Shown: one piece after another, positions 1 to 64,000 of the stretch
Position numbering within the stretch: the stretch's first letter is position 1
Layout of the letters: the number at the start of each line of letters is the position of its first letter
Assembly (NCBI RefSeq): GCF_000963945.1
Contig: NZ_BAMW01000007.1
Span: 1-64,000 of the forward strand
Reading direction: 5' to 3'
DNA length: 64,000 nucleotides
Origin: Acetobacter indonesiensis
GTDB taxonomy: Bacteria > Pseudomonadota > Alphaproteobacteria > Acetobacterales > Acetobacteraceae
Notes under the pieces: model-generated
Databases searched by the model: none
What the model was told of the DNA's origin: nothing
What the model saw: only the letters and a program-made list of their open reading frames with translations
Translations under genes and position numbers: made by a program

Positions 1-261
1 CGTCAACACAAAATCTACACACCATGACAAATTTCTTACAGATAAGAGTTTCAGCCCCTTACGCGACATCAATGATGCTCACGAAATTTATCTGCTTGCT
101 AGGGAACCCTGAGAGCGAGACATCTTGACTACCTGCCTCCTGCCACGATTTGTGCATAAGCGTGGTTTAAAGAGACCACTTGAGCAAGGATATGATGAGG
201 CATCCATGACGCACCAAAACTGCGACGAAAGTGCCTCACTCACAGAGGTACTATTCTACTG

Positions 262-1392
262 ATGCGCGTTCTTTTCCCCTACATCGCACAACCGCACCAA
301 ACCTTGCATTCCCTGCCAATTGCAATGGAAATGGCAAGCCGCCACCCGGATGCTGAAGTTCATGTTGCCTGTACAACACAGGAGCATCTGGACTACGCAC
401 GATCACTGGCGTCTTACTATCCGGAATCGAAGGCCAGCTTCGAACTCCTGCATCTACCTAGTCTGCTTCGTGAGCGCGTAGAACGCCACGGACACACCGT
501 TTTTTCCCGATTAGCGAGCTTATTTTTCAACAAGAAATATTTCTCAACGTTTCAGGGCATAGTCGTTCCCGAACGCACCTCACTTTATTTAAGAAAGCTT
601 GGGGTGAGAAAACCACGCCTGATCTGGACCCGCCACGGAGCTGGTGATCGCGCCATTGGCTTTGCGCGCGATGTGAAGAATTTTGATTATGTTTTGATGG
701 CTGGCAGAAAAGTGGAGCAACGCCTGTTGGCTCAGGGCGCGATACGCCCCGGCTGCTACCATACGGGTGTTTATGCCAAGTTCGACATGGTACATCGTAT
801 GCGGGATACGCGAGCACGGTTATTCAACAACAACCGCCCGACTATTCTTTATAACCCCCATTTTAACACGCGCCTCTCTTCCTGGCCAAAAATGGGGCTG
901 AATGTGCTGTCACATTTTGCCAATCAAGATCGTTACAATCTGATTTTTGCGCCTCATTATCGTCTGTTCGATAACAAGAGATCGGAAGCAAAACAGCTTG
1001 AGCGCGCTTTTGGAAGCAATTCCCACATGCTTATTGATACAGGCAGCACGCGCAGCATTGATATGACCTACACATCTGCAGCTGACCTTTATCTTGGTGA
1101 TACCAGCTCTCAGATCGCCGAATTTTTGGTGAAACCGCGCGCCTGTCTTTTTCTTAATGCGCACAATGTGACGTGGGAAGGGGACGAAAACTACAGATTC
1201 TGGACGTTAGGACCCGTTTTGAACACGGTAGATTACCTGGGTGAAGCCGTAGATGACGCATTTTGTTCACATGGTGCTTTCGTAAATCTACAAAAAGACT
1301 ATATACGCGACACGTTCGATCTTAGCGGAGACGAACCAACCGCCCCTGTGGGCGCCGACGCAATTGTTGATTTTCTTCGAATGGCCAGCTGA
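262..1392 (+). CDS. CDP-glycerol glycerophosphotransferase-like (TagB/TagF-type GT-B) protein
   Basis: This 376-residue protein resembles the Glyphos_transf family, GT-B enzymes that move a polyol phosphate or sugar from a CDP-linked donor to a lipid or polymer. Visible landmarks are WTRHGAGDR (residues 122-130), YNPHFNTR (197-204), APHYR (230-234) and the late DLYLGDTSSQ block (275-284), which matches the D-SS motif near the donor site of TagF-like enzymes. There is no signal peptide or membrane segment. An AGAGG element lies about 11 bases before the ATG. The stop codon overlaps the start of the acyl-AMP ligase (TGATG), so the two are translationally coupled and probably in one transcript with the ACP and serine palmitoyltransferase. 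By context it may add or process a head group on a sphingolipid; the substrate is not readable from sequence. The 261 bases upstream hold no gene and no convincing promoter. Confidence 0.6.
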   Translation: MRVLFPYIAQPHQTLHSLPIAMEMASRHPDAEVHVACTTQEHLDYARSLASYYPESKASFELLHLPSLLRERVERHGHTVFSRLASLFFNKKYFSTFQGIVVPERTSLYLRKLGVRKPRLIWTRHGAGDRAIGFARDVKNFDYVLMAGRKVEQRLLAQGAIRPGCYHTGVYAKFDMVHRMRDTRARLFNNNRPTILYNPHFNTRLSSWPKMGLNVLSHFANQDRYNLIFAPHYRLFDNKRSEAKQLERAFGSNSHMLIDTGSTRSIDMTYTSAADLYLGDTSSQIAEFLVKPRACLFLNAHNVTWEGDENYRFWTLGPVLNTVDYLGEAVDDAFCSHGAFVNLQKDYIRDTFDLSGDEPTAPVGADAIVDFLRMAS

Positions 1393-3167
1393 TGAACGTT
1401 ATGAACTCTGCTTCTTCACCTTCTAACGAAGAGACCTTGCAGCCGGTTCCAACCAATTCTGGTCAGCCGCGCCGTTACGGTGATTTTCCGACTTTTCCTG
1501 CTGCTCTTGACTATGCTGCGCAGGGAAGTGCGGGTTTCAATATTTATTCTGGTAAAGGGGTTCTTCTGGAAGCCCTGCCCTACAGAAAACTTCGTGAGCA
1601 GGCGATTGAAACAGGTCGTCGTTTGCTGGGAATGGGGCTTCAACCTGGAGATCGCGTTGCTATCGTTGCTGAAAGCGATGGTGATTTTGCCCGTATTTTC
1701 TTTGGTTGCCAGTATGCTGGCCTAGTAACAGCCCCCATGCCTCTGCCGGTCGCCTTTGCGGGAAAAGAGGCTTATCTGGCGACATTACGCGGCATGATTA
1801 GCAGTTCAGGTGCCAGCGCCGTGGTCATCCCGCAGATTATTGAAGGCTGGACGGATGATATCGTCAGCGGAATGGGGTTGGTTTTTGCCGGATCCCCTGC
1901 TGATCTTATGACGCGCCCGATCGCGGACATCGACCTGCCAGAAATTCATCCCGACGCATTGTCTTATCTTCAGTTTTCATCTGGCAGCACGCGCTTTCCG
2001 ATGGGCGTTTGCGTCAGTCAGCGCTCAGGCATGGCGAACGTGGCTGCTATTTCGCATGATGGTTTGCAGGTCCGTGAAACAGGAGACCGCTGTGTTTCCT
2101 GGCTGCCTCTTTATCATGATATGGGTCTGGTCGGGTTCTTTCTGACGCCTATGACCTGTCAGTTGACCGTTGACATGCTGCCAACACGAGAGTTTGCACG
2201 GCGTCCGCATGTCTGGCTTGATCTTATTAGCCGAAATCGTGGGACTATCGCTTACAGTCCGTCTTTCGGGTACGAACTCTGTGCACGGCGTCCGGCATCT
2301 GCTGAACTCGACCTTTCTAGCTGGCGTATTGCTGGCATTGGGGGCGACATGATCCGTCCTCATATTCTGGCTGAATTTTCAGAACGCTTTGCCCCTGCCG
2401 GGTTTAATACAAAAGCCTTTGAAGCAAGCTACGGCATGGCAGAAGCGACTTTGGCCATCAGCTTTGCACCATTAAATACGGGGATTCAGACCGATACGGT
2501 TGATCTGGCCGTGCTGGAAAGCCAAGGACTTGCACAGGCTCCCTCCAGCCCGGATGCCCCCAGCCGAACTTTTGTTCTCTGCGGCAAAGTTCTGCCCAGC
2601 CACGGCCTTGAAGTCCGGGATAGCGACGGTACTGTGCTTGGTGATCGTCAAGTTGGGACGATCTTCGTTTCTGGCCCAAGCCTGATGGATGGATATTTCC
2701 GTCGTCCAGACGAAAGCGAAAAAGTTCTGGATGAAGACAAATGGCTAAACACCGGCGATCTGGGTTATATGCTTGATGGTCAGATTGTGGTCACTGGACG
2801 CGCAAAAGATCTGATTATTATCAATGGCCGTAATATCTGGCCGCAAGATCTGGAGTGGTCGGCAGAGAGCAACATTCCGTCATTGCGTAGCCGTGACGTT
2901 GCCGTGTTCTCTTTGGAAAAAGGCGAGCAGGAAGAGATAGTCGCGCTTATTCAGTGTCGTGCGACTGATCCACAAGTGCGTGAAGAGCTTCAGGCCGAAG
3001 CCTCAAGCCTGTTCCGTCGCCTCCATGGCGTAGATGTCTCCGTTGTGCTGGTGCCGCCGCACGCTCTTCCGCAGACATCTTCCGGGAAACTGACACGCGC
3101 CAAAGCCCGCACCATGTTCCTGAGCGGTGTTTTTGAACCACAACCGGAAGTTGCATCTGCCTGCTGA
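1392..3167 (+). CDS. Fatty acyl-AMP ligase / acyl-ACP synthetase of the sphingolipid cluster
   Basis: A 591-residue member of the adenylate-forming superfamily, of the FAAL/acyl-ACP-synthetase type. The AMP-binding P-loop is LQFSSGSTRFPMGV (193-206); the usual Lys of the PKG part is Met here. TGDLGY and GRAKDLIIINGRN follow near residues 457-480, and the C-terminal catalytic Lys lies in TSSGKLTRAK (K566). In Caulobacter an acyl-ACP synthetase next to serine palmitoyltransferase loads a dedicated ACP with the fatty acid used for sphinganine synthesis; the ACP and SPT genes immediately downstream suggest the same role here. It overlaps the upstream gene by one base. An in-frame ATG at 1401 is an alternative start. 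A 131-base gap with strong RNA structure separates it from the ACP gene. Confidence 0.85.
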   Translation: MNVMNSASSPSNEETLQPVPTNSGQPRRYGDFPTFPAALDYAAQGSAGFNIYSGKGVLLEALPYRKLREQAIETGRRLLGMGLQPGDRVAIVAESDGDFARIFFGCQYAGLVTAPMPLPVAFAGKEAYLATLRGMISSSGASAVVIPQIIEGWTDDIVSGMGLVFAGSPADLMTRPIADIDLPEIHPDALSYLQFSSGSTRFPMGVCVSQRSGMANVAAISHDGLQVRETGDRCVSWLPLYHDMGLVGFFLTPMTCQLTVDMLPTREFARRPHVWLDLISRNRGTIAYSPSFGYELCARRPASAELDLSSWRIAGIGGDMIRPHILAEFSERFAPAGFNTKAFEASYGMAEATLAISFAPLNTGIQTDTVDLAVLESQGLAQAPSSPDAPSRTFVLCGKVLPSHGLEVRDSDGTVLGDRQVGTIFVSGPSLMDGYFRRPDESEKVLDEDKWLNTGDLGYMLDGQIVVTGRAKDLIIINGRNIWPQDLEWSAESNIPSLRSRDVAVFSLEKGEQEEIVALIQCRATDPQVREELQAEASSLFRRLHGVDVSVVLVPPHALPQTSSGKLTRAKARTMFLSGVFEPQPEVASAC

Positions 3168-3181
3168 CAGGCAAAGACAGA

Positions 3182-3236
3182 ACGACCTTTTGTGCCGGTT
3201 GCTGGTAAGAAACCAGTTTTTACCTCATAAGGTCGT
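3182..3236 (+). promoter_or_regulatory. Nested inverted repeat with T-run: intercistronic terminator or attenuator
   Basis: An outer perfect 8-bp stem (ACGACCTT 3182-3189 with AAGGTCGT 3229-3236) encloses a 5-bp stem CTGGT (3202-3206) / ACCAG (3212-3216) followed directly by TTTTT (3217-3221), an intrinsic-terminator layout. GGTAA (3204-3208) can instead pair with TTACC (3220-3224), which excludes the terminator stem. It lies between the acyl-AMP ligase stop and the ACP start. Terminator or attenuator function is inference. Confidence 0.45.
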
Positions 3237-3298
3237 CCACTGGGCAGAAGCTCACTTTAGTTTAGACTGACCTGCGACCAAGGATGAAGGGATCCGAG

Positions 3299-3550
3299 AT
3301 GAGTGAAACCGTTGAAAGCGTTTCTGCGCTGATCATCCAGAAGCTTCTTGCCAACCCGAAGGTGCCGCGTGACATTGATGGGAACTGCAAGATTATGGAA
3401 GATCTTGCTTTTGACTCCCTCGCCGTGATGAATTTTGTCATGGAAGTGGAAGACACACTTGATGTTTCTGTACCGCTCGACAAATTGGCGGATATCCGCA
3501 CCATCAATGATCTTGCAAAATGCATTGTTGACCTGAAAAACAAAGGCTGA
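3299..3550 (+). CDS. Dedicated acyl carrier protein of the sphingolipid cluster
   Basis: An 83-residue acidic acyl carrier protein. The 4'-phosphopantetheine attachment serine is S40 in LAFDSLAVMNF, within the usual E-D-L-x-x-D-S-L context. The start at 3299 is chosen because GAAGGGA lies 6 bases before it; an ATG at 3284 would add five residues. It stands between the acyl-AMP ligase and serine palmitoyltransferase genes and is most likely a specialised ACP (comparable to Caulobacter AcpR) that presents the acyl chain to SPT rather than the housekeeping AcpP. The SPT reading frame begins six bases after its stop codon. Confidence 0.85.
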   Translation: MSETVESVSALIIQKLLANPKVPRDIDGNCKIMEDLAFDSLAVMNFVMEVEDTLDVSVPLDKLADIRTINDLAKCIVDLKNKG

Positions 3551-3556
3551 GTGCGT

Positions 3557-4768
3557 ATGACGTCACTTTTTTCCAAGTTTGAAGGCACCGCAAGCGCTCT
3601 TGGGGCACTGGTAGAAGCTGGTGGTCGCAATCCATTTGCCGTTGTGATCGAAAAACCGATTTCTTCTACAGTTGGCTTGATTGAAGGCCGCGAAACCCTG
3701 CTGTTTGGCACGAACAACTATCTTGGGTTGAGCCAGTCTGAACGCGCAATCAAAGCAGCGCAGGATGCTGTCAGTAAATATGGTGTGGGAACCACAGGGT
3801 CCCGCATCGCCAACGGCACGCAGTCTCTTCACCGCCAGCTTGAACAACGCATTGCCAGTTACTTTGGCCGACGCGATGCTATGGTCTTCTCGACAGGGTA
3901 TCAGGCCAATCTGGGCATGATTTCAACCTTGGTTGGCAAAGACGATTATCTCATTCTGGACGCCGACAGCCACGCCAGCATTTATGATGGTAGCCGCCTG
4001 AGCCCCGCGCAGGTTATTCGCTTCCGTCACAATGATGCTGATGATCTGCATAAACGACTGAAACGCCTTGACGGCACACCGGGTGCAAAGCTGATTGTTG
4101 TGGAAGGTATTTATTCCATGACCGGCAATGTGGCACCGATTGCCGAAATGGCGGCCGTAAAGCGCGAAACCGGGGCTTATCTGCTGGTTGATGAAGCCCA
4201 TTCTTTCGGCGTTATGGGCAAAAAAGGTCTTGGGGTCGCAGAAGAAGCTGGCGTTGAAGCAGACGTTGACTTCGTGGTTGGCACCTTCTCAAAAAGCCTG
4301 GGCACCGTCGGCGGCTACTGTGTGTCTGATCACCCAGAGCTTGAGATGGTACGCCTGAACTGCCGTCCTTATATGTTTACCGCATCCCTACCGCCTGAAG
4401 TTATTGCCGCTACCATGGCAGCGTTGGAGGATCTGGCTGACCATCCGGAACTCCGAACCCAGTTAAAAGAAAACGCGGCACGCCTGCATGCAGGATTTCA
4501 CCGGATTGGCTTGAACGCTAGCCGGCAGGTCAGCCCGGTTATCGCCGTTACATTGGAAACACTGGAACAGGCTATCCCGATGTGGAATCGGCTTCTTGAC
4601 TTGGGTGTCTACGTCAATCTGAGCTTACCACCAGCAACACCGGATCATCGTCCGTTGCTACGTTGCTCGGTCATGGCAACGCATACAGCCGCCCAGATTG
4701 ATCAGGCGATTGAAATATTCCGTCAGGCTGGGCTGGAAGCTGGCGCGTTAAAAGAAACCGTCGCTTAA
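3557..4768 (+). CDS. spt: Serine palmitoyltransferase (alpha-oxoamine synthase family)
   Basis: A 403-residue cytosolic PLP enzyme of the alpha-oxoamine synthase family, normal length for bacterial SPT. The PLP lysine is K246 in VGTFSKSLGTVGG; D212 and H215 (VDEAHSFGVMG) and H139 (DADSHAS) are the usual cofactor-stacking and hydrogen-bonding residues. SPT condenses L-serine with an acyl thioester to 3-ketosphinganine, the first step of sphingolipid synthesis. KBL, AONS and ALAS are relatives, but neighbouring ACP and acyl-AMP ligase genes favour SPT. A GTG at 3551 is a possible earlier start; ATG 3557 fits the AAAGG at 3542-3546 better. Its stop codon interlocks with that of the convergent TAM41-like gene. 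The ketosphinganine reductase and ceramide synthase are not in this window. Confidence 0.88.
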   Translation: MTSLFSKFEGTASALGALVEAGGRNPFAVVIEKPISSTVGLIEGRETLLFGTNNYLGLSQSERAIKAAQDAVSKYGVGTTGSRIANGTQSLHRQLEQRIASYFGRRDAMVFSTGYQANLGMISTLVGKDDYLILDADSHASIYDGSRLSPAQVIRFRHNDADDLHKRLKRLDGTPGAKLIVVEGIYSMTGNVAPIAEMAAVKRETGAYLLVDEAHSFGVMGKKGLGVAEEAGVEADVDFVVGTFSKSLGTVGGYCVSDHPELEMVRLNCRPYMFTASLPPEVIAATMAALEDLADHPELRTQLKENAARLHAGFHRIGLNASRQVSPVIAVTLETLEQAIPMWNRLLDLGVYVNLSLPPATPDHRPLLRCSVMATHTAAQIDQAIEIFRQAGLEAGALKETVA

Positions 4769-5748
4769 CGGTTTTTCTGGAACACTCCCTGTCGCCACAA
4801 CCGCCACAGAAGAGGCGGCCCGGCGATAAGGGGGTGTTTTTCTGCAAATGCAGTGAGGGGAACTTTCACCCCGCTATGACGCTCAATTTTCCAAGCAGCG
4901 TACCGTGCTCCCCCAGAAAATGTAAAAGCTGCTTTCATAAGACGTAAGATATTAAGCGGCCGCCCCAGTTTTTTTCGAAGCGCCCAGGCGTTTTCCTGCT
5001 GTTGCCGCCAGTTTTGCGAGGCAACAACTTCTATTGCTTCATCCGTTTGCTGGAACGTCAAGCCGATAGTCTGCCAGCAGGGAAGAAGAAGGTCATTATA
5101 ACGCCGCTGATAATTAGCAACGATTCCAGCCCCCCTGCCCGCTTTTTCAACCCGCAATTCTGCCTGATAGGTTCTCTGGTATAGGGCATTCCAGAATGCT
5201 TCAGGCTGTCCTTTTTGTGGGCCCAAAGCTGCTGCCCAGTATGCGGCTGTTGTGACGGCCCGCATGACACAATGAGTAAGTGCCTGCTGCGCCTGACTGT
5301 TCTGCGTCCATACCAGGCGAACAGGTTGAGAAAAACGCGCCCAGACAGTTGTATCCCACGTCTGTATGCCAGTGAGTTTCCGAAACTGCGCAAGAGTTAG
5401 GAAAGCCACTTTTGCCCGAAGCAACCGGCCATTTACAGCTATCTCATGGTATTCCACATTTGGCGGTAAGAGAGCATTCCCGATGCGGGCAAACACCGTC
5501 CGCGGCCAATCAGACTGCTTTTTAAGAATAACGTAAAAATCCAGCAGGGTATCGTCCTGTATCCCCCCGCGCAGACCAGAGCCGTAGAACAAGACGCCCA
5601 GAGGCTTAGTATGCCCAAGCATGCTTTTGACAAACGCCGTAACCTCTGGCGCCACAGGTGTCAGAAGCTCCTGCGTTATATGATCTGCGAGTATTTTCTG
5701 GGGACTAATTGTCATGATTGGTGAGAATAAGGGAGGCTGGATACTCAT
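4765..5748 (-). CDS. TAM41/Mmp37-like nucleotidyltransferase (CDP-lipid synthase-like)
   Basis: A 327-residue protein with a nucleotidyltransferase-type signature, FYGSGLR (54-60) followed by LLDFYVIL (68-75). This parallels the YGSG...DF block of mitochondrial TAM41, which makes CDP-diacylglycerol. Further matches are the Lys in LRAKVAFLT (K113) and a W-x-x-x-x-x-ARFxxPV block (131-145), like the GRLxKPV stretch of TAM41. The start at 5748 is chosen because it overlaps the lipid-kinase stop (TGATG); an upstream extension would run into that gene. The lipid kinase plus cytidylyltransferase pair suggests phosphorylation then CDP activation of a lipid, perhaps a diacylglycerol or ceramide-type acceptor. 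The substrate is inferred, not seen. Confidence 0.6.
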   Translation of the reverse strand: MSIQPPLFSPIMTISPQKILADHITQELLTPVAPEVTAFVKSMLGHTKPLGVLFYGSGLRGGIQDDTLLDFYVILKKQSDWPRTVFARIGNALLPPNVEYHEIAVNGRLLRAKVAFLTLAQFRKLTGIQTWDTTVWARFSQPVRLVWTQNSQAQQALTHCVMRAVTTAAYWAAALGPQKGQPEAFWNALYQRTYQAELRVEKAGRGAGIVANYQRRYNDLLLPCWQTIGLTFQQTDEAIEVVASQNWRQQQENAWALRKKLGRPLNILRLMKAAFTFSGGARYAAWKIERHSGVKVPLTAFAEKHPLIAGPPLLWRLWRQGVFQKNR

Positions 5749-6728
5749 CAGGCTTGCAGAAAGGAGACGACAGGACCGGCCGTTATGTCCAGACATTGCT
5801 CTGGGCCCGTTTCCAGAACTTCTCCGTCCAACACAAAAGACTGACCGGTTCTGACGCGGATGCGTTCGGCTGAGCCACTTTGATAAGATTGGCTCGCCTG
5901 TATCCAGCCGGGGGCACGGCCACGGACCAGATTCCAGATTGCTTTGGTCAGATGTTCAGGCCGGGCTGAAACATCCAGATAGCTGATACCATGGTCTGAG
6001 ACGCCCTGTGAACGCCAGAAAGGCCATATTCCATGGGGCAGACATTGCAGACCGGTGCATAAAAATAGAAAACGATCTCGTATTTCGGCAGAATTGCCAT
6101 CCAGACCCAACGCCACCGGCGTTCCGTTCAGCCAGCTTTGCCGCAACCGCGGAGAAAGCAACTGCCGCGCTGTTAAGGCGAATGTAGCAAACACCGCGGC
6201 ATCATGAGCATAGTTTTTCAGGATTGCGGGCTGATGGGCAATTTCTATCGCTCGCGTAAAAGCCCCTAATCCGCCGAAAAAACCGAGTTCTGCTGCCCGT
6301 TCCTGTCCCGGCCATGAGACCACTAAAGGCTGACGTTGCTTAACATCAGACAATAGACGTTTGGAAGATGCTCTATCTTGCAGGCGTTGCAGTGCTTCTA
6401 CGCCACGCAATCCAAACCCGACATCTGCCGCAATCAGATTCGTGTTGCCAGACGGCAGGACCGCTATCAGAGGCAGGTTATGGTTTGGGTAAGATGAGGC
6501 ATAAAGCACGCTCAACACCTTACCAACCGTACCGTCCCCTCCGTCAACAACCAGACATTCCACTTGCTGGCGCGCCAGATCTTCTATGGTTTCATGCAAC
6601 GCGGCAGCCGTTTCGGGCGCGTAAAACATCGGCCCCAGCATATTCCGCGCTGTTTCGAGATAATGACGATCCGCCTTGAGATTACGTCGGCTACGAGGGT
6701 TATGAATTAAGGCGAAACGATCTGGCAC
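5748..6728 (-). CDS. Lipid kinase of the diacylglycerol kinase catalytic family
   Basis: A 326-residue DAGK_cat protein (YegS / sphingosine kinase / ceramide kinase superfamily). The N-terminal NPRS (10-13), the glycine-rich VDGGDGTVGK (61-70) that binds ATP phosphates, and LPSGNTN (91-97) are intact. The C-terminal half is the expected beta-sandwich lipid-binding domain. No membrane segment is evident. It is first of a two-gene - operon with the TAM41-like gene and faces the sphingolipid genes. In Caulobacter a kinase of this superfamily phosphorylates ceramide for anionic sphingolipids, so a ceramide or sphingoid-base substrate is attractive, but diacylglycerol or undecaprenol-type substrates cannot be excluded. 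Confidence 0.75.
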   Translation of the reverse strand: MPDRFALIHNPRSRRNLKADRHYLETARNMLGPMFYAPETAAALHETIEDLARQQVECLVVDGGDGTVGKVLSVLYASSYPNHNLPLIAVLPSGNTNLIAADVGFGLRGVEALQRLQDRASSKRLLSDVKQRQPLVVSWPGQERAAELGFFGGLGAFTRAIEIAHQPAILKNYAHDAAVFATFALTARQLLSPRLRQSWLNGTPVALGLDGNSAEIRDRFLFLCTGLQCLPHGIWPFWRSQGVSDHGISYLDVSARPEHLTKAIWNLVRGRAPGWIQASQSYQSGSAERIRVRTGQSFVLDGEVLETGPEQCLDITAGPVVSFLQA

Positions 6729-6838
6729 TCAGACACTCATGCGTTTGCAGATAAAATGCCAGTGCCTTTTGCCCCAGCTTATGCCGGTGGTATAGTGGGA
6801 CTTCGCGAACTTGTCACATGCTGCGTTGACAGGCCCCT

Positions 6839-7759
6839 TTGTGTCGGAGTCCTCCGTTTTTGCCCTCTCTTCAGATTGCCCATCTTTCTGACCCACATCT
6901 GCCATTGGCCAGCCTGCCCAGCTTGCGCGAAATCCACTTCAAACGGCTGCTGTCTCTTCTATCCTGGCAGCTAAAGCGACGGCATGTGCATCTGGCAGCG
7001 TCACTGGTGACAGTGATGAACGATATCCGCCAGCATAGCCCGGATCTTGTCGCTTTAACGGGAGATCTGACCAATCTTGGCCTTCAGTCGGAATATGAAG
7101 CAGCAACACGCTGGCTTGAAGATCAGGCGTTGCCACCGACACTGCTAGTGCCAGGCAACCATGATGCCCTAATACGTGAGCATTTTAACACCAAAAGCAG
7201 CCTTTGGACGCAATGGCTGCGGAATGAGTCTGGCTTCCCATCCGTCTTGCAAAAAGAAAAAGTGGCCCTGATCGGATTGAACAGCGCAGTGCCTACCCCA
7301 CCTTTTTTTGCCTCTGGCCGCCTTTCTGGAAAACAGCTTGAGGCTTTGTCCGCCACTTTGCGTCAGTGCAGAGAGGAAGGCCTATGCCGTGTTGTGCTGA
7401 TTCATCACCCTCCCGCCCCCGGTTTGGTAACACAGCGGAAAGCCCTTGAGCATATGGATACCCTTCAGACTGTTCTGAGGCAGGAAGGAGCCGAGCTCGT
7501 GCTCCATGGGCACTCCCACCGCGCGACCCTAACCTGCATTCCGGGCACACCCATCCCGGTTGTCGGCACGACGTCAGCATCTCATAGTGCGGGAGATTCG
7601 GACCGCACAGCAGGATGGAATCGTGTCACCATTACGCCAGATACCGACTGTTGGCGGATCAGCATTCAACGGCGGGAACTTGGCGGGAACGGGGTAATGC
7701 AGAACGGATTTATGCACCATTTTACCCCCCATCGCCTTTCTGACGCAAAGGCGCTATGA
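6839..7759 (+). CDS. Calcineurin-like metallophosphoesterase
   Basis: A protein of about 300 residues with the full calcineurin-like metal-site series: HLSDPH near the N-terminus, TGDLTN, PGNHD, IHHPP and HGHSHR. It resembles CpdA-type phosphodiesterases and LpxH-like phosphoesterases; the substrate is unknown. The start is uncertain: the frame has a stop at 6827 and no ATG before the first motif, leaving TTG 6839 or TTG 6860. The second has GGAG at 6845-6848, so the protein may be seven residues shorter than given. It ends seven bases before lptF and seems to lead the operon that continues to the GT4 gene, which suggests a role in lipid or LPS metabolism. Confidence 0.8.
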   Translation: MCRSPPFLPSLQIAHLSDPHLPLASLPSLREIHFKRLLSLLSWQLKRRHVHLAASLVTVMNDIRQHSPDLVALTGDLTNLGLQSEYEAATRWLEDQALPPTLLVPGNHDALIREHFNTKSSLWTQWLRNESGFPSVLQKEKVALIGLNSAVPTPPFFASGRLSGKQLEALSATLRQCREEGLCRVVLIHHPPAPGLVTQRKALEHMDTLQTVLRQEGAELVLHGHSHRATLTCIPGTPIPVVGTTSASHSAGDSDRTAGWNRVTITPDTDCWRISIQRRELGGNGVMQNGFMHHFTPHRLSDAKAL

Positions 7760-7766
7760 AGCGCGG

Positions 7767-8969
7767 ATGCAGCACGAGCCTCTCTTGCGCAGGGTGAAAG
7801 CGTTTTTCACCCCAGGAACGCTAGACCGTTACCTGATTGCGCAGGTTATTCCCCCTTTTCTGGTAGCGCTTTGTGTTGTCATGACCGCATTATTGCTTGA
7901 ACGGCTGCTTGTGCTGTTCAACCTGCTTGCGGCGGGGAACAACCATCTTGGCACGTTCATTGAACTGCTAGGCACTCTGCTTCCCCATTATCTTGGGCTG
8001 GCAATTCCCGCAGCGCTATGTGTCAGCGTCTTTTCCGTCATACGGCGCATGAGCCAGAATGAAGAAATTGACGCCATCACCAGTAGTGGCATTTCCCTTG
8101 TCCGCATTACGCGTCCCTTTATTTTGCTGGGCGGACTGCTGGGGTTTCTGTCTTTTCTGCTGTACGGCTTTGTGCAGCCTCATGCCCGCTATGACTTTAG
8201 AGAAGCTTTCTATGTCGCGAGTCATACCGGCTGGGCACCGCGCCTTCAGTCGCGCATGTTTGCAAGCCCGTCTGGCCACCTGACTCTGGTGGCTGACCAT
8301 GTGGACCATGCAGGCTCGAACCTGAGAAAAGTGTTCATCCGGGATACATCAGACCATCAGGAACGCGATATTACTGCAGCCCGAGGACACATTCGTCTGG
8401 CATCAGACAGTTCGGCTGTCGAGATTGATCTGGAGGATGGCACCATTGTAACCGACAATGGGAAGGGCGTGCCGACCCTGACAACATTTGACCATGCGAC
8501 CAGAACACTAACTGAAGCGTCTCATCTCTCCCCGTTCCGGCAGCGTGGCGAGGACGAGCGAGAACTGACATCGCCGGAACTGGTGAACCGTCTTATTGAC
8601 CGTGACCCGGCCATTTCGCGCCCACATATGCGCTCTGAAGTGCATTTCAGGTTGGCACGCAGTTTGACTATCCCCTTTATTCCAGTTCTGGCCGCAGCCC
8701 TTGCCATTATGCGGAAGCGTCAACGCGGCAGTGCCGGGTTGATTATCGCCTTTATTGTCATGGTAGGGTTTGACCACCTTCTGCAATTTGGCCACAGCAT
8801 GGTTGCTACAAAAAAAACCACTCTGCTGATTATCTGGGGGCCAGCTTTCACCTTCATAATCGGCTGTTCCCTGTTGCTTCTTTATAAAGCCGGTGTTCTT
8901 CAGGGCTTAAAAGCCCAATGGAACAGCCGGAAGCGGGCCGCCCTACGTCAGTCTGGGGCTGAATTATGA
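7767..8969 (+). CDS. lptF: LPS export ABC transporter permease LptF
   Basis: A 400-residue YjgP/YjgQ family permease. Three hydrophobic helices lie in the first ~125 residues, then a soluble periplasmic jellyroll-type region (about 130-290), then three more helices. This is the LptF/LptG fold; with LptB and LptC they extract LPS from the inner membrane and pass it to the periplasmic bridge. The cytoplasmic coupling region around RRMSQNEEIDAITSSGIS (95-113) is the family's most conserved part. lptG overlaps its stop codon by ATGA, so the two half-transporters are made in step. LptB, LptC and LptA are not in the window. Confidence 0.9.
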   Translation: MQHEPLLRRVKAFFTPGTLDRYLIAQVIPPFLVALCVVMTALLLERLLVLFNLLAAGNNHLGTFIELLGTLLPHYLGLAIPAALCVSVFSVIRRMSQNEEIDAITSSGISLVRITRPFILLGGLLGFLSFLLYGFVQPHARYDFREAFYVASHTGWAPRLQSRMFASPSGHLTLVADHVDHAGSNLRKVFIRDTSDHQERDITAARGHIRLASDSSAVEIDLEDGTIVTDNGKGVPTLTTFDHATRTLTEASHLSPFRQRGEDERELTSPELVNRLIDRDPAISRPHMRSEVHFRLARSLTIPFIPVLAAALAIMRKRQRGSAGLIIAFIVMVGFDHLLQFGHSMVATKKTTLLIIWGPAFTFIIGCSLLLLYKAGVLQGLKAQWNSRKRAALRQSGAEL

Positions 8970-10060
8970 GCAAAGCTGCCCGGCCGCCTCGTTTTGTGCT
9001 GTTTCGCTATCTTTCGGGCGTTCTGATCAACCGTGTTCTGTTATGCAGTGCGGTGCTGGTCGGTTTGCTGGAAATTCTCGCCTTACTTGAGCAGACAACC
9101 CCCATCTTGCAGCGGCATCTGGGGATTGCTGGCATCCTGACTTATGCAGGCATGCGTCTGCCGTTTCTGCTGGCCGGGGCACTCCCCCTGAGTATGCTGA
9201 TCGGTGCGCTGTTCATGCTGTCCCAGATGACCATGGCCAGTGAAATGGCCATTTTACAGGCATCGGGGCTTTCAGTTCTCGGCCTGTTTAAGCGCATGTT
9301 GCCAGCAGCATTGCTGATTGGCGTGGTGGGCGTTGTCATGGATGACCAGGTCACGCCTCGGTCAGAACAGGCTTTGGCTGCATGGTGGAACCGGACCGAC
9401 CCTCACCCGGAAAAAGGCCATTCCTTCTGGTTTCATGAAGGGCAGCAGGTGGCCCGCGTGGCATATGTGGCCGATGGTGGCAATATGCTGTCGGGGCTAG
9501 ACATCTACTCACGCGATAAGAAAGGTTTGTTGCAAGAAGTGATCCACGCTGAAAGCGCGGACTACACCCATGCGCGAGGATGGGTTCTGCACAGCATAAA
9601 ACGCATTCAGGTGCAGGATCATACAGCCGTTCAGTTATCGCCTGAAGACCAGAAAAACTGGGCTACATCCTTGCATCCATGGGATTTTATAAGGCTTTCT
9701 GCCGAAAACCCGCCTTTGTCTTCCGGCACAATTATCGGCATGTTACGCGGGCACCTACCGTCTGATTCCAGTCCCGGCTTTTTGCAGGCAGGGCTGCTTG
9801 AGCGGTTTTTGCGCCCTGCCGCCATGCTCGTACTCCTGTTAATTGCAATGCCAGTGATCTATATCCCTCCTCGGACGGGGGCCAGAAGCTGGCTGCCCGT
9901 CTGGTGTCTTGGGGCGGGGCTGCTTTTCATCGTTGCGCAAGGACTGCTTCGCGCAATGGGGAATGCAGGTCTTTTGCCCCCCGCCGTTGCGACCATTCCC
10001 GGCTTGATTATTTTCACGCTGGGAGCCGCTACGGTGCTTTTGAGGAATGAAGCAAAATGA
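8966..10060 (+). CDS. lptG: LPS export ABC transporter permease LptG
   Basis: A 364-residue partner of LptF with the same 3 + 3 helix arrangement around a periplasmic domain. The coupling segment MTMASEMAILQASGLSVLGLFKR (about residues 89-111) is typical for LptG. It overlaps lptF upstream and the hydroxylase gene downstream by ATGA (4 bases each), so ribosomes can pass from one to the next. Presence of both permeases here, followed by lipid-modifying genes in the same operon, suggests coordination of envelope lipid synthesis with transport. Confidence 0.9.
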   Translation: MSKAARPPRFVLFRYLSGVLINRVLLCSAVLVGLLEILALLEQTTPILQRHLGIAGILTYAGMRLPFLLAGALPLSMLIGALFMLSQMTMASEMAILQASGLSVLGLFKRMLPAALLIGVVGVVMDDQVTPRSEQALAAWWNRTDPHPEKGHSFWFHEGQQVARVAYVADGGNMLSGLDIYSRDKKGLLQEVIHAESADYTHARGWVLHSIKRIQVQDHTAVQLSPEDQKNWATSLHPWDFIRLSAENPPLSSGTIIGMLRGHLPSDSSPGFLQAGLLERFLRPAAMLVLLLIAMPVIYIPPRTGARSWLPVWCLGAGLLFIVAQGLLRAMGNAGLLPPAVATIPGLIIFTLGAATVLLRNEAK

Positions 10061-10857
10061 GTGGAACGCTGAACAATGCGAGCCTGAAAACCGGCCGCAG
10101 CTTTGATCTGGGGAAAATGAACCTCAGACAGCTTTGGGTCGCTTATCTGACATATCCGACCATTCTGCTCTATTTTGCGCTGGTTATTGCCAGTGTGGCT
10201 GTTGCCGTGCATTTTTTCGCCGGATGGTCCGCCACATTCATTGCGATCGCAGCGGTTATTCTGGTGTATCCGCTCGCCTGGTATTTGCTGCATCGCTACG
10301 TGCTGCATGGGCGGCTTCTGTATAAAATGAAATGGTCTGCATCGCTTTGGAAGCGCATCCATTTTGACCACCATCAGGACCCGCATCTGCTGGATGTCCT
10401 GTTTGGTGCGCCTGTTACCACCCTGCCGACAATTGCTATCATCACCTGCCCTATTGGGTATCTGATTGGCGGCGTTGGCGCGGCTGCTACCGCTTTTGGC
10501 ACTGGTGTAGCTATCACGTGCATTTATGAGTTCTTCCATTGCATTCAGCATCTGAACTACAAGCCGCGTTCGGCCTGGATTCAGCGTATGAAGGCACGCC
10601 ATGTGCTGCATCACTTCCACGATGAAGACGGCAATTTTGGCATTACCAGCTTTGTGGTCGATCGGGTTTTTGGCAGCTACTACAAAGACGCCAAAGCACG
10701 TCCGCGTAGTCCGACCGTGTTCAACCTTGGGTATGACATCAAACAGGCCAAAGTTTATCCGTGGGTCATGGATCTGACAGGCTCCCCCCCGCGTGACCGC
10801 CCGGATGGCGCCCGGCCAGACACAAAATCCAGCCGTGACACACGGCATGCGGCATGA
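10057..10857 (+). CDS. Fatty acid hydroxylase / sterol desaturase family diiron membrane protein
   Basis: A 266-residue membrane protein with the histidine clusters of the diiron hydroxylase superfamily: HRYVLH (79-84), HFDHH (102-106), HCIQH (161-165) and HVLHHFH (182-188) followed by DGNFGIT. Hydrophobic spans lie at about 32-52, 57-77 and 122-158. Relatives hydroxylate fatty acids, sphingoid bases or carotenoids. Acetic acid bacteria make hydroxylated ceramides, and a serine palmitoyltransferase lies about 5 kb away, so hydroxylation of the acyl chain or long-chain base is the best guess; the position is not readable. It overlaps lptG and the next gene by 4 bases. The C-terminal ~40 residues are polar and look disordered. 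Confidence 0.78.
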   Translation: MSGTLNNASLKTGRSFDLGKMNLRQLWVAYLTYPTILLYFALVIASVAVAVHFFAGWSATFIAIAAVILVYPLAWYLLHRYVLHGRLLYKMKWSASLWKRIHFDHHQDPHLLDVLFGAPVTTLPTIAIITCPIGYLIGGVGAAATAFGTGVAITCIYEFFHCIQHLNYKPRSAWIQRMKARHVLHHFHDEDGNFGITSFVVDRVFGSYYKDAKARPRSPTVFNLGYDIKQAKVYPWVMDLTGSPPRDRPDGARPDTKSSRDTRHAA

Positions 10858-11636
10858 ACACTCCGTCTAACGGGCTGACTGTTCTTGTTCTGGCAGGCAC
10901 CCGCCCCGGCGTGCCTGACCCTATGGCTGTGGCCGCCGGTGTTTCGCACAAAGCTATTCTGCCTGTCGGCGGCACGCCTATGATCCTGCGAGTCATTACG
11001 GCTCTGCAGGCAACACCTGCTGTTGGGCGCATTGCCGTTTGTATTGATGATCCCTCCGTGCTGAAGGGCATTGTGCCTGCTGGCATAGACATTCTGCCCT
11101 CCCGCCCCGAAGGACCAAGCGCAAGCGTTCTTGCTGGGTTAACGCAATTTGGCACGCCGTTGCTGGTGACGACTGCAGATAATGCTTTATTGCGACCGGA
11201 ATGGATTACAGAGTTTCTAGAAAAATGTGGTCCACGCTCCGATGTGGCGGCTGCGGTCGCACCTGAAGTAACTGTGCTGCGTGACGTGCCGGTAACAAAG
11301 CGCACGTTTATCCGGCTCTCTGATCTCGCTTTTTCGGGTTGCAACCTGTTTCTGTTTCGTACACCGGCTGCCGTAAATGTTGCAGCCTTATGGTTGCGGG
11401 TTGAAAAAAACCGCAAACATCCGCTCCGAATTGCGTGGCTTCTGGGGCCATTTGTCTTGTTAAAGGCGGTTTTGAAAAAACTGAGCCGCGCTGATTTGTG
11501 TTCCCGCATTACCAAAATGACGGGTGCCAAGGCCGAGTTGATCTGCCTGTCAGATGGCAGGGCAGCCGTTGATGTTGATAAGCCAGCCGATCTTGTTCTG
11601 ACAGAAAAGCTGCTTGCGGCTGAAGCATCAGCCTGA
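10854..11636 (+). CDS. NTP-transferase (MobA-like) domain protein
   Basis: A 260-residue protein with a Rossmann-like nucleotidyltransferase fold. The N-terminal VLVLAGTRPG (10-19) and HKAILPVGGTPMILRV (32-47) match the nucleotide-binding loop and the K-x-L-x-x-x-x-G-x-P-M signature. TTADNALL (about 104-111) is the metal-binding D position. The canonical LAAGxGxRM loop is modified, and a stretch near residues 200-215 is hydrophobic, so a MobA or sugar-1-phosphate function should not be assumed. It is coupled to the hydroxylase gene by ATGA overlap and lies 13 bases before a GT4 gene, which suggests synthesis of an activated head group or sugar. Confidence 0.65.
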   Translation: MNTPSNGLTVLVLAGTRPGVPDPMAVAAGVSHKAILPVGGTPMILRVITALQATPAVGRIAVCIDDPSVLKGIVPAGIDILPSRPEGPSASVLAGLTQFGTPLLVTTADNALLRPEWITEFLEKCGPRSDVAAAVAPEVTVLRDVPVTKRTFIRLSDLAFSGCNLFLFRTPAAVNVAALWLRVEKNRKHPLRIAWLLGPFVLLKAVLKKLSRADLCSRITKMTGAKAELICLSDGRAAVDVDKPADLVLTEKLLAAEASA

Positions 11637-11649
11637 GCAGAATTATCCC

Positions 11650-12735
11650 ATGCGCATTGCCTACGTTATCAATTCCACAGAAGGTGGTGGAGCCGCCTTT
11701 CCTGTACCAGCCATAACACGTGTTTTGCGGCAGGCTGGCCACGAGGTTGCGATTTTCGCCCTTAGCCGTCGCGATGGAAGAGCCGAAAAACCCATGCGTG
11801 ATGCTGGGTTGGATGTTCATATTCGGGATGGTGGCAAAAAAGACCACGGCTCTGCATTTTTCTGGCTGAAAAACGAATTAGCGCACTGGCAACCAACTCA
11901 TATCTGGACATCCCTGACCCGAGCCACGCTTCTGGGGCAGTTTGTCGGTCAGATCATGAAGCGGCCCGTGATTAGCTGGCAGCATTCTGCCCGCCTGCGC
12001 CCCCCCAATGACACGCTTCTGCGGTTACGCCGTAATGCCTCATGCTTATGGATTGGTGATTCCGATTACGTGACAGAGATCACCCATAAGCAGCTTGGTA
12101 TTCCGAAAGACAGGCTGCTGTGTTGGCCAATATTCCATGCCTGTGTTGATGCTCCGCAAAGCCAGCCATGGAGTGCAGGGGAAACGGTCCGCTTAGGGTC
12201 TGTCGGCAGACTTCATCCTGTCAAAGGTTATGATACGTTATGTCAGGCGCTGGCGCAGTTAAAGCAGCGGGACTCCCTCCCCCGCTTTCATCTTACACTT
12301 GCGGGTGAAGGTGAGGAACGCCCCCGACTTGAAGCGCTGATACGGGACCTTGGGTTGCAGAATGAGGTGTCGTTACCGGGCTTCTGTTCAGACCCTGCCG
12401 CGTTTCTGGCCGAACAGCATCTTTATCTTCAACCGTCGCATTGGGAAGGGTTCTGTCTGGCTGCGCACGAGGCCATGCAGGCAGGCTTACCCGTTATTGC
12501 CTCCAATGTTGGGGAATTAACCCGCTCCGTGCAGCAGGGTCGAACTGGGTGGACGGTGCCACCCAAGAATGACGCAGCATTAGCGCGTTGCCTTGAAACA
12601 GCCCTGCGCAAACCGGAACAGCTTCATGACATGGGAACTGCAGCAAGACAGTATGTCTGTTCCCATTTCAGTGAACAGGCCTTTACCAAGGCAGGGTTAG
12701 CCGTGCTGGCTAAACTGGAACAGATTTCACCCTGA
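11650..12735 (+). CDS. GT4 family glycosyltransferase
   Basis: A 361-residue GT-B glycosyltransferase. The start at 11650 (MRIAYVINS) begins directly at the first beta strand, with EGGGAA forming the glycine-rich acceptor-domain loop; an upstream ATG at 11614 would overlap the previous gene and add 12 polar residues. The donor domain shows LGSVGRLHPVKGYD, LAGEGEERPRLE and the nucleotide-binding E-x7-E signature in SHWEGFCLAAHEAMQAG. GT4 enzymes use NDP-sugars with retention. It is the last gene of the lpt operon; the acceptor may be LPS core or a ceramide-type lipid. It converges with gph, with 37 bases between stops and no clear terminator. Confidence 0.82.
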   Translation: MRIAYVINSTEGGGAAFPVPAITRVLRQAGHEVAIFALSRRDGRAEKPMRDAGLDVHIRDGGKKDHGSAFFWLKNELAHWQPTHIWTSLTRATLLGQFVGQIMKRPVISWQHSARLRPPNDTLLRLRRNASCLWIGDSDYVTEITHKQLGIPKDRLLCWPIFHACVDAPQSQPWSAGETVRLGSVGRLHPVKGYDTLCQALAQLKQRDSLPRFHLTLAGEGEERPRLEALIRDLGLQNEVSLPGFCSDPAAFLAEQHLYLQPSHWEGFCLAAHEAMQAGLPVIASNVGELTRSVQQGRTGWTVPPKNDAALARCLETALRKPEQLHDMGTAARQYVCSHFSEQAFTKAGLAVLAKLEQISP

Positions 12736-12772
12736 CCAGCATGAACAGAAACACCTGCCTTTCAACCAGCAC

Positions 12773-13462
12773 TTAGGCTGCGGCAAGTAAGCTTTCTGCT
12801 TTTTCTGGCACATCTGCCATGCTGGCAGCTTCCGCCTGCGCAAGATCAGCCAGACTGCCGTCCCCGTATCCCCATGCGGCAAACACAGCAGGACATTTTG
12901 CGCCTTGGGCGGCCAGCAGGTCTGGCGACATATCACCAATCATCACGCTACGAAATGGAGTGCCGCCTGCCTTTTCTATTGTCCCCAACAAATGCGCCGG
13001 ATCTGGCTTTCTGACCGGAAAACTGTCTCCGCCACCAACGCAGGCAAACAGAGTGGAAAGCCCATAATGCTCCAAAATAGCCAAAGCAGCCACTTCCGGT
13101 TTGTTGGTACAAACAGCTAGCAACCATCCTTTCTGGCGCAGAGTATTCAGTGCATCAACCGTACCGGGAAAAAGACGGGAAAGCCGTGTCGCGCGTGGTG
13201 TGTAAATATCCATGAACTGACGGCAGGCCTGCGCGTGATCAATACTTTCGGCTTTATCCGCTGCTCCTTTGTCAGATGCGCTCTGAAGCAAACGCTCCAC
13301 CAGCAAAGGTACGCCATTTCCAATCATGCGCCTTACCTCCGCATCGGAGACGGCGGGGAGATCATAACTGGCCAGTAACTGCCGACCGCAGTCGGCCAGA
13401 TCGGGCAGAGAGTCCAGCAGCGTTCCATCCATATCAAACACGGCAAGTTTCTGTTTCATCAC
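12773..13462 (-). CDS. gph: HAD-superfamily phosphoglycolate phosphatase
   Basis: A 229-residue HAD subfamily IA phosphatase. The nucleophile motif is FDMDGTLLDS (D10 and D12), with the cap domain between about 20 and 95, motif II in VCTNKP, and motif IV GDMSPDLLAA binding Mg2+. Phosphoglycolate phosphatase is the usual annotation; the gene lies next to glmU, and other small phosphate monoesters remain possible. A second ATG three bases downstream of the chosen start is equivalent. It is divergent from glmU, with about 110 bases between the starts. Confidence 0.75.
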   Translation of the reverse strand: MMKQKLAVFDMDGTLLDSLPDLADCGRQLLASYDLPAVSDAEVRRMIGNGVPLLVERLLQSASDKGAADKAESIDHAQACRQFMDIYTPRATRLSRLFPGTVDALNTLRQKGWLLAVCTNKPEVAALAILEHYGLSTLFACVGGGDSFPVRKPDPAHLLGTIEKAGGTPFRSVMIGDMSPDLLAAQGAKCPAVFAAWGYGDGSLADLAQAEAASMADVPEKAESLLAAA

Positions 13463-13572
13463 TGGTTTTGCCTTTTGGTAAAGTCCTGAAAAATTTTATG
13501 ATATCCGTATTTTCGGTTTCCTCCAGCCCGGTGTTTGACAGGGGGCTGTGCTTGGCTTACCGCAGTCAGACC

Positions 13573-14919
13573 ATGACAGCATCTTCCCTATCCCGTCCTG
13601 CCACTGCGGTCCTGCTGGCCGCCGGGCTGGGCACACGTATGAAATCCTCCCGCCCGAAAGCCATGCAGCGTCTGGCTGGCCGCCCCATGCTGGCACATCT
13701 GATAGCCAATGCGGCAGATGTGTTTGACCGGCTTGTGGTGGTGATTGGCCCCGGCATGGAAGATGTAGCCGAACTGGCCGCGCCCTACCCCGTGGTCATA
13801 CAGCATGACCGTCTGGGCACAGCCCATGCCGCCCTACAGGCCGAAGCCTATTTCGGCGACGGTGATGTTGCCGTGCTGTATGCCGACAACCCGCTGATTT
13901 CTGCCGAAACGCTCAATAGCCTGCTGACAGAACGCCGGCAGGATAATGTAGGGCTCGCGTTGCTGGCCATGCGCCCTGAAGAGCCCGGCAAGTATGGGCG
14001 CGTCGTCGCACAGGATGGCAACGTTCAGCGTATTGTTGAGTGGGCGGATGCCTCCCCTGAAGAACGCGCCATTGACCTGTGCAATGCTGGCGTATTGTGC
14101 GCGGATGCCGAGACGTTCCGCAAATGGCTGAAAAATGTGAAAAACGAGAATTCCAAAGGGGAGTTCTATCTGACAGACGTTGTCGATCTGGCGGTGGCTG
14201 AAGGAGTGAATGTTCGCGCCGTTGAAGCTGCGGAAGACGAGCTACGCGGCATCAACTCCCGCGTTGAACTCGCTGAAGCGGAAGCCGCATTGCAGCAGCG
14301 TCTGCGTAAAAAAGCCATGGAAAACGGGGTAACACTCGTCGCACCTGAAACTGTATTTTTATGCGCCGACACAGTACTGGAAGCCGACGTTCTGGTTGAA
14401 CCGCATGTAGTTTTCGGGCCTGACGTCATTGTGCGGAGCGGTGCGGAAATCCGGTCTTTCAGTCATCTGGAAGGCTGCGAGGTGTTCAACAACGCATTCG
14501 TTGGCCCTTATGCGCGACTACGCCCCGGTGCGGAGATTGGTGTGGGGGCCCATATTGGCAATTTTGTTGAAGTCAAAAACACAACCGTGGGTGACGGCGC
14601 AAAAGCTAATCATCTGACCTATTTGGGCGATGCATCCATTGGCGCCCGCACCAATGTGGGGGCTGGCACCATCACCTGTAACTATGATGGTTTTTTCAAA
14701 CACCGCACGACCATTGGTGACAACGTGTTTGTGGGTTCAAACGCCATTTTGGTAGCACCTGTATCCGTGGGCACCAACGCAATGATTGCGGCAGGCAGCA
14801 CAATTACCAAAGATGTCCCGCCCGACGCATTGGCTTTTGGCCGCACGCCCCAGGTCAACAAACCTGAACTCGGCAAACATTTTAAAGAAACTCTTAAAGC
14901 CCGGAAGGAAAACGGCTGA
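13573..14919 (+). CDS. glmU: Bifunctional GlmU: GlcN-1-P acetyltransferase / GlcNAc-1-P uridyltransferase
   Basis: A 448-residue enzyme that makes UDP-GlcNAc in two steps from GlcN-1-P. The N-terminal pyrophosphorylase loop is LLAAGLGTRMKSSRPKA (14-30); the C-terminal left-handed beta-helix has many hexapeptide repeats, with catalytic-type residues in RPGAEIGVGAHIGNF, KANHLTYLGDA and NYDG. The frame is open far upstream, but ATG 13573 gives the family's length and begins just before the domain. A perfect -35 TTGACA lies at 13535-13540, but the matching -10 is poor, so a promoter is only suggested. The stop overlaps the glmS start (TGATG). Confidence 0.93.
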   Translation: MTASSLSRPATAVLLAAGLGTRMKSSRPKAMQRLAGRPMLAHLIANAADVFDRLVVVIGPGMEDVAELAAPYPVVIQHDRLGTAHAALQAEAYFGDGDVAVLYADNPLISAETLNSLLTERRQDNVGLALLAMRPEEPGKYGRVVAQDGNVQRIVEWADASPEERAIDLCNAGVLCADAETFRKWLKNVKNENSKGEFYLTDVVDLAVAEGVNVRAVEAAEDELRGINSRVELAEAEAALQQRLRKKAMENGVTLVAPETVFLCADTVLEADVLVEPHVVFGPDVIVRSGAEIRSFSHLEGCEVFNNAFVGPYARLRPGAEIGVGAHIGNFVEVKNTTVGDGAKANHLTYLGDASIGARTNVGAGTITCNYDGFFKHRTTIGDNVFVGSNAILVAPVSVGTNAMIAAGSTITKDVPPDALAFGRTPQVNKPELGKHFKETLKARKENG

Positions 14920-16742
14920 TGTGTGGAATCTGCGGTGTTGTCGGTCTGCGCCATGCCACGCCCATCGTTTTTGAAGGTCTGCGCCGTCTGGAATATCGGG
15001 GATACGATTCCGCTGGCATTGCCACGCTGGTCGAGGGTCGGGTGGAACGCCGCCGGGCTGCGGGCAAGCTGGATAATCTCGGCGCACTGCTAGACAAGGA
15101 ACCTTTAGCCGGCACAACCGGCATTGGTCATACCCGTTGGGCGACACATGGTGCCCCTACAACCTGCAACGCCCACCCACATGGCACTGAACGCGTCGCG
15201 ATCGTTCATAACGGGATTATCGAAAACTTTGAGGAACTACGCCGAGAGCTTGAGGCTGCCGGGCAGGTTTTCAGCACTGAAACAGACAGTGAAACCATTG
15301 CCCAACTGGTTGATTACCATCTGGCACAGGGGCTTACCCCTAAAGACGCCGCACTTGCTGCATTACGGCGGCTTGAAGGTGCCTATGCCATCGCCATGAT
15401 TTTTGCCGGACATGAAGGGCTGATGATCGGGGCTTGCCATAGCGCCCCCCTCGCCGTTGGCTATGGCGATAATGAAATGTTCCTTGGGTCTGACTCGCTG
15501 GCTCTGGCCCCTTTGACGCGCCGCATTACCTACATGGAAGACGGTGACTGCGTGGTCATAACCCCGCAGGGTGCGGCGTTCATGACGTTTGATGGCACCG
15601 CAGTCCAGCGAAAGGAGCAGACAACGGCTCTTGCTGCTGGAACAATCGGCAAAGACGGCTACCGTCATTTCATGGAAAAAGAACTCCATGAACACCCGCT
15701 GGTTATCGGGCAAACCCTGCAACGCATGGTTGACCCAGCCAGCCGCCGTGTTGTCCTGCCTGATTTGCCGTTTGATCTGGCAACGGTGCCGCGCGCCGTC
15801 ATAACCGCCTGCGGATCTGCATTTTATGCCGGTATGGTTGGTCGCTACTGGCTGGAAAGCATTGCGCAGCTACCGGTCGATATCGATGTCGCCAGTGAAA
15901 TGCGTTACCGGAACCCGCCTTTGACGGCAGGGTCATTAGGCCTGCTTATTTCTCAATCAGGGGAAACCGCTGACACACTCGCCGCACTCCGCAGCTTACG
16001 GCAGAAAGCGGTTCATATCCTGTCTGTTCTGAATGTCGAACACAGCACGATGGCGCGTGAAAGTGATGTCGTACTGGGCACGGTGGCTGGGCCTGAAATT
16101 TCTGTTGCATCAACCAAAGCTTTTACAGCGCAGTTGACCGTTCTGGCTTGCCTGAGCATTGCAACTGCACGCGCCCGCGGCACGCTGGACGCCCTGGCTG
16201 AGGAAGAACTGGTTGCGGCCCTGCTTGACCTTCCCAGCCGGGCAGCTGACGTGTTTGCGCAAGGCGATGCTATTCGCCGGATGGCGGCTATCGTGGCAGA
16301 AGCGCGAGACGTTCTCTATTTAGGCCGGGGAAGCATGTTCCCTGTTGCTATGGAAGGCGCGCTAAAGCTGAAGGAAATTTCTTATATCCATGCTGAAGCG
16401 TACGCCGCGGGTGAAATGAAGCATGGTCCCATTTCGCTGATTGATCGCACCGTTCCGATTGTTGCAAGCGCGCCCTACACGCCACTGTTCGACAAAACAC
16501 TCTCCAACTTGCAGGAAGCCAAAGCGCGTGGTGGGCGTCTGCTGGTGTTTACTGATACCAAGGGGGCCGAGCGTGTTTCTGCCATTGCGGAAGATATGGT
16601 GGTGTTGCCGCATGTCCATGAGTTTGCAGCCCCGATTCTGCAAACCATTCCTGTGCAGATGCTTGCTTATGAAGTCGCTGTTCTGAAAGGGACGGACGTG
16701 GATCAGCCCCGCAATCTGGCCAAGTCTGTGACGGTGGAATAG
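14919..16742 (+). CDS. glmS: Glutamine--fructose-6-phosphate aminotransferase (isomerizing)
   Basis: A 607-residue cytosolic enzyme, normal length, that makes GlcN-6-P from Fru-6-P and glutamine. MCGICGVVG places the glutaminase nucleophile Cys directly after the initiator Met; HTRWATHG and HNGIIENF complete the Ntn-hydrolase site. Two SIS domains follow: CGSAFYAG and SQSGETADT in the first, and the second up to the conserved C-terminal LAKSVTVE. It is coupled to glmU by a 1-base overlap, so both ends of the UDP-GlcNAc pathway are produced together for peptidoglycan and lipid A. GlmM is not in the window. No glmS riboswitch-like leader is possible because there is no intergenic space. Confidence 0.96.
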   Translation: MCGICGVVGLRHATPIVFEGLRRLEYRGYDSAGIATLVEGRVERRRAAGKLDNLGALLDKEPLAGTTGIGHTRWATHGAPTTCNAHPHGTERVAIVHNGIIENFEELRRELEAAGQVFSTETDSETIAQLVDYHLAQGLTPKDAALAALRRLEGAYAIAMIFAGHEGLMIGACHSAPLAVGYGDNEMFLGSDSLALAPLTRRITYMEDGDCVVITPQGAAFMTFDGTAVQRKEQTTALAAGTIGKDGYRHFMEKELHEHPLVIGQTLQRMVDPASRRVVLPDLPFDLATVPRAVITACGSAFYAGMVGRYWLESIAQLPVDIDVASEMRYRNPPLTAGSLGLLISQSGETADTLAALRSLRQKAVHILSVLNVEHSTMARESDVVLGTVAGPEISVASTKAFTAQLTVLACLSIATARARGTLDALAEEELVAALLDLPSRAADVFAQGDAIRRMAAIVAEARDVLYLGRGSMFPVAMEGALKLKEISYIHAEAYAAGEMKHGPISLIDRTVPIVASAPYTPLFDKTLSNLQEAKARGGRLLVFTDTKGAERVSAIAEDMVVLPHVHEFAAPILQTIPVQMLAYEVAVLKGTDVDQPRNLAKSVTVE

Positions 16743-16767
16743 TCGTTTTCACAGCAAATCTGACCAC

Positions 16768-16806
16768 AAAAAAGCCCGACAGCATTTTCTCTGTCGGGCT
16801 TTTTTA
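16768..16806 (+). terminator. Bidirectional intrinsic terminator after glmS
   Basis: A perfect 12-bp stem (AAAGCCCGACAG 16771-16782, complementary to CTGTCGGGCTTT from 16791) with an 8-base loop is followed by a T-run on + and flanked by an A-run that gives a T-run on -. It serves glmS and the convergent DUF3108 gene. Confidence 0.92.
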
Positions 16807-16828
16807 ATTGATTGATACCAATCGCTTA

Positions 16829-17659
16829 CTAAAACTGACGGGGCGTACCATCCAGCAACACAGTGATGTGTCCCAGCTTTGGGTGATCAAGCTCTATCCG
16901 CACGGCAACCAGCCCCATTGTGCCAATTTTTTCAAACCAGGCCCGTCCGGGTTGTGGGTTACGCAACTTGCTTTTTTCACTGGAAAATTTGAAGCCCTTG
17001 ATCTGCTGGCCAACAAAATTGCAGCGTAACGCGGCTTCACCCCAATCAAGCGGGCCACCAGAAGGAATTTTCTGCTCCCCCGCGCTTTGAAACGACAGGG
17101 TTGTCAATCTTAGCCCGTCAAACACTTTTTCCTGACCGCCACAGCTTTGTGTGCTTCTGACGTCATGCAAAAGGCCCATCAACATGGCCAATGTATCCAC
17201 CGCACCTTTGCGTTCTTCATCCGTTACCGGTTCACGGTCTGTTTCAACGGGGTCCATCAAAACGACCTGTGGGGTAGAGTCCTGATAATGAATAATGGCA
17301 TGCCGTGTGCGTTTGCGTGACCAACCGGCTGTTTCAAAGCTTTCTGGTTCGATCTTGCCGCCGGCAAACCGTCCACGTGCCTGCAACGTCAGGTCTGTCT
17401 TCATGAACATGCCGAACAGACCAGCCGTCTTGACGTGTGCCGCAACGCCATACTGTGTGTCATCCAGCCTGTATGTGGCCTGAATATCCATGACGTGCAG
17501 CCCATGCACGAACACCAGATATTTCACTTCTGTCTGCGGAGTCTGTTCCGCAGCTTCGCTATATCGCATGGGAAGGAACGCCAGCGTCCCAGCCAGACAA
17601 GCAACCGACAAGACGCGCTTACAAGCAGTACCACCAAAGACCAAACGGGAACGAAGCAT
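16829..17659 (-). CDS. DUF3108 domain exported protein
   Basis: A 276-residue protein with an N-terminal signal-type sequence: basic MLRSRLVFGGTACKR, hydrophobic VLSVACLAGTLAFLP, and a probable cleavage near SEAA at about residue 36. The remainder resembles DUF3108, a periplasmic beta-rich family of unknown function common in alphaproteobacteria: an N-terminal YLVFVHGLHVMDIQATYRL block and a C-terminal block on substrate-like conversion of polymeric beta strands. Two Cys (in STQSCGGQ and ALRCNF) could form a periplasmic disulfide. It stands alone, converging with glmS and about 77 bases downstream of iclR. Confidence 0.7.
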   Translation of the reverse strand: MLRSRLVFGGTACKRVLSVACLAGTLAFLPMRYSEAAEQTPQTEVKYLVFVHGLHVMDIQATYRLDDTQYGVAAHVKTAGLFGMFMKTDLTLQARGRFAGGKIEPESFETAGWSRKRTRHAIIHYQDSTPQVVLMDPVETDREPVTDEERKGAVDTLAMLMGLLHDVRSTQSCGGQEKVFDGLRLTTLSFQSAGEQKIPSGGPLDWGEAALRCNFVGQQIKGFKFSSEKSKLRNPQPGRAWFEKIGTMGLVAVRIELDHPKLGHITVLLDGTPRQF

Positions 17660-17736
17660 AATCTTCCTTTTCAGAGAAGCGTCCTGAGAAACAGCCAGAA
17701 GAAAGGCCCCGACTCCCGACGTTAAAGAATAATTTT

Positions 17737-18537
17737 TTAGGTTTCAGCACCATCAACGCCGTTTCGATAGCCCAGACGGCCAGAAACAGCCTGCGCAAGG
17801 GCTGCGGCGCGGCGGCCGAGTTCGCTGACGTCATAACGGCCAAGTTCGGTCTGCGGCAGGCTGACACCCACACCAGCAACCATACGACCGGAATAATCTT
17901 TCACGCCTGCCCCAAAACACCACAAGCCGTCGTGAATCTGTTCATCATCCACCGCGTAGCCACGGTCTCGAATCTCGGCAATTTCTCGCACCAATGTGGT
18001 CACAGAACGGATTCCATTCGGGGTCAGCGGTTCTGGCCAAGTTGAAGCCGGGTGCAAGGTCAGCCATTCGCGGAAAGAGGTATCATCCATTTCCGCCAGC
18101 ATGGCATTGCCTGTGGCCGTAAATATGGCAGGCAGGCGCATCCCCACCCGAAACGACGCGCCAAGCACGGTCGCGCTATTTCGGCAGGCCACATACACAA
18201 CCTCCATCCCCTCAAGAAGGGTGAGAGTCACCGTAAATGGCCCCAGGTCAGAAAATCCATCCAGCGCTTGGTAGAATTCTGTCACCAGATCCCGCTTTTC
18301 TGTGACTCCGCCGACCCAATCAAGCAGACGCGTACCCAGGCGGTAGCCTTGGCTGGATGTTTTTTCCAGAAGCCCCAGCTCCACCATAACCCCTAGCAAA
18401 CCGTGAACGGTGCTGCGGGGGAGATCAAGCTGGCGGGCCACGTCTGCGGCCAACGGAGGCCTGGACGCTGCCTTGACCAGATCGAGAATACGCACGGCCC
18501 GACGGAGTGCCGGAACAGAATCCTGTGGTTTGGACAT
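17737..18537 (-). CDS. IclR family transcriptional regulator
   Basis: A 266-residue regulator. Residues about 10-70 form the winged helix-turn-helix (VARQLDLPRSTVHGLLGVMVELGLLEK), and 85-255 the GAF-like effector domain with RVGMRLPAIFTATGNAMLAEM and a GAGVKDYSGRMVAGVGVSLP segment. The frame stays open upstream, but ATG 18537 starts at the normal place before the HTH; the extension would be Cys-rich and is not family-like. Effector and target are unknown. A palindrome 66 bases upstream (18603-18618) may be its operator. It is divergent from the glutathione peroxidase gene. Confidence 0.88.
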   Translation of the reverse strand: MSKPQDSVPALRRAVRILDLVKAASRPPLAADVARQLDLPRSTVHGLLGVMVELGLLEKTSSQGYRLGTRLLDWVGGVTEKRDLVTEFYQALDGFSDLGPFTVTLTLLEGMEVVYVACRNSATVLGASFRVGMRLPAIFTATGNAMLAEMDDTSFREWLTLHPASTWPEPLTPNGIRSVTTLVREIAEIRDRGYAVDDEQIHDGLWCFGAGVKDYSGRMVAGVGVSLPQTELGRYDVSELGRRAAALAQAVSGRLGYRNGVDGAET

Positions 18538-18602
18538 GCCGTTCTTATTTTCCTTGTTGACAAGAGGAGGCGATATCCTCATTATTCCAAATACGGGATC
18601 GA

Positions 18603-18618
18603 GTTCAATATAATGAAC
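18603..18618. promoter_or_regulatory. 16-bp palindrome GTTCA-N6-TGAAC, candidate IclR operator
   Basis: A perfect inverted repeat GTTCA (18603-18607) / TGAAC (18614-18618) with an AT-rich centre lies in the 250-base divergent region between the IclR gene and glutathione peroxidase. The centre reads TATATT on -, so it may overlap a -10 element and give autorepression. Binding is inferred from position and symmetry only. Confidence 0.4.
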
Positions 18619-18787
18619 AACAATAAATGGACACGATCTCCAGATAATTTGGTGGAAGTCTGACAAGAACCCGCAATAGGGCAGCAGGCTTCCACCTTTC
18701 CGTCTTTCTCTCCCCTCGCCGCTTTCCTTTTCTTGCGCTAGACAGGGTTTACCCCCGTGACGTTTGCAACAAAAGAGGCACCACGCC

Positions 18788-19273
18788 ATGACCACGGCTT
18801 ATGACTTCACACTTCCCGGTCTGGAAGGTGGCACAATCAATCTAAGCGATTATCGCGGCAAGCCACTGCTTATTGTCAATACCGCTTCAAAGTGCGGTTT
18901 TACGCCGCAATATGAAGGCTTACAGGCGCTCTGGTCCCAGTTCAAGAAAGCTGGGGTGGGTATTATTGGTGTGCCTAGCAATGATTTCGGCCAGCAAGAG
19001 CCCGGTACATCCTCCGAAATCGCGTCCTTCTGTCACCGCAATTATGGTGTCGGCTTTCCCATGGCTGCACGGTGTTCGGTAAAAGGACCGGATGCTGTAC
19101 CGTTGTTCCAGTGGCTGAACAAAGAAAATGGCTTCCTTGGTCGCCCACGGTGGAATTTCTACAAATATCTGATTAACGGTGCAGGCAAGCCGGTTGCCTG
19201 GTTTACCAGTGTTACGCCCCCTACAGCCCCGCGCGTTCGGGATGCTATTGAGCGCGTTTTACTGAACGGCTGA
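18788..19273 (+). CDS. Glutathione peroxidase family (Cys type) thiol peroxidase
   Basis: A 161-residue peroxidase of the GPx/BtuE family. The peroxidatic cysteine is C36 in NTASKCGFTPQ, with the partner glutamine/tryptophan positions in GVPSNDFGQQEPG and RWNFYKYL. This is a Cys, not a selenocysteine, enzyme; it reduces H2O2 or lipid hydroperoxides in the cytosol, often with thioredoxin in bacteria. ATG 18788 is chosen because AGAGG lies 9-13 bases upstream and the family begins just before YDFTLP; an ATG at 18764 would add 8 residues. It is divergent from iclR and convergent with lolD. Confidence 0.9.
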   Translation: MTTAYDFTLPGLEGGTINLSDYRGKPLLIVNTASKCGFTPQYEGLQALWSQFKKAGVGIIGVPSNDFGQQEPGTSSEIASFCHRNYGVGFPMAARCSVKGPDAVPLFQWLNKENGFLGRPRWNFYKYLINGAGKPVAWFTSVTPPTAPRVRDAIERVLLNG

Positions 19274-19281
19274 AGAAGTAA

Positions 19282-19309
19282 GGTGGAGGCTGATAATCAG
19301 CGCTCCACC
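19282..19309. terminator. Hairpin shared by the gpx and lolD 3' ends
   Basis: GGTGGAG + GCTGA pair with TCAGC + CTCCACC (12 bp, one bulged G, TAA loop) at 19282-19309. The stem contains the lolD stop codon and lies nine bases after the gpx stop. It lacks a T-run, so it may be an RNA 3'-end stabiliser or a weak terminator. Confidence 0.4.
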
Positions 19310-19980
19310 ACCAGCCCATCCCGCAGCGTAATAACGCGATCCATACGGGTCAGCAGTTCTTCATTGTGGGTAGCGATAAGAGCGGCCAACCCCTGACCTC
19401 TTACAGCGCTCATCAATTCTTCGAACACGACATCTGCTGTGCGCACATCAAGGTTGCCTGTAGGCTCGTCTGCCAGCAGTAAAGCGGGATTATTCGCCAG
19501 TGCCCGCGCAATGGCCACACGCTGCTGCTCGCCACCCGAAAGTTTGCCGGGCAGATGCTTTACGCGATGGCCCAACCCAAACAAGCCCAGCAACTGTTCG
19601 GCTTTGGCGCGCGCATCCGCCTTGCGCACACCGGCAATCATCTGCGGCAGCATGACATTCTCCTGAGCCGTAAACTCAGCCAGAAGATGGTGGAACTGAT
19701 ACACAAACCCGATACGATCACGCCGAAGGGCTGTTCGGCCCGCATCGGCTAACCCACGGGTGTTCTGACCACACACGTCAATCTCGCCTTCATCAGGCGT
19801 ATCCAGCAGGCCTGCCAGATGCAGAAGTGTTGATTTGCCAGTGCCAGATGGCGCGACAAGAGCGACCAACTCCCCTGCGCGCAGGGCAAAATCTGCGCCC
19901 TGTAAAATGGGCAGCGCGGCTTCCTCGCCACTCCGATACGTTTTTTTGACGCCCTGAAGGCGCAGCACGACATCATTCAT
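19297..19980 (-). CDS. lolD: Lipoprotein-releasing ABC transporter ATP-binding protein LolD
   Basis: A 227-residue ABC ATPase. Walker A is APSGTGKST (43-51, first Gly replaced by Ala, a variant I recall from alphaproteobacterial LolD), followed by the Q-loop [18 protein letters not shown], signature LSGGEQQR, and Walker [13 protein letters not shown]. With the LolC-type permease it releases outer-membrane lipoproteins from the inner membrane. The start at 19980 is chosen because the domain begins there and the start overlaps the lolC end by 8 bases. It is the last gene of proS-lolC-lolD. Confidence 0.92.
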
Positions 19981-21223
19981 GGCGCAAAGCCTCCACCGGG
20001 TCTGTTTTGGCCGCACGCCATGATGGATAAAGCGTCGCCAGCAGGGAAAGAGCCAGCGCCATGGCTATAACCTCACCCACCTGCCCCCACACCAGTTTTG
20101 CTGGCAGATGTGTCAGATAATAGACTTCGGGGTTGAACAGATTGGTGCCAGTCAAAGACTGTAAGGCCTGCCGTATCCGTTCAATGTTCATGCAGAACAC
20201 AACGCCCAGCAGGGTGCCTGCGACTGTCCCTGTCACTCCTACCGAGGCACCGCACATCAGAAAAATGCGCATAATCGCCCCACGGCTTGCGCCGATGGTC
20301 CGCAGCACGGCGATATCGCCTGTCTTGTCCTTCACCATCATAATCAGGGAGGAAATGACATTGAAAGCCGCCACCAGAATAATAAGTGTCAGGATAAGGA
20401 ACATGACATTCTGTTCTACCTGCACGGCACCAAAAAGAGCGTTGTTGGCGTTAGTCCAGTCCAGCACACGCAGGCCCGGATCACCCACTGCGTTTACAAT
20501 CCGCATGGTGACGGGGCGGATATTCTGCGCATCCTGCGTCATCACCTGAATTTGGGTGACTTTATCAGGCATCTGAAAATAAACTTGCGCCGCATGCATG
20601 GGCAGGAAAACATAGCTGGAATTATAGTCATTCACCCCAGCGTCAAAAATCGCCACCACATGATAGGCCCGGACACGGGGGATGGTTCCGAAAGCAGTTG
20701 CCGCTCCATTGGGGGACACCAGCGTAATGCGGGACCCTATGGAAAGCCCGGCCCGTTCGGCCAGACTGACCCCGACAACAATAGCGTCGTCCCCTTCAAA
20801 ATCATCAAGCGTGCCGGCAACCAGAGACGAACTGACCCCCTTGAGGTCAATCAACCCCTGCTTGGTCATACCATGCACAACGCCGCCTGAATTGAACGAA
20901 CCTGCGCTAAGCAGCACCTGTTCTTCAACCAATGGGGTCGCGCTGATAACGCCGGGAACTTTGCGCACCCGGTCAGTCACATCTTCATAGTGTGAAATGG
21001 TGCGCCCTGCACCGTAGATGCTCAGATCTCCATTCAGGCCAAGAATACGCCCCATGAGATCTGCCTGGAAGCCATTCATCACCGCCATGACGATGATGAG
21101 CGTGGCGACACCCAGTGCGATCCCGACAAGCGAGAAAATGGCAATAACAGAAACAAAGCGCTCTCCACGCCGCGCACGGAGATAACGTCCGGCTATTGCC
21201 CGCTCGAAGGGACCAAACATCAT
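19973..21223 (-). CDS. lolC: Lipoprotein-releasing ABC transporter permease (LolC/LolE)
   Basis: A 416-residue MacB-type permease with one N-terminal membrane helix (about 24-48), a large periplasmic domain (50-270) and three C-terminal helices. [30 protein letters not shown] at the start is the typical LolC/E entry segment, and [19 protein letters not shown] is the conserved coupling-loop region. Only one such permease is encoded here, as in many alphaproteobacteria, which would make a homodimeric LolF-like transporter. Its start overlaps the proS stop codon. Confidence 0.9.
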
Positions 21224-22539
21224 CAGCCTGCCAGAACCAGAGCCAGAGCGTCTTCCACGCTCAGATCCTGACGCTCGCCTGTGGCACGACGCTTCAGTTC
21301 AACGCGGCCTTCCTTGGCGCTGCGTGGACCAACCACAATCTGCCACGGATGCCCCATCAGGTCCGCATCGGCAAACTTGGCCCCTGCCCGGTCGGACCGG
21401 TCATCATACAGGAAGGCTTCGGTGTTGGTGTTGTAGATCTGCTCACACAGCGCATCACAGGTTTCGTCACCAACCTTCAAGTTCAGGATGGCGGCACGGA
21501 AGGGCGCTACGGAATCAGGCCAAATGATGCCGTTTTCGTCATGGCTGGCCTCAATAATGGCCCCGGCAAGACGGGAGACACCAATACCGTATGACCCCAT
21601 TTCAGGGTTCAGAGGCGCACCGTCCGTCCCTGTAACCGTAATATCCATGGATTTGGTATACTTGGTGCCAAAATGGAAAATATGCCCCACTTCAACGCCG
21701 CGTCCTTCCCGACGCCGGTCTTCTGGCACGGCGTCCCATGCTGCTGTGTCGTGCATTTCATCGGTGGCTGCGTAAGGTGTGGTTACGCGTTTGTAGAAGG
21801 CTTCCAGCGCTGCGGCGTCATCCGTATTAACGGGCTCATCCAGCCAATCCTGTTCTTCAAGGGCGGCATCATAGAACACGCCGCTCTCACCCGTGGGGGC
21901 CAGAATGAGGAATTCGTGGCTAAGTTCACCGCCAATCGGGCCGGTATCAGCCCGCATTGGCACAGCCCGCACACCAAGGCGCTGGAATGTGCGCAGATAA
22001 GCCAGCATCATGCGCTGGTAGCTGGACACAGCAGACGCATAATCCAGATCAAAGCTGTAAGCGTCTTTCATCAGAAATTCGCGGCCACGCATCACGCCGA
22101 AACGCGGACGCATTTCATCGCGAAATTTCCATTGAATATGATACAGAACCTGCGGCAGTTCCTTGTAGGACTTCACTGTCTGACCAAACAGATCAGTAAT
22201 CATTTCCTCGTTGGTCGGCCCGTATAGCAGATCACGGTTATGACGGTCCTGAATACGCAGCATTTCCGGCCCGTAAGCATCATATCTGCCAGAGCGCTTC
22301 CAGAGTTCGGCTGATTGAAGGGTTGGCATCAGCACTTCCTGTGCACCAATGCGGTCCTGTTCTTCGCGGACAATCTGGCTGATATTGCGCAGAACCTTCA
22401 GACCTGCTGGTAACCAGGCGTAAATGCCAGAAGCTGTCTGCCGGATAAGCCCTGCACGAAGCATCAGCCGATGAGAGACGATCTGCGCCTCTGCCGGGTT
22501 TTCTTTAAGTGTGGGGAGAAAACTGCGCGAAAGACGCAT
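21223..22539 (-). CDS. proS: Prolyl-tRNA synthetase, short alphaproteobacterial form
   Basis: A 438-residue class II aminoacyl-tRNA synthetase that charges tRNA-Pro. Motif 1 is near [15 protein letters not shown], motif 2 includes [30 protein letters not shown]-type residues (about 134-165), and motif 3 is in [13 protein letters not shown]. It lacks the ~180-residue editing insertion of the 570-residue E. coli type, which is normal for alphaproteobacteria. The anticodon-binding domain is the C-terminal ~100 residues. It starts the proS-lolC-lolD operon. Confidence 0.95.
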
Positions 22540-22629
22540 GGATAACTCAACCTTGTCTGTAAAGCGGCCTAGGGGCCGGAACCGCCGGAAACACTCCCGA
22601 TCAGTTTCTGCTGTAAAACACTGCGACCA

Positions 22630-22654
22630 TAAAGAAAACCCGCATCATGCGGGT
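22630..22654 (-). terminator. Intrinsic terminator after the RNase J gene
   Basis: A 7-bp stem ACCCGCA (22638-22644) / TGCGGGT (22648-22654) with a 3-base loop is followed on - by TTTTCTTT (22637 down to 22630). It lies 45 bases beyond the rnj stop and ahead of proS. Confidence 0.75.
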
Positions 22655-22699
22655 CTCCTTCCAAGGTCTTCTTAACAGGGAATTTGGGCTGGCTGCGTG

Positions 22700-24346
22700 T
22701 CAAACACGCAGAACATGCACATCCACCAATGGACGCTTCTGGATCTTGCGGCCCAGAGCACGGCGCAAAGCGGTTTTAGCTGCATCCTGAAAGGACTGAT
22801 CGTCACTCCGCAGTTCATCTGGGATAACATCCAGCGCGTTTGCGAACTCTTCCCGCACCCGCACGCTTTCCAGATCATCCGGTTCAAGCAGGCCGGGGGC
22901 ACTAACCTTGGGTTCACCAATGACGAACCCTTCGTCATCAACCGCGAAGCTGGCAATCACCACACCGTTGAACAGCATCTTGCGTCGTGCAGCCAGCACT
23001 CCGCCATTCATGGGCAGCAAACGGCTACCATCCAGCGCCAGACGGCCACTGGGTGCGGTATCAATCACTTCAACCTTACCCGGTGCCAGACGCAGAATGT
23101 CACCATCTTCCAGCAGAACCGGTGCAATTCCTTTTTCCTGCGCCAGTGCGGCATGAGCCGTCAGGTGACGCCATTCACCATGCACAGGCACCGCATACTG
23201 GGGCTTAACCAGGTCATACATGGTGCTGACATCATCACCCGTGGCGTGACCAGACACATGCACAAAATGGTCTTTGTCAGTAATAACCGTCACACCACGA
23301 CGGGACAGGTTGTCCTGCACAGCCATGATGGCACGTTCGTTACCGGGGATCATACGGCTGGAATAAATGACCGTATCGCCCTCACCCAAAGAGACATTCG
23401 GATGAATATCCAGCGAGATACGGGAAAGTGCTGACCGTGGCTCACCCTGACTGCCGGTAATGATCATGACAATCTGATCATCCGGCAGATCATTTACATC
23501 CTGCTCGCTCAGGAAGGGCAGAACGCCTGATAGATAACCACATTCACGGGCGGCAACATCCAGATTACGCAGCGAACGGCCAACCAGCACAACCGTGCGG
23601 CCAGCTGCTTGTGCCGCCATGGCAATGGTTTCAACACGCGCCACGTTAGAGGCAAAGCATGTCACTGCGATGCGCCCCTTCAGACCACTGATCAGGTCCG
23701 TCATGCTCCGACGCACTTCGGCTTCAGAACGGGACTTGCCAGAGCTCATGACGTTGGTGCTGTCACACACCAGCGCCAGAACGCCTTCCTTCCCCACTTC
23801 TTCCAGACGCTTCGTGTCGGTAGGCGGCCCAACAAGCGGATCAGGGTCTAGCTTCCAGTCACCCGTATGAACCACAATGCCCGCTGGCGTGCGCAGCACA
23901 ACGGCCTGCGCTTCCGGCACGGAATGCGTTACGGGGATAAACTCAAGATCGAATGGACCAACGTCAAACCGGCCACCGCAAGGAATAACGTGGATCGGCA
24001 CCTGCTGGAGCAAACGTGCTTCACCCAGTTTGCGGCGCAGCACGGCACCTGCGAAGGGGGTTACGTAAACCGGACATTCAAGCAGAGGCCACACATGGGC
24101 CACGGCACCAATATGGTCTTCATGGGCGTGGGTAATCACCAGCCCGGCCAGTTTGTCGCGCCGTTCAGCAATGAAGGTCGGGTCTGGCACCAGAATTTCA
24201 GCTTCTGGTGTGTCGTTACCGCTAAAACCAATACCGCAATCTATCGCCAACCAGGTTTCCCCCAAGCGATAGAGATTCAAATTCATACCGATTTCGCCTG
24301 TTCCGCCCAAGGGCAGAAAGGCGAAATCGCCGTTCTGTTCTGTCAT
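22700..24346 (-). CDS. rnj: Ribonuclease J
   Basis: A 548-residue metallo-beta-lactamase/beta-CASP nuclease with 5'-exo and endonuclease activity in RNA turnover. The metal site is THAHEDHIG (72-80), with further ligands in HTGDWKLD and the beta-CASP signatures around SGHATGDD and PVHGEWRHL. The N-terminal LPLGGTGEIGMNLNLY is characteristic. The enzyme acts in the cytosol. It lies at the end of the nuo-birA-coaX-rnj run, 8 bases after coaX; a terminator follows at 22630-22654. Confidence 0.93.
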   Translation of the reverse strand: MTEQNGDFAFLPLGGTGEIGMNLNLYRLGETWLAIDCGIGFSGNDTPEAEILVPDPTFIAERRDKLAGLVITHAHEDHIGAVAHVWPLLECPVYVTPFAGAVLRRKLGEARLLQQVPIHVIPCGGRFDVGPFDLEFIPVTHSVPEAQAVVLRTPAGIVVHTGDWKLDPDPLVGPPTDTKRLEEVGKEGVLALVCDSTNVMSSGKSRSEAEVRRSMTDLISGLKGRIAVTCFASNVARVETIAMAAQAAGRTVVLVGRSLRNLDVAARECGYLSGVLPFLSEQDVNDLPDDQIVMIITGSQGEPRSALSRISLDIHPNVSLGEGDTVIYSSRMIPGNERAIMAVQDNLSRRGVTVITDKDHFVHVSGHATGDDVSTMYDLVKPQYAVPVHGEWRHLTAHAALAQEKGIAPVLLEDGDILRLAPGKVEVIDTAPSGRLALDGSRLLPMNGGVLAARRKMLFNGVVIASFAVDDEGFVIGEPKVSAPGLLEPDDLESVRVREEFANALDVIPDELRSDDQSFQDAAKTALRRALGRKIQKRPLVDVHVLRV

Positions 24347-24354
24347 TAGTAGTA

Positions 24355-25167
24355 CTATCCTTCTGTCAAAAGATCTTTTTCGATGGTGAGACGCGGCAGG
24401 GGGTTGCGCCCTGCCAATATCCGCAGCCCGTTCAGGGTCAGCATTGAATCGACATGGTCAAAGACCGTTGTTCCTTCCGAGAAGAGCGGAGCCAGACCAC
24501 CGGTAGCGAGCACTTTCATGTCCTGCCCGACTTCCTGCCTGATCCTCTCGACGATCCCCTCGATCAACCCGATATAGCCCCAGAATACCCCGGAGCGCAT
24601 AGCGGCAACCGTGTTGCGCCCAATAACGGAATCAACTGCCGGACGCCCGACACCAATACGCGGCAGTCGCGCCGCAGCCTGATGCAAGGCTTCAACAGAC
24701 AGATTGATTCCCGGCGCAATGACGCCGCCACAATAACTCCCTTCATGATCAACCACATCAAAGGTGGTTGCTGTACCAAAATCTATAACCGTTAACGGCC
24801 CACCATAAAGATGGTGCGCCGCAAGTCCATTTAAAAGGCGATCAACCCCAACTTCGTCCGGATTGTCCATTTTGATGGAAAACCCCCAATCCAGTCGGGC
24901 TGACGCCAGCAAAGGTTCAACCGCAAACCATTGTCGGCATAATGTGCGCAGATGGTAGAGTGCTGCGGGCACAACGGTGCCAATCACAGCGCCTTCAATA
25001 TCATCCGCCGAAATACCCTGCATGCGCAGCAACGCCAGCAACCATACGGCGTACTCATCTGACGTACGCTGGGCCTGCATGGTTATGCGCCACGTACCAC
25101 GCCATTTTGCGCCATCATACACGGCAAACACAACATTGGTGTTGCCTGCGTCAATGACCAGAAGCAC
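24355..25167 (-). CDS. coaX: Type III pantothenate kinase
   Basis: A 270-residue CoaX, which phosphorylates pantothenate in the first step of CoA synthesis. It has the ASKHA-fold signatures [13 protein letters not shown] (3-15) and [14 protein letters not shown] (about 126-139), plus [11 protein letters not shown]. Type III enzymes use a monovalent cation and are not feedback-inhibited by CoA. Its start overlaps the birA end by 17 bases. Confidence 0.94.
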
Positions 25168-25915
25168 TTACTGCCCCCTGTGATGCCAGCAGGATATCTC
25201 CTGTTGCGATGGTTTTCATTCCGTTTTCCGTTTCAAGCAGCAGCCGACCATCTGCGGCCAGCCCCGCAAACTGCCCCTTTTCATAAGTAGTCCCGCCGCT
25301 TACGACAAGAGGCGTGCCAACAGGATGCGCCCGTTTCAGCCATTCCTTACACAGAATACTGAATCCTTGCTCCCGCCAGACCATCAGCCAATGGGTCATC
25401 TGGGCGAGAATAGCCTCTGCCACGGCCTTGGGCTGTGGGGCCTCTCCATACCGTGCCAGATTGGCAGCCTGCCGCCCAATCGCATCGGCATTAGGGGCGT
25501 TTGCCAGATTGGCCCCCATACCGATAACCAGCCTGTCGCCTTCCCGCTCGATCAGGATACCGCCAAGTTTCTGGCCGTCTAACAAAATATCATTGGGCCA
25601 CTTGATTTGCAGGTGATGGCGCGCCGCAGGCATGGCCGCTGCCAACCCGTCAAAAAAGGCAAGTGACGCAACAAACGGCCAACCACCTAAAGCGTCCTGC
25701 CCCATCTGCTCGCCGTCGAGCAACATAGAAAGAGCAAGGCTTTGGCCGGCATCAACCCAGTTGCGGCCACGGCTGCCGCGCCCTTTGGTCTGCTGCAAAG
25801 CCAGAAGAGCCAGACCGGGGAGTTCCCCCGCTCTGGCCCGTTCAAGACAAACATCCGAGGTCGAAGTCAGTTCATCATAACATTCAAGCCGCCAAGGCGG
25901 ACAAACTGCCTTCAT
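25151..25915 (-). CDS. birA: Biotin--[acetyl-CoA-carboxylase] ligase
   Basis: A 254-residue monofunctional biotin protein ligase. The biotinyl-AMP-binding loop is GRGSRGRNW (about 47-55), and [19 protein letters not shown] (about 104-122) is the central catalytic motif with the conserved Lys. There is no N-terminal DNA-binding domain, so it is a ligase, not a biotin-operon repressor. It attaches biotin to AccB. It starts 10 bases after the nuoN stop and overlaps coaX; that position behind nuoN is typical for alphaproteobacteria. Confidence 0.94.
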
Positions 25916-25925
25916 TCCCTCTCCT

Positions 25926-27377
25926 TTAGCCAGCCAGTGCCATTGCGGCCTGCTGGGCCATTGTCATTAATGGACCAAGCACCAGAATGAAAAACACTGT
26001 TGCCAGCCCCATACCGCCAGACACAAACAGCAGGCTGGGTGCTGGACGATCCAGCCCTTCTGCGGGTGCATCAAAATACATAACCTTTACGACGCGAAGG
26101 TAATAGTATGCGCCCACAATACTGGAAACCGCCCCGACACAGACCAGCACATAAAGACCAGCCTGCCATGCCGCGGCAAACACCATGAACTTGCCAAAAA
26201 AGCCAGCAAGCGGCGGTGCTCCCACCATACTGAACATAAAGATCGCAAGGGCCGCAGCCATACCAGGATCTGTTTTGCTTAGACCGGCAAGGTCAGCAAT
26301 AGCGGTCACTTCCCGCCCCTTGCGCCGCATGGAGGCAATACCCGCAAACACACCCGCATTCATGACAAGATATGCCGCCAGATAGATCAAGGTAGCCCGC
26401 ACACCAGCAGAAGATGCCGATGCCAGCCCCATCATGGCGTACCCCATATGGCCAATGGAGGAATAAGCCATCAAACGTTTAATATCGGTCTGGGGAATGG
26501 CTGCGAACGCGCCGTACACCATTGATAGCATGGACACGGTTTCAATCAGGATCTGCCAACGGGGCGCAACCATCCCAAACGGGCCAACCATTACCCGCAA
26601 AAACAAAGCAAAGGCTGCAAATTTCGGCGCCCCCGCCATATAGGCTGTAACAGGCGTAGGGGCACCTTGGTATACATCTGGTGTCCACATATGAAACGGG
26701 ACAGCAGAGAGCTTGAAGCACAGTCCCACCACAACAAAGACAATACCGACCATAAGCCCGGCAGGGATCTCACCCCCAGCATGAATGGCTGCGATCAGAC
26801 CGCCATACTCCATCGTGCCAGCATATCCATAGACCAGTGACATGCCATACAGCAGGATGCCAGACGCCAGTGACCCCAAGACAAAATATTTTAGACCCGC
26901 TTCAGAAGATGCAACGCGATCACGCTCCAATGCGCAGAGAATGTAAATGGACAGCGATGACAACTCCAACCCGACAAATAGCGTCATCAGGTTGGCAGAC
27001 GACGCCATAATCATTGCGCCCAGTGTCGAGAAGAGCATTAGGATAGGGGTTTCAAACGGAAGCGCGTCTGATACCGTGCCCTGCTCTCTCCGATAACCAA
27101 CGGTCACCACTGTTGCCAGCAGACCACCGGCCAGCGCCAGAATTTTCATAAACCGGGCGAAGCTGTCATTCACAAACGTGCTTGCGTATCCCACGCCGTC
27201 CGGTGACAGAACGACCAGAAAACCACAGCCGATAAAGGCTGCAATAGTCAGCATAGCGCAGGGAAAAAACCCCTCCCCCCGCCGCTGTAAGACCCCCACA
27301 ACCAGAATAACCAGCCCGGAAAGCGCAAGTGCAATTTCAGGTAAAGCCAGCGTCCAGTTTACTGCACTGTCGCTCAT
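25926..27377 (-). CDS. nuoN: NADH-quinone oxidoreductase subunit N
   Basis: A 483-residue antiporter-like membrane subunit of complex I with about 14 hydrophobic helices. Key residues of the proton channel are visible: the E in FVGLELSSLS, a Lys in SEAGLKYFVLGSLASG, K/P in CFKLSAVPFHMWTPDVYQGAPTP, and IKRLMAYSSIGHMGY. It is distinguishable from NuoM by the FHMWTPDVYQGAP and SIGHMGYAM details. Its start ATG overlaps the stop of an 18-codon ORF that sits where nuoM should be. It is otherwise intact. Confidence 0.95.
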   Translation of the reverse strand: MSDSAVNWTLALPEIALALSGLVILVVGVLQRRGEGFFPCAMLTIAAFIGCGFLVVLSPDGVGYASTFVNDSFARFMKILALAGGLLATVVTVGYRREQGTVSDALPFETPILMLFSTLGAMIMASSANLMTLFVGLELSSLSIYILCALERDRVASSEAGLKYFVLGSLASGILLYGMSLVYGYAGTMEYGGLIAAIHAGGEIPAGLMVGIVFVVVGLCFKLSAVPFHMWTPDVYQGAPTPVTAYMAGAPKFAAFALFLRVMVGPFGMVAPRWQILIETVSMLSMVYGAFAAIPQTDIKRLMAYSSIGHMGYAMMGLASASSAGVRATLIYLAAYLVMNAGVFAGIASMRRKGREVTAIADLAGLSKTDPGMAAALAIFMFSMVGAPPLAGFFGKFMVFAAAWQAGLYVLVCVGAVSSIVGAYYYLRVVKVMYFDAPAEGLDRPAPSLLFVSGGMGLATVFFILVLGPLMTMAQQAAMALAG

Positions 27378-27430
27378 TGCAACGCACTCCGTTCACAAGA
27401 AATCATCATGAGGAAGAAAGTCTGCATCAT
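27374..27430 (-). pseudogene. nuoM: 18-codon ORF in the place of nuoM (possible nuoM remnant)
   Basis: The 60 bases between nuoL and nuoN hold one 18-residue reading frame, MMQTFFLMMISCERSALQ. It has a Shine-Dalgarno-like GAGGAA just before its ATG, starts 7 bases after the nuoL stop, and ends in ATGA overlapping the nuoN start. NuoM, a ~500-residue antiporter-like subunit, is normally encoded exactly here. The peptide could be the two ends of nuoM joined by an in-frame deletion, but 18 residues are too few to prove homology. Confidence 0.4.
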
Positions 27431-27437
27431 CCGTTCC

Positions 27438-29390
27438 TCACCCACACAGTGCGACAGTCAGCAAGACCACCAACCCAGCCAGCATGGTGAAGGCATAAAT
27501 TGCAATCGAGCCGGTCTGAAGTTTGACAGCCTCTGCAGCACCAGTAGCGGTTGCACGCACCAGATCACGCGGCAGCCCTTCAACGGCCCCTTCATCTCCC
27601 TCTTTCCACAGTGCACGCGCTATGGCGGCATAGGGGCGGACAAAAATAACGGTATAAATTTCGTCAAAATACCATTTGTTCAGCAGGAAGCGATAAACAG
27701 GCCCGAAAGACCGTGCCATGGATGCTGGCAATGCTGGTGACGCCACATAGAAAACATAGGCCAAGGCAATCCCGGCCAGCCCTGCGATAGAAGGCAGAAG
27801 GGCTATCAGTGCAGGAACATTTTCCAGCGTTTCCATGATGGTGTTAGCAGGCGCGTTGAAAATTGCTCCGTCCCAGAACAATTCCTGCTTTGGCCCGATA
27901 TAGAATGGCGCAAGTGCTACACCTGCCACCACAGCCCCTATTGCCAGCAGCACCAAAGGTACTGTCATGGCAGCAGGACTTTCATGTGCAGCGTCGCGCA
28001 GATGAGCATCGGCTGGTGCGCCATGAAACACCAGGAACAGCAAGCGCCAGCTATAAAAGGCCGTAATAAACGCCGTAATGGTGCCTAGCACCCAAGCATA
28101 TTGGCTCATACCGCTGCCACTGGCCCAAAGAGCGTTCAGAATGGCATCTTTTGACCAATACCCAGCAAAGGGGAACACACCAGCGAGTGCCAAGCTGCCT
28201 ATCCACATGACAGCATAAGTCAGCGGCAGCTTCTTCCATAAACCGCCCATACGGAACATGTTCTGTTCGTCATGCACGGCATGGATAACAGAGCCAGCCC
28301 CCAGAAAGAGAAGGGCTTTGAAAAATGCGTGGGTTGTCAGATGAAAAACCGACGCCTGATAAGCCCCGACCCCAACAGCGGCAAACATGTACCCAAGCTG
28401 AGAGCAGGTTGAATACGCAATCGTGCGCTTGATATCAGGCTGCACCATGCCGACAGTGGCGGCGAAGAAACACGTTGTTGCCCCAATGAAGATGACAAAC
28501 AACCGGGTCTGGGGCGCGAACTCCAACAAAGGCGACATACGCGCCATCAGAAACACACCAGCGGTGACCATGGTGGCTGCATGGATAAGCGCAGAAACCG
28601 GCGTTGGCCCTTCCATGGCATCAGGCAACCATGTGTGGAAAAAGAGCTGTGCCGACTTGCCCATAGCCCCCACAAATAGCAGGAAGCAGATGACTTCAAT
28701 CATGCTGAATGCTGTTCCGAACAGAGGGTAGTATGCCCCCAGAACCTGCGGAACAGCCGCAAAAATTTGATCATACTGCACTGTATGGAACAGCACATAA
28801 ATCAGGCCGATCCCCACAATGAAAAACAGATCAGCCACACGGTTGACGACGAACGCCTTGATAGCTGCCGCCGTAGCCGAAGGACGGTCATACCAGTAGC
28901 CAATCAGCAGATAACTGGCCAAACCAACGCCTTCCCACCCGAAGAACAATTGGATGAGATCATTGGAAGACACCAGCATGAGCATGGCGAAGGTAAAGAG
29001 TGAGAGATACGAAAAAAACCGATATGTCGGCATTGTCTCGTGGCTCATGTAGCCAAGGCTATAGCAATGCACCAACAATGAGACACACAGCACCATGGCA
29101 GTCATGGTGACTGACAGTGTATCAAACCGCAGGGTCCACGTTGCGTGAAAACCACCGGCATTGACCCAGTCAGCCAGAGCAACAGCGCGTGGAGCAAAAC
29201 CGGCGCTCCATCCACCATACAGAGCCCCTACCCCGCAAAGCGTGGCAATAGCCATACAGCCCAGAGTGATTATTTTGGCGACGGCATCGCCCATAAGACG
29301 GCCACCAAGCCCAGCCACAGCCGCCCCTGCCAGCGGCAGAAGAATGGCAACAGCAAACAGGTGAAGATCGGTCTGCATCAGTCCGCTCAT
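27438..29390 (-). CDS. nuoL: NADH-quinone oxidoreductase subunit L
   Basis: A 650-residue antiporter-like subunit at the distal end of the complex I membrane arm, full length with the C-terminal lateral helix region. Channel residues are seen in [50 protein letters not shown], and [17 protein letters not shown]. The length and the lateral-helix tail show that it is not a NuoL-NuoM fusion. Its start overlaps nuoK's stop by ATGA. Next downstream should be nuoM, which is absent. Confidence 0.95.
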
Positions 29391-29710
29391 CCCTTCATCA
29401 TCGTAACGTCTTCAACCTGGATAGACCCACGGTTACGGAAATAGACCGTGACAATGGCCAGCCCGATTGCCGCTTCTGCGGCTGCGATGGTCAACACAAA
29501 CAGCACCATGATCTGGCCCGAAAGGTCAGCATGGGCGGAAGAAAACGCGACAAAATTCAGATTGGCGGAAAGCAGGATCAGTTCCATGGACATCAAAATG
29601 ATGATGACGTTTTTCCGGTTAAGAAAAATGCCAAACACACCCAGAACCAACAAGGCTGCGCTCACAACCAGATAAGGGCCAAGCCCAATGGCGGCGATAG
29701 CGGGCGTCAT
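29387..29710 (-). CDS. nuoK: NADH-quinone oxidoreductase subunit K
   Basis: A 107-residue subunit with three membrane helices. The two conserved intramembrane Glu residues that connect the proton path are in [13 protein letters not shown] and [14 protein letters not shown]. It overlaps both nuoJ and nuoL by 4 bases, consistent with coupled translation. Confidence 0.95.
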
Positions 29711-30420
29711 GCGCCTTTCTCCCTTTCGTCTGCCTCCGTCTGCCCTCCCGATCCGTATGATCCGGGAACAGCAATTTCGTAATAGGAGTTATGGGGACGA
29801 AGGAAACCACCATTCCCCAACACATTTTCGCCAAGTGGCAGATCCACAAGCTCAAGCGTGTCTTCACGTGTGCGTGCATGCTGTTTGCTGATATTCTGGC
29901 GACGCCCCGTATTGGTTTGGCGCAACGTCAGAACGATAGCGCCGATCATGGCGACCAGCAGCACCAGACCACACGCCTGAAAAAGCAGAACATAATGCGT
30001 GTAGATCAACGTGCCCAAAGCTGCGGTATTGGTCAGCCCCGGTGCCCCGCTTAGGGGGGCCAACCCGGTATCAGGTGCCATCTTCCAGTTACCAAGCGCC
30101 ATAATCAGCTCGACAAACAGAATACCGCCTACACAAGCCCCTATCGGCGCATAACGCTGAAACCCTTCGCGCATCTGCGTGAAATCAATATCCAGCATCA
30201 TGACCACGAACAGGAACAGCACAGCCACGGCACCCACGTAGACAATGACCAGCAGCATGGCCAGAAACTCGGCCCCTGCCACCAGAAACAAGCCTGCCGC
30301 ATTAAAGAAACCAAGAATCAGAAACAGGACCGAATGCACGGGGTTACGTGCGGTAATAACCATTGTGGCGGATACAAGCAGCACCGTCGCAAACACATAA
30401 AATACAAGCTGCGGTATCAT
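29707..30420 (-). CDS. nuoJ: NADH-quinone oxidoreductase subunit J
   Basis: A 237-residue membrane subunit. Five hydrophobic helices lie in the first ~165 residues; [16 protein letters not shown] is the conserved helix 3 with the pi-bulge segment. The last ~65 residues are charged and extend beyond the core, as often seen in alphaproteobacteria. It starts 36 bases after nuoI, the largest gap within the operon apart from the nuoM region. Confidence 0.93.
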
Positions 30421-30456
30421 CAGCTTACCTCCTGCCAGGATATGGCCTGCACATTC

Positions 30457-30945
30457 TCACCGATAAGGCGCATCAAGTTCTAACCGACGGGCAAGCAGGG
30501 CTTCCCAGCGGTCTCCGTTCGCAAGAAGCTTGTCTTTGTTATACATCAGCTCCTCGCGGGTTTCGGTCGCAAATTCGTAGTTGGGGCCTTCAACAATTGC
30601 ATCTACCGGGCAGGCTTCTTCGCACAGGCCGCAATAGATGCATTTTGTCATGTCTATGTCGTAACGCGTGGTACGGCGCGAACCGTCATCACGCTCTTCA
30701 GCCTCAATGGTTATGGCTTCAGCCGGGCATGTTGCTTCACACAATTTGCAGGCAATGCAACGTTCCTCGCCATTGGGGTAACGCCTTAACGCATGCTCAC
30801 CACGGAACCGGGGAGAAAGTGGCCCTTTCTCATACGGGTAGTTCAGCGTGACTTTTGGCTTGAACATCATGTTGAATGTGGAAGCCATACCGGCTGCCAG
30901 TTCTGTCAGCAGAAAAGACCGGAAGGTTTTTCCAAGAGCACTCAT
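30457..30945 (-). CDS. nuoI: NADH-quinone oxidoreductase subunit I
   Basis: A 162-residue protein with two 4Fe-4S ferredoxin motifs, C63-x2-C66-x2-C69-x3-C73 and C102-x2-C105-x2-C108-x3-C112 (clusters N6a and N6b), which pass electrons to NuoB. Start at 30945 is chosen because it overlaps the nuoH stop (TGATG) and is the normal N-terminus; a longer frame upstream lies inside nuoH. Confidence 0.95.
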
Positions 30946-31973
30946 CAATTGATACCTCCGGTCTGGGGCAACAGGCCTGTCGCCATAAGGAAACCTGCTG
31001 TTGCAATCATCCATATCAGGGAAAACGGCAGGAAGACTTTCCACCCAAGGCGCATCAACTGGTCATACCGATAGCGGGGGAACGTGGCGCGCACCCAGAT
31101 AAAGACAAACAGGCAAAAGAGAATTTTGAAAATCAGCCATATTGGCCCCGGCAGCCAAGTGAACGGCGCAATGCCCAGTGGCGGTAGCCATCCACCCAGG
31201 AACAGGATGCTGACCATCGCCGACATCAAAATCATGTTGGCATATTCACCAAGGAAAAACAGACCAAATGCCAAGGACGAATATTCGACAAAGAACCCGG
31301 CCACCAGTTCGCTCTCACCTTCTGGCAAGTCAAACGGCGCACGGTTGGTTTCCGCCAGTGCCGAGATAAAGAACACGATAAACATTGGGAACATGGGCAG
31401 GCAGAACCATACATGACGCTGTGCCAGCACAATGTCATTCAGGTTCAGGCTACCAACGGCCAGCAGTACTGACACAATCACCAGCCCGATGGAAACTTCG
31501 TAAGACACCATCTGCGCGGCAGACCGCAGACCACCAAGAAAGGCGTATTTTGAATTGGAGGCCCAGCCTGCAATCAGCATGCCGTAGACGCCAAGGGACG
31601 AAATGGCCAGTAGGTAAAGAATACCCACATTAATGTTCGCCACGGCGAGCCCATTACCGGTTGGGATAACCGCCCATGCCAGCATAGCGAGCGAAAACGT
31701 CAGAAACGGTGCAAACAAGAACAGGGCACGATTGGCACCCGATGGAATAACCGTTTCCTTGAAAATCATCTTGATGGCATCGGCAAAAGCCTGAAGCAGG
31801 CCGAACAGACCATTCACATTCGGCCCGCGCCGCATCTGCATGGCGGCCATGACCTTTCGCTCCATGAGCGTCAGATAAGCCACACCAATCAGCAACGGCA
31901 CCAGAACGGCCAATGTTTCCAGCACCATCAGAATAATCTGGCCAATAAGCGTATGATAAAAAAACTGCGCCAT
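30945..31973 (-). CDS. nuoH: NADH-quinone oxidoreductase subunit H
   Basis: A 342-residue membrane subunit with about eight helices, which forms the quinone chamber with NuoB and NuoD. Conserved segments are [19 protein letters not shown] (37-55), the [20 protein letters not shown] loop (about 208-227) that lines the quinone site, and the C-terminal [18 protein letters not shown]. It starts six bases after nuoG. Confidence 0.95.
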
Positions 31974-31979
31974 TAGCCT

Positions 31980-34061
31980 TTACTCCGCTGCCACTGCGTG
32001 TGCTGGGGCATAAACACGCGAACATTCCGCCATGGTCGGACTGGCCCGGCTTATAGGATTGGTCTGATAATAGTCATGAATAAGCGGACGAAACTCTCCC
32101 GAGCCGAAGTCACCCGGCACATTTGTCGGAGATCCGTCTGACAAGCGTGCAAGCCCGGCTGGTGATTTTTCAACCGTTCCGATGTGCGCAAACACCGGAT
32201 TGACCGCGGCCATACGTGCACGCAACGCTTCCAGAGTGTCGTAAGGTAACGTGTGACCTGCGACTTCTGAAAATGCGCGAAGAATACGCCAGTCTTCCTT
32301 TGCCTCGCCCGGAGGGAAGACCGCACGGAACGACCGCTGCACACGGCCGGCCGTGTTTACATACGTACCCGGCTTTTCCGTATAGGCTGCACCCGGGAGA
32401 ATAATATCTGCCCGTGCCGCTGCTGCATCCCCATGATGCCCCTGGTAAATAACGAATGTATCCGGGCCGATTTTATCGATCGGGAATTCATCTGCTCCCA
32501 GAAGCCACAGAATATCTACGCCTCCACGAAGCATGTTGGTTGCAGCCAACCCGTGTGAACCGGGGAGAAAGCCCAGATCAAGCGCACCAGCGCGGGATGC
32601 TGCTGTATGCAGAACATTGAAACCGTTCCAGCCATCATTCACAACACCAACCTGTTCAGCTAGCTGACGGCAGGCTTTGTAAACAACTTCAGCATCGTGT
32701 CGGGTCAGCGCTGCATGGCCCAGAATAATCATGGGGCGCTTTGCGTTCTTCAACGTTTCAGCAAAGGGGCTCGAACCATCAAGCAACCCCGTTAACGCAT
32801 CAGGCCCTTCCCCTAGGACCGTCACGTCATAGGTAGGGTCCGTTGGGAAACCGCCAATCGATGCTATTGGAAAACCGCCCCGCCCGGCATGGAGGAACCG
32901 CTTACGGATACGGGCATTGAGCACTGGCGCTTCATGCCGCGGGTTTGCCCCCACCAGCAGCAATGCGTCTGCATCGTCCAGTCCGACAATATCGCTATTG
33001 AAAAGATAGCCCTCGCGGGCGCTTGTGTCATACCAGGCGCCATCCTGCCGACAATCAATGTTTGATGACCCGAGGGCCACCATCAGATCTTTTAGCGCAC
33101 AGAGACTTTCGGCATCGCAGAGGTCTCCGGCAATGGCCCCGATACGGTCACCTGTCACACCATCCAGTCTGCGTGCCAAAGACACAAATGTATCCTGCCA
33201 CGATGCCGGATGCAGCTTGCCGTGTACACGCACCCACGGACGGTCCAGCCGCCGCCGCTTTAAGCCATCAACAGAAAAACGGCCTTTGTCTGACAGCCAT
33301 TCTTCATTTACCTCGTCATTGACGCGAGGCACAATCCGCATGACTTCGCCGCCACGAGCCTGCACCTGAATGTTGGTACCGACAGCATCCATGACATCAA
33401 TACTGTCGGTCTTCTTATATTCCCATGATCGGGCATGGAAGGCTGAAGGTTTGGCGGTAAGCGCACCAACCGGGCAGATATCGATCAGATTGCCAGAAAG
33501 CTCGGATGTCAGTGCTTTTTCGACATAGGTGGTGATTTCCGCATTTTCACCCCGGGACACCATTCCCAGTTCCGGCGTCCCTGCAACCTCGGTCGAAAAC
33601 CGAACACAGCGTGTGCATTGGATGCACCGCGTCATGACCGTCTTAACCAGCGGTCCCAGATTTTTATCAGTTACTGCCCGCTTATCTTCCTGATACCGCG
33701 AAATACCCGTGCCGTAACCGTAAGCCTGGTCCTGCAAATCGCATTCCCCGCCCTGATCACAGATGGGGCAATCAAGCGGATGATTGATCAACAGAAATTC
33801 CATGACCGCGCGACGCGCACGGCGCACCACTTCTGTATCCGTCAGAATTTCCATTCCTTCAGACACAGGGAAACCGCAGGATGCAACGGGTTTTGGCGCA
33901 CGCACAACCTGCACCAGGCACATGCGGCAGTTCCCTGCTACGGACAGACGTTCATGGTAGCAGAAACGCGGTATTTCTTTTCCGGCGGCTTCACACGCTT
34001 GCAGCGCAGAAGAACCCGGAGCGACATCAACCGGTGTGCCGTCAACTATTACCCTCACCAT
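31980..34061 (-). CDS. nuoG: NADH-quinone oxidoreductase subunit G
   Basis: A 693-residue hydrophilic subunit. The N-terminal 2Fe-2S site has C34, C45, C48 and C62; it is followed by the His/3-Cys 4Fe-4S site (NHPLDCPICDQGGECDLQD) and a ferredoxin motif (RCIQCTRCVRF ... DICPVGALT). The rest is the molybdopterin-oxidoreductase-like domain without cofactor. It carries electrons through N1b, N4 and N5. The cluster N7 motif is not evident. It ends six bases before nuoH. Confidence 0.94.
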   Translation of the reverse strand: MVRVIVDGTPVDVAPGSSALQACEAAGKEIPRFCYHERLSVAGNCRMCLVQVVRAPKPVASCGFPVSEGMEILTDTEVVRRARRAVMEFLLINHPLDCPICDQGGECDLQDQAYGYGTGISRYQEDKRAVTDKNLGPLVKTVMTRCIQCTRCVRFSTEVAGTPELGMVSRGENAEITTYVEKALTSELSGNLIDICPVGALTAKPSAFHARSWEYKKTDSIDVMDAVGTNIQVQARGGEVMRIVPRVNDEVNEEWLSDKGRFSVDGLKRRRLDRPWVRVHGKLHPASWQDTFVSLARRLDGVTGDRIGAIAGDLCDAESLCALKDLMVALGSSNIDCRQDGAWYDTSAREGYLFNSDIVGLDDADALLLVGANPRHEAPVLNARIRKRFLHAGRGGFPIASIGGFPTDPTYDVTVLGEGPDALTGLLDGSSPFAETLKNAKRPMIILGHAALTRHDAEVVYKACRQLAEQVGVVNDGWNGFNVLHTAASRAGALDLGFLPGSHGLAATNMLRGGVDILWLLGADEFPIDKIGPDTFVIYQGHHGDAAAARADIILPGAAYTEKPGTYVNTAGRVQRSFRAVFPPGEAKEDWRILRAFSEVAGHTLPYDTLEALRARMAAVNPVFAHIGTVEKSPAGLARLSDGSPTNVPGDFGSGEFRPLIHDYYQTNPISRASPTMAECSRVYAPAHAVAAE

Positions 34062-34066
34062 GGGCC

Positions 34067-35395
34067 TTACTCCGCTGCCACTGGGATGCCGTGCGCAGGC
34101 ACCTGCACCAAGCCAGTTGAACCAAGCGCTGCTTTATACTGGCGAATACGGGCTTCCATTTCCGGCCTGAAGTGGCGGATCAAGCCTTGAACAGGCCAAG
34201 CCGCAGCATCCCCCAGCGCGCAGATGGTATTGCCTTCCACTTGCCGGGTAACCTGTTCAAGCAGATCAATTTCATCAAGCTCGGCACGCCCCTGCACCAT
34301 GCGGTCCATCATCCGCATCATCCAGCCAGTGCCTTCGCGGCAAGGCGTGCACTGGCCGCAGCTTTCATGTTTGAAGAAACGTGAAAAACGGGCGATTGCT
34401 TCGATAATATCGGTCGATTTATCCATGACAATCATGCAGGCCGTGCCCAAACCGGACCGTTCGGCGCGTAAGCTGTCATAATCCATCAGCACGGTTTCGC
34501 AGATTGACTTTGGCAACACAGGAACAGAACAGCCACCGGGAATAACGGCCAGCAGATTATCCCACCCCCCGCGCACACCGCCGCCGTGTTTTTCGATAAT
34601 TTCCTTCAGCGGAACGCCAAGCTCTTCTTCAAAAACACAAGGCGTATTCACGTGACCTGAAATAGCCATCAGTTTGCTGCCGGTATTATTGGGACGCCCC
34701 AAACCAGCAAACCATGCCCCACCACGCCGCATAATTGTAGATGCGACAGAAATACTTTCGACATTGTTTACAGTGGTTGGACAACCATAAAGCCCTACAC
34801 CAGCCGGAAAAGGCGGCTTCATGCGTGGCTGGCCTTTTTTGCCTTCAAGGCTTTCAAGCAGGGCTGTTTCCTCGCCACAGATGTAAGCCCCTGCACCACG
34901 ATGGATGTAGAAATCGAAATCCCAGCCGCTACCAGACGCATTTTTGCCAATCAGGCCAGCTTCATAAGCTTCATCAACTGCATACTGAAGATGCTCTGCT
35001 TCACGAAAAAATTCGCCGCGGATATAAATATAAGCCGCATGTGCCCCCATTGCGAATGACGCAATCAACGCACTTTCAATCAGCTTGTGCGGCTCGTGCC
35101 GCATGACTTCACGGTCTTTACATGTGCCTGGTTCTGACTCATCCCCATTGATCACCAGATAATGGGGACGCCCATCTGACTGCTTGGGCATGAAAGACCA
35201 TTTCAGCCCTGTCGGGAAGCCAGCCCCGCCACGCCCGCGCAGACCGGACGCTTTCATTTCAGCGACAACAGCATCCCGCCCTTTGGCTAGAATATCAGCC
35301 GTATTATCCCAGTCACCGCGTCTACGGGCACCGGCCAGCTTCCAGTCGTCCTGACCATACAGATTAGTGAAGATCCGGTCTTTGTCCTGCAACAT
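34067..35395 (-). CDS. nuoF: NADH-quinone oxidoreductase subunit F
   Basis: A 442-residue subunit that oxidises [14 protein letters not shown] (54-63) is the NADH-binding loop, [19 protein letters not shown] the FMN-binding region, and [12 protein letters not shown] (near residue 355) with a later Cys in [10 protein letters not shown] holds 4Fe-4S cluster N3. It lies between nuoE (11 bases) and nuoG (5 bases). Confidence 0.96.
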
Positions 35396-35406
35396 GCCCG
35401 TCTCTC

Positions 35407-36048
35407 CTATTGGTTTTCAGACGCCGCTTCCGGCGTTTCAAGCAATGTCTTGCGTCCACCTTCCGGTGCGGAGCCACAGCGATTAGTCACAGGGCCTGCC
35501 GCAGGGCGTTCGTCCGTCCGTAACGCAGCGATGAGTGCCTCCGTGCTGGGGCCATCCATATCTTCATAAAAATCGTCATCGACCTGAAGAATAGGGGCAT
35601 TGGCGCAGGCACCCAGACATTCAACCTGCGTCAGCGTAAACAAGCCATCTTCACTGGTTTCACCAACATTGTTGATACCAGTAGCTTTTTTGCAAGCCTG
35701 CACAACAGCATCTGAACCACGCAACCAGCATGAAGTCGTAGTGCAGACCTGAAGGTGATACCGCCCTATGGGGCGTGTATTATACATGGTGTAAAAAGAC
35801 GCGACCTCATACACACGGATGGGCGCCATATCCAGACGTTTGGCAATTTCGTCCATCGCGACCAGAGGCACCCACGCACTCCCGGTCTCACGCCCCATCT
35901 GCCGTTGGGCGATGTAAAGTATGGGCATGACAGCACTGGCTTTTCGTGCTTCCGGGTATTTCTTCAGAACTTTTACAATTTCCGCTTCTGATTCTGCATC
36001 AAACGTAAATTGTTCCGGCTGCTCTGCCGGTTTCCATGGGGTGTTCAA
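35407..36048 (-). CDS. nuoE: NADH-quinone oxidoreductase subunit E
   Basis: A 213-residue thioredoxin-fold subunit. The 2Fe-2S cluster N1a ligands are C102, C107, C144 and C148. The core ends near residue 180; the last ~35 residues are a polar, proline- and glycine-containing tail. Its start overlaps the nuoD stop by ATGA. Confidence 0.95.
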
Positions 36049-37328
36049 CGATCCACCTCCCCAAACACAAGATCAAGCGAGCCGATAACCGCCACCATGT
36101 CGGCCAGCATGGCGCGACGGGACAGTTCATCAATAGCCTGCAAATGCGAGAAGCCCGTAGGCCTTATCTTGCAGCGATAAGGTCTGTTGCTGCCATCTGC
36201 CACCAGATAGACACCAAACTCGCCCTTCGGGCTTTCAACTGCGGTATAGGTTGCTCCGGGTGGGACATGATAGCCCTCACTAAACAACTTGAAGTGATGG
36301 ATCAGCGCTTCCATGGAGCGCTTCATGTCTGCCCGGGGCGGAGGCGTGAATTTGGGGTCCTGCACCTTCACGGCACCGGGACGAATTTGTGTCAGACATT
36401 GCTCGATAATTTTCACGCTTTCCCGCATTTCTTCCATGCGAACAAGATAGCGATCGTAACAATCACCCTGACGTGTCACAGGCACTTTGAAGTCAACCTT
36501 GTGATAATTGTCATAAGGTTGACTGCGCCGCAGATCCCACGGCACACCAGATGCACGCAGACAAGGGCCGCTAAACCCCCACGCCAAAGCCTGCTCCGTT
36601 GTGAAAACACCGATACCAACCGTGCGTTGTTTCCAAATTCTGTTTCCCGTCAACAACCCTTCAAGGTCGTCAATCCATGCACGGAATTCTTTCGTCCATG
36701 CCCCAATCCGGTCTTCCAGATCAGCCGGGATATCGCGTGCAACACCACCGGGACGGAAATAATTGGCATGGAAACGGGCGCCAGAGGCTGCTTCGTAAAA
36801 CTCCAGAAGTTTCTCACGCTCTTCATATCCCCACAGGGCGGGTGTTACCGCACCGCAATCCAGCCCCATGGCTGTGATATTGAGAATATGGTTTAGAATA
36901 CGCGTTATTTCTGCAAACATGACCCGCAGCCATTTGGCGCGTTCGGGTATATCTATGCCCAGAAGTTTTTCTGTCGCCAGTGCAAACGCCTGCTCCTCAC
37001 ACATGGGAGAGACGTAATCAAGCCGGTCAAAATAGGGCAGAGCTTTGTGATAGGTTTTGTATTCTATCAGTTTTTCAGTGCCACGATGCAAAAGACCGAT
37101 ATGTGGCACAGCACGCGCCACGACCTCGCCCTCCATTTCCAGAACAAGACGCAACACACCATGCGCGGACGGATGCTGGGGACCAAAGTTCAGGGCATGA
37201 GAGTCAATTTCGACTGTCCGTCTTTCGCCATTCTGAAGCGCCTGCTCTGGCAATAGGCTTTCGGGAATATCTTTCTGAATGAAAGACTCTTCGATGGTCG
37301 ACGTATCTACCGGTTTCATGTCTGTCAT
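36045..37328 (-). CDS. nuoD: NADH-quinone oxidoreductase subunit D
   Basis: A 427-residue 49-kDa-type subunit that forms the quinone site with Nuo[24 protein letters not shown] (48-70) contains the conserved His-Pro-Ser-x-His that contacts the quinone head, and the C-terminal [29 protein letters not shown] with the terminal Arg is intact. The N-terminal ~40 residues are acidic and variable. It overlaps nuoC and nuoE by 4 bases each. Confidence 0.95.
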
Positions 37329-37987
37329 CCTCGGGTCCTCTTGATACCCTGTCTGACTTCATGTGCTTTTTCGTCACCCGGAAGCGTCAGCATGCCTTCC
37401 CATGGTGAAACGAAATCGAAATCTCGAAAATCCTGCGTTAAAGAAACGGGTTCTTTAACCACTTTCCGAAGCTCGACGTCGTAACGCACTTCCTCATAGC
37501 CGGTCAGCGGAAAGTCTTTCCGCAACGGGAACCCTTCGAACCCAATGTCGGTCAGAATACGACGCAGATCTGGTTGGCCAGAGAAAATGACCCCGTACAG
37601 GTCATAACACTCCCTCTCCCACCACGTAGCGCAAGGCCAGAGATGATGCACGGATGGAACAGGCATGTGCTCATCGGTGGTTATAATCACGCGAATGCGC
37701 TGATTATGGGAGACCGACAGCAGATTATAGACCACGTCAAATCGTTCTGCGCGGCTTGGAAAATCAACACCGCATAAATCCATAAGCTGCTCAAAACGAT
37801 AGCGTGGATCATCTCGCAGCATCTGCATTAACGGCAGAAGCTGATCCCTCACCGTTCGCACAACCAGTTCCCCTTTTTCAACAGAGGCTGACTGGATGTC
37901 AGGCAAAGAGGTTGCCAGCGTAAAAGCCATGGAACCGACCTGCCCCTGCAAGCGGTTCTGTTGCGGGTTTACTGGAAGTTCAGCCAC
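37325..37987 (-). CDS. nuoC: NADH-quinone oxidoreductase subunit C
   Basis: A 220-residue 30-kDa-type subunit of the peripheral arm. The signature [24 protein letters not shown] (about 128-151) and the following [12 protein letters not shown] are diagnostic. It is separate from NuoD, unlike the fused NuoCD of E. coli. Its start overlaps nuoB by 8 bases. Confidence 0.95.
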
Positions 37988-38543
37988 GAAGAATGGTCCC
38001 CGTGCGGCGAATTTTCTTTTGCAGCAGCATGATGCCGTAAATCAGCGCTTCTGCGGTCGGCGGGCAGCCGGGCACATAGACATCCACCGGAACAATGCGG
38101 TCGCACCCACGCACTACGGAATAGGAGTAGTGGTAATACCCGCCACCATTGGCGCAGGAGCCCATAGAAATGACCCACCGGGGCTCAGCCATCTGCTCAT
38201 ACAGGCGACGCAACACAGGGGCCATTTTATTGGTCAGTGTGCCAGCAACAATCATGACATCAGACTGCCTGGGTGACCCACGTGGAATAATACCCATCCG
38301 GTCAAGATCGTAACGCGGCATATAGGCGTGAATCATCTCGACCGCACAGCACGCCAGACCGAACGACATTGGCCACAGGCTGCCTGTACGGCCCCAGTTG
38401 ACCAGTTTATCCAGATTGGCAACAACAAAGCCCTTTTCGGCTATGGCCCCTGTAATGCCGCGCACGACGGCATCCTGCTCTGGCCCTGGTGGCAGAGCCT
38501 CACGGTTCCAGAGAACAGCATCTTCATGTGAATTTGCAGACAT
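37980..38543 (-). CDS. nuoB: NADH-quinone oxidoreductase subunit B
   Basis: A 187-residue subunit that holds the terminal 4Fe-4S cluster N2 next to the quinone site. Its ligands are C65 and C66 (LACCAVEM), C130 (GSCANGG) and C160 (VPGCPPT). ATG 38543 is chosen because AAGGGGAAAG lies just upstream and a longer frame would overlap nuoA; 13 bases separate it from nuoA. Confidence 0.96.
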
Positions 38544-38556
38544 AGGCGCTTTCCCC

Positions 38557-38922
38557 TTAATCCCAGTCCAGCGCGCCTTTGCGCCACTCGTACAGGAAGC
38601 CAATACCCAGAACGCTCAGAAAGCCCAGCATCGACAGGAACCCAAACAAGCCGATGCGGGACAGGCTGACCGCCCACGGGAACAGAAACGCGACTTCCAG
38701 ATCAAAAATAATAAAAAGGATGGCAACCAGATAAAACCGCACGTCAAAACGGCGGCGGGCGTCATCAAACGCCTCAAAGCCACATTCATAAGCCGTGGTT
38801 TTTTCTGCGTATGGTTTTTGGTGGCCGCTCAACAGTGCAATACCCAGCATAGCGGCTGCAATAGTAACCGAGAGCGCGCCAAAAATAAGGACTGGCGCGT
38901 AATCACCCAGAACAGACTGCAT
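38557..38922 (-). CDS. nuoA: NADH-quinone oxidoreductase subunit A
   Basis: A 121-residue membrane subunit with three helices. The loop [28 protein letters not shown] (about 41-68) includes the Cys exposed in the active/deactive transition of complex I. It is the first gene of the nuo operon, with AGGAG about 7 bases before its ATG. The promoter should lie in the 223 bases up to tRNA-Val; I could not identify convincing -35/-10 elements there. Confidence 0.95.
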
Positions 38923-39049
38923 CGGCTACTCCTGCACGAAAAAGGTCGCGTAGACCAAAAATCATGCGCGCAGCCTACCCCCAAGTGCCACGAACAACCA
39001 TGCCCGAAAGGCGGTCGTTACGGCCACTTTCACGTGATTACTTGGGAAG

Positions 39050-39081
39050 CCAGTTTATTCCGGGAAAATAACTGGTTTTTT
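39050..39081 (+). terminator. Hairpin plus T6 on + within the nuoA upstream region
   Basis: CCAGTT (39050-39055) pairs with AACTGG (39070-39075), with three more pairs after a bulge, followed by TTTTTT (39076-39081) on +. All neighbours are on -, so a + terminator would stop an unannotated antisense RNA, or the structure acts differently in the nuo leader. Confidence 0.35.
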
Positions 39082-39145
39082 GTCTCATCAGGAAATCGAG
39101 AGTGCTCATTCTCTCGTGGGATCTTACCATTTAAAAACAGTAAGA

Positions 39146-39220
39146 TGGTGGGCGATGAGGGGATCGAACCCCCGGCCATCTCGGTGTAAACGAGACGCTC
39201 TACCGCTGAGCTAATCGCCC
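39146..39220 (-). tRNA. tRNA-Val (anticodon TAC)
   Basis: The - strand folds as a full cloverleaf: acceptor GGGCGAT / ATCGCCC, D-arm with GCTCAGCGGTAGAGC, anticodon stem TCTCG / CGAGA around loop TTTACAC (anticodon TAC), and T-loop TTCGATC. The discriminator A is followed by a genomically encoded CCA (39146-39148). It lies between the HU terminator and the nuo operon. Confidence 0.95.
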
Positions 39221-39243
39221 GCCGCTTATGTGTCATAAATTGA

Positions 39244-39284
39244 AAAAGGCGGCAACCCCTTTTTTGAAGGTTTTGCCGCCTTTT
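39244..39284 (-). terminator. Intrinsic terminator after the HU gene
   Basis: A 12-bp perfect stem AAAAGGCGGCAA (39244-39255) / TTGCCGCCTTTT (39273-39284) with a 17-base loop gives a T-tract on - directly after the stem. It lies 29 bases past the HU stop and before tRNA-Val, so HU is probably monocistronic. Confidence 0.85.
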
Positions 39285-39312
39285 CGCTAAAAACTTAATT
39301 TCTTTGAAGAAA

Positions 39313-39597
39313 TTAGCTTACAGCGTCTTTCAGTGCCTTGCCCGGTTTGAAACGGACAGAGGTTGAAGCAGGAATGTCGATTTCTTCACCCGTACGCGGG
39401 TTACGACCCTTAGCCGCCTTACGCGTAGCAGTTACGAACGTACCGAACCCAACCAGACGGACTTCCTGCTTACGAGACAGAGCTTTTTCAATCGCTCCGA
39501 ATACGGCGTCGACCACTTCGCCAGCCTTCGCCTTGGGCAGGGCTGCTTCGTCGGCTACTGCCGCAACGAGTTCCTGCTTGTTAAGCGGCTTCTCCAT
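39313..39597 (-). CDS. hup: HU family DNA-binding protein
   Basis: A 94-residue histone-like nucleoid protein that bends DNA as a dimer. The N-terminal helices begin MEKPLNKQELVAAVADEA, and the DNA-binding arm carries GRNPRTGEEIDIPAS (about 67-81), the family signature; FKPGKALKDAVS closes the fold. AAAGG lies about 7 bases before the ATG. A plausible promoter is at 39673-39700 and a strong terminator follows. The gene downstream of lon is HU in many proteobacteria. Confidence 0.95.
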   Translation of the reverse strand: MEKPLNKQELVAAVADEAALPKAKAGEVVDAVFGAIEKALSRKQEVRLVGFGTFVTATRKAAKGRNPRTGEEIDIPASTSVRFKPGKALKDAVS

Positions 39598-39672
39598 ATT
39601 ACGCCTTTCTTTATATCTATCTCATTAGTGGCGCGGCGGGCGGGTTCGTCCGCCTCTCCGCTTCCCGGTCGC

Positions 39673-39700
39673 ACTATGCAGCCGTTTTTCGTCACGTCAA
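39673..39700 (-). promoter_or_regulatory. Sigma-70-like promoter of the HU gene
   Basis: On -, TTGACG (39700-39695) and CATAGT (39678-39673) are spaced by 16 bases, in the lon-HU intergenic region about 75 bases upstream of the HU ATG. This is a match by eye; no start-site data. Confidence 0.45.
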
Positions 39701-39740
39701 CTGATCTAGGACAAACTTACGCGACAGAATGTTTTTTCAC

Positions 39741-42266
39741 TCAATGCGGCAGGACGGAAACGGGCTTTACCCCTTCCGCAGCCGGAACGGCTTCGGGCAC
39801 GTCTTCCCACTCAATCGGCTGGGGCTGACGTACCAGCGCACGCATCAGAACTTCATCCACATGAGAGACAGGAACGATTTCCAGATCTTTCTTCACGGAT
39901 TCAGGAATTTCCGCGAGATCCTTCTCGTTGTCTTTCGGGATGAAGACCGTGCGAATACCAGCGCGCACTGCTGCCAGAAGCTTTTCTTTCAAGCCACCAA
40001 TCGCCAGAACGCGACCCCGCAGTGTGATTTCACCCGTCATGGCAACATCACGCCGAACAGGGATTCCTGTCAGCACGCTTACCAGTGCCGTTGCCATAGC
40101 AACACCGGCCGATGGACCATCTTTAGGAGTCGCACCTTCAGGCACATGGACATGGAAACTCCGTTTATCAAACAGAGTCGGCACCACACCAAAGCGCGTC
40201 GCGCGGCTGCGCACATAAGAGAACGCAGCAGACACGCTCTCCTTCATGACGTCACCCAGCTTACCGGTTTCGACAATACCGCCCTTACCCGGCACCATGA
40301 CGCTTTCAATGGTCAGGATTTCCCCACCCACTTCCGTCCATGCCAGCCCAGTGACAATACCGACCATATCTTCGGCTTCTGTCTCGCCGTAGCGATAGCG
40401 CTTAACACCTGCCAGCTTTTCCAGATTCCTGACGGTGATGGCCACTTTCTTGGCTTTCCCCGTCACAATCTCTTTCACCACTTTACGAGCAAGATTCGCA
40501 ATTTCCCGCTCGAGGCTACGGACACCGGCTTCACGAGTGTAATAACGGATCAGATCACGCAGGGCATCATCGCTGATCGACCATTCGTCCGGCTTCAGGT
40601 TATGCGCTTCGCCCTGCTTGGCGATCAGATGGCGACGGCAGATTTCCACCTTTTCGTCTTCTGTGTAGCCAGACAGACGGATGATTTCCATACGATCAAG
40701 CAGAGGCTGCGGCATGTTCAGGCTGTTTGCCGTCGTCACAAACATGACGTCTGACAAATCATAATCCACTTCCAGATAATGATCCGCGAACGTACTGTTC
40801 TGTTCCGGGTCCAACACTTCCAGCAACGCAGAAGCCGGATCTCCGCGCCAGTCAGCCCCCAGCTTGTCGATTTCATCAAGCAGGAAGAGCGGGTTGGAAA
40901 CCTTGGCCTTCTTCATTCCCTGAATAATCTTGCCGGGCATGGAGCCAATATAGGTCCGACGGTGACCGCGGATTTCAGCTTCATCACGCATGCCGCCCAG
41001 AGACATACGGACATAATGCCGCCCGGTTGCCTTGGCGATGGACCGTGCAAGAGAGGTCTTACCAACACCCGGAGGCCCAACCAGACATAGAATCGGGCCT
41101 TTCAGCTTCTGGGACCGGCTTTGCACGGCCAGATATTCCAGAATACGTTCTTTGACCTTATCCAACCCGTAATGGTCGGTATCAAGAATGGTTTCGGCTT
41201 CACCCAGATCGTGGCGCACTTTGGTGCGTTTTTTCCAGGGAATGCCCAGCAGCCAATCCAGATAATTACGCACCACTGTCGATTCGGCTGACATGGCGCT
41301 CATGCCACGCAGCTTTTTCAGTTCTGCAATCGCCTTTTCCCGCGCTTCCTTTGAAAGCTTGGTTTTGGCAATACGTTCTTCAATCTCGGTGGTTTCGTCT
41401 TTTCCGTCTTCGCCTTCACCCAGTTCTTTCTGAATGGCTTTCAATTGCTCATTCAAATAGTACTCGCGCTGGGTCTTTTCCATCTGGCGCTTCACACGAT
41501 TGCGGATCTTTTTTTCAACCTGCAATACGCCGATTTCGGCCTCGATATGTGCGAAGACTTTTTCCAGCTGCTCCATGACGGAGGGCGCTTCAAGAATTTC
41601 CTGCTTTTCAGAAATCTTGAGGTTCAGGTGACTGGCAACTGTATCAACAAGCTTAGACAGGTCCGTAATCTGGTTAAGAGACACCAGAACTTCGGACGCG
41701 ATCTTCTTATTAAGCTTAATATACTGTTCGAACTGAGAAACGATGGAACGACCAAGAGCCTCGGCTTCAGCGCCGACGGCGGGATCTTCCTTAATTTCTT
41801 CAATCTCGGCTTCAAAATGGCCGTCAACGTCATGCAGCGCTTTCACTTTTGCGCGGCGCACACCTTCGACCAACACTTTCACCGTGCCGTCTGGCAGCTT
41901 AAGCAGTTGCAGGATAGTTGAAACCGTCCCGAAGCGATAAACATCCTCGACGCTTGGATCGTCCTGAGCAGCATCTTTCTGCGCAACAAGAAGGATCTGT
42001 CGATCATCACGTGTAACAGATTCTAGCGCTTTGACAGATTTCTCGCGTCCCACAAACAGCGGCACAATCATGTGGGGGAAAACAACAATATCGCGTAGCG
42101 GCAACACAGCTACACGATCAGATTTCTGCGGCTGAACAGGTGAAGCTGACTTGGCATCATCAGCAACAGCCTCGACTGACGTGGTGAGGGTTGCTTGATT
42201 TTCGACCGGAGCCTTGGCCGGTGTTTTACGCTTACGTTTTACTGGTGGTTTTTCATTATCAGCCAT
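39741..42266 (-). CDS. lon: ATP-dependent protease Lon
   Basis: An 841-residue AAA+ serine protease. The N-domain starts at [13 protein letters not shown] after ~50 low-complexity residues; Walker A is GPPGVGKT (397-404), Walker [11 protein letters not shown], and the catalytic Ser is S719 in PKDGPSAG with its Lys in GGLKEKLL. It degrades misfolded and regulatory proteins in the cytosol. ATG 42266 is chosen because AGGAGG lies 7 bases before it; another ATG is only one base after that element. The acidic/basic N-terminal extension (to about residue 50) is longer than in E. coli Lon. Confidence 0.96.
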
Positions 42267-42408
42267 AACCATGACCTCCTTCAAGGACGATCCAGGCCGA
42301 GTACCCGCTCTGCGGCATACCCCTGGGCCCGTAGAGGCACCCGGAAGTGCCTGTTTCTACTATGTCGTTACGAACGCCCCATTTCACAATGGGTTACACA
42401 GAAAGAAC

Positions 42409-42437
42409 AGCCAGCAGATCATTTCTGATCGCTGGCT
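42409..42437 (-). terminator. Hairpin terminator after clpX
   Basis: AGCCAGC + GATCA pair with TGATC + GCTGGCT (12 bp, one bulge), closing a GAAA tetraloop on -; a T-rich GTTCTTTC follows. It lies 24 bases past the clpX stop and before lon. Confidence 0.6.
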
Positions 42438-42460
42438 GCTGGTTACTTCTACGCCGTTTT

Positions 42461-43726
42461 TCAGGCTGATTGCTCTGCTGGAGCTTCTTTCCGTTTACCA
42501 TAGACATAAACGGGACTGGTTTTTTCATCCGCGACATCGCGGTTTACAACCACTTCTTCCACATTATCCAACCCAGGGAGATCAAACATAGTGGACATCA
42601 GGATGCTTTCCAGAATGGAACGCAGACCGCGAGCACCCGTCTTCCGTTTAATGGCACGATCAGCAATGGCTTTCAGTGCATCATCCGTAAAGGACAACTG
42701 CACATCTTCCATCTGGAACAAGCGCTGATACTGCTTAACCAATGCATTCTTAGGTTCAGTCAGAATACGGATCAGCGCTGCTTCATCCAGATCGCCCAAA
42801 GTTGCGAGGACTGGCAGACGACCAATAAACTCGGGGATCAAACCGAACTTCATCAAATCTTCCGGTTCGACATCGTGCAGGATTTCACCCATACGCCGAT
42901 CATCCGGGGAGCGAACATCTGCACCGAACCCGATACCGGTGCCCTTACCGCGCGCTGCAATAATCTTATCCAACCCGGCAAACGCACCGCCGCAGATAAA
43001 CAGCATATTGGTGGTATCGACCTGAAGGAATTCCTGCTGCGGATGTTTACGCCCACCTTGCGGAGGAACAGAAGCAACCGTGCCTTCCATCAGTTTCAGC
43101 AATGCCTGCTGTACACCTTCACCACTCACATCACGCGTGATGGAGGGATTATCAGATTTACGGGAAATTTTATCGATTTCGTCGATATAGACGATACCGC
43201 GCTGCGCCCGTTCCACATTGTAGTCTGACGCCTGAAGCAACTTCAGGATGATGTTTTCAACATCTTCCCCAACGTAGCCAGCTTCAGTCAACGTCGTGGC
43301 GTCGGCCATGGTAAACGGCACGTCAAGAATACGGGCAAGCGTCTGCGCCAGCAGCGTCTTACCTGACCCCGTCGGACCGATCAGAAGAATGTTGGATTTT
43401 GCAATCTCAACGTCATTATTTTTCGCAGACTGCGTCAACCGTTTGTAATGGTTATGCACGGCAACAGAGAGAACCTTTTTGGCCTCAAACTGCCCAATCA
43501 CATAATCATCAAGAACCTTGCAGATTTCCTTGGGTGTGGGGACGCCTTCACGCGATTTGACCAACGTGGTTTTGTGCTCTTCACGGATGATATCCATGCA
43601 CAATTCCACGCATTCATCGCAGATGAAAACGGTTGGCCCAGCAATAAGCTTACGCACTTCATGCTGCGATTTACCGCAGAAAGAGCAATAAAGCGTATTT
43701 TTGGAATCACCGGACTTCGCGTTCAT
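42461..43726 (-). CDS. clpX: ATP-dependent Clp protease ATP-binding subunit ClpX
   Basis: A 421-residue AAA+ unfoldase. The zinc-binding domain has C14, C17, C36 and C39; Walker A is GPTGSGKT, Walker [10 protein letters not shown], and the sensor/arginine-finger region [12 protein letters not shown] follows. It unfolds substrates and feeds them to ClpP. ATG 43726 is chosen because GAGGGAG precedes it by 8 bases and the zinc domain begins there; a longer frame adds 12 residues. It follows clpP by 120 bases that include a hairpin, so it may also have its own promoter. Confidence 0.96.
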
Positions 43727-43807
43727 AAGCCCACTCCCTCGATCATCCCTGGCCTCAGACAACCGAGAGCCGTATTCCAGATTTTATCTGCCTTTCTAAC
43801 GACAGAC

Positions 43808-43831
43808 CACCCCTGCATTATAACAGGGGTG
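43808..43831 (-). promoter_or_regulatory. clpP-clpX intercistronic hairpin with an embedded TATAAT
   Basis: A perfect 8-bp stem CACCCCTG (43808-43815) / CAGGGGTG (43824-43831) has an 8-base loop; on - its loop contains TATAAT (43822-43817). No T-run follows, so it is more likely an RNA stabiliser or a promoter element for clpX than a terminator. No good -35 is present at 17 bases. Confidence 0.4.
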
Positions 43832-43846
43832 TTGGTATGCACCAGA

Positions 43847-44512
43847 TTAAGGATGGTCTTTGTCCTTTTTTCCAGTTTCTTCTGCTGCCTTGTGGTGGCT
43901 GATAACCTTATCAACAATACCGAAAGACTGCGCTTCTTCAGCTGACATGTAGCTGTCACGCTCAAGCTTCTGCTCGATATCCTCAAGCGTCTGGCCGGTA
44001 TGTTCACGATAGATTTCATTCAGGCGCTGACGGATAATCAGGATTTCTTTAGCCTGAATTTCAATATCACTGGCCTGACCCTGTGCACCACCAGAAGGCT
44101 GATGCACCATTACGCGTGCATTGGGCAGAGCATAACGATGCCCTTTTTCACCACCAGCCAATAGCAATGACCCCATAGAGGCTGCCTGACCGATGCACAC
44201 AGTGCTGACCGGGCTGCGGATGTACTGCATGGTGTCATAAATTGCCAGGCCAGCAGAGACGACTCCACCCGGGCTGTTGATGTAGAAGGAAATTTCCTTC
44301 GTCGGGTTCACACTCTCAAGATAAAGAAGCTGTGCGGAAATAAGAGAGGCAACCTGATCATAGACAGGACCTGTCAGAAAAATAATCCGCTCCTGAAGCA
44401 GGCGGGAATAGATATCGAATGCCCGCTCCCCCCGTGAGGTCTGTTCGACCACCATAGGAACCAAAGCGTTGCTGAAAATCTCAACGGGATCACGATCCCT
44501 CATGTTAGTCAT
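43847..44512 (-). CDS. clpP: ATP-dependent Clp protease proteolytic subunit ClpP
   Basis: A 221-residue serine peptidase forming the 14-mer chamber of ClpXP. The triad is S112 (GQAASMGS), H137 (VMVHQPSGG) and D186 (LERDSYM). The C-terminal ~15 residues are charged ([14 protein letters not shown]). An ATG three codons downstream (44503) is an alternative start. The gene lies between tig and clpX, the conserved tig-clpP-clpX order. Confidence 0.96.
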
Positions 44513-44635
44513 TCCCGTAAAAAACCTGCATTTACCCTACCCGACCCCCGTTCAGTAAACGGATGCCAGTCAGAGCGCTCTTATTCAAGATAGAGATAAA
44601 GTGGCAAGATGCCACCCCGGAAAAGAAAAACAGTC

Positions 44636-44673
44636 TGAAAAAGAGTGTCCCGCCAGTTCACACTGGCGGGACA
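44636..44673 (-). terminator. Intrinsic terminator after tig
   Basis: A perfect 12-bp stem TGTCCCGCCAGT (44646-44657) / ACTGGCGGGACA (44662-44673) with a 4-base loop is followed on - by CTCTTTTTCAG. It lies eight bases past the tig stop, so clpP must have its own promoter in 44513-44635. Confidence 0.9.
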
Positions 44674-44681
44674 TAAATTTC

Positions 44682-46013
44682 TCAGATATCAGCCGGGGGT
44701 ATGTCCGAAAGCTCTTCCGGAGTGACTTCTTTGTCCTCCACTTTCGCGAGTTCAATAAGATAATCAACAACCTTGTTTTCAAAAATTGGACCGCGAAGCG
44801 ATTCAATTGCCTGAGGGTTGTTCTGGAAGAACTGGAACACCTGCTGTTCCTGCCCCTGATAGCGCATGGCTTCAGCCCGCATCGCACGACCCAGTTCATC
44901 CTGAGTAACCGTGATTGCGTTCTTACGGCCAATTTCAGCCAGCAGAAGACCAAGCTTTACGCGGCGTTCGGCAATCTTGCGATAGTCAGAACGTAGGGTT
45001 TCTTCGTCCTTGCCTTTGTCTTCGTCATCAAGCTGATCCGCTTTACGGTCGGCTTCAACGCGTTGCCAGATTTGGTTGAATTCGGCATCAACCATGCTTT
45101 CCGGTGCCGGGAAGTCGGTTTTAACAGCCAGAGCATCCAGCAGTTCGCGCTTGATACGCAGACGAGAAAGCTGTTCGTATTCGCTTTCAATCTGCTTACG
45201 CACCAGATCACGAAGCTGCTCAAGGTTTTCAAAACCCAGCTTCTTGGCCAGTTCGTCATCAATCGGAGCGTCAACCGGCTTTTTCAGTTCGCGCACTTTG
45301 ATGTCGAAAGTAGCTTCTTTACCAGCCAGTTCTTCCGCACCGTAGTTTTCCGGGAACGTGACGGTGATGATTTTTTCTTCACCAGCCTTCATGCCTTCGA
45401 TCTGCTCTGCAAAACCGGGGATGAAGCCTTCACCACCAATTTCAACATTCACATCTTCAGCCGTGCCACCATCAAACGGCACACCATCGCGCTTACCAAC
45501 GAAATCAACGCTAACCACGTCGCCCTTCACGGCGGCACGATCTTCCGTGATCGTTTCGAAGCTACGCTGACGCTTTGCGAAGTCAGCAACGACATTGTCG
45601 ATTGCTTCATCGCTGGCAGCAGCTTTCAGGCGGGTCAGAGACAGATCGGACAGATCTGGCACAGTGATTTCTGGCAGGATTTCGGTTTCGACCTTGAATT
45701 CAAGATCCTTGCCTTCGTCCTGACCGGAAACGAGATCAACCTGGGGCTGGCCAGCAGGACGCAGACCGCGTTCATCCAGCGTGGAGCGCAGGGCTTCAGA
45801 AACGGCCTGCTCAAGCACTTCACCGCGAACACCTGCACCATAGCGCTGACGTGCGATAGACACCGGAACCTTGCCTGGGCGGAAGCCCGGCAGTTTCAGG
45901 CTTGCGGCAACTTCCTTGAGGCGAGCATCCTGCTTCTTCTCAATTTCTGCTGCCGGAATCGTAATGGTAAAACCACGCTTCAGCCCTTCGGAAAGGGTCT
46001 CGGTAACCTGCAT
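44682..46013 (-). CDS. tig: Trigger factor
   Basis: A 443-residue ribosome-associated chaperone. The ribosome-binding signature is in LPGFRPGKVPVSIARQRYG (about 40-58), the FKBP-type prolyl isomerase domain at about 150-240 (GDVVSVDFVGKRDGVPFDGG ... VTFPENYGAEELAGKEATFDIKV), and the C-terminal chaperone arms follow. It ends in an acidic DIPPADI. It lies just downstream of tRNA-Leu; 88 bases separate them. Confidence 0.96.
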   Translation of the reverse strand: MQVTETLSEGLKRGFTITIPAAEIEKKQDARLKEVAASLKLPGFRPGKVPVSIARQRYGAGVRGEVLEQAVSEALRSTLDERGLRPAGQPQVDLVSGQDEGKDLEFKVETEILPEITVPDLSDLSLTRLKAAASDEAIDNVVADFAKRQRSFETITEDRAAVKGDVVSVDFVGKRDGVPFDGGTAEDVNVEIGGEGFIPGFAEQIEGMKAGEEKIITVTFPENYGAEELAGKEATFDIKVRELKKPVDAPIDDELAKKLGFENLEQLRDLVRKQIESEYEQLSRLRIKRELLDALAVKTDFPAPESMVDAEFNQIWQRVEADRKADQLDDEDKGKDEETLRSDYRKIAERRVKLGLLLAEIGRKNAITVTQDELGRAMRAEAMRYQGQEQQVFQFFQNNPQAIESLRGPIFENKVVDYLIELAKVEDKEVTPEELSDIPPADI

Positions 46014-46101
46014 CGGCCAGGCCTTCCTTTCGGTACAAACTTAAACACCCGCATCATGCCGAAAGGCGCTGCGGAAACAGGACGGGGGCACCAAAGTCAA
46101 T

Positions 46102-46186
<85 letters not shown>

Positions 46187-46224
46187 ACGATATAAAACCC
46201 CGTCACAGGTTGCGAGCACTTAAC

Positions 46225-47700
46225 CTAGAGCGTGGCTCCCGGCAAGATGCCCTTTGCATATCTCTTACATTCTGACTGCATTTGGGTCGCTTTTTCTCGC
46301 GCAGCACCCAGATAAAGGTCAAGATCTTCCGCAATTGGCCATGATCCAGCCCGTATTCCGGCTTCTCCATGCAACCAGACACCAGCACACGCTGCCTCCC
46401 ACGCAGACATACCTGCGGCCAGCAATGCAGCAATCACACCAGATAGTGTATCGCCTGAACCAGCGGTTCCCAGCGCGGGACTCGCATGATTATTTATGGC
46501 CAGCCTGCCGTCCGGTGCCGCAATCAGCGTAGAAGCGCCCTTCAACACCACAACCGATTCCATGAAGCGCGCAGCGTCTCGTACGGCCTGTGGTGGATTA
46601 TTCCCTGGCGGCCCGAACAATTTGGTGAACTCTCCGCTATGGGGCGTCATAACCGACGCACCGCGAAGCTGCTCAGGTTTACCGGCGTAAGCGGATAAGG
46701 CCCCAGCATCCGCAAGAATGGTTTTTTTTGCCGCAATAAGTGCAGGAAGGGTGGCCGCCACATCTGATTCGGTAAGCCCTGGCCCGCAGACCCACACAGC
46801 CCGACGATTATCCCCCAGAAGTTCGGGCAAAGGCGCATCATCAACCACAAGCCCCGGCGCACCAAACCTGTAAGCTGGCGCGGCCTCGCCTGCGGCGACA
46901 CGAACAAGCCCTGCCCCAGCTGCCCTGGCCCCACCGGCACAAAGGCGCGCTGCACCGGGCATCGACGCACCCGCGCAGATACTGACTACCCCGCGCGTAT
47001 ATTTATGGCTTTCCGGCCCAGGGACCGGAAGGTGCCAGAGGCCGGGTTCATTCTGCCATGTGCGAGCCGGTACTTCTTCAAGCACCGCATCTGGCATACC
47101 AATATCCGCCAGAACCAGCCGCCCCATGTAACCTCGAGCCGGATAGAGAAGATGCCCCGGCTTGAAGCGCACAAAAGTGACGGTCATGGCTGCATGGGGG
47201 GCTGATCCCCTCACCTGCCCTGTCTCGCCGTCAATGCCGGATGGAATGTCCACTGCGATCACCTGACGAGCCGCGGCCAGAATTTCGGCTGGAAGGCCTG
47301 TCACATCACGACTGAGACCCGCACCAAACACCGCATCAATAACCAGATCTGTCCGTTTGGCTTCCTCAACAGTAAAAGGAACTCTTGGGCCTCGGAACAG
47401 CGCCGCAGCCTTCTCGGCTGGCGAGTCTGGTGAGGGTGCCACCATTTCCGCCACACTGACGGGCCAACCAGCATCCGTCAGATAACGGGCGACAACAAAC
47501 CCATCTCCCCCATTGTTACCAGGCCCGCAGGCCACCAACACTCTACAGGGTTTGAAATAGCGTCTTACTGCCCGCGCCACCGCCCGACCGGCCGCATCCA
47601 TCAGCGCCTCTACCGGCACCAATGCCGAGGCCTGACGATCAATCAGGCCCATTTCTGCTGGGGTATAGACACTGAGCGAAGACGGTATGGAACCAGTCAT
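46225..47700 (-). CDS. nnr: Bifunctional NAD(P)HX epimerase / ADP-dependent NAD(P)HX dehydratase
   Basis: A 491-residue fusion that repairs hydrated NADH/NADPH. The N-terminal YjeF_N epimerase domain (to about 210) shows ACGPGNNGGDGFVVARYL and DAVFGAGLSRDVTG; the C-terminal ribokinase-like dehydratase domain (about 225-480) shows VVSICAGASMPGAARLCAGGA, TPHSGEFTKLFG and ALGTAGSGDTLSGVIAALL. ATG 47700 is chosen because GGAGGG lies 5-6 bases upstream; the frame is open earlier without a ribosome site. It is divergent from the small membrane protein gene, with 171 bases between starts. Confidence 0.92.
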   Translation of the reverse strand: MTGSIPSSLSVYTPAEMGLIDRQASALVPVEALMDAAGRAVARAVRRYFKPCRVLVACGPGNNGGDGFVVARYLTDAGWPVSVAEMVAPSPDSPAEKAAALFRGPRVPFTVEEAKRTDLVIDAVFGAGLSRDVTGLPAEILAAARQVIAVDIPSGIDGETGQVRGSAPHAAMTVTFVRFKPGHLLYPARGYMGRLVLADIGMPDAVLEEVPARTWQNEPGLWHLPVPGPESHKYTRGVVSICAGASMPGAARLCAGGARAAGAGLVRVAAGEAAPAYRFGAPGLVVDDAPLPELLGDNRRAVWVCGPGLTESDVAATLPALIAAKKTILADAGALSAYAGKPEQLRGASVMTPHSGEFTKLFGPPGNNPPQAVRDAARFMESVVVLKGASTLIAAPDGRLAINNHASPALGTAGSGDTLSGVIAALLAAGMSAWEAACAGVWLHGEAGIRAGSWPIAEDLDLYLGAAREKATQMQSECKRYAKGILPGATL

Positions 47701-47871
47701 GTGACCCTCCTGCAAGGCAGAGCTATGAGCAAAGCTGTTGATTACTGACTTGCACCCACGTCCTGTGCTTGGCAATCAGACATCAAGTCGAGCGCTTTTG
47801 AGCCTTTCCCGGCTCGTCAGCGCGCCTATGTCATAAGAGTCGGCCATATTTTTCAGTTAAGCGGAGTTCGC

Positions 47872-48327
47872 ATGCCTCATTCCATTTTGTGGAGCCTTAT
47901 CCTTGCGCTCCATATTATCAGCATTGTTGTCTGGATAGGTGGGGCAGCCTACGCCACCATCATCCTGCGCCCCAGCCTTTCGCTGCTGGATTCAACACAG
48001 CGCAATTCCGTGCATTTACAGACGCTTGGCCGCTTTTTCCGCATGCTGATGCACGTTATCCCGACCGTTCTGATTACCGGCTGGCTGATGATTATTCATG
48101 AAGGTGGCTTTGCTCACGCACCATGGACAACAAACGCCATGCAACTGCTGGGTCTGATTATGGCGGCTTTGTTTGTACGCGTTCAGATGGGCCCCTACCA
48201 GAAAGCCCGCAGGGCAATCCGCCCTCAACCTGCCACATTCGACTCGATCCGTAATCAGATACTGGTCATTGTGGCACTAGGGCTTCTTACCATTCTGGTT
48301 GCGGCACTAGGCCATCCTTTCCTGTAA
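47872..48327 (+). CDS. Small four-helix CopD-like membrane protein
   Basis: A 151-residue inner-membrane protein with four hydrophobic segments (about 6-32, 55-78, 88-108, 128-148). ALHIISIVVWIGGAAYATIILRPSL at the start resembles the CopD/DUF2269-type family, in which a His and aromatic residues on helix 1 may bind copper or heme; H14 and a second His (HVIP, about residue 61) are present. Function is not established. It is monocistronic by spacing: divergent from nnr and 169 bases before the helicase gene. That gap holds a GCGCCA-N6-TGGCGC hairpin (48416-48433) without a T-run. Confidence 0.7.
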   Translation: MPHSILWSLILALHIISIVVWIGGAAYATIILRPSLSLLDSTQRNSVHLQTLGRFFRMLMHVIPTVLITGWLMIIHEGGFAHAPWTTNAMQLLGLIMAALFVRVQMGPYQKARRAIRPQPATFDSIRNQILVIVALGLLTILVAALGHPFL

Positions 48328-48496
48328 AATCAGCAGGAAGATCAGGAAAACTTGATTCTCCAGCAAAATCCCTTTATCGGAGCATGCGCCTGACCGGCTT
48401 CAGTTTATGACCTTAGCGCCACATTGTTGGCGCGGGGAAAAACATAGGGCCAGTCGGTCCATGCTGAGAAACGACTGAAGCATCCCCGAGAGCATA

Positions 48497-50563
48497 TTGA
48501 CAGCAAAAACCCCCGCCCGCCCCCGCAGAACAACAACACGTAGCCGCAAAACCACGGCTGCGGCAGCCTCTGACGTCACCGTAGAGAGCGGCATTGATGT
48601 GTCTGATACGGGGCAGGATGCGCCGGTAGACGCTGAACCTGTCAAAAAACCCGTACGCCGACGCCGCACAACCAAAGCGAAAGCCGAGAGTGTGCCTGAA
48701 GCAACAGACGTCGAAACGTCTGCGGTAATTGAAGAAAATGCTCCAGCTGAAGATGCCGTCACGGAAGAAGAACCCAAACCGCGACGCACCCGGAAAAAAG
48801 CAGTAACGACATCCGCCCCGCGCACCAAACGCGCGCCACGGGCCAAAAAAACGGTCGCTGCTTCCGACGCTGTCGAGGAAGACGCCCCCACACACACGCC
48901 TGTAGCCGAGGCACAGCCTGTTGAGGCTGCGGCTGTAGAACCAGCACAGCCAGAAAATGTGGCGGCTGAACCTGCTGTGGCTCCGGTTGCAGACGTTCCT
49001 GCTGAAGACGATACGGAAAAAAAGCCAACCTTCGCTGATCTTGAATTGTCCGAGCCTATTCTGCGCGCGATTGCAGATATGGGTTATACGCACCCCACCC
49101 CCATTCAGGCGCAGGCCATTCCGGCCATTCTGATGGCACGGGACGTATTGGGCGTTGCCCAGACGGGCACAGGCAAGACTGCGTCCTTTACGCTGCCAAT
49201 GCTCGAAATTCTTTCCGATTCGCGAGCACGTGCCCGTATGCCGCGCTCCCTGATTCTGGAGCCCACCCGCGAACTGGCACTTCAGGTCGCTGAGAACTTT
49301 GTTCAGTATGGCAAATATCTGAAACTGACCCATGCTCTGCTGATTGGTGGCGAGAGCATGGCTGATCAGAAAGATGTGCTGAACCGTGGCGTCGATGTTC
49401 TGATTGCGACACCCGGCCGTCTGCTTGACCTGTTTGAACGTGGCGGTCTGCTAATGACGCAGACACGTATTCTGGTCATTGATGAAGCAGACCGCATGCT
49501 GGACATGGGCTTCATTCCCGACATTGAAAAAATTGTCGGGTTGCTGCCAGCCAACCGCCAGACCCTTTTCTTTTCTGCCACCATGGCCCCGGCCATTCGG
49601 CAACTAGCAGATGCTTTCCTGCATGCGCCTAAGGAAATAACGGTTTCTCGCGCTTCCTCCGTCGCCACGACGATTGAAGCCGGGCTGGTTATTGTGGATG
49701 AATACAGCAAGCGCGACACACTCCGTCGCCTGCTACGTGACCCTAAAATGCAGAACGCCATCGTGTTCTGTAACCGAAAGCGCGATGTTGACGTGCTAAC
49801 GCGCTCACTCAGCAAGCATGGTTTTGCTGTTGGCGCTCTGCATGGTGACTTGCCGCAATCTGTTCGGTTCACAACACTTGAGAAGTTCAAGAACGGTGAA
49901 CTGAAAGTACTTGTCTGCTCAGACGTGGCAGCGCGCGGGATCGATATTGGCGGCCTGTCGCACGTATTTAACTTCGACCTGCCCTTCCATGCCGAAGATT
50001 ATGTGCACCGCATTGGCCGGACAGGGCGTGCTGGCCGTGAAGGGCATGCTTACAGTCTGGCAACGCCATATGACAAAAATCTGGCGGATGCGATTGAAAG
50101 CCTGACGGGCAAACCGATTCCCCGCCTGACAATTGATGGTGTTGAGCAACTGGACTGGTCGGACGAAAAGCGGCCTCCTCGTAACGCCAACAACCGGCGT
50201 GATAAAGACAGACAGAGCCGTGACTCCCGCACATCTGACACAAACGGCGGTAACCGGACTCAAGGCCGCCAGCAGCCGCAGCGCGATTCGTCTGCCGAAC
50301 AGCAGGAGCGTACTCCGCACAAGCCCGCTGCCCCGCAACATGACCAGCAGCCGCAGCGCAACGCAAATGCGCAGCGTCCACAGCGCGATCGCCGCAACAA
50401 CCGGGATGAAGCTCCGCCCATGCCAGCGGGTGATGTCGTAGGCTTCGGCACGGAGGTTCCATCCTTCATGCTTCTGCCACGTCGCACCACTGTGCTTGCT
50501 GATCTTCCCGCACCAACGGCAGATGTTTCCGTCACCGAGGAAGACGCCGTAAAGCTGCATTAA
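48497..50563 (+). CDS. DEAD-box RNA helicase (RhlE-like) with long disordered extensions
   Basis: A 688-residue helicase. Residues 1-175 are a low-complexity tail of alternating basic (PRRTTTRSRK, RRRRTTKAK) and acidic/Ala-rich patches. The core follows: Q motif PTFADLELSEPILRA...PIQAQAIP, Walker A AQTGTGKT, DEAD in VIDEADRML, SAT in FFSATMAP, and the C-terminal HRIGRTGRAGR motif VI. The last ~140 residues are Gln/Arg/Asn-rich. It probably acts in RNA turnover or ribosome assembly. The start is a TTG (48497), because no in-frame ATG precedes the family-like tail with a ribosome site; it is uncertain. The methyltransferase gene begins two bases after its stop. Confidence 0.88.
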   Translation: MTAKTPARPRRTTTRSRKTTAAAASDVTVESGIDVSDTGQDAPVDAEPVKKPVRRRRTTKAKAESVPEATDVETSAVIEENAPAEDAVTEEEPKPRRTRKKAVTTSAPRTKRAPRAKKTVAASDAVEEDAPTHTPVAEAQPVEAAAVEPAQPENVAAEPAVAPVADVPAEDDTEKKPTFADLELSEPILRAIADMGYTHPTPIQAQAIPAILMARDVLGVAQTGTGKTASFTLPMLEILSDSRARARMPRSLILEPTRELALQVAENFVQYGKYLKLTHALLIGGESMADQKDVLNRGVDVLIATPGRLLDLFERGGLLMTQTRILVIDEADRMLDMGFIPDIEKIVGLLPANRQTLFFSATMAPAIRQLADAFLHAPKEITVSRASSVATTIEAGLVIVDEYSKRDTLRRLLRDPKMQNAIVFCNRKRDVDVLTRSLSKHGFAVGALHGDLPQSVRFTTLEKFKNGELKVLVCSDVAARGIDIGGLSHVFNFDLPFHAEDYVHRIGRTGRAGREGHAYSLATPYDKNLADAIESLTGKPIPRLTIDGVEQLDWSDEKRPPRNANNRRDKDRQSRDSRTSDTNGGNRTQGRQQPQRDSSAEQQERTPHKPAAPQHDQQPQRNANAQRPQRDRRNNRDEAPPMPAGDVVGFGTEVPSFMLLPRRTTVLADLPAPTADVSVTEEDAVKLH

Positions 50564-50565
50564 CG

Positions 50566-51894
50566 GTGTCCATCGCGGAAAACGGGCCAGCTACGCCCAC
50601 AACAATCGATGCCACCATTGCTTACCTTGGCGCACAAGGTGACGGTGGTGCGCGTCTGCCTGATGGCAGCATCGTGCATGTACCCTTCACCCTCCCTGGC
50701 GAAGTTGTTCGGTTACAGAACAGTGCCGGGCGATGGGTACTTGATAAAATCCTGACAGCATCCCCTGATCGTGTCGAACCACCCTGTCCGCTTTTTGGCG
50801 AATGTGGGGGATGTACTTTGCAGCACATGCGACCCGCTGCCCTGCTGGAATGGAAGGTTGATCGCGTTAAAGCCGCTTTGGGAAAAGCAGGTTTTACAGA
50901 CAGTCCCAACCCGCAAGATTTTCAGGTTTCGCCCCACTCCCGTCGCCGGGCCGATCTGGCTATACGGCGGCAGGGGAAAGCCATTCTGCTCGGCTTACAC
51001 GCACGTAATAGTTCCGATGTTGTCGATCTGACATCGTGCCTGGTTCTTCATCCGACCATAATAAACGCTCTACCAGCTTTACGTGACGGTTTGAGAAGTC
51101 TGGAAGGATTGAGGCAGTCGGGTGACATCCAGCTTAACGTCCTCGATTCGGGGCTGGATGTTCTGTTGTCCACAGACCATTCCCTGACAACGGGTGACAG
51201 AACACGACTGGCCGCATTAGCGGAATTGCTGTCTATTCCCCGAATCAGTTGGAAGCCGCAGTCTGGAAACGGCGAAGCGGAAAACGTCGCGCAACGCGGA
51301 AGTGTGCGTCACAAGCTTGGCGACGCAGAAGTCTCTCCTCCTGCCGGTGCATTTTTACAGGCAACGGCAGAAAGTGAGCTTTGGATTCAGCAAGCTGTTG
51401 TTCATGCGCTGCCTAAAAAACTGGGCAAGCGCGACACCATCATTGAACTCTATGCAGGCTGCGGTACGTTAAGTTTTCCGTTAGCCAACCACGCCCGCGT
51501 GCTGGCTTATGAAGGCTATGCCTCCGCAGCCTCTGCGCTGAAAGCGGGGAGCGGCGGCACACGAGTCACAGCATCCTGCCGTGACCTGAACCGCCAACCG
51601 ATTATGAGCAAAGACCTGACTGCGGCTGCTGTTGTGGTGCTTGACCCACCCCACGCAGGCGCAAAGCTGCAAATGATGCAGCTAACAATGGGAAAACCGA
51701 AAACTGTTATTTATGTCAGCTGTAACCCGGCAGCATTGGCAAAAGATGCCTCCGGGCTTCACAGTGCGGGTTACACAGTGAGTAGTGTAACGGTTATTGA
51801 CCAGTTTCTATGGTCAGCCGAAGTAGAAGCGGTTTGTGGCTTCACACATGGAAGCTCTCACCGCAGCCGCAACGGCCTTTCTCGTTCGGGTTAA
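50566..51894 (+). CDS. Class I SAM-dependent RNA m5U methyltransferase (TrmA/RlmCD family)
   Basis: A 442-residue RNA uracil-5-methyltransferase. It starts with GTG (50566). A TRAM-like N-domain precedes the 4Fe-4S ligands C74, C80 and C83 (CPLFGECGGC), with the fourth Cys in DLTSCLVLHP. The SAM site is IIELYAGCGTLSFP, and the catalytic Cys is in VSCNPAALAKD near residue 385. Whether it modifies 23S rRNA (RlmD-type) or tRNA is not clear. The Fe-S site links it to the adjacent suf operon. Its last 53 bases overlap the sufA 3' end on the other strand, adding a ~17-residue tail after the usual end. Confidence 0.85.
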   Translation: MSIAENGPATPTTIDATIAYLGAQGDGGARLPDGSIVHVPFTLPGEVVRLQNSAGRWVLDKILTASPDRVEPPCPLFGECGGCTLQHMRPAALLEWKVDRVKAALGKAGFTDSPNPQDFQVSPHSRRRADLAIRRQGKAILLGLHARNSSDVVDLTSCLVLHPTIINALPALRDGLRSLEGLRQSGDIQLNVLDSGLDVLLSTDHSLTTGDRTRLAALAELLSIPRISWKPQSGNGEAENVAQRGSVRHKLGDAEVSPPAGAFLQATAESELWIQQAVVHALPKKLGKRDTIIELYAGCGTLSFPLANHARVLAYEGYASAASALKAGSGGTRVTASCRDLNRQPIMSKDLTAAAVVVLDPPHAGAKLQMMQLTMGKPKTVIYVSCNPAALAKDASGLHSAGYTVSSVTVIDQFLWSAEVEAVCGFTHGSSHRSRNGLSRSG

Positions 51895-52210
51895 TGAAGA
51901 CAAACCCTTCTTCAAAATCAGACTGACGAAAATCCATTTCTGAACCGATCAGAAATAAAGTGGCTTTCCGATCTACCAGCAACGTGAGGTCTTTGTCTTT
52001 TATGACCTCATCGCCTGCGCTGGGGGCTTCTACAAATTCCATATCATAGGCTTTGCCAGAGCAGCCCTTGGTCGTGACCGAAATACGCAGAAGCTGACCT
52101 GCGTGAGCAGTTTTATACAAATGGGCTAGCTGCTGGGCAGCAGCGTCGGTCAGGCGCATAAGCGGCGGCAGCGCACGTTTTACAGGTGACGCAACAGTGG
52201 TCTGGGACAT
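51842..52210 (-). CDS. sufA: A-type Fe-S cluster carrier (SufA/ErpA-like)
   Basis: A 122-residue A-type carrier protein. The three ligand cysteines are C50 (TTKGCSGKAY), C114 and C116 (GRCGCGESF). It delivers clusters from SufBCD to client proteins. It is last in the suf operon, 19 bases after sufT, and its 3' end overlaps the methyltransferase gene by 53 bases tail to tail. Confidence 0.92.
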   Translation of the reverse strand: MSQTTVASPVKRALPPLMRLTDAAAQQLAHLYKTAHAGQLLRISVTTKGCSGKAYDMEFVEAPSAGDEVIKDKDLTLLVDRKATLFLIGSEMDFRQSDFEEGFVFINPNEKGRCGCGESFHV

Positions 52211-52229
52211 TGGTTCCGTCCTTTCCTGA

Positions 52230-52712
52230 TCAGAACATATTTAACGCAAGGCGGGCTTCATCGCTCATCCGCGACATATCCCATGGCGGATCCCACACAA
52301 TCTCGACGTCAGCAGAAACCACACCCGGCACTTTTTCGACTGCTTCCTTTACCTGCACCGGCAATTCCTGTGCGCTGGGGCAGTTGGGGGCCGTCAGGGT
52401 CATTTCTATTTTAACGCGGCCATCATCATAAAGATCAATCGCGTAGATCAGGCCCAACTCGTAGATATTGACCGGAATTTCCGGGTCATGAACCGTGGCA
52501 ATCGCCTCAATCACAGCATCTTCAGACGCAACACCATTGGGCGCAGCCGTTTCAGGTGCTGCTACGTCTCCGTTATCGGGTGTCCAGCTTTCCACACGCT
52601 GTTTATCTGCGCCCTCATCAGGCTGATCTGCGTTCAACACGGCGGCTGTTGGCTCGGCTGTATGGTTGGCGTCTAGCATATCAGGATCATGCACCTTTTC
52701 AGACGTCGACAT
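52230..52712 (-). CDS. sufT: SufT, DUF59 Fe-S maturation factor
   Basis: A 160-residue protein with an acidic N-terminal ~55 residues and a MIP18/DUF59 domain (about 60-160). Landmarks are ATVHDPEIPVNIYELGLIYA, the Cys in LTAPNCPSAQELP, and the C-terminal WDPPWDMSRMSDEARL. SufT supports maturation of Fe-S enzymes under demand. The start overlaps the sufU end by 14 bases; an in-frame ATG 11 codons later is an alternative. Confidence 0.9.
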   Translation of the reverse strand: MSTSEKVHDPDMLDANHTAEPTAAVLNADQPDEGADKQRVESWTPDNGDVAAPETAAPNGVASEDAVIEAIATVHDPEIPVNIYELGLIYAIDLYDDGRVKIEMTLTAPNCPSAQELPVQVKEAVEKVPGVVSADVEIVWDPPWDMSRMSDEARLALNMF

Positions 52713-53163
52713 GAGAAAGCGCCTCCTTCAAAGCGACCCACGGTAGTTCCGCGCACCGAATACGCGCCCGGTGCGCCTGCAGTGGGGCGAATGCTTCAAG
52801 CGGCCCCAGAGCGAAAGGTTGTTCTGTTCCACCATCAGAGGCGGATGTCACATCAGCCGCCACCAGCATGGCCGAAAACTGACGGCTTAGTGTCTGGGCT
52901 TCTGCTGGCTTCAGCCCTGTTATCCGTTCAGCCATCAAATCTGCGGCGGCCTGACAGATGGCACATCCACGCGTATGATGCCTGACCAGACTGATATGGT
53001 CCTGATCAAGGGTAAGTTCCACCCGTGTCTTATCCCCACAGAGCGGATTTTTCCCTTCACCGGTTATATCTGGCTGTTCAAGCCTGCCTGAAAAAAGAGG
53101 GCTGCGCGCCCGCTCAACAATCAACCGATCATAAAGCGCGCTGCCATCCACGCCCTTATTCAC
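52699..53163 (-). CDS. sufU: SufU, zinc-dependent sulfur transfer partner of SufS
   Basis: A 154-residue IscU-fold protein. Putative zinc/sulfur ligands C42, D44, C67 and C137 correspond in order to B. subtilis SufU C41/D43/C66/C128; a fifth Cys is C70. The family accepts persulfide sulfur from SufS rather than acting as a true scaffold. It overlaps sufS upstream by 4 bases (ATGA). Confidence 0.9.
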   Translation of the reverse strand: MNKGVDGSALYDRLIVERARSPLFSGRLEQPDITGEGKNPLCGDKTRVELTLDQDHISLVRHHTRGCAICQAAADLMAERITGLKPAEAQTLSRQFSAMLVAADVTSASDGGTEQPFALGPLEAFAPLQAHRARIRCAELPWVALKEALSHVDV

Positions 53164-54410
53164 ACAAAAAAGTTCCTGATCCGCACAAGCGTTTCAGCCA
53201 GAGCATCAATTTCCGACGGGATCGTATAAACCCCAAAGCTGGCACGTGCCGTTGCCGTAAGCCCCAGACGACGCATCAGCGGTTCTGCACAATGGTGCCC
53301 TGCGCGTACGGCAATGCCATTACGGTCAAGCAGGGTCGCAATATCATGCGGATGCACATCATCCATTACGAAAGAAATAACGCCGCCACGGTCGTGCGGC
53401 GCACCAACAACCCGAAGGCCCGGAACATCCGCCAGACGATTAAGCGCATATGTTGTCAGTTCAGCTTCATGCGCTGCAACTGCCTCCATCCCAATCTGCT
53501 CAATCCACGCTATAGCCGCGCCAAGCGCTATGGTTTCAATAATGGCTGGCGTTCCGGCTTCAAACTTATGCGGCACATGCGCCCATGTTGAACGCTCAAA
53601 CGTCACGGTGGAAATCATGTCTCCACCACCCATGAAAGGAGGCATGGCATCCAGAAGAGCCTTGCGCGCCCACAACACGCCAATACCGGTCGGACCATAC
53701 AGCTTGTGCCCGGTGAAGGTGTAAAAATCAGCCCCCAGCGCCTGCACATCGGTTTTGCGGTGTACCACAAACTGGCTGCCATCAAACAGCACCTGCGCCC
53801 CGGCTTCGTGCGCCATGTCCGCAATCTGCCGAGCAGGTGTGACCGAACCCAGCACATTTGACATATGCGTCACAGCGACAAGCGCCACCTGACCGTCGGC
53901 CAGAAGATCACGCAGCGCATCTAGGTCAAGGTCACCCTCATCCGTAATCGGTGCTATACGCAGTTCAATACCCGCACGGTCACGCAACATCTGCCACGGT
54001 ACCAGATTGGCGTGATGTTCCATTTCGGAAATCACAACTGCCTGCCCCGGCTTCAGCAACGCACCGAAAGAATGTGCCACCAGATTGATGGCCTCGGTGC
54101 TGTTCCGGGTGAAAACAATTTCCTCACGCGATGGCGCGTTCAGAAAAGCCGCCACAACATCCCGTACACCTTCATAAGCTTCGGTCGTACGTTCGCTCAT
54201 CCAGTGCAGGCCACGATGGATGTTGGCATACTGGGTGCGCATGGTGTCTGCCATGCAGTCAATAACGGCGTTCGGCTTCTGGGCAGAAGCGGCGCTATCC
54301 AGAAACACCAGCGGCCGGTCGTGCACCTGCTGTGACAGAATAGGAAACTGCTGGCGAATGGCCGCGCTGTCTAACTGGTGTGCTGGCCGTTTTTCAACTG
54401 TGGCAGACAT
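53160..54410 (-). CDS. sufS: Cysteine desulfurase SufS
   Basis: A 416-residue PLP enzyme of the group II NifS/SufS type. PLP lysine K236 is in FTGHKLYGP; persulfide cysteine C374 is in RAGHHCAEPLM; EHHANLVPWQ and SNVLGSV are conserved substrate-site segments. It transfers sulfur from cysteine to SufU for assembly on SufBCD. It starts two bases after the sufD stop. Confidence 0.95.
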   Translation of the reverse strand: MSATVEKRPAHQLDSAAIRQQFPILSQQVHDRPLVFLDSAASAQKPNAVIDCMADTMRTQYANIHRGLHWMSERTTEAYEGVRDVVAAFLNAPSREEIVFTRNSTEAINLVAHSFGALLKPGQAVVISEMEHHANLVPWQMLRDRAGIELRIAPITDEGDLDLDALRDLLADGQVALVAVTHMSNVLGSVTPARQIADMAHEAGAQVLFDGSQFVVHRKTDVQALGADFYTFTGHKLYGPTGIGVLWARKALLDAMPPFMGGGDMISTVTFERSTWAHVPHKFEAGTPAIIETIALGAAIAWIEQIGMEAVAAHEAELTTYALNRLADVPGLRVVGAPHDRGGVISFVMDDVHPHDIATLLDRNGIAVRAGHHCAEPLMRRLGLTATARASFGVYTIPSEIDALAETLVRIRNFFV

Positions 54411-54412
54411 AA

Positions 54413-55687
54413 TCAGGCCTCCCCTGTTACCGGAAAGCGAAGTTCCATGATGCGCGTTGCAATGGTCTGGGCAAGTTCATCAGGGATCAGCCCCAATGCT
54501 TCCGCCAGAAATGCATGAATGAGTATCTGCCGTGCTTCGGCTTCTGGCACGCCACGGCTGCGCAGATAGAACATCTGTTCATCATCCAGTGCGCCGACTG
54601 TCGCACCGTGACTGCACTTCACATCGTCAGCGTAAATTTCCAGTTCCGGCTTGGCATCAATTTCTGCTGTTTCAGACAGCAGAAGCGCCTGATTCATCTG
54701 ATAGCCATCGGTTTTCTGGGCAATACGCTCCACCAGCACCTTGCCCTGAAACACACCGCGAGACTGTCCATCAAGCACATTACGAACCGTCTGACGTGAA
54801 TTGCAGTCAGGCGCAGCGTGGGTAATGACGCTGGTAACATCCCCAAGCTGACGGCCCTGCAAACGCTGTGCGCCGTTGACATGAACCTGTGCATGCGCAG
54901 CGTTCAGACGGGCATGCACTTCATGCCGGGAAAGAGCCGCCCCTAGGCCAAGCACAAAACTGTCATACGACCCGTGCTCTTCAATCTGCGCATACAGCGT
55001 TGCCAAACATGCAGCATCGTCACCTTCTGTCTGAATGGTCAAATGTTGTAGGCGGGCATTGTCTGCAACAGACAGTTCCATGACTGGATTGTGCAGGTAA
55101 CGCCCTTCCCCACTTTGGACACATAGCAGGGAAAGGTTTGCGCCATTTTCCAAAGTAACAGAGTGACGCGGATGGAAAGAAATCGGGTCAGCAGCCTGCC
55201 CCAAAGACACCAGCAGCAGACGACCAGCATCAATCCCGGCCGGAACCGTTAGCTGAACACCATCGGTAGCCAGCGCAGCGTTCAGGGCGGTCAGTGCATC
55301 GCGGTCTGGGCTGGAGAGTGAACCAAACGCCTGCATCTTGCTGAAAAATGTCAGATCAACATTTTCAGGCTCAACGGACAGGTCAGCTGCGTAACGACCG
55401 TTCACGAACACTAGTCGAGGCAGGCTTGCGGCTTCACCCAACGTCAGGCCCAGTCGCTCCAGTTCTGCACGGGCTTTTACGCGATCGATCTCTTGAGGTG
55501 CTGTGGCAAAGGCTGTTTCGTTTAAAAAACGCAACCCCGTATATTTCCATGCTTCCACACGGCGGTCTGGCAGACCAACCCTGTGCAACGCCCCCAAAGC
55601 CGCCCGTCGTGCCGGGTCCGTTACCGCGTCAAGACGCGCCTTGAACGGTACGAGTGAGGCTGAGGGATCTTTGATGATTGCGTTCAC
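54413..55687 (-). CDS. sufD: SufD subunit of the SufBCD scaffold
   Basis: A 424-residue beta-helix protein, paralogous to SufB. The C-terminal region SHGATVGALDDEQMFYLRSRGVPEAEARQILIHAFLAE is diagnostic, including the cluster-site His. With SufB and the SufC ATPase it forms the scaffold for new Fe-S clusters. It overlaps sufC by ATGA. Confidence 0.93.
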   Translation of the reverse strand: MNAIIKDPSASLVPFKARLDAVTDPARRAALGALHRVGLPDRRVEAWKYTGLRFLNETAFATAPQEIDRVKARAELERLGLTLGEAASLPRLVFVNGRYAADLSVEPENVDLTFFSKMQAFGSLSSPDRDALTALNAALATDGVQLTVPAGIDAGRLLLVSLGQAADPISFHPRHSVTLENGANLSLLCVQSGEGRYLHNPVMELSVADNARLQHLTIQTEGDDAACLATLYAQIEEHGSYDSFVLGLGAALSRHEVHARLNAAHAQVHVNGAQRLQGRQLGDVTSVITHAAPDCNSRQTVRNVLDGQSRGVFQGKVLVERIAQKTDGYQMNQALLLSETAEIDAKPELEIYADDVKCSHGATVGALDDEQMFYLRSRGVPEAEARQILIHAFLAEALGLIPDELAQTIATRIMELRFPVTGEA

Positions 55688-56463
55688 GCCGCCTCCGCAA
55701 GAAACCGGGTGTAGCCTTCGCTATCAATCTGTTTGGCCAGTTCTGGCCCACCAGAATGGATAATACGTCCTTTTGCCATCACATGGATGCGGTCTGGCAC
55801 CAGATAATCAAGCAGACGCTGATGGTGAGTAATCACCAATGCAGAGAAGCTGGGCGAACGCAGACGGTTAACACCCTCTGCCACAATCCGCAGCGCATCT
55901 ACATCCAGCCCGCTATCTGTTTCGTCCAGAATGGCAAAAGACGGCTGAAGAAGTGTCATTTGCAGCACTTCGTTTCGCTTTTTCTCACCGCCGGAAAAGC
56001 CAACATTGACGTTACGCTTCAGCATATCCGGGGCCATGGACAGAGCCTTGGATGCTTCACGCGCCGTTTTCAGAAACGCGACGGCATCAAGCTCTTCCTG
56101 ACCACGGGCACGACGCACAGCATTAACAGCAGTGCGCAGAAAATTGGCGTTGTTCACACCCGGCAATTCAATAGGAGACTGGAACGCCAGAAAAAGACCT
56201 GCAGCAGCGCGTTCTTCCGGCTCCATTGCCAGCAAATCCTGCCCCTGAAAGGTCACGCTACCGGCTGTGACTTCATAGTCCTCACGCCCTGCCAACACGT
56301 AAGAAAGAGTGGATTTACCAGAACCATTCGGCCCCATGATGGCATGAACTTCACCCGGCGGGATGCTCAGATCCACCCCACGCAGAATTTCCTTTTCCTG
56401 CCCGTCAGCATCAATCCGGGCGCACAGACCGGCTATATCCAAAAACTGGGTCATGTCTTGCAC
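55684..56463 (-). CDS. sufC: Fe-S assembly ATPase SufC
   Basis: A 259-residue soluble ABC-type ATPase. Walker A is GPNGSGKST (44-52); the signature is in VGFSGGEKKRNEVLQ and Walker B in AILDETDSGLD, with the D-loop Asp and the SufC-specific GG-K/R. It powers the SufBCD complex. It lies four bases from the sufB stop and overlaps sufD. Confidence 0.96.
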   Translation of the reverse strand: MQDMTQFLDIAGLCARIDADGQEKEILRGVDLSIPPGEVHAIMGPNGSGKSTLSYVLAGREDYEVTAGSVTFQGQDLLAMEPEERAAAGLFLAFQSPIELPGVNNANFLRTAVNAVRRARGQEELDAVAFLKTAREASKALSMAPDMLKRNVNVGFSGGEKKRNEVLQMTLLQPSFAILDETDSGLDVDALRIVAEGVNRLRSPSFSALVITHHQRLLDYLVPDRIHVMAKGRIIHSGGPELAKQIDSEGYTRFLAEAA

Positions 56464-56467
56464 TCCC

Positions 56468-57958
56468 TTACCCTACGCTGCCTTCAAGGCTAATCTGCAA
56501 AAGTTTCTGTGCTTCAACAGCAAATTCCATGGGCAGCTCTTTCAGCACATCCCGGCAGAAGCCGTTGACAATCAAACCAACTGCATCTTCTTCCGACAGG
56601 CCACGCTGACGGCAATAGAACAGTTGATCTTCCGAAATTTTCGATGTGGTGGCTTCATGCTCAATCCGCGCACCCATGTTCCGGTTTTCAATATACGGCA
56701 CGGTATGTGCCCCACAGCGGTCGCCAATCAGAAGGCTGTCACACTGTGTAAAGTTACGCGCACCGTATGCCTTTGGCAGTACCCGCACCAACCCACGATA
56801 GGTGCTGTCTGACTGCCCGGCGCTGATTGTTTTGGCGATGATGGTTGAGCGCGTATTGCGCCCGATATGAATCATCTTCGTGCCGGTATCAGCCTGCTGG
56901 TGGTTGTTTGTCACCGCAACCGAATAAAACTCGCCGACCGAGCCCTCACCCTGCAAAATGCAGGACGGGTATTTCCAGGTAATGGCAGACCCGGTTTCAA
57001 CCTGTGTCCAGGAGATTTTGGAGCGCGCACCACGGCATGCGCCACGCTTGGTCACGAAGTTATAGATACCCCCACGGCCGTTTTCATCGCCCGGATACCA
57101 GTTTTGCACTGTGGAATATTTGATGGACGCATCTTCCATAGCTACCAGTTCAACCACAGCGGCATGAAGCTGGTTTTCATCCCGCATGGGGGCAGTGCAG
57201 CCTTCCAGATAGGAAACAGATGCGCCGTCTTCCACTACAATCAGGGTGCGCTCAAACTGCCCGGTATTCCGGGCATTGATGCGGAAATAGGTAGAAAGCT
57301 CCATCGGGCAGCGCACGCCTTTGGGCACGAACACAAAGGAGCCATCGGTAAAGGCGGCTGAGTTCAGTGCTGCAAAGAAGTTATCGCCTGCTGGAACCAC
57401 CGTGCCCAGATACTTCCGCACCAAGTCAGGGTGGTCTTTCACGGCCTCGGAAATCGGGCAGAAAATCACGCCTGCTTCTTCAAGCGTTTTCCGAAAAGTT
57501 GTGACGACAGAAACACTGTCAAACACCGCGTCAACAGCAACAGGCGGACGGGCTGTTTCACCTTCCGGCAATTCAACTCCGGCCAGCATAGCCTGCTCAT
57601 GCAGCGGAATACCTAATTTTTCATAGGTGCGCAGCAGTTCCGGATCGACTTCTTCCAGCGACTTCGGGCCGGGTTTCTTTTTCGGGGCCGCGTAATAATG
57701 CGCGTCCTGATAATCAATCGGCGGATATTTGACTTTGGCCCATGTGGGCTCTGTCATCTGCTGCCACGCCTTGAACGCAGAAAGCCGCCATTCAAGCAGC
57801 CATTCCGGTTCCTCCTTCCGGGCAGAAATCAGACGAATGGTGTCTTCGTTCAACCCTTTGGGGGCGAGGTCCATATCAATTTCTGTTTCAAACCCCCATT
57901 TATAGGAAGATTGACCCAGTTTTTCGACGGCTTCACGCGTTTCGGTTACTGCTGGCAT
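56468..57958 (-). CDS. sufB: SufB subunit of the SufBCD scaffold
   Basis: A 496-residue scaffold protein. [11 protein letters not shown]-like and [36 protein letters not shown] segments (about 300-335) and the C-terminal [34 protein letters not shown] with the cluster Cys are conserved. It starts exactly at the sufR stop codon overlap (1 base), so regulator and scaffold are coupled. Confidence 0.96.
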
Positions 57959-58428
57959 TAGCTCACGCCCCCTTCACGTCCTGCGCTGGCACTGATCGGC
58001 ATTGGTTTCTTCATAAAAGCGGACCCACACGCACTTTTCTGACGCATGGTCTCCAATGAAATAGCCTCCAGCGTGTCGCGGATGGCTTTGTTGATGGTGT
58101 CCCAGCTTCCGCACATTCCGCATGACACGCCGGTATCACATCCGCCGCCATCGACACATGCTGTCAGGGCAATCTTGCCATCGACTGCGGCGATAACGCT
58201 GGCAACCGAAATTTCAGACAATGGCCGCGCCAGACGATACCCGCCCTTTGCCCCACGCTGGGACAGTACGAACTTATTGGCAGACAACACCTTGAGAACT
58301 TTGGCCACTGTTGGTTCCGGCACGCCGGTTTCAGCAGACAGCGCAGGAGATGTGACAACACCATCCTGTTCACCAAGATTTACAAGTATGACAACCGCAT
58401 AATCGGCCAGGCGGGAAAGTTTCAGCAT
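57958..58428 (-). CDS. sufR: Rrf2-family SUF operon regulator (SufR/IscR-like)
   Basis: A 156-residue Rrf2 regulator. The winged HTH spans residues 1-75 ([14 protein letters not shown] ... [31 protein letters not shown]). Four cysteines, C91, C97, C103 and C106, have the same x5-x5-x2 spacing as the IscR ligands C92/C98/C104/H107 but with Cys in place of His, so an Fe-S cluster is likely. It is first in the suf operon and probably represses it when clusters are sufficient. A palindrome at 58451-58463 lies just upstream. Confidence 0.9.
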
Positions 58429-58450
58429 TATCCTGCATTACCAGATTGGA

Positions 58451-58463
58451 GACCTGTCAGGTC
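58451..58463. promoter_or_regulatory. Palindrome GACCTG-T-CAGGTC upstream of sufR, candidate Rrf2 operator
   Basis: A perfect 13-bp inverted repeat 23-35 bases before the sufR start. On -, TTGACG (58502-58497) lies upstream as a possible -35, but the -10 position is weak. As the only symmetrical site in the 141-base leader, it is the best candidate for autoregulation of the suf operon. Confidence 0.4.
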
Positions 58464-58569
58464 CTGTTTCAGACACATGGGGCCAAGTCCTGTAAACGTC
58501 AACCCAAAACGACAGTAGGCAGCCCTGCCTCGCAAACGTGATCGGAAGGGCATGGGGGCTGCGGTCATG

Positions 58570-59868
58570 TTACTGCGCGTTCAGCCCGAACAGCAGACGC
58601 AGGATGGCAAACAGAAGCGCCCCCACCCCGAATCCAACCAACGTGCCGTTAAACCGCACAAACTGGAGGTCTTTCCCAACGCGCAGTTCAAGCTTTTCAG
58701 CAATCTGCACTGCGTCCCACCCTGCCACCACACGGGCAATGAAGTCTGCCATACGGTCGCGCACAAAAGGCAGAGCCTTGAAGGTGGCTTTGCTGACACT
58801 GTCCATTATGCGTTGACGCAACACCGGATCATGCCGTGCCTGCGTGGCCATGCGGGACAAGGCATCCTGCACGATAGAGGCAATGCGCCCTTCGGGATCA
58901 TCAACGTCGGCTTCAACCAGACGGCGAAAGCGCTGCCAGATATCCGCCCACCAGACGACCACACTTTCATGCGACAATACCCCCAGCACCGCCTGCGATA
59001 TCTCGCTCCCGCGTTCCGGGTCAGTTTCTATCCTGTCAATCTGGCCGCGCACCCACGCCGTAAAACCTTCACGCAGGCTTGAATTCTGGGGGTCAACCCG
59101 TTCCAGTTCCTTACTGGCCGCCATCAAAACCCGCGTGGCGATAGAGCCACCAATCGCCCAGCCCAGAATACGACCGCCCTGCTCACGCACCCGGTCTTCA
59201 ATCATGCTGCGAAGTGCGCCTTCTTTGGCCTGAAGACCATCCTTGATCTGCCCCAGCAAATAAGAAAGCACTTCCTGATGCCGGTCATCATCCACCAGAC
59301 TGCGCAAAGCCTTGGCTACGATTGGTGCAAGGTTACTACCACCCAGCAGCCGTGGGAAAATCTTGCCTATCGCCCCACTGGCCCGACCGTCTTCCAACCG
59401 ATCAAGCATCTGCGGCATGGAAGAAAGAAGGGACCGGGTTATGGTCTCACGCGCCGCAGGGTCATCCAGCATGTTTGCCAGAAAGCCGGGCAGATCAACC
59501 TGAGACAGAACTTTTGAAACTTCTTTTTCGGTAAAAACCTGCCCGGAAACAAACCGCCCCAACGCCCTGCCCAACCGTTCCTTCTGGGCAGGCAGAATCG
59601 CAGTGTGCGGTATAGGCAGCCCTAGCGGATGCCGAAACAGCGCCACAACCGCAAACCAGTCAGCCAGCCCGCCGACCACACCAGCGCGGGCACCAGCACG
59701 AAACATTTCCAGCCAGAAGCCGTCCTTCACCCAGCCGGCAGCAGGCGCAGCATAACCCGCCACAGTCAGACCACCCATAAAAACAAGCAGCCCCGTTGCG
59801 GCCCGCTGATAGCGTTTCAGGGCTTTGCGAGCGGCGATGTCACCATCATTTTCCGGATAAGACGTCAT
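58570..59868 (-). CDS. DUF445 family membrane protein
   Basis: A protein of 432 residues with hydrophobic segments near residues 25-45 and at the C-terminus (VGFGVGALLFAILRLLFGL). The N-terminal GLADWFAVVALFRHPLGLPIPHTAILPAQKERLGRALGRFV motif is the DUF445/YheB-type signature. The central part is helical and rich in regularly spaced charged residues, suggesting coiled coils. Function is unknown. ATG 59868 is chosen because the preceding frame is Cys/His-rich and unlike the family; its ribosome site is weak. It is downstream of the ppc-like divergent region and upstream of suf on the same strand. Confidence 0.75.
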   Translation of the reverse strand: MTSYPENDGDIAARKALKRYQRAATGLLVFMGGLTVAGYAAPAAGWVKDGFWLEMFRAGARAGVVGGLADWFAVVALFRHPLGLPIPHTAILPAQKERLGRALGRFVSGQVFTEKEVSKVLSQVDLPGFLANMLDDPAARETITRSLLSSMPQMLDRLEDGRASGAIGKIFPRLLGGSNLAPIVAKALRSLVDDDRHQEVLSYLLGQIKDGLQAKEGALRSMIEDRVREQGGRILGWAIGGSIATRVLMAASKELERVDPQNSSLREGFTAWVRGQIDRIETDPERGSEISQAVLGVLSHESVVVWWADIWQRFRRLVEADVDDPEGRIASIVQDALSRMATQARHDPVLRQRIMDSVSKATFKALPFVRDRMADFIARVVAGWDAVQIAEKLELRVGKDLQFVRFNGTLVGFGVGALLFAILRLLFGLNAQ

Positions 59869-59997
59869 GAGGTTCTCGATAGCACTCCCCCGCACACACC
59901 CCAAGAGTGCGTGAGGCAGTTGCCGCCGATGAACAGACATGAAAATGTAGGCAGGTCTGTTTCCTAGAAATAAAATTCAAACAGTGGACGGCGCTTT

Positions 59998-62784
59998 ATG
60001 GACCTCACCTCACTCTCTCCAGATATTCAGTCTCTACTGGCCCCTATGCTGGAAGATACGGCGGCCGCTGGCGCCGACACCCCAAACCCCGTCATGGCAA
60101 CGGCGCATCGGATTGGTTTTGCTTTAGAGGACGGAACGCTTTCGCGCGCCGATGTCACCAAGCTGGTTCAGAGCCTGCGAGATTCGGCTTTTCTGCGTCG
60201 TGCAGGCCGACTGCACCGTTATGTGGGGGGCACGTCCCCCGAAACCACCGCCGAGCGCCTGAAAGACAGCGTAAAGAAACTGATTGAAAGCCTTCCTGCC
60301 CGCACAGCAGAGGCTTTTATTCAGGCGCTGACCCCAACCCGCTTTGCTGCCGTTTTTACCGCTCACCCAACATTTGCAGTCAGTAATGACGTTTATTCTG
60401 CGTTGGCCGAATGTGCGTCTCAACCCGTTCTGCCCGATGATGCTCCTTTTTTTGAAACACATCGACGCACCGCACCACCCACGTTGAATGAAGAATTTGA
60501 CCTGGCAACGCAGGCTATTGCCCGTGCACGCGACGCCATTGATCTATTGACCGTCGAACTGCTTGAAGCAGCACATCATCACTGGCCAGACGTGTGGCAT
60601 ACGCTCAGCCCGCAGCCGATTATTGCAACAAGCTGGGTCGGTTACGATACCGATGGGCGCACTGATATTGGCTGGTGGGATACCCTGCGCCTACGCCTAC
60701 GCATGAAGCTATTCCAGATTGAGCGGCTTCAGCAGCAGGTTGCAGCCTCTGGCGTGTCAGCCCCTGTCTTGGCAGACAGATTGGAAAAAGCGATTGCTGT
60801 CATTCAGCAGCAGATTGCGACAACGCCTACTAGCGCAGACCCGCAAGCCGTTGCGTCCTTTGCAGACCTTCTTGTCAACAACCATGCCACAGCACTGAAC
60901 AAGGCTTCGGATCTGGCTGATGACTTGCAGGCGGCAATTAACGCAGCCCCAGAGGCGGCACGTTTACCACTGGCTGTCGCACGAGCAGGGTTTTTGGCTC
61001 ATGGATTGGCGCTAGCCCATACACATGTGCGACTGAACGCCACACAGATTCACAATTTTGTTCGTCAGAAGCTGAATATTCCTGATGATCCCGGCAACCC
61101 AGCGCACCGGCGCGCCCTGCTAAACCGGGTTAATGACGCACTTGATCAGGCAGAGACTGTGCCGGTCGATTTCGGCTCCCTGATGAGCGACCCGTCAACA
61201 GCAGGCCGACTGATGATGACAGTCGCGCAGATTATCAAACATATTGATTCGGACACGCCTGTTCGCTTCCTGATTGCAGAAACCGAAACAGGTTACACAT
61301 TGCTGGCGGCCCTGTGGGCGGCCACATATTTTGGCATTGCTGACAAGCTGGAAATCTCGCCCCTTTTTGAAACCGAAGATGCCCTGACCAACGGTGACAG
61401 AATTGTTGAAGAAGTTCTGCGCTCACCCGCATGGCGCGATTATGTACGACGCACAGGCCGCATGTGCTTCCAGTTCGGGTATTCTGATTCTGGACGCTAC
61501 GTAGGGCAGCTTGCAGCCACCAACCTGATAGAACGGTTACGCCTGCGCATTCATGACCAGCTTGCACGTTGGAACCTGCAAGATATTACAGTTATTTTCT
61601 TTGATACGCACGGTGAAAGCATCGGCCGTGGTGCACATCCCTTCCGCATGGCTGATCGCCTGAATTATCTGTCGCCCCCGCACGTCCGGGCCAAATTTGC
61701 AGAAAGCGGGATTACATGTCGGGAAGAAACCGCGTTTCAGGGCGGAGACGGATACCTTCTGTTCGGCACACCTGAACTGGCAGGGGCAACCATTGCCTCG
61801 ATTTCGGAAAATCTGTTTACACCGCTTCATCATGCGGGAGACCCGGTTTACGAACAGCCAGATTTTTCAGCAGACTTTTTCTCCAGCATTGCGGAAGGCA
61901 TGACCAAGCTGGTTGCAGACCCCGGATACGCTGCGCTGCTGGGCGCATTCGGGCCTGCATTGATTGATCGTACCGGCTCTCGCCCACCTGCACGGCAAAG
62001 TGCGGAATCCGCCAACCGCACCCGCTTGAGCCACCCCAGTCAGCTTCGGGCCATACCCAATAATGCTATTCTTCAACAACTGGGATGGTGCGCCAATACG
62101 TTGCAGGGCTTAGGGGCCGCCGCACGCAGGCACCCGGACACGTTTGAAACTTTCAATACATCCAGCCCCCGTTTTCATAGGGCACTCGACTTCGCACAAC
62201 ATGCGTTGGCCAGTTCGGATGATCGGGTGTTGAAATGCGTGATCCAACTGCTTGACCCCGGTTTCTGGCTGGATCGCGCTACGGGCGAAGCCTCAAAAAC
62301 GCGCCGTGCCGCCTTCTTATCTCTGATGCGCGATCTAGAAAAACTGGACTTTTCCGCTGACCTTCATGCCATGTTCCGCCGTATTCAGGCAGACCACCTT
62401 GCCCTGCGCGAAGCATGGGAGGAAGCACCGCATGGATCTGACCGACTGCGTGCTCTGCATGCCATTCGGATTGCATTGATTGAACAGATCTGGCTTCTGG
62501 CGTGCCGTATTCCCTTCTTCATGCCCAGAAGCGGCTTCAACCGCGACGTCATGATGCAGCAGATCCTCTGCCTGGAAATTCCGGCTGTTCTAAAAGAGAT
62601 GGATCATATTTTCCCATCCGGAACCGCTGCGTCTGATCTCGATTTTCATGAACCGCGTGGGCCGCGTGAGGAAAGCATTTACATCCGCGAACATCGGGAA
62701 ATCTTTATTCCCATGCGTCAGATGTTTGAACTTGCTCGTGAAATCAGTGTTGCAGTCATGCATGATATTGGCGCTTTTGGTTAA
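59998..62784 (+). CDS. Divergent phosphoenolpyruvate carboxylase-like protein
   Basis: A 928-residue protein recognisable as PEPC by order and spacing of motifs, but degenerate in several. H123 in FTAHPTFAV matches the essential His; the following Arg-Arg pair is lost. The GGDRDGNP block is GYDTDGRT (215-222), GYSDSxK is GYSDSGR (494-500), FHGRGGSIGRGG is FDTHGESIGRGA (535-546, so the first Arg is His, the later R544 is kept), and LRAIP is intact (683-687). The C-terminus ends in AFG instead of NTG. Family members fix HCO3- onto PEP to give oxaloacetate; whether this one does is uncertain. It is monocistronic, with a strong terminator after it. Confidence 0.7.
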   Translation: MDLTSLSPDIQSLLAPMLEDTAAAGADTPNPVMATAHRIGFALEDGTLSRADVTKLVQSLRDSAFLRRAGRLHRYVGGTSPETTAERLKDSVKKLIESLPARTAEAFIQALTPTRFAAVFTAHPTFAVSNDVYSALAECASQPVLPDDAPFFETHRRTAPPTLNEEFDLATQAIARARDAIDLLTVELLEAAHHHWPDVWHTLSPQPIIATSWVGYDTDGRTDIGWWDTLRLRLRMKLFQIERLQQQVAASGVSAPVLADRLEKAIAVIQQQIATTPTSADPQAVASFADLLVNNHATALNKASDLADDLQAAINAAPEAARLPLAVARAGFLAHGLALAHTHVRLNATQIHNFVRQKLNIPDDPGNPAHRRALLNRVNDALDQAETVPVDFGSLMSDPSTAGRLMMTVAQIIKHIDSDTPVRFLIAETETGYTLLAALWAATYFGIADKLEISPLFETEDALTNGDRIVEEVLRSPAWRDYVRRTGRMCFQFGYSDSGRYVGQLAATNLIERLRLRIHDQLARWNLQDITVIFFDTHGESIGRGAHPFRMADRLNYLSPPHVRAKFAESGITCREETAFQGGDGYLLFGTPELAGATIASISENLFTPLHHAGDPVYEQPDFSADFFSSIAEGMTKLVADPGYAALLGAFGPALIDRTGSRPPARQSAESANRTRLSHPSQLRAIPNNAILQQLGWCANTLQGLGAAARRHPDTFETFNTSSPRFHRALDFAQHALASSDDRVLKCVIQLLDPGFWLDRATGEASKTRRAAFLSLMRDLEKLDFSADLHAMFRRIQADHLALREAWEEAPHGSDRLRALHAIRIALIEQIWLLACRIPFFMPRSGFNRDVMMQQILCLEIPAVLKEMDHIFPSGTAASDLDFHEPRGPREESIYIREHREIFIPMRQMFELAREISVAVMHDIGAFG

Positions 62785-62811
62785 GCACCAATTTATTTGA
62801 GACGCATGGTA

Positions 62812-62844
62812 TAAAAAAAGCCCTCGGTTTTCCCGAGGGCTTTT
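62812..62844 (+). terminator. Bidirectional intrinsic terminator
   Basis: A 9-bp perfect stem AGCCCTCGG (62819-62827) / CCGAGGGCT (62833-62841) with a 5-base loop is flanked by an A-run upstream and a T-run downstream. It serves both the PEPC-like gene and the convergent hydrolase gene. Confidence 0.9.
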
Positions 62845-62865
62845 CCATTTCCCCTACAAAAAAAA

Positions 62866-63912
62866 TTATCGCCCCCCGAAAAAACTTTCGACAGACAACG
62901 CAAACAGAAGTGGGTTTTGCAACGGCGCAAAATGGCTGGTATTGGGCAGAACCATAAAACCAGCATTTTCAATCGTTCCAGAAATATGCTCCACTTGCGC
63001 ACGATTAATGACACTATCCCGATCAGCGGCCACCGCCCATAATGGGGCAGTAACCCGCTGGAGGTCTGCATCACTCCAGTTTGGTGCGCTTCGGTGCAGA
63101 TCATTCACGGCATCACGCACATCAGAAAAACTACCGTCACGGGAAAGCTTTTTATATTCGCTGCGTGCGCGCACCAAAAAAGATTTCATATCTGAACTGT
63201 CTTGCCCGGCTTCCATATAGCCATCGGCAGACATACGGGGCGCGAATGCAAAAATACGGGATACCGTGCCGGGATGCCGCATGGCGACGTTCATGGCCTG
63301 CACCGCGCCGTCCCCCCACCCCACAAAGGCGGCGTTCCGAATATGAAGATAAGCCATTAGAGTCACCACATCATCGGCCAGCAGATCGTAACTCAGCGGC
63401 AGCTTGCCCATTGTGCTGCGCCCGTGCCCGCGGGCATCCATCACGACAACGCGGCATCTGGCCCGAAGGAGTGAACGCGCAAGGTCGCTCACGTAATCAG
63501 AATTTGCCAGTCCATCATGCAGCAGAATAACGGGAACACCCTGCCCAGCAGCGGTAAAATAGAGTTGCGCCCGCCCCTGCCCCGGTACGAACCCGGTATC
63601 CATCATCTGGCCACCCGCGTCACTCTCAAGCGACGCCGGAGTAGGCGGTAACGCGTGCCAGTCATACACGCCATTGATGGGAGGCATTCTGTCGGGCGAC
63701 GAAGAAGCCAGCGGTAGAGACATTTGCTGCGCGAAGACTGATCGCCCCGCCATGAAGGCAGCAGCCCCTATTCCGGCGGTAAAGGCAGACCGTAACGCCT
63801 GCCTGCGGGACTGTTTGTAAGCCGCGACAAGAGGGAGTGTATCATCCGCAATCTGCAAAGGCGTCTCGTGCTGGAAGGACGTCTGTTCCAGGGTCGGTAG
63901 TGTCTGCTTCAT
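62866..63912 (-). CDS. Tat-exported alpha/beta-hydrolase-fold protein lacking the nucleophile serine
   Basis: A 348-residue alpha/beta-hydrolase-fold protein. The N-terminal ~35 polar residues precede SRRQAL (R36-R37) and a hydrophobic AFTAGIGAAAFMAG segment ending in SVFAQ, a Tat-type signal with probable cleavage near residue 61. The fold motifs are present: LLHDG (130-134), MDARGHGRS (158-166), Asp D299 and His H327. However the nucleophile elbow is VGWGDG (197-202), where relatives have VGWSDGG, so the Ser position is Gly200 (codon GGG). The protein may be a non-catalytic or altered hydrolase. The 88 bases upstream to the window end hold no recognisable promoter. Confidence 0.75.
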   Translation of the reverse strand: MKQTLPTLEQTSFQHETPLQIADDTLPLVAAYKQSRRQALRSAFTAGIGAAAFMAGRSVFAQQMSLPLASSSPDRMPPINGVYDWHALPPTPASLESDAGGQMMDTGFVPGQGRAQLYFTAAGQGVPVILLHDGLANSDYVSDLARSLLRARCRVVVMDARGHGRSTMGKLPLSYDLLADDVVTLMAYLHIRNAAFVGWGDGAVQAMNVAMRHPGTVSRIFAFAPRMSADGYMEAGQDSSDMKSFLVRARSEYKKLSRDGSFSDVRDAVNDLHRSAPNWSDADLQRVTAPLWAVAADRDSVINRAQVEHISGTIENAGFMVLPNTSHFAPLQNPLLFALSVESFFGGR

Positions 63913-64000
63913 GTCACTTCTGCCACTTTCTTTCTTACGCGCCGACAGACTCTTTCTACCAGTTTAGGCGAAGGCGCTTGGCCGAGACCAGTCTCTTTTT

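Follow-up and report, generated by a model that had tools for sequence, protein, structure and literature searches.

The nuo operon of Acetobacter indonesiensis encodes 13 of the 14 subunits of complex I, and an intact gene for the missing subunit, nuoM, lies on another contig of the same genome. We consider it likely that the complex draws 13 subunits from the operon and NuoM in trans, and that the displaced gene is an older second copy. The initial annotation of this DNA had observed the gap correctly, but its alarm over a defective complex, a deletion or an assembly loss was not borne out; judging from the sequences, the gap is real but harmless.

The operon comprises 13 genes on the minus strand of the window (the whole stretch of DNA analysed, 64,000 nucleotides), from nuoA to nuoN:

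38557-38922, minus strand: nuoA, matched by NuoA models alone and below their cut-offs (best 111 bits versus 155)
37980-38603, minus strand: nuoB, NCBIfam subunit model over curated cut-off
37325-37987, minus strand: nuoC, NCBIfam subunit model over curated cut-off
36045-37328, minus strand: nuoD, NCBIfam subunit model over curated cut-off
35407-36048, minus strand: nuoE, TIGR01958, 167 bits versus a cut-off of 142
34067-35395, minus strand: nuoF, NCBIfam subunit model over curated cut-off
31980-34061, minus strand: nuoG, NCBIfam subunit model over curated cut-off
30945-31973, minus strand: nuoH, NCBIfam subunit model over curated cut-off
30457-31044, minus strand: nuoI, frame as listed begins upstream; model covers residues 37-195, over cut-off
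29707-30420, minus strand: nuoJ, NCBIfam subunit model over curated cut-off
29387-29710, minus strand: nuoK, NCBIfam subunit model over curated cut-off
27438-29390, minus strand: nuoL, 650 amino acids, NF005141, 777 bits versus a cut-off of 556
27378-27437, minus strand: nuoL-nuoN junction, 60 bases, the expected site of nuoM
25926-27377, minus strand: nuoN, 483 amino acids, NF004440, 567 bits versus a cut-off of 519

This inventory agrees with the one first reported for the window, with NuoB to NuoL and NuoN recognized over curated cut-offs and NuoA by below-cut-off matches alone. The canonical alphaproteobacterial operon has the same subunits in the same order, with L, M and N in succession, whereas here M is missing: the 60 bases counted initially between nuoL and nuoN were confirmed, and no nuoM lies between the two genes (the span quoted at the time, 27374-29390, is nuoL plus the junction). 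Junctions of -1 to 63 bases occur at 17 other loci of acetic acid bacteria. In an NCBIfam profile comparison, NuoL models covered residues 11-648 of 650; because they match nearly end to end, NuoL is the ordinary protein it had been taken for and not an L-M fusion. Upstream of the operon, a tRNA-Val (tac) gene (39146-39220, minus strand) lies between an HU-type gene (39313-39597) and nuoA.

A whole-genome search for a NuoM homologue, the check by which the initial annotation had said its reading could be overturned, located nuoM on contig C167 (36166-37683), outside the window, as an intact gene of 505 codons; the possibility that NuoM is supplied from elsewhere had been among the options raised. 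The protein matched TIGR01972 at 553.3 bits against a cut-off of 263.8 (contig positions 36181-37614, model positions 1-482 of 486) and fell just under the stricter equivalog NF004499 (574 versus 585). Across the 181 contigs of this draft genome, TIGR01972 otherwise matched NuoL and NuoN only, and PF00361 had three members only, namely NuoL, NuoN and the C167 gene, which upholds the earlier statement that the window holds no NuoM. The complex I gene set is complete, with A to L and N in the window and M on C167, NuoA being the one subunit below cut-off.

Contig C167 also carries the rpoB of this genome, and nuoM is therefore chromosomal. It starts 151 bases past the stop codon of mutL (NF000953, 710 bits versus a cut-off of 693), has the orientation of mutL and faces an EamA-family transporter gene. 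Among named relatives, those in A. tropicalis and A. senegalensis come closest to the protein, at 91% identity. A terminator-like hairpin of 11 pairs lies 3' of nuoM (L001:3076-3104), although five such matches were found against 3.1 expected by chance; no sigma-70-type promoter was found around the gene, with 1.3 expected by chance. A conserved 17-base block (TCGGCGGAACGTGAACA-like) lies about 90 bases 5' of the displaced nuoM (L001, upstream of position 1486). The block, scored at 12 or more of 17 bases, is present in 43 of 65 distinct regions upstream of displaced nuoM genes, at some loci even where the neighbour is not mutL. A motif common to the nuoM and nuoA promoters was considered and rejected: the region upstream of this genome's own nuoA was at chance level (93 of 300 shuffles scored as high), and those of two relatives matched marginally (13 and 15 of 300).

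To determine how widely nuoM is separated from its operon, we compared the arrangement across the genus and beyond. NuoM scored over cut-off in all 49 genus genomes searched, and in each of the 47 with nuoN among the matches listed, nuoM was either on a different contig or 130 kb or more from nuoN (8 of the 47 have both on the same contig; of the other two genomes, G017 lacks nuoN and G030 fell outside the matches listed). Among 24 genomes compared from elsewhere in the family, all 15 examined from other acetic acid genera have nuoL and nuoN adjacent and nuoM elsewhere; the remaining nine comprise six with a canonical operon and three with a canonical operon plus a lone nuoM. The 30 best-scoring family loci (L039-L068) all have NuoM between NuoL and NuoN. 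Of 14 whole named genomes searched (13 Acetobacter or Komagataeibacter and Acetobacteraceae bacterium KSS8), 13 showed the split and the fourteenth, A. malorum DsW_057, had nuoM alone. The neighbourhood of nuoM is also widely shared: among the 48 genus genomes whose neighbourhood was read, 32 have mutL adjoining it (23/30 and 9/18; G024 was left out), as do 13 of 15 genomes of other genera, with one 2 kb off, and 21 of 25 titled loci from Acetobacter and Komagataeibacter, several of which come from genomes in the other counts.

A recent deletion or an assembly loss in this strain, two of the options raised initially, can be practically dismissed. The assembly is a draft, but the junction is interior to a 203,514-base contig, and other species, with complete as well as draft genomes, also have nuoL and nuoN adjoining without nuoM. 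Because the split is shared throughout the genus and by all 15 genomes examined from other genera, it is ancient, and the sequence comparisons date it to the common ancestor of acetic acid bacteria. The draft genome of A. malorum DsW_057 (G017; nuoM on NZ_JOPG01000005.1) was considered as a natural case of nuoM without complex I and set aside: no NuoL, NuoN or NuoF match was found in it, but neither was a match to the neighbouring stretch of the window, 22700-25900, so that a gap in the draft assembly is more probable than genuine gene loss.

Several lines of evidence suggest that the displaced NuoM functions in complex I. Three pairwise comparisons of nuoM gave dN/dS values of 0.093, 0.119 and 0.060, compared with 0.072 for nuoL, 0.066 for nuoN and 0.104 for mutL, all of them rough as dS was near or above 1. 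The displaced gene is, by these estimates, under purifying selection close to that on nuoL and nuoN, although the mutL value means that this strength of selection is not specific to complex I. All 16 displaced and all 3 lone NuoMs retain residues E144, K223, H230, H311, H337 and E396 (numbered as in the C167 NuoM). We take the pump charges of E. coli NuoM to be E144, K234, K265 and E407, the second of the pump lysines being seen in pairwise alignment only. Elsewhere, Q or R replaces K168 in 12 of the 16 displaced NuoMs, and one of the 16 retains E67; the lone NuoMs have Q in place of E124. In the alignments, then, the main pump residues are kept, though not every conserved charge.

In A. pasteurianus, the protein is also made. 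In the listed rows of a label-free proteome of A. pasteurianus (PMC10742644), NuoM is the product of gene fig_HN.1610, and ten other Nuo subunits fall within fig_HN.3342-3354. The NuoM ratios reported there (0.62, 0.33, 2.16 and 1.78) resemble those of other Nuo subunits, such as NuoN (0.93, 0.31, 2.22 and 2.12), but succinate dehydrogenase and other enzymes shift likewise, so the data speak for expression and broad co-regulation and not for assembly. As A. pasteurianus is described as having one nuo operon (PMC4596401), the NuoM detected should be the displaced one.

The phylogenetic distribution of the split operon provides a further link between it and nuoM. Eight genomes in which no complex I was found and ten with only a second nuo cluster form one group in the rpoB tree (support 100/99); the operon and the unlinked nuoM were therefore lost on the same branch, in 18 genomes, and their co-loss is a single event. 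For one of the ten, G095, the first of two NuoM matches was read. NuoM is absent from 10 of 150 family genomes, one of which, G060 with a completeness of 86%, has a match resembling NuoF that falls short of the cut-off. The second cluster is very different, with nuoM adjoining nuoL (for example, G047:C154:41489-44892). Like the window operon it encodes complex I, as described for Asaia and Gluconacetobacter (PMC4596401), but unlike it the cluster has its own nuoL, nuoM and nuoN in a row and forms a distinct branch. It is carried in addition, with its own nuoM, by 12 of the 49 genus genomes; the PF00361 search did not find it in this genome. The nuoA-nuoN set of Gluconacetobacter diazotrophicus, described as including nuoM and a fused nuoCD (PMC9368920), is taken here to be this second cluster.

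Together, these observations make it very improbable that the complex is truncated or inactive, as the initial annotation had feared, and that the displaced NuoM serves another antiporter-like machine. Beyond the physical separation of nuoM we found nothing in favour of this idea, against which stand the selection on nuoM, the retained pump residues, the shared loss, the parallel protein levels in A. pasteurianus and the lack of any PF00361 gene in the genome outside NuoL, NuoN and NuoM. Instead, the operon would yield 13 subunits of complex I, the fourteenth would be made in trans from the gene about 150 bases downstream of mutL, and the displaced NuoM would most likely sit where NuoM normally does in the membrane arm, flanked by NuoN and NuoL.

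We then asked where the displaced gene came from. In all three genomes returned for one genus, g100, which we take to be Granulibacter-like, an operon nuoM and a lone nuoM occur together (genomes of 2.69-2.74 Mb, one contig each). In a NuoM tree of 46 rows, the lone NuoMs of this genus are sister to the 16 displaced NuoMs (100/100), which form their own group without the lone copy (93/83). The lone NuoM of G147 shows 50% identity with the operon NuoM of that genome, 54% with the C167 NuoM and 61% with the NuoM of G133. At five diagnostic columns, picked as conserved in at least 90% of 25 operon and other alphaproteobacterial rows, the lone copies share four states with the displaced NuoMs and those 25 rows share none, the latter being partly built in by the choice of columns. 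Long-branch duplicates from G059 and G149, which lay outside that choice, share one and none, and the contrast with these unrelated duplicates speaks against long-branch attraction, although long branches may distort the NuoM tree.

Because the lone nuoM of the two-copy genus is sister to the displaced NuoMs, the displaced nuoM most likely descends, on this phylogeny, from an old second copy that supplanted the operon gene, and not from an operon gene that moved. An older second nuoM would have coexisted with the operon copy, a state still seen in the Granulibacter-like genus, and deletion of the operon nuoM, as the trees suggest, would have left the second copy as the sole nuoM. In topology tests on groups defined once the tree was known, a recent origin of the lone copy by duplication of the genus's own operon nuoM was rejected (AU test, p = 7.8e-5), as was a single clade of displaced, lone and g100 operon NuoMs (p = 0.0014). 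The second copy attaches beside the operon NuoMs of four other relatives (100/97). Given the rejection of the single clade, it may be an old duplication or an import from a relative of those four genomes.

Transposition of the operon nuoM itself, with g100 gaining its lone copy by transfer or regaining a full operon from a relative, is an unlikely but serious alternative. The species tree and the operon tree bear on it differently. With rpoB, g100 is sister to the acetic acid clade (91/83), which is itself firm (100/99); a smaller rpoB set left g100 unplaced, and the larger one excludes G106 and G142, as well as G182, whose rpoB is in two pieces, and G060 and G085, which had no rpoB match. In a NuoL plus NuoN tree (without G059, which lacks NuoL), g100 instead groups with Acidisphaera (96/87), as expected of a regained operon, and forcing it with the acetic acid clade was 38 log units worse and not rejected (p = 0.068). 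In the NuoM tree, too, the operon copy of g100 is separate from the displaced clade. The Acidisphaera genome has two NuoM matches of canonical score, both adjoining nuoN, and none of the displaced type. Against transposition, a simple move requires an extra transfer, and as the acetic acid NuoMs group without the g100 copy, that transfer would have to come from the stem. Moreover, of eight proteins encoded around the lone nuoM of g100, none has a match adjoining a displaced nuoM. This comparison likewise gave no support to a common site for the lone and displaced genes; a single one of the eight had a hit at another locus (L038), in a distant part of contig C167.

More tentatively, and with rather less than even confidence, we suggest that a core pump subunit was ousted by a divergent second copy, that complex I may exist in two forms in g100 and that fixation was perhaps linked to acid. 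The two-copy genus could then build two complexes differing in NuoM, and acetic acid bacteria would have fixed the newcomer form, perhaps as part of life in acid. The split is in any case a natural experiment, in which a membrane-arm subunit is encoded away from its partners and a near relative retains a living two-copy state. With it one can test whether the assembly of complex I depends on gene order and co-expression, and by what route a second copy comes to occupy a position in a large enzyme.

A separate nuoM has already been published for one species; what is new is the relative with two copies and the takeover history. A 2016 report on A. pasteurianus SKU1108 (PMC5158111) names nuoM (APT_00690) apart from the nuoA-nuoN operon, giving the split in a clause that covers three strains, and its passages on these genes do not take up the spread, the neighbour or the origin. 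As described, a nuo tree of acetic acid bacteria was built on nuoHIJKLN, without nuoM (PMC4596401), and the passages on a repressed nuo operon in Novacetimonas do not mention nuoM (PMC12405394). Full-text literature searches, which cover few subscription journals, turned up no description of a split shared across the clade or of how it arose. In acetic acid bacteria, scans based on operons will score complex I as incomplete, and one recent survey, by its described method, groups only Nuo hits within 250 bases (PMC12361115).

Lone extra nuoM genes beside a canonical operon also occur in two other Acetobacteraceae (G059:C1:993077-994525, L076; G149:C1:2218110-2219552, L108). As in g100, the extra copy lies away from a nuoM-bearing operon, but unlike the g100 lone copy it groups with its own operon copies on a long branch, which indicates a second, independent duplication of nuoM. 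Finally, one genome of the two-copy genus has a nuoN match with an in-frame TGA (G196:C1:1427453-1428673).
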